From contig JAGLYY010000224.1 in the NCBI GenBank assembly GCA_023131935.1, positions 1 through 34,774 on the forward strand: a stretch of DNA of 34,774 nt, read 5' to 3'. Origin of the DNA: Spirochaetales bacterium. Lineage in GTDB: Bacteria; Spirochaetota; Spirochaetia; JAGLYY01. The position numbers and the translations under genes were made by a program. The notes under the pieces are model-generated. The model had not been told where the DNA came from. It ran no database searches and saw nothing but the letters and a program-made list of their open reading frames with translations. Below, piece after piece: positions 1 to 34,774 of the stretch (position 1 is the stretch's first letter; the number at the start of each line of letters is the position of its first letter).

Positions 1-1650
1 GTGGTACTTCTTGACACCTCGGAAAGTATGTTTTCGTACTTTGAAGATACGGCTAATTATCTGATTTCCGGGATACTTTCTGACCACCTGAAATATGGCG
101 ATAATTTTCATCTTTTAAGTTTTGCTGACACACCAGAGGTGGAAATTTCCAAGCGTGTTGAGGATGAGAAAGATATTGAAGAGATTCTTGGTAGAATTCT
201 TCTTCTTCACCCCCTTGGAAAGTACACCGATCTTGTAGCAGCAATCCAGTTTCTCTACGACTATACCATGGACCTGCCGCTGCAGAGAAAAAAGACCATA
301 ATTATTCTCACCGACGGTATTCACGATCCGCCACCGGGCAGCCTCTACCCTGTTGGAGAAGAGTCCCTCGAAAGGATAAAAAACAGCGCTGCCCTCATGA
401 AACAAGAGGGATGGAACGTAAACATTTTGAAATTCCCAACTCTTCCTGAAGAACCTGGTCAGGTTCCTTCAACAGATTCCGGGGAGAATGGAGCTTCCGT
501 TCTGCAGGATCTTTCCGATTCCCTTGAAGTTGGGGTTAATGATTTCTCCACAGACGATGATGCCTTGAGTCATAAGGCAACCGGTGCACCTCAGGTTACC
601 TTTCCAGGTCACCTTGGAAAAGTTGGAAAGGAATTCAGTGTACCATTCACCATTACCAATTACCGGGATGAGCCTGTTCTTATCCAGCTTGAGCAGATAA
701 TTATTGGTACTGAAAATATTCTAATCAAACCTGTGACTATCACTATTGATCCTGAAGAGGAAAAAATCCTTAAAGGGAAAATACGGATTACCGATGACCT
801 GTATGGCGAAAGGGAAGTAAGAATACAGCTGGTATTTTCCGACGATCTTCGTATCTATCCGACTGAAGGGACACTTACATTTACCTTAAGGGAGAGCCTC
901 TTTTCCGGTAATGCCCTCAAAATCATTGGAATCATTCTCGGCATTTCACTCATTCTGTTCATCCTCGGCTGCATCTACAACTTGATAAGGAAAAAAATGG
1001 AGGATGTTTCAGGCGGAGACCTTCGCCAATTAAGTGTGGCAACAACCCAGACCTACAAAACACCTGGCGTTGTATATGGTGTAAGACAAAAACAGGAAGA
1101 AAAAGATAAGGTTTCAATAAAGAGGAAACCCGAACATAGAGGGGAACATCATAAATTGATCTTATCCGCGGATTTTGAGGTAGGTAAAACCTGGGCAAAA
1201 TTACCGCCCGCAGAGAAACAGCCGCAGGATGAGTTTTTACCCTTTATCCATTACGAACAACCTGATTTTGAGCATGAGATTTACCGTCCGGTTGAGATGC
1301 GTGTTTCAGAGCAAAATCCGCATATTGGAAGCCGTAACATCCACTTTCTCAAAGGCGGTTCACGCACAGTCGGGGGAAGAGGTTCAGATTATCTCATATT
1401 TATTACATCAATACCTGGAGTAATCGCGGAAATTCGTGAGCATGGAAAGGATTGTACTTTTATACCGAAAAACAAGGATTTCTTTCCGGAACTGAATGGA
1501 CAGCTGGATAATTGTTTAGGAAAAGAGATTAAGATAACGGCGAAGGATAAAAACGTGACGATTGTTTTCCACCGATGGGTATCGCCGCTGGAAAAGATCA
1601 ATCATGTCATGCATCTGACCGATCTGCCTGGAGATAACCGCTGGTATTAA
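1..1650 (+). CDS. von Willebrand factor A (vWA) domain membrane protein, 5'-truncated by the window edge
   Basis: MIDAS-type motif DTSES at the very start, later GKYTDL and LTDG; hydrophobic TM segment ALKIIGIILGISLILFILGCIYNLI; C-terminal GSRTVGGRGSDYLIF... FHA-like stretch. The ORF opens at base 1 already inside beta-strand 1 of the vWA fold, so the true start lies upstream. Confidence 0.8.
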   Translation: MVLLDTSESMFSYFEDTANYLISGILSDHLKYGDNFHLLSFADTPEVEISKRVEDEKDIEEILGRILLLHPLGKYTDLVAAIQFLYDYTMDLPLQRKKTIIILTDGIHDPPPGSLYPVGEESLERIKNSAALMKQEGWNVNILKFPTLPEEPGQVPSTDSGENGASVLQDLSDSLEVGVNDFSTDDDALSHKATGAPQVTFPGHLGKVGKEFSVPFTITNYRDEPVLIQLEQIIIGTENILIKPVTITIDPEEEKILKGKIRITDDLYGEREVRIQLVFSDDLRIYPTEGTLTFTLRESLFSGNALKIIGIILGISLILFILGCIYNLIRKKMEDVSGGDLRQLSVATTQTYKTPGVVYGVRQKQEEKDKVSIKRKPEHRGEHHKLILSADFEVGKTWAKLPPAEKQPQDEFLPFIHYEQPDFEHEIYRPVEMRVSEQNPHIGSRNIHFLKGGSRTVGGRGSDYLIFITSIPGVIAEIREHGKDCTFIPKNKDFFPELNGQLDNCLGKEIKITAKDKNVTIVFHRWVSPLEKINHVMHLTDLPGDNRWY

Positions 1651-2984
1651 AGGGATTCCAGCACCGAAAGGGCAACCTTACGTACACTGCGGTGGACTCC
1701 CTCTTCTGTTAATTCTTCAACCCGGGAGCGAAGCTCCCGGAAATTGTTTTTTTCAATCCCCCGTAACCCATAAATTTTAATTGTTACACTTTTATGATCG
1801 AGGAATTTCGCAAAAAGATCTTCGAGACGCGGGTTTTCGGCCCCGGCTAATTGTGCGCAGGTGTGATCAAGAATTAGAGATCGATCTTTTTCCCATTCCT
1901 CGGCAATAATTACCTCAATTATTTCAAGCGAGGCTGAAAGATCATGCTCTACAAGAGCTTTCAGGGAGGAAAGCCTTAGGTCAGCGGGATTTCTCTCCCC
2001 TTTGAAAAATTCCCTGAGAAAATCAAAAGACTCTTTACCTCCCAATTTCCCAAGGGCTTCAATAGATGCTGACCGAACAGGTTTATCGGGATCTCTGCTT
2101 ACTTTATAAATAAGATTTGGAACAGCGCTTCTTAAGTTTCTCTCTGCGATAGCTCCAGCGGCCTGGACCCGTACCCGCCAGAAAGAATCCCGGAGGGATT
2201 GGATGATGAGGTCGTCTACCCTACTCCCGGAAAAGTCCTTCAGGGCAGAGACGGCGTGGGAGCGAAGTATTGTGTCCTGGTCACCAAAGGCCTGCTCAAG
2301 AGCGGGAAGACTCTCCGGGGCGCCAATATTTCCCAACGCCACACAGGCGTACCAGCGCCAGGATTTTTCCTCATCATCATCCAGAAGGATATCTGTAAGA
2401 GCCTCAACAGCACCGGTATATTCAAGATTGCCGAGAGCACGGATCAGGGCCGGTTTAAGGGTTGTGGGGTACCGGGTATCTTCCAGGTGTTCAAGGAAAG
2501 ACTCCGCTACTTGGGGATTGCCGGTTTTTCCCAGGGCATTAATTGCTGCGTTTGAAAGAACTTCCTCTTCGAAATCGATAAGCTCAAGAAGAAGATCGAT
2601 GGATTCATCATCTCCATGTTCTGCAAGGTAGGAGATTGCAAGAAGAACCACCTCCTCCCGCTCCTCATCGTAATAAGCGATTATCTCTTTCGCGTCTTCG
2701 ATGGCACCATCCCATTTAATTTCCTTAAAATAATTGAAGGCCGCTTTTCTTAAAGCAGGACTGATACTGTCATGAAAAACCTGATAAACCTCTTCTTTGA
2801 AATTTTTATCCTTTTCAGAGATTAAACTCATTATGACTTCGGTTACTTCGCTGTCAATACCATATTTGAGGATCTCAATACGTTCTTCCCGGAGAGATTT
2901 TAGCTCATCATCCTCCGCGAAAGCAAAATGGGTCACTGTAATAAAAAACAGAATAATGGATAAAACCAAAAGAATGGGTTTCAC
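1647..2984 (-). CDS. secreted/periplasmic HEAT-repeat protein
   Basis: Signal peptide MKPILLVLSIILFFITVTHFAFA followed by many HEAT-like repeats (e.g. VRVQAAGAIAERNLRSAVPNLI, VRSASIEALGKLGG). Overlaps the murJ stop by 4 bp. Confidence 0.85.
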   Translation of the reverse strand: MKPILLVLSIILFFITVTHFAFAEDDELKSLREERIEILKYGIDSEVTEVIMSLISEKDKNFKEEVYQVFHDSISPALRKAAFNYFKEIKWDGAIEDAKEIIAYYDEEREEVVLLAISYLAEHGDDESIDLLLELIDFEEEVLSNAAINALGKTGNPQVAESFLEHLEDTRYPTTLKPALIRALGNLEYTGAVEALTDILLDDDEEKSWRWYACVALGNIGAPESLPALEQAFGDQDTILRSHAVSALKDFSGSRVDDLIIQSLRDSFWRVRVQAAGAIAERNLRSAVPNLIYKVSRDPDKPVRSASIEALGKLGGKESFDFLREFFKGERNPADLRLSSLKALVEHDLSASLEIIEVIIAEEWEKDRSLILDHTCAQLAGAENPRLEDLFAKFLDHKSVTIKIYGLRGIEKNNFRELRSRVEELTEEGVHRSVRKVALSVLESL

Positions 2985-4549
2985 GATTTCCCCCTGTGAA
3001 GAATTGTAGAAAGCATTTCAAGTCCAAGCAGCTTATATATACCAAGGGTAAGGATAACGGCACCCCCGCCGCCTCCGGCTAATAGTAGAAGATTTTTTAC
3101 GGTAAGGCCCTGCATCCACCAATCACCGGTAAACTTACGATACCACCATAGAAACAACCCAAGAAAGATAGCGGTCACTCCCACTTTCCAGAAGGTACGG
3201 AATAACAGATTCCCATGAATCACTTGTAAAGATTTTCTGACAAAGATAATCATAATGATAAACCCAATGCTGTAACTAATTGAGTTTGCGATTGACAGCC
3301 CGGTGACCTGAAGGGGTGTTTCCTTCAGCCAGAGTGAAAGAGCGATATCAAGAAAAACGACTATGGCGCTTATGATAAATGGCGTCCGGTAATCCATTTT
3401 ACTGTAAAAGAAACGCTGAAGAAAACCGAAAGCCCCAACGCTGAACATGCCGAAACAATAGCCGGTAAGTACTTTAGCAGTTAACGCGGTATTTTCAACG
3501 GTAAACGCGCCCCGAAGAAAGGCAATCGCGATTATCTCTTTGCCGAAAAGGGAAAGCACGACCGCGGAAGGGACAAGAAGCGCGAAGAGAAATCTGAGTC
3601 CATATTGAACCGATTCTCTTAGTCCATTCATGTCTCCTCGTGTAACCTGTCTGCTCATTCTCGGGAAAAGTACAGTAGTAATGGAAGCGGAAAAAATTCC
3701 GAAAGGAAGCTGCCAGAAAATAAGAGCATTCTGTAATCCTGAAACACTTCCAACATCAAGACCTGAGGCAAAAACCATGGCAATATACTGGTTTATGGTG
3801 AAGAGTGAAGAGGTTGCGACCACCGGTCCCCACTGTTTCAAGATCCTCTGGAAACGTGGGTTTTTAAAATCTAACTTGATTTTAAAATCATACCCGAGTC
3901 TTCTGAAAAGAGGTGCCTGGAAGAGGATCTGCGCGAAACCGCCCGTGAGAACTCCCAGGGCCATGGCGTATACGCCCATGGATTTGTAAAATAACAGTAC
4001 GGAGGAAATAACGAAAACAGAAAAAAGTATCGGAGTGAAGGCGGGGATAAAGAAACGTGAGTGACTGTTTAACACCGCCATAAGGACAGCACTGATACTT
4101 ATAAAAATAATGTAGTTGATAAAGAACCGGATAAGCTTTACTGAAAGGTCAATTCTCCATGGTTCCTCAAATTCTGTGAGTAATAGGATAAGGGGGCGGG
4201 CGAAAATAATAGTCAGAAGACACAAGGGCAGCAGGATGAGAAGCTGGAAGGTAAGGATGTCTCGTACCAGATTCCTGGATCCCTCCCCCTCCGGTCCCTC
4301 CAGAATGCTCTCAGAGAGAACCGGAATGAAGGCAGATGAGAGGGCACCCTCTGCCATGAGTTTTCGCAGATTGTTGGGTATTGAAAAGGTGAGGTTAATT
4401 ACATCAGCCAGACTTCCTGCCCCGAAGATTGCGGTTATTACCGCTCCGCGGACAAACCCGAGAAGACGGGAAGTGAGGGTGGTTCCCGCGACAAGGAAGG
4501 TGGACAGGGTGCTCTTGTGGATACTGCTTTCTGTGTTTTCTATTTTCAT
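2981..4549 (-). CDS. murJ: lipid II flippase MurJ (MviN family)
   Basis: Polytopic protein with MurJ N-terminal signature (TLTSRLLGFVRGAVITAIFGAGSLADVINLTFSIPNNLRKLMAEGALSSAFIPVLSE). Confidence 0.95.
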   Translation of the reverse strand: MKIENTESSIHKSTLSTFLVAGTTLTSRLLGFVRGAVITAIFGAGSLADVINLTFSIPNNLRKLMAEGALSSAFIPVLSESILEGPEGEGSRNLVRDILTFQLLILLPLCLLTIIFARPLILLLTEFEEPWRIDLSVKLIRFFINYIIFISISAVLMAVLNSHSRFFIPAFTPILFSVFVISSVLLFYKSMGVYAMALGVLTGGFAQILFQAPLFRRLGYDFKIKLDFKNPRFQRILKQWGPVVATSSLFTINQYIAMVFASGLDVGSVSGLQNALIFWQLPFGIFSASITTVLFPRMSRQVTRGDMNGLRESVQYGLRFLFALLVPSAVVLSLFGKEIIAIAFLRGAFTVENTALTAKVLTGYCFGMFSVGAFGFLQRFFYSKMDYRTPFIISAIVVFLDIALSLWLKETPLQVTGLSIANSISYSIGFIIMIIFVRKSLQVIHGNLLFRTFWKVGVTAIFLGLFLWWYRKFTGDWWMQGLTVKNLLLLAGGGGGAVILTLGIYKLLGLEMLSTILHRGKS

Positions 4550-4551
4550 TC

Positions 4552-5685
4552 TTAAAGGATACCCTTCCCTGAATATCGGTGTAAAAAGCGGTTCTTATAA
4601 TCGGTAAACCCGCTATTCTGTATCGAGGCCTGGATCTCATCCATCATGGTTTTCAGGAAAAACAGATTGTGAACCGTCGCGAGCATTGGACCTAGGATCT
4701 CTTTAGATTTAAAGAGATGCCGCATATAGGAGCGTGAATAGCGTTGGCAGGTAGAACAGCCGCATTCAGGGTCGATTGGGTCATCATCGAAGCGGAACCG
4801 TTCTTTCTTCAGGGGAATAAGACCATCTTTTGTAAACACAGAGCCGTTTCGAGCTATTCTCGTAGGATAAACGCAGTCAAAAATATCAATCCCATTTTCG
4901 ACAGCCGCGAGGATGTAATCGGGAGTTCCAATACCCATAAGGTAATGGGGTTTACCGGAAGGAAGCAATTCAGCAGTATACCCCAGGTAATCAATAAATT
5001 GATTTAAGGGTTCTCCAACACTCAATCCCCCTATGGCGATTCCCGGGAAATCTATTTCAAGGAGTTCTTCAGCACTCCTGGCCCGGAGGTCCCGGAAAAA
5101 GTTTCCTTGAACTATGCCAAAAAGCTGTCCATCATATCCTTCAGAACGTTTTAACCATTCATCTTTACTTCTTTTTGCCCACCGGGTGGTAATTTCAAGC
5201 GCTTCCAGGGCTTTCCGGTAGGTTATGTCCGGTGGAGTACAAATATCCAGGCACATGAGGATATCACTCCCGAGAATTTCCTGAACATCGATAACTTTTT
5301 CAGGAGTAAGGGTATGATAAGAGCCATCGATATGGGAGCGGAAGTAAACCCCCTCCTCATTGATCTTCCTGAAAGGGGCGAGGGAAAACACCTGGTAGCC
5401 GCCAGAGTCGGTTAAGATATTGTGGTTCCAGGTGGAAAACTTATGGAGTCCTCCAGCCTCTTTCAATACCTCGATTCCCGGCCGTAAGTAAAGGTGATAG
5501 GTGTTTCCTAATATCAGTTTAAACCCGATCTTGTCCAGTGTCTCATGCGTGATCGCTTTAACCGTGGCGTTTGTGCCGACAGGCATGAAAACCGGTGTTT
5601 CGACTGGACCGTGGGGAAGATGGAGAATACCATTTCGCGCCTTCGAATCTTTATCCTGATCTATTATTTGAAAAAGCATCCTCAA
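4552..5685 (-). CDS. tgt: queuine tRNA-ribosyltransferase
   Basis: PVETPVFMPVGTNATVKAIT, NTYHLYLRPG, DSGGYQVFSL, IGGLSVGEP, and the zinc-binding CGCSTCQRYSRSYMRHL motif. Confidence 0.97.
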   Translation of the reverse strand: MRMLFQIIDQDKDSKARNGILHLPHGPVETPVFMPVGTNATVKAITHETLDKIGFKLILGNTYHLYLRPGIEVLKEAGGLHKFSTWNHNILTDSGGYQVFSLAPFRKINEEGVYFRSHIDGSYHTLTPEKVIDVQEILGSDILMCLDICTPPDITYRKALEALEITTRWAKRSKDEWLKRSEGYDGQLFGIVQGNFFRDLRARSAEELLEIDFPGIAIGGLSVGEPLNQFIDYLGYTAELLPSGKPHYLMGIGTPDYILAAVENGIDIFDCVYPTRIARNGSVFTKDGLIPLKKERFRFDDDPIDPECGCSTCQRYSRSYMRHLFKSKEILGPMLATVHNLFFLKTMMDEIQASIQNSGFTDYKNRFLHRYSGKGIL

Positions 5686-5694
5686 GTTACCTCA

Positions 5695-6768
5695 TTATGT
5701 TCTTGCAATCCTGAATAGCCAGATCCCGGCGGCGGAAAAAAAGATAAATGGGGCCCAGGCACCAGCCATGGGTGAGATAAAACCAAGATTGGCAAAGATT
5801 ACCATTACCATCTGAAAAACGTAATATACCACCGTTAATACAAGGCTGGAAAGAAGGCTCATCAAGAGAATATTTTTCCGGAAACTACCCCCTAAAGCGC
5901 TGGATAAAAAAGTTACCATCAGCGAGGTCAGAGCAAAAGAATAACGTTTGTAATAATCGGTCAGCAGCTCACGGTGGGGCAAACCTGCCTTTCTTCTGGA
6001 TTCAATCCATTCTCCCGCTTCCGCAATTCGTAATTCCTCGACGTTTTTCATAGTTTTACGAAAGGTACCGGGGGGTCCATTAATTTTATTCTCTTTAAGC
6101 AGATTTTCCTTTTGTTCAGTTAAAAATTTTCCCTCCTGGTCCCAGGTAAAGATCCTGCAGCGGTGAAGTTCCCAGAGATTTCCATCCCAGGTAGCCCACT
6201 CAGCATCGATCCGTCGGATAAACCGCCCCTCATCGTCCCGTTCCAGGACGATGAGGCCGGAAAGGGTTTCAGAGCTGTCATTATAATAATCACAGTGATA
6301 TATAATATTTTCACCGACAACAGTAACATTCGTATTACTTTGGGACTGACGGCGTCCGAGGAATTCCCCTGTTAGCTGGTTTTTTATACGGAAGGAATCG
6401 ATAACTACAATTTCTTCAAAATAAAAACTGGCAACACTTAAGACGAGCCCGGCAAGAATCAGGGGGAGAACCAGCCGGAAGAGTGAAATCCCCGAACCAA
6501 AGACAGAAATAAGTTCATTATTCGAATAGAAAGAACCGAGAGTAAAGGCCACTGAAAAAAGGAGTGCGATGGGGAGTGCGAACATTATGCATTTCGGCAG
6601 ATAATAAACAGCAACACTTAACATCTGGGTAAAGGAAACATCATTACTTAAGTATCTCCAGAGGTTTTTAAAGAGATCGACAAGTTCTAGGACAAGCACA
6701 AAAAAGGCAAGAGCAGTGAGAAAAACCGGGAGAAAATTCTTTAGCACCATGCCATGAAGGGTTTTCAT
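5695..6768 (-). CDS. lptG: LptF/LptG (YjgP/YjgQ) family permease, second of pair
   Basis: YjgP/YjgQ-like polytopic protein. The track ORF extends to 6831, but ATG at 6768 (MKTLHGMVLKNF) overlaps the upstream stop as ATGA and is the likely start. F versus G assignment is tentative. Confidence 0.8.
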   Translation of the reverse strand: MKTLHGMVLKNFLPVFLTALAFFVLVLELVDLFKNLWRYLSNDVSFTQMLSVAVYYLPKCIMFALPIALLFSVAFTLGSFYSNNELISVFGSGISLFRLVLPLILAGLVLSVASFYFEEIVVIDSFRIKNQLTGEFLGRRQSQSNTNVTVVGENIIYHCDYYNDSSETLSGLIVLERDDEGRFIRRIDAEWATWDGNLWELHRCRIFTWDQEGKFLTEQKENLLKENKINGPPGTFRKTMKNVEELRIAEAGEWIESRRKAGLPHRELLTDYYKRYSFALTSLMVTFLSSALGGSFRKNILLMSLLSSLVLTVVYYVFQMVMVIFANLGFISPMAGAWAPFIFFSAAGIWLFRIART

Positions 6769-8039
6769 CGCCGAAACCTCAGGAAAAATACAATACTGCC
6801 AATGAGAAATATAAACATATTCGGGAACCACATTGAAAGTAAGGGGCTGTAGTTCATCCGGATGCCCAGGGTTTTACCTCCTATGAGCATTGCCCAGTAG
6901 AAAACAGAAATTAATAACCCGATACCGAATCCGACGGAACGGCCTCCTCTTTTAGTAAATAAACCAGCAGGATATGCGAGAAAAACAAAGGCGAGACAGG
7001 CAAAGGGTACAGAGAACTTAGTATGAAATTCGAGCAGGTGATTTTGGAGGGACCTGTCCTGGATAGGCATCCTCTGAAGGTCATCGAGTTTGTTGAGAAT
7101 GGTTTTCAACGAGGTTTCCTGGGAGGGCAGTCCGAGAGCTCCCCAGTAGATCTGTTTTAGTTTAGCTCTTTCCCATAAAACCTGTTTCTCATGTGCCTTT
7201 TCCTTTTCAGTAAGGCGTTGTTTCTTCTCCACGATTTCCCGCCAGACATCGACAGAACTCATCTCTTTTGGAGAGAGGCTTGTGATTGAAAAAGTGATGT
7301 CTTTTAACAAAATGTTATAATCCATTGCATCAGCGGTAAAATAGGTGAAGTCGTGTCCTTTTCGTGAATCAGAAGTATGACTGAAAATATCCGATAGTTT
7401 CAGTGATATTACACCCTCCTGGCTCTCACTCCTTGTTAAAAAGGCCTCTCTCGCGGTAATTATCCGCCTGTCTTTCTCCGGGGTTTTATCAATGATAACA
7501 AGGTCCTCTATTACCTTTCCCTCAACTCTGCCGGGAATAATGATACTATCCTGATATCTTTTAATAGTATTTGATTCCAGTTCCAGCTCAGGATTTGAAT
7601 AGAGAATTTCCCGGAACAGCCGGCTGAAATTAATTGTTCCCAGAGGAAGGAAATAATCATTCATGACAAAAGAAACCATGGAAAAGAGGATTCCAAGGAT
7701 AACGAATGGGACAAAAAGTTTTGAATGGGAGATCCCCGAGGCCTGCATTGAGAGGATCTCGTTATCTGAGGAAAACCTGCCGATAGCCATCAGGCCCCCA
7801 ACAAGAGAGGCGAAGGGGAAAGAGAAGGCGATAATTGCCGGGAGGGAATAAATAATGATGAGAACTACCTTGAAGAAAGGAACATTTTTCGAAAGTATAT
7901 CCTCAGCAAGCAGGAGAAGATGATTTAGAAAGAAGATAAAAAAGAAAAAGAGGAAAGCTACAAAGAAGGAAAACAGGTACTCCTGTCCGAGGTAGAGACT
8001 GATAGTCATGTACCTGGGTTTCCGTAATGACAGCTTCAT
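6765..8039 (-). CDS. lptF: LptF/LptG (YjgP/YjgQ) family permease, first of pair
   Basis: YjgP/YjgQ-like topology, motif FPFASLVGGLMAIGRFSSDNEILSMQASGIS, C-terminal TM bundle. F versus G assignment is tentative. Confidence 0.8.
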   Translation of the reverse strand: MKLSLRKPRYMTISLYLGQEYLFSFFVAFLFFFFIFFLNHLLLLAEDILSKNVPFFKVVLIIIYSLPAIIAFSFPFASLVGGLMAIGRFSSDNEILSMQASGISHSKLFVPFVILGILFSMVSFVMNDYFLPLGTINFSRLFREILYSNPELELESNTIKRYQDSIIIPGRVEGKVIEDLVIIDKTPEKDRRIITAREAFLTRSESQEGVISLKLSDIFSHTSDSRKGHDFTYFTADAMDYNILLKDITFSITSLSPKEMSSVDVWREIVEKKQRLTEKEKAHEKQVLWERAKLKQIYWGALGLPSQETSLKTILNKLDDLQRMPIQDRSLQNHLLEFHTKFSVPFACLAFVFLAYPAGLFTKRGGRSVGFGIGLLISVFYWAMLIGGKTLGIRMNYSPLLSMWFPNMFIFLIGSIVFFLRFRR

Positions 8040-8042
8040 GGC

Positions 8043-8480
8043 TTAAAGACCGCTTGAGCCAAAACCTCCACTACCCCGCCTGGTTTCGGACAGCATTTCA
8101 ATAAAATTGAACTGGCCCTGTACTACAGGGGCGACAATAAGCTGGGCGATACGATCGCCATCATCAATGATATAATCTTCCTGACCCAGGTTAATCAGTA
8201 TAATTTTCACCTCTCCACGGTAATCTGAATCGATAGTCCCCGGAGAATTCAGTACGGTAATACCTTTTTTCAAGGCAAGCCCGGACCGGGGTCTTACCTG
8301 GGCCTCATAACCTTCCGGAATCTGCAGCTTAATCCCCGTTGGGACCAGGACCCGCTCCATGGAGCGAATAGTGAGAGGTCCATCAAGGCGTGCTTTCAGG
8401 TCAGCACCTGCGGCATGTTTCGAAGTGTATTCCGGGACATGACCGGATTCAGATGTATAATCAATGATGATTTCGCGCAT
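8043..8480 (-). CDS. dut: deoxyuridine 5'-triphosphate nucleotidohydrolase (dUTPase)
   Basis: Trimeric dUTPase motifs: HAAGADLKA, RPRSGLALKKGITVLNSPGTIDSDYRGEV, GDRIAQLIV, C-terminal RRGSGGFGSSG. Confidence 0.97.
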   Translation of the reverse strand: MREIIIDYTSESGHVPEYTSKHAAGADLKARLDGPLTIRSMERVLVPTGIKLQIPEGYEAQVRPRSGLALKKGITVLNSPGTIDSDYRGEVKIILINLGQEDYIIDDGDRIAQLIVAPVVQGQFNFIEMLSETRRGSGGFGSSGL

Positions 8481-8490
8481 GCTAAATTAA

Positions 8491-8515
8491 CCCTGGAGGA
8501 TGGTATCCTCCAGGG
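8491..8515 (-). other. perfect 11-bp inverted repeat (hairpin) between pnp and dut
   Basis: Minus strand CCCTGGAGGAT-ACC-ATCCTCCAGGG, then TTAATTTAGC and the dut ATG. Could be an intrinsic terminator, a processing site or an RBS-occluding hairpin. Confidence 0.7.
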
Positions 8516-8531
8516 CTGTTATCCCTTTTTC

Positions 8532-10679
8532 TTAGTGTCTATGTTGATTAGACCTGCCTGAGTCGTGGCGGGGTTTCCGGTGATCGTGATGCGAACTTCC
8601 TTGAGGATCAATAGCGTCGATGTAGCTTAAGTTAATTCTGCCCATCCTATCAATCTCAATAATCTTTACCTGTATTTGCTGCTCAAGCTTCAGTACATCG
8701 GATACTTTTTCAACCCTTTGTCTGGAAAGTTTGGAAATGTGACACAATCCATCCTTTCCCGGAAGAATTTCAACAAAAGCGCCGAAATCAACAATCCGTT
8801 TGACCGTACCCAGGTATACTTTTCCAACCTCAGGCTCTTCAACAAGCCCTCTGATCATTTCTTCAGCAAGACTGGCGCCTTCCTGGTTTTTACTGTAAAT
8901 GGTGATGGTCCCATCATTGTCTATGTTAACAGTTGTATCAGTTTTCTCGCTGATGGCTTTAACATTTTTGCCGCCAGGGCCTATTACCGCGCCAATCTTA
9001 TCCTGTTCAACTTTTATGATGGAAATTTTGGGCGCGTACTCTGAAATAGAACTTTCCGGAGTTCTGATAACTTCGTTCATGATACCGAGGATGTGGAGTC
9101 TTCCTTTATGGGCCTGATCAAGCGCCCGGGCCATAATTTCCGCGGAAACCTGCTTGATTTTAATATCCATCTGAAAAGCGGTGATGCCGTCTTCGGTTCC
9201 AGCGACTTTAAAGTCCATATCACCAAGATGGTCCTCCTCACCGAGGATATCGCTTAAAACCACTGTATTGGTTTCATCACTGATGAGTCCCATTGCGATA
9301 CCAGCAACAGGTTTTTTAATAGGTATACCAGCCTGAAGCAGACTCAAGGACCCCCCACACACCGTCGCCATGGAAGAAGAACCATTAGATTCGAGAACTT
9401 CTGATACAACCCTGATGGTATAGGGAAAATTCTCCTTCGAAGGAAGGACCCCGGCGATTGCACGTTTGGCGAGATGGCCATGTCCAATTTCCCTTCGACC
9501 AGTACCAAGCCGGCCGGTTTCCCCTACAGAGAAGGGAGGGAAGTTGTAATGGAGCATGAAATTATCAAACCGTTTCTCTCCATCGATATCGTCTTTCATC
9601 TGTTCATCAAAAACTGTTCCCAGTGTGGTAACCGCAAGAGCTTGAGTTTCGCCGCGGGTAAAAAGGGCGCTTCCGTGGGTACGGGGCAGTATTTTAATTT
9701 CACAGGAAATAGGGCGAATATCTTCCGGCCCTCTACCGTCGGTACGTATCCCTTTCTCAATGATTGATTTCCTGACAATCGTAGATTCAAGTTCTTCAAA
9801 AACCTCATTGAAAAGTTTTAGCTGCTCCTCTGGAATATCCTCCTCAAATCGGGTAAAAATGTCATTTTTCACCTGCTTGATGGCAGCATAGCGTTCCATT
9901 TTTCCCTTAACGAAACAGGCTTCTTCCATAAGAGAATATGCAGCTTTAATAATATCTTCCCTTTTCGGAAAGCTTTCATCAACCTCAGGAAGGGGCAATT
10001 TCTCTTTTCCAGCAAGCCTGGCAAGTTCAATTTGAGCATTACAGATCTCTTTAATAGTTACTTCGGCTTTGCTGATTGCTTTAATCATCAGATCTTCAGA
10101 GACCTCTTTTCCCCCTCCCTCAACCATGGTGATACCATGTTCGGTGCCGGCAACAACGATCTCTAGTTCCGATGCTTCAATTTGCGCAAAAGTAGGGTTC
10201 AGGATAAGTTCTTCATCAAGATAACAGACCCGAACTGAACCGGTAGGTCCATCAAAGGGGATATCAGATATGGTAACTGCAGCTGATGAAGCAATCATGG
10301 CAATCACATCTGGTGGATTAATCTGGTCGGCGGAAATAACCGTCGGTACAACCTGAATCTCTCTTCCAAATTTCTTTGAAAAGAGGGGTCTCATCGGGCG
10401 GTCAATCAACCGTGAAACAAGGATTTCCTTGTCTTTCGGTCGTGCTTCCCTTTTGAGGAACCCACCGGGAATTTTCCCCGCCGCGTAGAACTTTTCATTG
10501 TACTCAACCTGGAGAGGGACGTAGTCAAGTTCAGATTCCCTGCCGCCGCAGCAGGCGGTAGCAATTACCGCGCTTTCACCAAAACGGGCAAAAACAGATC
10601 CATTTGCCTGTTTGGCCATTTTTCCTGTTTCAAGTATGAGTTCTTTGTCACCAATTTTAATTGTGACTGAGTGTGGCAT
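8532..10679 (-). CDS. pnp: polyribonucleotide nucleotidyltransferase
   Basis: Two RNase PH domains, KH (IIKVEQDKIGAVIGPGGKNVKAISEKT) and S1 (GKVYLGTVKRIVDFGAFVEILPGKDGLCHIS). Confidence 0.98.
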   Translation of the reverse strand: MPHSVTIKIGDKELILETGKMAKQANGSVFARFGESAVIATACCGGRESELDYVPLQVEYNEKFYAAGKIPGGFLKREARPKDKEILVSRLIDRPMRPLFSKKFGREIQVVPTVISADQINPPDVIAMIASSAAVTISDIPFDGPTGSVRVCYLDEELILNPTFAQIEASELEIVVAGTEHGITMVEGGGKEVSEDLMIKAISKAEVTIKEICNAQIELARLAGKEKLPLPEVDESFPKREDIIKAAYSLMEEACFVKGKMERYAAIKQVKNDIFTRFEEDIPEEQLKLFNEVFEELESTIVRKSIIEKGIRTDGRGPEDIRPISCEIKILPRTHGSALFTRGETQALAVTTLGTVFDEQMKDDIDGEKRFDNFMLHYNFPPFSVGETGRLGTGRREIGHGHLAKRAIAGVLPSKENFPYTIRVVSEVLESNGSSSMATVCGGSLSLLQAGIPIKKPVAGIAMGLISDETNTVVLSDILGEEDHLGDMDFKVAGTEDGITAFQMDIKIKQVSAEIMARALDQAHKGRLHILGIMNEVIRTPESSISEYAPKISIIKVEQDKIGAVIGPGGKNVKAISEKTDTTVNIDNDGTITIYSKNQEGASLAEEMIRGLVEEPEVGKVYLGTVKRIVDFGAFVEILPGKDGLCHISKLSRQRVEKVSDVLKLEQQIQVKIIEIDRMGRINLSYIDAIDPQGSSHHDHRKPRHDSGRSNQHRH

Positions 10680-10683
10680 TGTA

Positions 10684-10953
10684 TTACTTCCTTAAATTTA
10701 GTTTTTTCAGGATTTCCCGATATTTATCAAGTTCCGTACGTTTCAGGTATGTTAAAAGTCTTCTTCTCTGTCCTACCATCTTCAGCAGGCCCCGTCTGGA
10801 AGCGTGATCTTTCTTATGTTCCTTGAAGTGTTCTGTGAGATCCTGAATCCGGGCGGTCAGAAGCGCAATTTGAACCTCTGTCGAACCTGTATTTTTTTCA
10901 TCCAGTCCAAAATCCTTGACGATAGCCATTTTCTGTTCTTTGGTTAAAGCCAT
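10684..10953 (-). CDS. rpsO: 30S ribosomal protein S15
   Basis: [70 protein letters not shown]. Start at 10953 fits the upstream AAAGGAGAATGAG SD; the track start is 6 nt further upstream. Confidence 0.97.
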
Positions 10954-11000
10954 TCTCATTCTCCTTTATGTATGGCAAATAGTAATGATATGCAAATAAA

Positions 11001-11049
11001 TCCCCTTACGGGAGTTGTTGAATACTATGGGTAAATTGATATGTATTCA
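11001..11049 (-). promoter_or_regulatory. structured rpsO 5' leader (candidate S15 autoregulatory element)
   Basis: Minus strand TGAATAC...GTATTCA stem (11049-11043 with 11025-11019), followed by TCCC-GTAA-GGGG, a GNRA-loop hairpin (11013-11002), before the rpsO SD. Confidence 0.4.
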
Positions 11050-11055
11050 TTGACC

Positions 11056-11083
11056 AGTTTACCCAAAAAAGTACAAAAGTCAA
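11056..11083 (-). promoter_or_regulatory. candidate sigma70-type promoter for rpsO-pnp
   Basis: Minus strand TTGACT (11083-11078), 16 nt, TAAACT (11061-11056), in the truB-rpsO gap. Confidence 0.5.
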
Positions 11084-11088
11084 TCTAT

Positions 11089-12000
11089 CTACTGTTTTCC
11101 ATTTTTAAAATCATACTTTTGTTTCGGTATCACAAACTCATACTTATAGGTTTCTCCTCTGTGGGAACAGAGGGCTATAAATTGATTATCTTCGTCGATG
11201 AAGGCGAAATACCCCTCCTGGGGGTGTGTAAAACCTGACAAATGTTTCTCTATTCCAGCACCTGTAAGTACTTGCTTAATCGATTGTTTATCTAATAAAA
11301 TCTTCTGAATCCCCCCTATCCGGTCGATAGCTTTTATCCCTTCGAAAAAGTCACTTTCAGGAGAAAATTCCTCAGGCGTTTTTCCATCCTCGACCAGGTA
11401 CGGTCCTACCGCGGTTCTTCTAAGGGAGGTGAGATACCCGCAGGAACCGCTGCTTCGTCCGAGGTCCCTCGCAAGGCTCCTGATATAGGTTCCTTTTCCG
11501 CAGATTACCTTTATCGTAAGATAAGGTGGTTTCCACCCAAGAATAGAAAGCTCCTTTATCTGAACTTCCCTCCCGGGCATTTCAACAATTTCCCCCGCCC
11601 GAACCCTTTCGTGAGCCCGTTTCCCATTAATATGAATCGCTGAATATGCGGGGGGGCGTTGTTTTATGGTGCCGCGAAATGTGGGGAGAACTTCTTCAAT
11701 GGTGCCAAGGTCCGGAACCGGAGCCGTTTGAATAAGTGCCCCCTCCGGATCCAAAGTATCGGTTTCCTTGCCGAAGCAGATTATTCCCTCATAGGTTTTA
11801 TCCATCCCGGTGATGTGAGGAACAAGTTTTGTGAATTGTCCGGTGAGAACAACGAGAATGCCGGATGCAAATTTGTCGAGGGTCCCTGTATGACCTACCC
11901 TTTTCTCATTAAGGACACGTTTAACCCTGGAAAGGGCCTGAAATGAGGTGACCCCTTCAGGTTTATCAAGAAGAAGGAGACCTGAAGCTCTTTTTCTCAA
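11089..12000 (-). CDS. truB: tRNA pseudouridine(55) synthase
   Basis: LLLDKPEGVTSFQAL, GHTGTLDKFASGILVVLTG, RPPAYSAIHINGKRAHERVRAGE, CGKGTYIRSLARDLG. Confidence 0.97.
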   Translation of the reverse strand: MRKRASGLLLLDKPEGVTSFQALSRVKRVLNEKRVGHTGTLDKFASGILVVLTGQFTKLVPHITGMDKTYEGIICFGKETDTLDPEGALIQTAPVPDLGTIEEVLPTFRGTIKQRPPAYSAIHINGKRAHERVRAGEIVEMPGREVQIKELSILGWKPPYLTIKVICGKGTYIRSLARDLGRSSGSCGYLTSLRRTAVGPYLVEDGKTPEEFSPESDFFEGIKAIDRIGGIQKILLDKQSIKQVLTGAGIEKHLSGFTHPQEGYFAFIDEDNQFIALCSHRGETYKYEFVIPKQKYDFKNGKQ

Positions 12001-12344
12001 GTATTCAGTTCCTCAATCTTTTTAATCATGTTGAAGCCATCTTCTATTGAATTGTCAAGGATAAATATTAATTTCGGGGTCTGTCTAATCTTCAGTTTTT
12101 TGCCGAGGATGCCCTGAATAAAGCCTGTAGCGTGATTCAAAGCATCAACAGAAGATTGGAGTTTTTTGCGGCCTTCAAATCCGGATATATAGATTTTAGC
12201 GTATGCTATATCCTTCGAGACATCAACATCTGAAATCGATATCATGGTTGTAACACGGGGATCTTTAATGATCCCTTTCATAATCATCATACTGATTTCT
12301 TCTCTTAACAGGCTTTTTACCCGTTCCAGTCTATGTTCTGCCAT
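11997..12344 (-). CDS. rbfA: ribosome-binding factor A
   Basis: RbfA fold sequence: RLERVKSLLREEISMMI...DPRVTTMISISDVDVSKDIAYAKIYIS...RQTPKLIFILDNSIEDGFNM. Confidence 0.95.
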   Translation of the reverse strand: MAEHRLERVKSLLREEISMMIMKGIIKDPRVTTMISISDVDVSKDIAYAKIYISGFEGRKKLQSSVDALNHATGFIQGILGKKLKIRQTPKLIFILDNSIEDGFNMIKKIEELNT

Positions 12345-12352
12345 CGGTCCTT

Positions 12353-14884
12353 CTATTTATTTTCCGGCTTACCGAGTTTCTTCGCGATCTCTTTAATCTC
12401 AAAGACTTCAAGCTGATCTCCAACCTGAATGTCCTGGAAGGTCTCAATACCGATACCACATTCGTATCCGGCATCAACTTCCCTGGCATCTTCTTTAAAC
12501 CGCTTGAGACTGGTGATTTTTCCGGTATGCTGTTCAATACCTTCACGGAATACTCTGACATTGGATCCCCGTTTTACCTTACCGGTAAGAACATAGGTAC
12601 CTGCAATAACACCAATCTTTGGTACTTTGAAGGTATCCCGTACCTCTATGGTAGCAACGACCTCCTCCTTGAGTTCAGGAGCAAGCAGCCCTTCCATCGC
12701 TGATCGGATATCATCAACAGCATCATAGATGATGTTATACTTCCGGATTTCAACTTTTTCCCGGTCGGCTAGTATCTGAGCCTTTGAGGTCGGCCGAACG
12801 TGGAAGCCAATGATAATTGCGTTTGAAGCGACCGCCAGGTTAACATCGTTCTCAATAACTGCACCGGCAGATGTATGAATTGCAGTGAGCCGAATCTCCT
12901 TGGTGCTGAGCTTTTCAAGAGCGCTTTTGAGGGCTTCAACAGAACCGTGTACATCACCCTTGATGATAACCTTGAGTTCCTTAATCTCGCCGTCCTGGAT
13001 TGAATCGTAGAGATTATCCAGAGTAATTTTCTTGACGTTTGCGGCTTCACCCTGTTTTTCGAGCTCCTGACGTTTTGCACCGATTTGTCTCGCGAACTTT
13101 TCGGATTCTGTTACCTGAAAAGGTGCTCCGGCATCAGGAATTCCTGTAAAACCAAGGATTTCAATAGGTATTGCCGGCGGTGCTTCGGTAATCTTATTTC
13201 CCTTGTCATCAAATATAGCTCGAACCTTGCCAGGATAGACTCCAGCAACAAAAGCATCACCAATGCGCAGGGTACCCCTTTCTATTATGACTGTGGACAC
13301 AATACCCCGGCCATGATCAACCTTTGATTCAATAATCTTTCCCTCAGCCCGACAGCTGTAATTTGCTTTTAACTCAAGAACCTCTGCCTGTAAGAGGATG
13401 CTGTCAAGAAGTTCAGCAACTCCCTGTCCCTTCAAAGCGGATAGTTCAGCGAAAATCGTTGAACCGCCCCAATCTTCCGGAATGAGATTGTATTCCGAAA
13501 GTTGCTGTTTTACCCTATCGGGATTCGCTTCGGGGAGATCAATTTTATTAACAGCTACTATGATAGGAACTCCTGCCTCTTTAGCATGGTTCAGCGCTTC
13601 TACTGTTTGGGGCATAACACCATCGTTTGCGGCGACAACCAGCACAACGATGTCAGTAACCTGTGCTCCACGAGCCCGCATGAGAGTAAATGCTTCATGG
13701 CCGGGAGTATCAAGGAAAATGATATCTCCCTGAGGGAGAGCCACTTTGTACGCTCCAATATGTTGGGTGATTCCACCGAATTCACCAGCGACTACATCGG
13801 ACTTTCGGATGGTATCCAGGAGTTTTGTTTTACCATGATCAACGTGACCCATCACCGTTACAATGGGAGGGCGAGTCTTCAGATCCTCATCCTGGTCTTT
13901 TTCGCTCTCTATGATGGTTTCATCGTAGAGTGAGACAATTTTAACCTTCGCGCCATATTCTTCGGCAACAACGGCGGCTGTTTCCGCGTCAATCTGTTGA
14001 TTGATGGTGACCATCATTCCAAGTCCCATCAGTTTCCCGATGATTTCCGAAGCTTTCAGATTCATTTTTTTTGCGAGATCACTGACCGTAATGACCTCCA
14101 TCATATCGATTTCCTTGGGCACAGGATTCGATCTCTGGACGGTCTTCTTCTTTATCTGAAAATCTTTCTCTTTAAGATTCTGTTTCTTACTCTTCTGATA
14201 GGCAGGTTTCTTTTTTGCTTTATAGAATTTTTTCCCTGCCGGTTTTTTATCTCCTACTGGCGGAGCAGTTTGCTCGGGTTTAAATCCGGGACGCTGCTGA
14301 GGTCTGAAATTCCGCTGAGGTCCTCTATTTCCTCCAGGTCCGCCTGTTTGAGGTCTACCGCCCTGGGATGGTCTTCCACCCTGGGGAGGTCTACCACCCT
14401 GTGTTGGACGTCGATTTGGTCCTTCACCGCCTGCTGGGGGTCTTCGGTTATAACCTCCCCTGTTCCCACCGGTTCTGGGTCGGGGTTTCTCATTAGCAAA
14501 AATACCCTTGTTATAGGGTTCGGAGGGTGTTCGGGCAGGATGTGCTTTACGGGGATGCCGGTGACCTTCTGTCCCCTCGGCAACCATCTTTTTAGCATAT
14601 GTCTTTGCTGCTTGAGGTTTGCGGCCGGCTATTCCGGTCCTAACGGGCTTTTCCTTTCCAGGTCCGGATGAAGATGGAGCCTTTACGCGGGGTTCTTCTT
14701 CAACGGATGGTTTCTCATCTTTCTTAGCGACAACCCTGGGCACAGTTTTCTTGGTCCGCTTTTTAACAACAACTACCTTCTTCCGTTCCAGCTTCGTTTC
14801 TTCCACGGCAGCTGCCGATTCTGGTTTCCTGTGTTTTATAAGAGTCGCTTTTGGTTTCTGTTTCTTTTCCTGCTCTTCAGCCAT
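12353..14884 (-). CDS. infB: translation initiation factor IF-2 with low-complexity RG/GGRP-rich N-terminal extension
   Basis: G-domain [62 protein letters not shown]-terminus [15 protein letters not shown]...[22 protein letters not shown]. Confidence 0.98.
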
Positions 14885-14900
14885 ATATCCTCTTTATCGC

Positions 14901-14938
14901 ATTCGGCTTTTTCTATAATAATCGATTCCAGCCGAATC
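14901..14938 (-). other. inverted repeats in the nusA-infB intergenic RNA (two mutually exclusive stems)
   Basis: Minus strand ATTCGGCT...AGCCGAAT (14937-14930 with 14908-14901), overlapping GATTC-GGCTG-GAATC (14938-14934 with 14928-14924). Confidence 0.4.
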
Positions 14939-14947
14939 CAATGATAT

Positions 14948-16393
14948 CTATTCCTCTTCCTCTATCTCGAAGCTCAGTCCAACCCCACAGTTTGGACATT
15001 GGGTCATGTCAACAGAAATTGCATTCCCACATTCAGGACACTCGAAGTATTCCTCTTCAGGCTCCTCTTCTGCTTCTTCTGTATCTTCCGATTCTTCTTC
15101 GATAATGTCAACATTCTCGAGAATGATCGATTTAATCTTCTTTATATCCTCTTCGCTCAAGTTTTCAAACTTGGCAAGTTCCTCATCTGTAAGAGACACG
15201 AGAGTTTCAATAAGTTCTATACCATCCTCGTAAAGGATATTGATAATATGTTCAGGAAGCCCTGGAAGTTCGGAAATTCGGATAATTTCCTCTTCTTCCT
15301 CGTAATCTCGAAAGAGTGCCTCAACAGCCCTTTTAGATTCAATGGAGATATCCATTTCCTCGAACTGGGCTTCAGTCTTTACATCAATATTCCAGTCTGT
15401 CAATCTATTAGCAAGACGGACGTTCAATCCCTGTTTTCCGATAGCGAGTGATAACTGGCTTTCATCAACAATAGCAATGGCTTGCCGTTTTGCTTCGTCT
15501 ACAATAACGACCTGTTTGACCTCGGCGGGGGAAAGGGCGTTTTTAACGAACTCCCGGGGATCATTCTCGTATTTAAGAATATCGATTTTCTCCCCCTCAA
15601 GCTCCCTTACAATTGCCTGGATCCGGACACCCTTCATACCGACGCACGCACCGACGGGATCTACATCATCCCTATTAGAGTACACCGCGAGCTTTGTTCG
15701 ATATCCCGGTTCACGCACTATCTTAAATATTTCCACAATCTGATCATATACTTCAGGAACTTCAAGATCGAAAATGCGTTTCACAAAATCGGTATGTGTC
15801 CTCGAAAGGACGATCTGCAGTCCCGAAGGTGTTTTATTTACTTCGTAAATAAGAGCTTTAATGCGGTCATTCGGCCGGTAAATCTCTCTTGGAGATTGAT
15901 ACCGTTTCGGAAGAATACCTTCGATTTTACCAAGATCGACAAAAATGTTCCCATTTCTCTCTCTCTGATAGTAACCGATGATCATTTCACCAACTTTTTC
16001 CTGAAATTCGGAATAGAGGGTGTCTTTCTGTATCTCCCGGAGGGTCTGCTTTGCCTTCTGCTTGGCAGTCTGAACAGCAACCCGGTCGAATTCTTTTATG
16101 TTGATTTCAATCAACAGTTCATCACCGATTTCACATTCATCGTTGAGTTCAAGGGCCTCTTCCAGACTGATTTCAGCAACCGGATCATAAATATCTTCAA
16201 CAATGCTTTTTCTTGCAAAGAGAGCCACATCGTTACCATCTTCACTGAAACGGACTACAGCGTTATCAGCTGTTCCGAATTTCCGTTTATATGCCGCATA
16301 GAGAAAATCTTCTATCGTTTTAACGACAAGTTCCTCTGATATTCCGCGATCTTGCACCAGTGCTTTTATTGCATCAGCTAATTCAGAAGACAT
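14948..16393 (-). CDS. nusA: transcription termination/antitermination factor NusA with C-terminal acidic linker and zinc ribbon
   Basis: N-terminal NusA domain, S1 (GEMIIGYYQRERNGNIFVDLG), KH domains (DPVGACVGMKGVRIQAIVREL; QLSLAIGKQGLNVRLANRLT), HhH/AR-like segment, then CPEC-X10-CPNC at the C-terminus. Confidence 0.97.
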   Translation of the reverse strand: MSSELADAIKALVQDRGISEELVVKTIEDFLYAAYKRKFGTADNAVVRFSEDGNDVALFARKSIVEDIYDPVAEISLEEALELNDECEIGDELLIEINIKEFDRVAVQTAKQKAKQTLREIQKDTLYSEFQEKVGEMIIGYYQRERNGNIFVDLGKIEGILPKRYQSPREIYRPNDRIKALIYEVNKTPSGLQIVLSRTHTDFVKRIFDLEVPEVYDQIVEIFKIVREPGYRTKLAVYSNRDDVDPVGACVGMKGVRIQAIVRELEGEKIDILKYENDPREFVKNALSPAEVKQVVIVDEAKRQAIAIVDESQLSLAIGKQGLNVRLANRLTDWNIDVKTEAQFEEMDISIESKRAVEALFRDYEEEEEIIRISELPGLPEHIINILYEDGIELIETLVSLTDEELAKFENLSEEDIKKIKSIILENVDIIEEESEDTEEAEEEPEEEYFECPECGNAISVDMTQCPNCGVGLSFEIEEEE

Positions 16394-16858
16394 CTACTTT
16401 CTGACCTCCTGTGAATATGCTAATTTAGCTTTCTGGATATTTGAACCTTCAATTCTCATTGTATTTCCATCCGCCTCAAGAGTAATAGTAGTACCACCAT
16501 GAAGTATTTTACCCATAATCCATTCCTGGGAATCTGCCAAAAACACTTTAACCAAACGGCCTGTGAAGATGTCAAATTCATCCAGATATTTCAGTTTCCT
16601 GCTCAATCCCGGAGATGATATCTCAAGATTGATCTCCCGTGTATCCTCAACAAGCTCAACACGTGGGCGCAGAGTCTTCGAGACCTCCACGCAGTCACTA
16701 ATAGTAACACCAGTTTCCTGGTGAATGACGATATGAACCTCAAGGATTCCCCGCCTTTGCTGCCGGGCGATCTCGACAATTTCAAAACCAAGCCCTTTGG
16801 TTACAGGCTGTAGTTCCGCGTAAAGATTGTGAGTTTCTTTCGGACGGCTATCCATATC
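16394..16858 (-). CDS. rimP: ribosome maturation factor RimP
   Basis: LQPVTKGLGFEIVEIARQQRRGILEVHIVIHQETGVTISDCVEVSKTLRP...EISSPGLSRKL. ATG at 16858 has AGGAG upstream; the track start (GTG 16876) is possible but less likely. Confidence 0.93.
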   Translation of the reverse strand, partial: DMDSRPKETHNLYAELQPVTKGLGFEIVEIARQQRRGILEVHIVIHQETGVTISDCVEVSKTLRPRVELVEDTREINLEISSPGLSRKLKYLDEFDIFTGRLVKVFLADSQEWIMGKILHGGTTITLEADGNTMRIEGSNIQKAKLAYSQEVRK

Positions 16859-16887
16859 TCTCCTATAAACTCCCACCGCTAAAGCCT

Positions 16888-16913
16888 AAAAAAGGAGTCG
16901 AACCTTCGACTCC
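16888..16913 (-). terminator. intrinsic terminator/attenuator in the rimP-nusA-infB leader
   Basis: Minus strand GGAGTCGAA-GG-TTCGACTCC followed directly by TTTTTT (16893-16888), about 30 nt before the rimP ATG. Confidence 0.75.
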
Positions 16914-16944
16914 CCACAAGCTAGCTCATTCAGGATGACAGACA

Positions 16945-16973
16945 ATAATAGCAGGACATCAATTCTTAGTCAA
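16945..16973 (-). promoter_or_regulatory. candidate sigma70-type promoter for the rimP-nusA-infB operon
   Basis: Minus strand TTGACT (16973-16968), exactly 17 nt, TATTAT (16950-16945); lies upstream of the terminator at 16888-16913. Confidence 0.6.
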
Positions 16974-17001
16974 TAACAGGAAAAGAAACCCATACAAATC
17001 A

Positions 17002-17020
17002 CCGGAACGTACCTTTCCGG
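17002..17020 (-). terminator. possible weak terminator hairpin after comF
   Basis: Minus strand CCGGAA-AGGTACG-TTCCGG immediately after the comF stop; no strong T tract follows. Confidence 0.3.
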
Positions 17021-17021
17021 A

Positions 17022-17735
17022 TTAGTCCATTGCCAGAGTAATACAGAAAACCTTCATTACCCCCTGCTCTTTGAGTACTCCGGCACATTCATGCAAAGTT
17101 GAACCGGTAGTAAATACATCATCCACGAGGACAACCTGCTCAGGCAGGTCATTCTTCACTGACAGGCTGGAAAATCGCTTTTTCAGGTGAATCTTTCCTT
17201 TGAGGTTGCTTTTTCTTGCCTCCCGATCCAATCCTTTCTGCATGCCGCCGTTATCCCGGTGTAAAAGGGGAAGTACCTTTCGGTCTGACAGTTCAAGCAG
17301 GGTCATTACCTGGTCCCAGCCCCTTTTTTTATATGATCTCTTTGAGCAGGGTACAGGGATGAGGGGAAGAGCGGGATATTCTCTGTTAAGGGTGGATGAA
17401 AAAAATGGATAAAAAAAGTGAACAAGTCTGGTATACCCCTCCTCCTTATACCTATGTATCATTTCCCGGATTATTCCCGAATAATGAAAGACCGAAAAAT
17501 GACTGTCGAAGGCATAGGAGTGGTTTCTGCAACGTGTACAGATTACTTTTTCACTCATAAGGTCCCTCCCGCAAATGGTGCAGCGGGTCCCTGAAACAAA
17601 AGGCAAGGTATAAGTGCAGCGGTCACAAACACCTCTCCGAATCTGCTCGACTCCGTCGAGGGGAGCCCCGCAGTAAAGACAACCTTCAGGGAAAAGATAT
17701 TCAGAGAGGTATTCCAGAAACCGGGGATGCTTCAC
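17022..17735 (-). CDS. comF: ComF/ComFC family phosphoribosyltransferase-like protein
   Basis: N-terminal Cys pairs (CLYCG, CDRC, CTICG, CTRC) and PRPP-binding motif VVLVDDVFTTGST. GTG start. Confidence 0.9.
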   Translation of the reverse strand: MKHPRFLEYLSEYLFPEGCLYCGAPLDGVEQIRRGVCDRCTYTLPFVSGTRCTICGRDLMSEKVICTRCRNHSYAFDSHFSVFHYSGIIREMIHRYKEEGYTRLVHFFYPFFSSTLNREYPALPLIPVPCSKRSYKKRGWDQVMTLLELSDRKVLPLLHRDNGGMQKGLDREARKSNLKGKIHLKKRFSSLSVKNDLPEQVVLVDDVFTTGSTLHECAGVLKEQGVMKVFCITLAMD

Positions 17736-17774
17736 AAACAGAAATACAATATGATTTTCATTCCTGATTCAGTT

Positions 17775-20345
17775 TCATTGGATTAACTCATCCTGCCACC
17801 GTGCAATTGTATTCAAAGCTTCGAGAGGGGTCATCTCGTTAACATTAAGGGATCGAACTTCCTGGCTGACTATTTCCGATGGGGAAAAGAGGTCCTTCTG
17901 ACCATTTCCCTCCTCAGCAGGTGGAATTTCGGGGTATCCATCCTCTTTTTCCTTTAAATTATTCAGAATCCGGGTGGCACGCCTTACAATTTCTAACGGC
18001 AGTCCGGCGATTTTGGCGGCATGGAGACCATAGGAATTTCCTGCTGGTCCTTCTTTAATCTTTTTCAGGAAGACAATTTCCCCTTCGTTTTCGAGAACTT
18101 CGAGGGAAAGGTTTTTTAATTTCTCATGTTTCAAGAGAGTTAGTTCATGATAGTGGGTAGCAAAAAGGGTTTTACACTGAAGTGTCTCAAGAAGGTGTTC
18201 ACTTACTGCCCAGGCGATTGAGAGACCATCGTTAGTACTGGTGCCCCTTCCTACTTCATCCATAATGACAAGGCTTTTTTTGGTTGCTGACCGGATAATA
18301 TTTGCCGTCTCGTTCATTTCCACGAGGAAGGTCGATTCTCCTCTCGCGAGATTGTCCGATGCCCCAACACGGCAGAAGATATTATCAACGATCCCAATTT
18401 CAGCTTCCCGGGCCGGTATGTAACTGCCGATCTGGGCCATCAGCACAATGAGGGCAACCTGTCGAAGATAGGTGGATTTCCCTGCCATATTCGGGCCGGT
18501 AATAAGGGCAAAAGTTGTTTTTTTGGGATCCAGTTTCAGGCTGTTGGGTACAAAATTCCCTGGCGGAAGATGGTGTTCAACTACTGGGTGCCTTCCCTCC
18601 CGGATATTGAGGGTCTGCTTTTCTGACAATTTCGGCCTGGTATATCCGTGAATTGTTGCCGCGTAGGCGAAAGACCCGAGACAGTCCAGTCTGGCAAGTT
18701 TATCCGCAAGGGAGAGAAGAGAGGAAACCTGTTCTTTTACCTGGTCACGCAGTTTGAGAAAAAGATCCTTCTCCATCTCTAAGGCTTTCTCAGATGCGTT
18801 ATTAAGATCGGACTCAAGGGATGAAAGCCGCTCAGTGGTAAACCGTTCCCCTCCAACTAAAGACTGCCTTCGGATGAAATGTTCCGGCACAAGGTGGAGG
18901 TTTGCCTTTGACACTTCGAGGTAATAACCGATGATTTTGTTGTATTTTGCTTTGAGAGAGGAAATACCGGTCCTCTCCTTTTCCTCTTCGAGATACTCAT
19001 CGAGGGTGGATTTACTGTTTTCCTTTAAGTGCCGTAACCGTTCGAGTTCTTCATTGAAACCCTCTCTTATCAGGCTGCCATCAGACAGAAGGATTGATGG
19101 ATCATCCGCAAGACCTTTCAATAGAAGATCAACTATTTCAGAGATCCACTTCAGTTCCTCCCGGGAAAGAAAATCCCGGTTCCATTCAGTCAGTGAGGAA
19201 TGAACCAGCAGGATTCCCTGAAGACTGTTTCTCACTGCTGCCAAATCTTTGCCATGGGCTTTATCGAGGGCTATCCTTGAAGATAATCGTTCTAAATCCA
19301 GGATCCCTTTCAATGTTTCCCGGAGAGAGGAAAGTAGGATCTGGTTCCGGTAGAGGAAATCCACCTCCTCTAACCGGTTTTCTATCTGTTCCCGATCTGT
19401 GAGCGGCTGAAGAACCCAGGCACGCAATTTTCTGGATCCCATCGAGGTTTTCGTATGATTCAAAATCTCCAGGAGGCTGTATTTACTGCTTCCATCGTGA
19501 AGGTTAGCTGTAATTTCCAGATTGCGCTGGGTTGATTCATCAAGACCAAGGAACTCATGGTCATGGTAACGTTTGATCCCCCTTATGTGCGGAAGCATCC
19601 CCTTCGAAGAATCTTCGAGGTATTCCAGGAGTATTCCCGTTGAATAGAGAGCGGGATCATCTGTTTTGAATCCAAAACCTTTTAGATTTGAGACAGCGAA
19701 TTGCAGAATAAGCCTTTTTTCAGAAGCTTCCAAATCGAAAGACCAATCGGGAAAGCGGTTTATCAGGATCTCCTTTTGTTCGTCAAGGACTCTGTTAACC
19801 TGATCATCCTCTTCCAGGAGAGATTCCTGAATAAGAATTTCCCGGGGGGAAAGGCGGGAAAGTTCTTTCCTGAGCCGTTGCTTCCGTTCTTCCCAGGGAA
19901 AAGCGGTAGCGATGAACTCAGCGGTTGATAGATCTATCGCCGAAAGGGATACCCATTCGCGGTATCTGCCGATGGAGAGAAGAAAGTTATTTTCCCCTTT
20001 GTCCAGATAATTCTCATCAACTACGGTGCCGGGGGTAATTATCTCCACAACCTGCCGTTTCGCGATCCCCTTTCCCCCTTCAGGCAGTGAAATCTGCTCG
20101 CAGATTGCGATTTTTTTTCCCGCTTTCAGGAGCCGGGGGATATAGGTTTGGGCAGCATGATAGGGGATACCGCACATGGGGACCTTGTTCCGGGCTGTAA
20201 GGGTAAGGTTGAGGATTGATGAAGCCTCCCGGGCATCCTGTTGGAACATCTCGTAAAAGTCACCAAGTCGAAAAAACAGAATCGCATCACGATGGTCCTG
20301 TTTAATTCGATGGTATTGCTGCATCATAGGGGTTGTTTCAGCCAT
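17775..20345 (-). CDS. mutS: DNA mismatch repair protein MutS
   Basis: TPMMQQYHRIKQDHRDAILFFRLGDFYEMF clamp/mismatch motif, Walker A TGPNMAGKSTYLRQ, FLVEMNETANIIRSAT, DEVGRGTSTNDGLSIAWA. Confidence 0.98.
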   Translation of the reverse strand: MAETTPMMQQYHRIKQDHRDAILFFRLGDFYEMFQQDAREASSILNLTLTARNKVPMCGIPYHAAQTYIPRLLKAGKKIAICEQISLPEGGKGIAKRQVVEIITPGTVVDENYLDKGENNFLLSIGRYREWVSLSAIDLSTAEFIATAFPWEERKQRLRKELSRLSPREILIQESLLEEDDQVNRVLDEQKEILINRFPDWSFDLEASEKRLILQFAVSNLKGFGFKTDDPALYSTGILLEYLEDSSKGMLPHIRGIKRYHDHEFLGLDESTQRNLEITANLHDGSSKYSLLEILNHTKTSMGSRKLRAWVLQPLTDREQIENRLEEVDFLYRNQILLSSLRETLKGILDLERLSSRIALDKAHGKDLAAVRNSLQGILLVHSSLTEWNRDFLSREELKWISEIVDLLLKGLADDPSILLSDGSLIREGFNEELERLRHLKENSKSTLDEYLEEEKERTGISSLKAKYNKIIGYYLEVSKANLHLVPEHFIRRQSLVGGERFTTERLSSLESDLNNASEKALEMEKDLFLKLRDQVKEQVSSLLSLADKLARLDCLGSFAYAATIHGYTRPKLSEKQTLNIREGRHPVVEHHLPPGNFVPNSLKLDPKKTTFALITGPNMAGKSTYLRQVALIVLMAQIGSYIPAREAEIGIVDNIFCRVGASDNLARGESTFLVEMNETANIIRSATKKSLVIMDEVGRGTSTNDGLSIAWAVSEHLLETLQCKTLFATHYHELTLLKHEKLKNLSLEVLENEGEIVFLKKIKEGPAGNSYGLHAAKIAGLPLEIVRRATRILNNLKEKEDGYPEIPPAEEGNGQKDLFSPSEIVSQEVRSLNVNEMTPLEALNTIARWQDELIQ

Positions 20346-20354
20346 AGCATCTGG

Positions 20355-20383
20355 ATTATATTGTATTGCTGATTGCTCTACAA
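20355..20383 (-). promoter_or_regulatory. candidate mutS promoter with perfect TATAAT 9 bp from the start codon
   Basis: Minus strand TATAAT at 20360-20355, with weak -35-like TTGTAG 17 nt upstream; 9 nt separate the -10 from the mutS ATG (20345). Confidence 0.45.
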
Positions 20384-20406
20384 TACTCTGCCAAGGCAGG
20401 GGGGTA

Positions 20407-20892
20407 ATGATGACTGAAGAGTCACTTTTTTATAAAGAAAGCGATGATATTATATTTCTCCGCGCCGAAGGACATATAACCGCGTCGCTGTGTTCCGATC
20501 TCAAGAAAACAGTGCTAAACCGGTTCGATGAAACTCCGCCGGTGAAGCATTTTTTTATCGATCTCTCCCATTGTGATTATATGGATTCTACTTTTATGGG
20601 GCTCCTGGTAGGTTTTAACAAAAAGCTTTCAATTACCGCTGCACAAAAGGTGGAAATCGTCAATCCTTCCGAACCCTGTAAAAAACTGTTAAAAGGCCTA
20701 GGGATACAGAAACTGCTTTCTTATATTGATGAGGAAATTGCCATGCCGCTGGATATGGTACAGATTTCAAAAACAGCTAAAGCGACTGCTGAATTTATTC
20801 TCAAGGCCCATGAGGAACTTATTAATCTATCAATCATAAATCGCCGGCGGTTCGCTGCTCTTCAATCCGTGCTGAAAGATCACCGGAAATAA
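20407..20892 (+). CDS. STAS-domain protein (anti-sigma factor antagonist-like)
   Basis: STAS-like pattern: IIFLRAEGHITASLCSDLKKTV...FFIDLSHCDYMDSTFMGLLVGFNK...VEIVNPSEPCKKLLKGLGI. Confidence 0.85.
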   Translation: MMTEESLFYKESDDIIFLRAEGHITASLCSDLKKTVLNRFDETPPVKHFFIDLSHCDYMDSTFMGLLVGFNKKLSITAAQKVEIVNPSEPCKKLLKGLGIQKLLSYIDEEIAMPLDMVQISKTAKATAEFILKAHEELINLSIINRRRFAALQSVLKDHRK

Positions 20893-20910
20893 CAAATTTC
20901 TTGTCTGAAA

Positions 20911-20945
20911 AAAAAGATCAGCACCATATTGTTTATATGGTGCTG
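20911..20945 (-). terminator. intrinsic terminator for the tamB-bamA-ompH transcription unit
   Basis: 11-bp perfect stem CAGCACCATAT/ATATGGTGCTG (20919-20929 with 20935-20945), loop 5 nt; on the minus strand followed by ATCTTTTTTTT. Lies past the ompH stop. Confidence 0.8.
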
Positions 20946-20996
20946 TTACAGCTTGAATTATAAAAATCTAGAAGAGTTAATAACCTTTATGTGTAG

Positions 20997-21524
20997 TTAG
21001 TTTCTACCCGCATCCCTGCGAAGTTTTTCCAGTACCATATCGGTGATATCGACATCATAACTGATCCAGAGGATATCGGGATCCTGTTTTTTAAAAATGA
21101 GTGAAAACCCCTCAGTTTCAGCGACGTATTTAACTGCTTCAATTACCTCCGAGAGGAAAGTCTGGGACGAAAGAAGGTTTTCCTTTTTGTTTTCAATCAG
21201 TCTCGATTTCGTATTGTGATATTGCTGCATGAATGTTATTAGTTTTTCAATCTCATCTTCAAGCTTCAGAACACGGAATTCATCTCCCTGTTCCTGCGCA
21301 AGAAGTTTCTGTTCCTTCAATTGAAGGAGTTCTTCATTCTTTCGGGAGAGAAAATTGTTGTAATCAGTGGTCATCCTCTCAACCTCTCGCAGGGCGGCGG
21401 AATCCTGAAAGTGATTTGAAACGATCCTTGAAATATCAACAACACCGATCTTCGATAATTTATCAGAAAATCCGTAACCGGTTATTACTGATAGCAGAAG
21501 TATTATTCCAAGTGTTTTCTTCAT
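20997..21524 (-). CDS. OmpH/Skp family periplasmic chaperone
   Basis: Signal peptide MKKTLGIILLLSVITGYGFS; KIGVVDISRIVSNHF... long coiled coil; IEAVKYVAETEGFSLIFKKQDPDILW typical OmpH ending. Adjacent to bamA. Confidence 0.85.
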   Translation of the reverse strand: MKKTLGIILLLSVITGYGFSDKLSKIGVVDISRIVSNHFQDSAALREVERMTTDYNNFLSRKNEELLQLKEQKLLAQEQGDEFRVLKLEDEIEKLITFMQQYHNTKSRLIENKKENLLSSQTFLSEVIEAVKYVAETEGFSLIFKKQDPDILWISYDVDITDMVLEKLRRDAGRN

Positions 21525-21544
21525 TTATTTGTATCTCCTTTCTA

Positions 21545-24130
21545 TTAGAACATGCTCGCCGTGAGGGAAATCACGAAATCAAGCCCTGATCCTTCTTCCG
21601 AACTGGCAAACACATTGCCTGTCTGCCACTGAATACTGGACAGATTATTATCGGCAAAAGAGAACCGCTTAACCAGGTAAAACCCTATGGGCAGGCCGGG
21701 TATTGTTAAACGCAATCCACCCCCCATTGAAAAGTAAAAATCATCAAGACTGAAATCGTCAAGGTCATCGGTCTTCGACCACATTCCGGTGCCGCTTATA
21801 AATAAATCGGACCAGAGATACTGCTCGATTACCGGCATTCTTAATTCGATCCAGTTGTCCCAGAGCGCCTCTCCTGTTCCGGTTTCAGCACTGCTCCATC
21901 CACGAGCGGTTGTCATCCCATCGATATAGAGCAAATCATTCTGGTCGGTGTAAATTTCTTCTTTTCCAAACTGGGGCAGAATGATCGAGAACGCGCTGTT
22001 TAGAGCAAGAATAAGTTTGAACCGCGAATCCTCAAATATTTTAAAATCCAGGAGTTTCGCGTACGCTTGAGCTTTCGTAGTGCTTCGGATGTAGTGTTTC
22101 ACTCCTCCGAGGAAACCGCCGACAAAACTGACCTGTTCTCCCAGGTAGGTTCCGCTTGTCGGATTATAGATAATGTCCCTCCGGTCCCATGAAAGGTTGA
22201 GCCAGAGTTTGTTTTCAAACTTCCAGGAATCAATATTTTCCCTGATACTCGGATCAAATGGGCGGTAGAGTGATTCTTCATATTTTTTCCTCGACAGGGA
22301 GGTCCGCAAACCGGTACCGGTGCCGAATCGTCCTAACGGAGTATGGAAGGTATAGCCGGTATTGACCCCGAGACTGACATCGTAGCTTAAGTAATCCATG
22401 AGATAACCGGGATCGATAACATCGCCCTGCAGCCGTGCATACTCCCAGTCGGTAATAGCCACACCATCGGCGATCTGCTGGGCGGTAGCAGGCTCCCCGG
22501 TATCGGGATTGACAAGATGACCGTCATAAGGATCGGGTACCGCGTCACCGTTTGCGTAGTCCTCATCGGAAAAAATCGGAAACAGGATGTCCTGATAAGC
22601 CCCGGAATTTTCTTCCCGCTGAAAGGAAAGATCCACACCACCGGACCACCGCCGCCCGGCGAGCCATTTTTCGGTATACCCGAAGCTCAGACTCTGTTTT
22701 ATTGGAGAGATCTCAGTTCCTACAGACAGTTCCTGCCCATGACCACGGAAATTCTTGTCCACCCATTTTACAAATCCCATAACGGGAAAATCACCGCCGG
22801 CAGCGGAAAAGCTGATTCCGAAATTAATGTCGGTTGTTTTTCCCTCCTCCACGTTAATAACAAGATCCATGAGCCCCTCTTCGGATCCCTCCGGGGTATC
22901 AGGGATAACGGCGCTGAAATACTGCAGGTTGTACAGGTTACGAAGACCCTCAAGAATTTTATCTTTGCTGAAGATGTCACCAACCTGCAGGGGGATCTCC
23001 CGGAGGATTACATAGTCCTCGGTTTTCGTATTTCCCCTCACAATGATGTTTTCAATATGGGCCCTTCCCCGCTCAACGATGGAGATAACGTAAGAGATAG
23101 TTTTATTTTTCTCATCCCTGATCTCCTGCCTGTTAATGACGTTGAAGATGTAACCATCATTGTAGTAGAGATCGGTGATACGTACAAAATCGGCTTCCAG
23201 TTTTGTCCTGTTGATAACATTTTCAACGGACTGGTGAAGCAGCTCCGCGAGGTCCTCGTCTGAAAAGAGGGTATTTCCCTCAAAGGTAGTTCCTCCGTAG
23301 GTATACTGGTTTCCCTCTTCGATGTAATAGGTGATGACAAGAAAATTCCTATCCTCCTCAGCCTCTTCAAACTCCCGGGTGATGTTTACGACCTTAGCGT
23401 CTATGTATCCCCGGTCATGATAGTAACGCTCAATACCGTTCCGGTCCTGTTCCAAATTCTTTTCTTCAAAAAGGCCGCTGGTAAAGAATGATTGTTCCTT
23501 GCTTTTCATTACCCCCTTCAGGGTATTTTCTGAGGCAAAAGAATTGCCGGAGAACTGGATAGTCCGCACCTTTGTCTGTTTTCCTTCACTGATTTCAAAA
23601 GTGAGGATGATGATATTCTCTTCGGCATCCTGTTCTGTTTTGCTTGTTACCTCGATATCCGGGAAACCACGGGACAGGTAAAGTTCGATTATCGCCTGCT
23701 CATCCTGCCGGACTTTTGTTTTCGTTACGACATCGGAACGCTTAAGAAGGATAACCTCGAGTATATCGGTCCTTCGGACAACGCTGTTACCCTCAATCCG
23801 GATATCATCTAGGAGGGGACGCTCGACAACAGTAAAAACGATAATAACAGAATTCTGTTCCTCGTCCCCGGCAACAGCTGTTGGTGTCAGTTGTTCAAAA
23901 TAATCAAGAGCATAGAGTTTGCTTTGAAGATCCCAGAAAAGGGTATCGGAAAAAATCTTCCCGATAAAAGGATTGGTAACACCCTCAATTTCCCGGAATG
24001 AAAAGTGATCGAGTCCCTGAAACTGTATATCAACTATTGGTTTGTCAATGTACCACTCCTGGGCCGTCAGGATTGAGGCCGGCAGAACAACAAGAGATAT
24101 GAGAGTCAGAAAGAATAGCGCCTTTCGCAT
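21545..24130 (-). CDS. bamA: outer membrane protein assembly factor BamA (Omp85)
   Basis: Signal peptide, five POTRA-like repeats (DIRIEGNSVVRRTDI, TIQFSGNSFASENTL, GGTTFEGNTLFSDEDL, NIIVRGNTKTEDYVILREIPLQVGDIFS), C-terminal beta-barrel ending in Phe. Confidence 0.95.
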   Translation of the reverse strand: MRKALFFLTLISLVVLPASILTAQEWYIDKPIVDIQFQGLDHFSFREIEGVTNPFIGKIFSDTLFWDLQSKLYALDYFEQLTPTAVAGDEEQNSVIIVFTVVERPLLDDIRIEGNSVVRRTDILEVILLKRSDVVTKTKVRQDEQAIIELYLSRGFPDIEVTSKTEQDAEENIIILTFEISEGKQTKVRTIQFSGNSFASENTLKGVMKSKEQSFFTSGLFEEKNLEQDRNGIERYYHDRGYIDAKVVNITREFEEAEEDRNFLVITYYIEEGNQYTYGGTTFEGNTLFSDEDLAELLHQSVENVINRTKLEADFVRITDLYYNDGYIFNVINRQEIRDEKNKTISYVISIVERGRAHIENIIVRGNTKTEDYVILREIPLQVGDIFSKDKILEGLRNLYNLQYFSAVIPDTPEGSEEGLMDLVINVEEGKTTDINFGISFSAAGGDFPVMGFVKWVDKNFRGHGQELSVGTEISPIKQSLSFGYTEKWLAGRRWSGGVDLSFQREENSGAYQDILFPIFSDEDYANGDAVPDPYDGHLVNPDTGEPATAQQIADGVAITDWEYARLQGDVIDPGYLMDYLSYDVSLGVNTGYTFHTPLGRFGTGTGLRTSLSRKKYEESLYRPFDPSIRENIDSWKFENKLWLNLSWDRRDIIYNPTSGTYLGEQVSFVGGFLGGVKHYIRSTTKAQAYAKLLDFKIFEDSRFKLILALNSAFSIILPQFGKEEIYTDQNDLLYIDGMTTARGWSSAETGTGEALWDNWIELRMPVIEQYLWSDLFISGTGMWSKTDDLDDFSLDDFYFSMGGGLRLTIPGLPIGFYLVKRFSFADNNLSSIQWQTGNVFASSEEGSGLDFVISLTASMF

Positions 24131-24152
24131 AGTTTCTCCTTGAAACTTGAAT

Positions 24153-27100
24153 CTAATATGAGAATTCCCAGGAAAATCCCAGGCTGGTATTGGTTATGCT
24201 GGAAAACAGGTCTGTGAAATCCGGAAGAACCGATAATTCGAGAAGGAATAAAGGGGTCTTCCATTCCAGACTGACTTCCGAATCCACAAGCAGCCCCTCT
24301 CCCAATCCGGATCCGGGCAGCCGGTTTTCAGTACTTATCTGTATTAATGCCTCCAGAAACAGATCTTCTCCGAAGTACTTTCCCAAAAATAGGGTTGTAT
24401 TGTCAAGATATCTCCCTATGGAACTATTTTCCACCCCTTCGCCCCTTTCCGGTTCTAAAACTTTTTCAAGGAGCACATTTGATAACATCTGGGTCCGAAT
24501 AGAAAACAGATCAAGGTGAAGCAGGTCTTTTATCCGCTCTTCAAAAGTTTGGATAACACCAAACTGCCCAACAATATCACTTGTAAGCATGATTGCGGAA
24601 CCCAAACTCAAATCCCCCTCCTGGGAGAGGATGCTTGCTCCGAGGAGGCTTACAATCTCAGAACCTGACATCGGCGGGCTGGATACAAAACGTGGTGAAA
24701 ACCGGCTGAATGGATCCCCATCGACGATCAGAGAAATTTTGATGTCCTCCCCCGAGGTGCTTATTTCCCGAATTTCAGCTCTCGCGGTTAAAACAGGATC
24801 AAACTTCGTCTGGTCCTCATTGAAAGAAATCAATCCCTCCCGGATGTAGAAATTCCGCTTGAAGTAGTAAATCTGCCCGCCGCGAATCGATATATCACCG
24901 GTAAGTGAGAAAGTATAGGAACTGCCGTCATAAATAATGCTGACCTCCTGCCCGGTATCGGCGAAGGACCTCAAGATGGGAAGGGTACGGGAGGGCCAAA
25001 CGAATTCAACATTTTGAGCGGAGGCGATGTTAAGATCTACCATGAGATCCGGAAGATTCTTATCAGGCTTAACCATCACCTCCGCCTGCCTCCCGATCGC
25101 AATACTGGTGTCATGGGCTATTAGATCACCACCAAGTATGGTGCTGAACTGGTCAGCTTTAATCGTAAAATCACCTTTAACCCATCCATAAACTTCAACA
25201 TCTGCGAAGATATATTCAATATATAATCCCTGGTGACCATAGACATGCAGGGCAATATCAACGTCCTTAGGGACCCAGTGATCCAGAGTAAAATAGATAT
25301 CCCCCCGGACCATCCCCTGGTCGATAGGGATATCTACATCCTCCATGAAAAAACGTTTCCCCTGGAACTGGAGGTCGGTTCTGAAGGGTCCAAGGCGGTC
25401 CGGCGAAATATCGGTTTCGGCGTATACATCGGTGGCTTTCACAATGCCCCAGATATCGGGATCATTTATTTGTCCGGTAATTCGCAAATTCCCGGTACCA
25501 TGTCCTTCTTTAATCCGGAAAAACGGTATTTTTATCAGGGTATCCAGAACCATAAAATCAAGATCGATATCATTCACGGCTGCTTCGATATTTGTTCCCT
25601 CTAAACGACCTTCAATTTCACAGGAAAGGGGCAAAGGATCTTTGAGAGTAACAGTGAAGCTTCCCTTTTCGTTCAATGATCCAATAATGGATTCCTGAGG
25701 ACCTCCGTGGAAGCTAAGTTTGCCCTCTTTACCTTTAAAAGTCATATTCCAGGGATCTACAGGGCTGTTATCAACATAGATTTTATTAAGATCAAACACG
25801 CCGTTGAAATCAGGTATCCCCCCGGATTCAAAGATTTCAGGTATAAATTCTCCCCTGGCAGAGAAATTAGCCGCCAATTTCTTTTCATCGAACCGGCCGC
25901 TGAAAAGGCCGGAAAGAAGTAACTCCCCTTTTCGGAAATCGGTTGACAGGGAGGTCGCGGTAAGGGTGCTGGAAAGATACTTGCCATGAATGTTTGAAAG
26001 GTTCAGGACCCCATCCTGGTAGATGGCGGTACCAGAGAGGTTAATTGGATCCTGGATAAGTCTTCCACTGGGAAGATCGAAGTCAGCAGTTATTAACGGT
26101 GATGAAAGGCTCCCCTCAATTATTACCGAACTGGAGACTAAACCGGATAGAGGAAGCTCCCCGAATCTCTTCAAGGGGGAATCGATGATCTCTATTCTCC
26201 CATCCAGCTGGGAACCATTAATATCCATGATCACTGAGTAAGCTTCGTCAGAGGAGGTGCTTTCAAGCTGGATCCAGCCCGAAATATCCCTGTGCCTACT
26301 GCTGATTAGTGTCCGGATTTGTCCATTACCAATCAACTCGGTTAATTCGTTGGCCAGATGAATTTTCTGGATTGTACCGCCATCGGGGGTAAAATTGCCT
26401 GTCAGCACAAGAGTATGGAGGCGTTGCCCTATCGGAAGACCTTTAACTCCGGTATCGCGAAAGGAAACTTCCCATGAAGACGCGTTCTTATAAGAGGCGG
26501 TAATGTCCAGATTTGCCTGCATCTCCCTGAAAGGTATTGGCATATCTTCCGCGAAAAGACGTCCCCTAACTCCACCTTCCCCATCAAAACTCATCTCTCC
26601 GCGAAAATTATATAACCCGGAGAGGAGGATGCCTGTACCCGGATAATACATACCCTGGATGTTGTACGGGATTTCCTGGACCATAAAATCAGTTGAAAAG
26701 GCAAGACTTCCTTTTTCCCCAAATTCGCTGGAGAAATCCCCCTCAGCGGTAAATCCATTCCAGAAAAGGGAGAGGTCCTTAACAGTTATCCCATCTCTTG
26801 TGCCGGAAAAAGCAAGGGTTAGCTGGTTTTCCCGGTTTTCTGTGGATGTTATTTCGATCCGGGGCGAGGCAAAGGAGACCCTTTCAAAATCGGTTGAAAT
26901 GAAAGCCTCCCCGGAAAGCTTTAGACCGGGGACCCTGGACTCTCCGGTAAATATTTCCACAGCATCCGCGACTGGAATATTTTTTGCAGCCACAGATGCC
27001 TGGAGGAAAAGATCCGGTTTCAACTGGAGGAACCCATCGCCCTCGATTAGATTTTCCCCGGGTGAATCAAAGAGCATACCTGAGAAGGAAAAGTCCAGTG

Positions 27101-28427
27101 CATCCCTCCCCTTTTCAATAATCATGGAAATTTCATTGAGATCCGTTCCCCCCGCGGAAAAATCAGCAACTGAGACAAGCGCTCTGTTTCCATCTCTGCG
27201 GATAATCATGGAACCTGAAAGGAGGGCGTCAGGTCGATAGGGAATATCCCAGATATGCAACCTCCCCGAGGGGATAAAGGATTGCATATTCAGATCCCCC
27301 GCAAACTTCAGATTCCCCAGGGGAGACCGTATTTTAAGGTCCTGAATATTCATCCATCTGTTATCTCCAGCCAGGAGCGCCCTTACCTTGAGGGGGGCAG
27401 GTAAAAACCGGTTATCGAGAAGCAGGTTGAGGTCTGTAGAGTAAACAAGGGCCCCGCTATCAAAGGTATAGAAAAGATTTGCTCTGCCTGAAATTTGGCT
27501 CGAAAGCCATGGCCGAATCATAGAGAGATCTGATCCGGGAATAACCAGATCAGAGGGATTGAAATTTTCCGAGTTGAAAGAAAGATCCAGGGTCCCGGTA
27601 TCCACTTCATAAACAAGTTTGAGATCAATAGGGGATTTATCCTGAATTTTTGTAACGCTCCAACTCCCCTCCGCGAGGGTAATTGCAAAGGATTGCTTTT
27701 TAAGCCGGAACATATTCGAGTCGAAGGTATGTAATTTCAGGTTCAAGGTAGCGTGTAGAAAATCTTCGGTAAATGATCCTTTAAGGGAAAACCTGGTTTG
27801 CGCGGAGGTAAAACCAAATAGAGAATCTGAGGCAGAAAAACTCAACCTCCCTCGACCGGTAAGTTGATTCGAGGAAGGAGAAAATGAAAAATAGAGCTTT
27901 TCCAGGTGAACCTCCCCCTCCGGAAACGCTATACTGATGGAAAGATTTTTCCCTGAAAAGCGAATATCCGGAGCCTTTACACCACCATTACTACCATCCC
28001 CGGCCTGTATAATATCCTGAATCAGGGTGAGAATATCCTCATCACGTTCCATATCGATATGAATGGAGGAATTTTCAACGCTGATCTCTTTCACCGCTTC
28101 ATTGAACATGCCGGAAAGCAGGGCCCTGAGACGGTAATAGATCTTGAGTCTCCGGATGGAGAGAATCTTGTTTTCAGGTGCCGCTTTATCGAAAATTGAT
28201 AACTCCCGAACTTCAAGAAAACGGAAAATTGAGGGGGAGAGACTCTCGTACGTGATTCCCCGGTTGGTGATATCTTCCAAAGAGGCCATGAATTCACTTT
28301 TCAGCATTGCCAACTGCTGATCGATCTTTTTCTGGATCGGCAAGATGGCTATGACCGTGAGGACAACCAGGATTACAAAGAGACAAACCTGGATAAAATG
28401 TATCTGACCAATTTCTAGCTTCTTCAA
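24153..28427 (-). CDS. tamB: TamB-like (DUF490) translocation/assembly module protein
   Basis: N-terminal TM anchor, long AsmA/TamB-like beta-rich repeats, C-terminal TamB-type region (IRGGQIYYFKRNFYIREGLISFNEDQTKFDPVLTARAEIREI). TTG start. Located directly upstream of bamA. Confidence 0.88.
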   Translation of the reverse strand: MKKLEIGQIHFIQVCLFVILVVLTVIAILPIQKKIDQQLAMLKSEFMASLEDITNRGITYESLSPSIFRFLEVRELSIFDKAAPENKILSIRRLKIYYRLRALLSGMFNEAVKEISVENSSIHIDMERDEDILTLIQDIIQAGDGSNGGVKAPDIRFSGKNLSISIAFPEGEVHLEKLYFSFSPSSNQLTGRGRLSFSASDSLFGFTSAQTRFSLKGSFTEDFLHATLNLKLHTFDSNMFRLKKQSFAITLAEGSWSVTKIQDKSPIDLKLVYEVDTGTLDLSFNSENFNPSDLVIPGSDLSMIRPWLSSQISGRANLFYTFDSGALVYSTDLNLLLDNRFLPAPLKVRALLAGDNRWMNIQDLKIRSPLGNLKFAGDLNMQSFIPSGRLHIWDIPYRPDALLSGSMIIRRDGNRALVSVADFSAGGTDLNEISMIIEKGRDALDFSFSGMLFDSPGENLIEGDGFLQLKPDLFLQASVAAKNIPVADAVEIFTGESRVPGLKLSGEAFISTDFERVSFASPRIEITSTENRENQLTLAFSGTRDGITVKDLSLFWNGFTAEGDFSSEFGEKGSLAFSTDFMVQEIPYNIQGMYYPGTGILLSGLYNFRGEMSFDGEGGVRGRLFAEDMPIPFREMQANLDITASYKNASSWEVSFRDTGVKGLPIGQRLHTLVLTGNFTPDGGTIQKIHLANELTELIGNGQIRTLISSRHRDISGWIQLESTSSDEAYSVIMDINGSQLDGRIEIIDSPLKRFGELPLSGLVSSSVIIEGSLSSPLITADFDLPSGRLIQDPINLSGTAIYQDGVLNLSNIHGKYLSSTLTATSLSTDFRKGELLLSGLFSGRFDEKKLAANFSARGEFIPEIFESGGIPDFNGVFDLNKIYVDNSPVDPWNMTFKGKEGKLSFHGGPQESIIGSLNEKGSFTVTLKDPLPLSCEIEGRLEGTNIEAAVNDIDLDFMVLDTLIKIPFFRIKEGHGTGNLRITGQINDPDIWGIVKATDVYAETDISPDRLGPFRTDLQFQGKRFFMEDVDIPIDQGMVRGDIYFTLDHWVPKDVDIALHVYGHQGLYIEYIFADVEVYGWVKGDFTIKADQFSTILGGDLIAHDTSIAIGRQAEVMVKPDKNLPDLMVDLNIASAQNVEFVWPSRTLPILRSFADTGQEVSIIYDGSSYTFSLTGDISIRGGQIYYFKRNFYIREGLISFNEDQTKFDPVLTARAEIREISTSGEDIKISLIVDGDPFSRFSPRFVSSPPMSGSEIVSLLGASILSQEGDLSLGSAIMLTSDIVGQFGVIQTFEERIKDLLHLDLFSIRTQMLSNVLLEKVLEPERGEGVENSSIGRYLDNTTLFLGKYFGEDLFLEALIQISTENRLPGSGLGEGLLVDSEVSLEWKTPLFLLELSVLPDFTDLFSSITNTSLGFSWEFSY

Positions 28428-28615
28428 AAAGTCTACCTAACCGGTATTTTTCAGAGTTAAAGCCCCCTGCTCTGCCGGGATGCTTTATCACTTAATAAGA
28501 TACCATATTCTCTGAATGGTTACAAAAGGGTGATGTTTTCCCCATGAGTACCCGATTTATTTCCCATGAGTTTTGCTTCACACCTCTAATCAAATCAGGT
28601 ATGATGCCAGATATT

Positions 28616-29242
28616 ATGAGATGTATATTGGAAAACTTCATCGTTATTGAGGGGCTCGACGGATCGGGCACTACAACACAACTGGAAAAACTCGCAAACC
28701 GGATTGGAGAGGAACGGTGTGCGGTTACCTTTGAGCCAACCGATGGAGCTATCGGGCTTTTAATCAGACAGGTTCTCCGTCACGAGGTAACCCTAACTCC
28801 GCAAGCCATCGCCCGGCTTTTCTCAGCTGACAGGGGAGAACATATAGAGAGCCCTGCCACCGGGATCAGGGCAATAGCCGGAGAGGGAAAACTGGTAATC
28901 TGTGACCGATACCTGTTCTCCTCCCTCGCGTACCAATCCCCCGATTGCGGCTGGGATTTCGTATTCTCCCTGAACGAAAGCTTTCCCCTCCCGGAGATCC
29001 TCCTCTTTCTGGATGTTCCTCCTGCACTATGCCAAAAGCGGATGGAGGTCAGGAATGGCAAAGAACTCTATGAAGATCTGTCAAGGCAGGAGGCCATTCT
29101 CCATAACTACAAACGGAGTTTTGAGGCTTTCTCTCAGACTGGAATGAAACTTCACGTAATAAACGGAACGGTCTCGCCGGAAGAAATACACGAAAATATG
29201 TGGAATATACTGTCAGAACATCCGTCATTGCTCCGATATTAG
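28616..29242 (+). CDS. tmk: thymidylate kinase with non-canonical P-loop
   Basis: NFIVIEGLDGSGTTTQLEKLANRIG, DRYLFSSLAYQ, ILLFLDVPPALCQKRM. Start probably ATG 28616; the track ORF starts at 28544. Confidence 0.9.
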   Translation: MRCILENFIVIEGLDGSGTTTQLEKLANRIGEERCAVTFEPTDGAIGLLIRQVLRHEVTLTPQAIARLFSADRGEHIESPATGIRAIAGEGKLVICDRYLFSSLAYQSPDCGWDFVFSLNESFPLPEILLFLDVPPALCQKRMEVRNGKELYEDLSRQEAILHNYKRSFEAFSQTGMKLHVINGTVSPEEIHENMWNILSEHPSLLRY

Positions 29243-29246
29243 GAGT

Positions 29247-29843
29247 GTGAAACGGGTTCTTTCTCTCTTAATTCTCCTCACATTTCTCGCTTCTCCACTG
29301 TACTCTTACAAGATCCTTTACGCTGAGCAGTTCTATAAACTTTTCCATACCCATTTTTACCAGTATCCCGAAGATCTGAATGAGAATATCTGGTATCTCG
29401 AGCAGGCCTTAAAATCCGATTTCGTCAACCCCCAGAACGCCCTTGCCCGCATAGAGAACCCTGATGAATGGGAAAAGTACCGTTACCTCTTTTATATGCA
29501 TGTAAACCTGAAACTCCTGGAACAGTTCAGGCTTCTTGGCAGTAAATATGATAAACGGGTCGCTTATTTCTATAATTATCCATGGAAACATCAGAACCTG
29601 GACAGTCTCCGGTACGCTGAATCCTATTACCAGGCAGCTCTCTACTATTGGGAGCAGGCTTTGTACTGGTCAGAAAAGGCTTCCGGGTTACCCTACTATC
29701 TCGAAGAGATTCAGAACTGGCATGATGAACATTACCGGATTCGAACAGGAGACCTGGATTATAAAAAATTTATATCGATGGACCTCGATCGGCTGCGGAA
29801 GGTGCGGGCAGATTTCGAGGCCATGGATGAATCAACCTATTAG
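29247..29843 (+). CDS. secreted Tyr-rich hypothetical protein
   Basis: GTG start 4 nt after the tmk stop; signal peptide MKRVLSLLILLTFLASPLYS; 25 Tyr in 198 aa; helical repeat-like YAESYYQAALYYWEQALYWSEKA. Confidence 0.8.
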   Translation: MKRVLSLLILLTFLASPLYSYKILYAEQFYKLFHTHFYQYPEDLNENIWYLEQALKSDFVNPQNALARIENPDEWEKYRYLFYMHVNLKLLEQFRLLGSKYDKRVAYFYNYPWKHQNLDSLRYAESYYQAALYYWEQALYWSEKASGLPYYLEEIQNWHDEHYRIRTGDLDYKKFISMDLDRLRKVRADFEAMDESTY

Positions 29844-30860
29844 TTATTCTATGAACATGGCATCTCCATAGGAGAAAAACCGGTATTCCCTTTTAATAGC
29901 TTCGTTATATGCATTGAAAATATGCTCTTTTCCGGCAAAAGCGCTCACGAGCATAAGCAGGCTGGATTCCGGAGTATGAAAATTGGTGAGCAATTGGTCC
30001 ACTACCTTGAAAGAATAGCCTGGATAGATAAACAGGTTTGTACTGCTTCTCCCCGGAAATATTCTGCCCTCTTTCCATGAAGATTCTAGGGTTCGCACTG
30101 CTGTTGTCCCGACAGCTACGATCTTGCGGCCCTCTTTCTTAGCCCGATTTATCGACTCCGCGGTGACTTCAGGGACTTCGTAGGTTTCTTCATGTATTTC
30201 ATGGTCTTCAAGGTATTCGGCCCTTACAGGAAGGAATGTCCCAAGGCCAACGTGGAGAGTGACAAATCGTACCTCCACCCCCCTCTTCCTGGTTTTTTCA
30301 AGGATTTCATCGGTAAAATGGAGACCGGCAGTAGGGGCCGCGGCTGAACCGGTAGATTTTCCAAAAACTGTCTGATACCTGTCGGAATCCTCCCGGGTAT
30401 CTTCTCTCCTGATGTACGGAGGCAGGGGGATATGGCCGTGGAAATCCAGCCAATCATCATCGACCTCTTTGTCGAATTTGATAATCCGCATGGGACCCTC
30501 AATTCCGATGATTTCTCCTGAACGGTTTCCGGGAAAGGTGAAAGTCTTACCAGGTCTCTGTTTTTTCGCCTTGCTTGTAAGAACACGCCAGGTCCTCTCT
30601 TCGGTTTTATTCAGGAGAAGAAACTCAACGGATCCTCCGTTTTCAGAGGTCCCAAAGAGACGGGCTTTCCGGACGCGGGAGTTATTCAGAACGATGATAG
30701 ATCCCGGTTCAAGGAGGCCGGGAAACTTGTTGATGGTGGTATGTTCTGTCTTCCCGGAACCTCTTTCAAGGATGAGTAATCTGCTGGTACCCCTCTCTTT
30801 CGGCGGCTGCTGAGCTATGAGGTTTTCCGGAAGATCAAAATAGAATTCCCTGGTCTTCAT
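29844..30860 (-). CDS. queA: S-adenosylmethionine:tRNA ribosyltransferase-isomerase
   Basis: [98 protein letters not shown]. Start 30860 favoured over the track start 30878. Confidence 0.97.
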
Positions 30861-31860
30861 TCTTTTTCGGTCCTTCAATTTTCAGATGCTTGTAGGCGAG
30901 TTCGGTGGCTACTCTGCCGCGGGGGGTCCGTTTCAGGAATCCCCGCTGGATGAGATAGGGTTCGTAAAAATCTTCGAGGGATTCTATCGCCTCCCCTACG
31001 GAGATCGCGAGGGTCTCTGCGCCTACAGGCCCGCCGTTGTAATGTTCGATAATCACCTTAAGGATCTGCCTGTCGTGACGCTCAAGTCCGTCGAGATCGA
31101 TCTCAAGGCGCTCCAGTCCCGTCATGATGATCTCATTTGTTACTGTTCCCGTTCCCAGGACCTGGGCAAAATCCCGCATCCTCCGCAGAAGCCGGTTGGC
31201 GACCCGCGGGGTCCCCCGTGAGCACCGGGCAAGGAGGGGGAAAGCTTCCTCCTGAACAGAGATATCAAGAATTGAAGCGGAGCGCTTGATAATAGAGATG
31301 ATCTCATTTTCATCGTAAAAATTCATCCGCACGGCAATACCGAATCTGCTGTAGAGAGGGCTCGCTACCTGCCCGGGTTTCGTTGTGGCGCCGATGAGGG
31401 TAAAAGGGGGGATCGGGATCCTGATGGAACGGGCAGAGGCACCCTGGCCGATGATCCAGTCGATCTCGAAATCCTCCATGGCGATGTACAGCATCTCTTC
31501 TAGAGCAGGTCTCAACCGGTGAATTTCATCAATAAAAAAAACAGTGTTGTCGGAAATGGTGGTGAGGAGGCCCGCAAGGTCTTTCGGTTTTTCCAGGGCC
31601 GGGGCGGAGGTCGCCTTTAACTCATAACCCATCTCATTTGCCACGATTCCGGCAAGGGTGGTTTTTCCAAGCCCCGGGGGGCCGGAGAGAAACACATGGT
31701 CGAGGGGCTCTTTCCGTTCTCTGGCGGCGGTAATGAAAACCGAAAGGTTTTCCTTGAGGGCGGTTTGTCCCTGAAAATCTTTCAAATACTGGGGCCGCAG
31801 CGCATGGTCCCTTGAATCCTCTTCCCTTGGATAACCGGTTAATATTTTTTCGTCACTCAT
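30835..31860 (-). CDS. ruvB: Holliday junction branch migration DNA helicase RuvB
   Basis: [69 protein letters not shown]. Confidence 0.98.
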
Positions 31861-31879
31861 CTACCTGAATTTCCTTATT

Positions 31880-32443
31880 TCAACCAGTACTCAGAAGAAT
31901 AATGGCTTTCCGAAAAATCTCCTGCTCCGAATCTTCCGATGCCCGGGCAGTTTTGAGGGCTTCAGCGGCCTTCCTCCGGTCAAATCCCATTTCAACCAGG
32001 GCATGAACAAGTTCGTCGGGAGTACCATCGGTCTCCTCCGCAATCTTCAGTTTCCCCCGGAGAGCAAGGATAATCTTTGAAGCGGTTTTTTTCCCGAGGC
32101 CGGGGATTCTGCTTAAACCATCGACATCCTCACGATCCAGGGTACCGAGAAATTCTTCAACTCCCATTCCCGAAAGGATTCGCAGAGATTGTTTTGGGCC
32201 AATCCCGCCTACTTTCAGAAGTTCGAGAAAAACAGAACGTTCCTCTTCGGTCCGAAACCCGTAGAGCTTCATAATATCTTCCCGGTGATGAAGGTACGTA
32301 ATGACTTTGACTTCTCTACCGGTATCCCCGATAGCACCGAGAGCTATGATGGGCATGTGGATTTCCCATTCCAGGTGACCGGATTGAAGGTAGAGAACAC
32401 CATCACCCTTTTTTATAATTGTGCCGGCAAGACTATTGATCAT
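31880..32443 (-). CDS. ruvA: Holliday junction branch migration protein RuvA
   Basis: HREDIMKLYGFRTEEERSVFLELLKVGGIGPKQSLRILSGM, HhH motif LSRIPGLGKKTASKIILALRGKL. Confidence 0.96.
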   Translation of the reverse strand: MINSLAGTIIKKGDGVLYLQSGHLEWEIHMPIIALGAIGDTGREVKVITYLHHREDIMKLYGFRTEEERSVFLELLKVGGIGPKQSLRILSGMGVEEFLGTLDREDVDGLSRIPGLGKKTASKIILALRGKLKIAEETDGTPDELVHALVEMGFDRRKAAEALKTARASEDSEQEIFRKAIILLSTG

Positions 32444-32943
32444 GATGGTAGTTCTCCAATTCGTTCAATCGAAACCCCCTGGTTGTAACAGCAGATCGCG
32501 GCAGCAATTGCATCCGCGGCATGGTCCGGTTTTGGTATCTCCTTCAGCCCCAGAAGAAGTCTCAAGAGGTCCTGGACCTGAAATTTATCAGCCCTGCCGT
32601 TGCCGGTAATGGCTCTTTTAATTTCCTGGGGAGAATACTCAAAGATGGCAACTCCCCTCTGATGGAGGGCAAGAAGCAAAACACCGCGGGCCTGGGCAAC
32701 GGGAATAGCGCTTGTTCTGTTCCTGGCAAAAAAAATGCTCTCCACCCCCGCGGCGGAAGGGGAAAAGCGCTCAATGACATTTTGAATTTCTCTGTAGATC
32801 TTTTCCAATCGATCGCCGGTTCCCTCCCCCGGTGATGTGTGGATTGCCCCATGACCAACGAGCCGGTATCGACCATTATTAACGGCGATAACCCCCCAGC
32901 CGGTCTCGGCGAGACCGGGGTCAAGACCGAGTATAGTTTTCAC
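32440..32943 (-). CDS. ruvC: crossover junction endodeoxyribonuclease RuvC
   Basis: [53 protein letters not shown] acidic catalytic residues. Confidence 0.97.
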
Positions 32944-33686
32944 TCTGCGTCGGGGTCAAAATCATCAGGAATATCGATGTTTGAAGATACCGATTGAACA
33001 TCATCAAGATCATCGAGACGTTCGATAAGACGAAGTGCCTTCCGTGTGCCGTCCTCGTCGAGGTTCATCGTCGCGTCCGGGACCATGGTGATTTCCGCCA
33101 TCGAGTGGGAATAATTCTTTTCCTGCAGGGCCGAGAGCACCGCTTCAAAATCATCGGGAGCGGTAATAACCTCTATGAACCCGCCATCGTTTGTAACATC
33201 CTCAGCCCCGGCATCCAGCGCTATTTCGAACAGCTCATCAAAGGAGATCCCCTCTCCGTCAAGGCTGATAACCCCTTTTCGCTGAAAGAGGTAGGAAACA
33301 CAACCGGTTTCACCGAGACTGCCACCTCCTTTCGTCAGGATACTCCGAACATCTGCAGCGGTCCTGTTTTTATTATCGGTGAGCGTATTGATGAGGATGG
33401 CAACTCCACCGGGACCGTATGCTTCGTAGGTAAGTTCGGTATAATTCACCCCTTCCAGATCGCCGGTCCCTTTCTTGATTGCACGTTCGATATTGTCTTT
33501 GGGCATGTTCGCGGCCCGTGCTTTAATGGCCGCGGTCCTGAGGCGGGGATTGCCATCTTCATCACCACCACCCATACGGGCAGCAACGGTAATTTCCGTG
33601 ATAAGCTTGGTAAAGATCTTACCCCGCTTTGCGTCTGCGGCGCCTTTTTTATGTTTGATGGAAGCCCATTTACTGTGGCCGGACAT
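32940..33686 (-). CDS. yebC: YebC/PmpR family protein
   Basis: [76 protein letters not shown]. Confidence 0.97.
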
Positions 33687-33719
33687 AGGTTCTCCTTGTT
33701 ATTGATTTCATTTGAATTG

Positions 33720-33749
33720 AATTTAGCATATAGAAAAAACAGCTGTCAA
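33720..33749 (-). promoter_or_regulatory. candidate sigma70-type promoter for yebC-ruvC-ruvA-ruvB-queA
   Basis: Minus strand consensus TTGACA (33749-33744), 18 nt, TAAATT (33725-33720), upstream of yebC. Confidence 0.55.
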
Positions 33750-33782
33750 GCTGAGGACCCCGCGGCTACTGAATCATCTGAT

Positions 33783-34774
33783 TCATGGCCATATAAGTGT
33801 GATGATTTCCTCCGGAACAGATTCCAGATCATCCAGGAGTTCGAGCAGGAGATTATTCATGATGAAGGTACCCTCCCGGGTAAGCGCCTTTCCGTCCTCT
33901 TTCAGATAACCCTTCTCTTTCCAACTGTTCATCCGCGGATAAATGCGGGATAATACCTCATTTCCGAACCGCAGTTCCAGATTCTCCCAGGAAATACCCG
34001 ATGTAAGTCGAAAGCCCATCATGAGGTTTTCGAAGAGGAATTCCTTTTTCGATAATGATTCAGCTTTCCCCCCCGGGATTGTACTCCGGAACATACCCCA
34101 GAGAGATTCTTCCCCTTCAAGAAACAGAGCAAAACTTCGGGGTACTTCAAGGCGCAGGACCTCTTTTCTACCCTGCTTATCTATTCCGGGAAGAGTGGAA
34201 GCTCCCGAGGGTCCGCAACCCAGGTAGGGGTCCATCCGCCAGTATCCTAAATTGTGCCGGCAGGCTTTTCCCGGTTTACTGTAATTGGATAATTCATATT
34301 TTTCATATCCGGCAGCCAGGAGCATTTCCTCTGCCTGCTCCAGCAGGATACGAACTTTCCCTTCAGCAAGAGGGATGATCCGGCCTGAACGCACACGGGT
34401 AAAAAAGGGGGTCTCCTCCTCAATCTGCAGCCCATATATTGAAATATGGTCCGGTTCAAATTCCAGTATTTTTTGAATGTCAGCTTCAAACAGCTCTTTT
34501 GTCTGATCCGGGATCCCGGTTATCAAATCGAGACTCAAATCCCCCTTCCATGATTCTTTTATCAATTCAATGGCTTTGAGAGAATCCTCCCTGTTCCCGG
34601 TACGTTCGAGCAATTCAAGGATTCCGTTATCCATGCTCTGTATTCCAAGGCTGAGACGGGTAACCCCGGATTCATTGGTTATTGATAAAAAGTCCGGTGT
34701 AATACTTTCGGGATTTGCCTCGATAGACCATTCTACCGGGGCATTACGTGTCATGGATTGTAGACTATCCAGGA
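33783..34774 (-). CDS. hemW: HemW-like (coproporphyrinogen III oxidase-like) radical SAM protein, N-terminus outside the window
   Basis: EWSIEANPESITPDFLSITNESGVTRLSLGIQSMDNGIL, DLITGIPDQTKE, HISIYGLQIEEETPF, HNLGYWRMDPYLGCGPSGAS. The reading frame stays open to the window edge (LDSLQSMTRN...); the CxxxCxxC motif lies outside. Confidence 0.92.
   Translation of the reverse strand, partial: LDSLQSMTRNAPVEWSIEANPESITPDFLSITNESGVTRLSLGIQSMDNGILELLERTGNREDSLKAIELIKESWKGDLSLDLITGIPDQTKELFEADIQKILEFEPDHISIYGLQIEEETPFFTRVRSGRIIPLAEGKVRILLEQAEEMLLAAGYEKYELSNYSKPGKACRHNLGYWRMDPYLGCGPSGASTLPGIDKQGRKEVLRLEVPRSFALFLEGEESLWGMFRSTIPGGKAESLSKKEFLFENLMMGFRLTSGISWENLELRFGNEVLSRIYPRMNSWKEKGYLKEDGKALTREGTFIMNNLLLELLDDLESVPEEIITLIWP

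Follow-up and report, generated by a model that had tools for sequence, protein, structure and literature searches.

The window, a stretch of 34,774 nt, carries the genes rimP-nusA-infB-rbfA-truB in a row on its minus strand. Between rimP and a comF-like gene upstream lie a promoter, a short leader and a hairpin followed by a T-run. The features are listed below in the direction of transcription.

17022-17735, minus strand: comF-like phosphoribosyltransferase gene, upstream of the promoter
16968..16973, minus strand: -35 element TTGACT; TTGAC(N) with a 17-nt spacer recurs class-wide
16945..16953, minus strand: extended -10 element TGC-TATTAT, hexamer at 16950-16945; the TG is found in 44/66 class loci
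16938, minus strand: predicted transcription start, about 7 nt past the -10, placed from the promoter position
16916..16938, minus strand: predicted unstructured leader of about 23 nt; its length is kept in the class, its sequence is not
16894..16913, minus strand: predicted terminator hairpin GGAGTCGA-AGGT-TCGACTCC; outer G-U pairs can extend it to 16915
16888..16893, minus strand: U-tract TTTTTT, whose six T columns do not vary among 39 relatives; end of the predicted terminated RNA of about 51 nt
16858..16864, minus strand: Shine-Dalgarno-like AGGAGAG
16394..16855, minus strand: rimP (ribosome maturation factor), ATG at 16855, first gene of the putatively controlled operon; Pfam RimP_N and DUF150_C
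14948..16393, minus strand: nusA, candidate feedback regulator, abutting rimP; Pfam NusA_N and KH_5, with a weak Zn_ribbon_3 just under the cut-off
12353..14884, minus strand: infB (translation initiation factor IF2); Pfam IF-2
11997..12344, minus strand: rbfA; Pfam RBFA
11089..12000, minus strand: truB; Pfam TruB_N

Promoter and hairpin at the locus

The promoter TTGACT-17-TATTAT is a 10/12 match and ties for the best among 17 promoter-like sites in a scan of 10 kb. Only the rimP-leader one of the two tied-best sites has the extended -10 TG. Because the 17 sites are near the mean of 13.8 in shuffled sequences, the match alone is little proof, and it is the promoter's conservation that does prove it. 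The initial annotation had called this promoter on the minus strand, and the call is confirmed, with the extended -10 and the class-wide conservation now added. The spacing claimed there also agrees with ours, from the start at 16938 over the 23-nt leader and the hairpin to the U-tract end at 16888 and the rimP ATG at 16855.

The hairpin region reads GGGGAGTCGAAGGTTCGACTCC at 16915-16894 and is followed by T6. It folds into 8 Watson-Crick pairs, GGAGTCGA/TCGACTCC, with AGGT as the tetraloop and outer G-U pairing as an extension, at -13.7 kcal/mol. Thus the earlier call of a hairpin plus TTTTTT stands, but its 9-bp stem with a GG loop is sterically impossible. When the minus-strand leader RNA is folded as had been proposed, the whole 91 nt gives z = -2.7. 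A simple terminator scan did not list the rimP-leader hairpin, likely because the G-U extension of the stem consumes part of the T-run. From the U-tract end at 16888 to the rimP start it is 32 nt.

The leader itself offers little else. No Rfam family matches anywhere in the window, so no curated riboswitch, T-box or ribosomal-protein leader is matched, and ARAGORN calls no tRNA in it. Pairing of the leader with the 5' arm of the hairpin scores 9.35, versus 8.89 for shuffled leaders and 22.6 for the hairpin itself. The earlier remark that no obvious competing antiterminator helix exists is borne out, as the alternative pairing is hardly above that of shuffled leaders. Moreover, the leader sequence between the promoter and the hairpin is unconserved in the class. 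The shuffled-like pairing and the unconserved leader together speak against an antiterminator or a ligand-binding RNA.

Two further candidates were rejected. A leader peptide is ruled out, since only about 20 nt lie ahead of the hairpin and leave no room for it. A tRNA relic was considered because GAAGGTTCGACTCCTTT has the look of a T-arm and metY occupies this place in E. coli; it is rejected because no tRNA is called and the motif belongs to a hairpin that the relatives conserve while its loop varies.

Conservation in the class and beyond

The rimP upstream regions, 69 in total, were collected from 59 class genomes in which nusA was matched and from additional members of the class that a search for rimP turned up. 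To count as a hairpin, a stem needed at least 5 pairs and a T-tract behind it, no more than 170 nt from rimP. By this count 66/69 regions carry hairpin and T-tract, one of the 66 calls (L097) being a poorly placed stem. In 92% of the 66 loci the best upstream promoter reaches a score of 9.5 or more, compared with 13.6% of shuffled windows. The -10 end is a median of 28 nt from the stem, with the 10th-90th percentile range of 25-31.5 nt. Hence the claim of a short leader ending in a terminator before the nusA operon is strongly supported, its promoter, spacing and hairpin being conserved class-wide.

The U-tract ends a median of 16 nt before the rimP start, and at most 35 nt before it in 54/66 loci. 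In most relatives no second promoter fits into so short an interval, so all transcription of the operon must pass the terminator. The initial annotation had seen no evident room for a second promoter, and this holds in most class loci. The architecture of promoter, hairpin and T-tract exceeds chance, with a stem pattern unique in its own genome and an occurrence at 66 of the 69 class loci.

The hairpin is absent within 170 nt of rimP at three class loci, L077, L081 and L090. At L081, a hairpin lies about 180 nt upstream of rimP. At L090, from a Treponema pallidum-like reduced genome of 1.14 Mb (G108), the attenuator appears to have been lost. Four Borreliaceae-like loci (L085, L086, L087 and L102) keep the promoter, the 24-25-nt spacing and the hairpin; their stem letters are wholly different (ATAAGGTTCTTT/AAAGAGCCTTAT) and their T-run is interrupted. 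With the letters replaced and the layout kept, the architecture outlasts the stem sequence there.

The commonest stem in the class is (G)GAGTCG/CGACTC(C), with exact GAGTCG in 35/66 loci, and the others include GAGCCG, GAAGTCG, GAGTCC and GGGTCG. The covariation check that had been suggested turned out positive: in 39 aligned rimP upstream regions, five of nine pairs vary on both sides. Two-sided stem changes amount to 38 cells, against 12.5 in shuffles. In the same alignment 94.7% of the stem cells pair, and this falls to 36-68% when the partner is slid by 1-3 columns. The A-U, G-C and C-G pairs at columns 11, 12 and 14 are invariant. A lineage-specific compensatory change is seen at three Treponema-like loci of family f24 (L092, L093 and L095), where the stem is GGACTCGxG/CxCGGGTCT: the G of GAGTCG is C at one position and its partner is changed too.

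The pattern GAGTCGN{2,12}CGACTC occurs once in its own 3.37-Mb genome, at the rimP leader, while in several relatives it is found elsewhere too, at rates near or above those of a reversed-pattern control. A covariance model of the hairpin matched 45 genomes, and in 41 of these its best match is the rimP leader; the other four are G005, G025, G031 and G037. Among 33 held-out genomes that were not in the model, rimP is directly downstream of the top match in 28. Of the five other top matches, one lies on too short a stretch for a judgement, and another comes after an apparent tRNA 3' end. In some genomes the second-best matches (L254, L255, L256, L257, L262 and others) lie in gaps between other genes, for example GAGCCGCTTGATAGCGGCTC beside a proS-like gene in family f11, and they look like ordinary terminators.

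In other classes of the phylum (n = 34), the stems are GAGTGG/CCACTC in 11, GAGTCG in 7 and GAGTCT in 5. In the Bacillota, 73/80 named loci carry GAGTG[A/G]..ACTC or GCTC before TT, mostly as GAGTGGG/CCCACTC stems and in the Lactobacillales as GAGTGAGC. The median distance from their extended -10 promoter down to the hairpin is 35 nt. The U-tract run has a median of 7 in the class versus 3 in the 73 Bacillota leaders, and the stem energy is -9.5 kcal/mol in the class versus -12.7 in the Bacillota. In ten Bacillota genomes the class hairpin model gives only weak best matches with E of 0.006-0.9, so it does not clearly recognise their rimP leaders. The two phyla thus have in common the promoter spacing and the GAGU/ACUC base beside the U-tract, and the upper stem is lineage-specific.

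Relation to known rimP leaders

The rimP-leader attenuator was described by Naville & Gautheret in 2010 in Firmicutes and Gammaproteobacteria, in most species surveyed (PMC2965389). It has an unusual conserved GGGc/gCCC stem and lacks an antiterminator, and NusA was proposed as its regulator (PMC2965389). The main text of that paper does not name spirochaetes, Borrelia, Treponema or Leptospira. The element here is likewise a lone intrinsic terminator, as predicted, in the 5' UTR of rimP-nusA-infB without an antiterminator or a larger conserved structure, and its stem motif is largely specific to that place in the genome. The published terminators are 4-130 nt from the gene; here the distance is 32 nt and the class median 16 nt. 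However, the spirochaete stem is GGAGTCGA/TCGACTCC, in the class GAGUCG/CGACUC, not GGGc/gCCC, and the U-tract is long. Because the published stem motif was tried and does not fit, we file the element as a variant of the rimP-leader and not as a member. For the spirochaetes we document a predicted leader of about 20 nt at a fixed spacing from an extended -10 promoter.

In B. subtilis, according to a review, NusA is autoregulated via NusA-stimulated termination in its own leader (PMC12288461). The B. subtilis and other Bacillota leaders share with ours the operon order and the extended -10, there about 35 nt away, before a GAGU..ACUC hairpin. They differ in the upper stem, GGG or GAGC versus CG here, in a stronger stem and in a weak interrupted U-tract, mostly TTTC, whereas T6 here is not a short U-tract. 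By RNA-seq, the S. agalactiae gbs0413-gbs0418 operon yields both short and long transcripts from a shared start, termination occurring at +31, and NusA feedback was proposed (PMC4448216). The short terminated RNA has its like here in the one of about 51 nt that we predict from sequence alone.

The E. coli metY-rimP-nusA-infB operon has two terminators (t1 and t2) before rimP and is under NusA control (PMC6511841). The terminator directly before rimP there is GGGCTTTAGGCCC-T7. That leader differs from ours by the metY tRNA, which has no counterpart here, by several promoters and two terminators and by the lack of the GAGU core. The main text of a paper on the 5' and 3' RNA ends of Borrelia burgdorferi mentions neither rimP nor infB (PMC10319736).

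Proposed attenuation by NusA and the other readings

The element is real and conserved, and it is most likely an attenuator of rimP-nusA-infB. Our main reading, to which we give a probability of roughly 0.6, is a promoter-proximal attenuator as the spirochaete form of the rimP-leader, most likely serving negative feedback by NusA. RNA polymerase would start near 16938, make a leader of about 23 nt that is predicted to be unstructured and meet an intrinsic terminator with the end of its U-tract near +51. We infer that it does terminate there with partial readthrough, so that a fraction of the polymerases would stop and yield an RNA of about 50 nt while the rest would read into rimP-nusA-infB-rbfA-truB. 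Since neither an alternative helix nor a leader peptide is found, polymerase-bound proteins probably set the stopping fraction.

The likeliest of these proteins would be NusA, which is expected to join RNA polymerase as sigma leaves and to stimulate hairpin-dependent termination; plentiful NusA would then lower its own operon. We infer NusA to be the effector by analogy, as its feedback is the mechanism best supported by the precedents of B. subtilis and E. coli. The initial annotation had also named NusA as a possible agent, and the suggestion accords with what is published on those two species. Terminators with long U-tracts often need NusA less. The long U-tract of the spirochaetes, unlike the weak interrupted one of the Bacillota, therefore means that the NusA dependence may not carry over to them.

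A more specific proposal, which we regard as unlikely, is that the GAGUCG stem is read sequence-specifically in termination by NusA, through its KH/S1 domains or a C-terminal zinc ribbon, or by RNA polymerase. The fixed leader of about 20 nt would then put the decision where NusA replaces sigma, a timing presumed from the spacing, and free NusA would be measured directly. If so, the G-C to C-G compensatory change above the shared GAGU base in spirochaetes would mark a co-evolution of the reader and the stem.

Feedback by NusA has to be weighed against simpler and more elaborate uses of the same terminator. It could be a fixed dampener, whose constant leak sets a low expression of the operon without regulation, and the canonical U-tract could act without factors, no sensor is visible in the sequence and the leader is unconserved. 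Yet a plain leak needs less than a stem, a spacing and a promoter that numerous families conserve and that a second phylum echoes, and feedback on the operon is reported in E. coli (PMC6511841) and B. subtilis (PMC12288461), so we hold this unlikely. Quite improbable is a factor-loaded antitermination, in which a factor at the promoter or on the GAGUCG stem would let the polymerase pass as Q and AlpA do. The very tight promoter-terminator spacing, the stem letters conserved beyond the needs of a terminator and the absence of an RNA antiterminator agree with it, and AlpA is an antitermination precedent at promoter-proximal terminators (PMC9371919). Against it, neither a candidate factor nor a separate DNA loading site was found, and the leader from promoter to hairpin is unconserved.

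Two other readings deny the hairpin a role in attenuation. As a hairpin at the 5' end of the mRNA that acts in stability, processing or translational control, it would suit its 5' UTR position near the rimP ribosome-binding site and the long-range pairing around it in the fold, but the six-T tract invariant in the 39 relatives is needed by a terminator and not by a stability hairpin, which makes this very improbable. The least probable is that the hairpin mainly terminates the comF-like gene, being downstream of it on the same strand and in the rimP leader by chance. A promoter stands between that gene and the hairpin at a fixed spacing, the hairpin is kept in 24/66 class loci without a recognised comF-like gene upstream, and a separate inverted repeat (17020-17002) sits at the comF-like stop codon. 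This perfect repeat, CCGGAA-AGGTACG-TTCCGG on the minus strand, has a poor T-tract and may mark where the comF-like transcript ends or where a protein binds.

How cells steady the level of NusA, a global termination factor, has mostly been studied in B. subtilis and E. coli. The minimal element of promoter, about 20 nt, hairpin and U-tract, found class-wide and echoed in the Bacillota, offers a small test system. With it, the question raised in 2010 becomes more pointed, as a terminator stem needs only pairing and yet the letters are kept. Swaps of the lineage-specific stems over the common GAGU base could reveal the reader.

The NusA C-terminus (14948-15100 of the window, minus strand) has a zinc-ribbon-like segment at residues about 449-472, with a sub-cut-off Zn_ribbon_3 score of 26.8 bits. 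The segment occurs throughout the class as well as in families f36, f38 and f49, all of which have the GAGTC stem, and in the families with GAGTGG hairpins, which lack the ribbon, the NusA matches end before it. A strict link between the GAGTC stem and the ribbon gives no clean rule and was rejected: f48, f58 and f64 have GAGTC stems but their NusA match coverage stops before the ribbon, and the association is confounded by ancestry.

Elsewhere in the window, a strong canonical terminator, CAGCACCATAT-AAACA-ATATGGTGCTG plus T7, lies at 20945-20919 on the minus strand between an OmpH/Skp-like gene and mutS, with an opposite-strand STAS-domain gene nearby.
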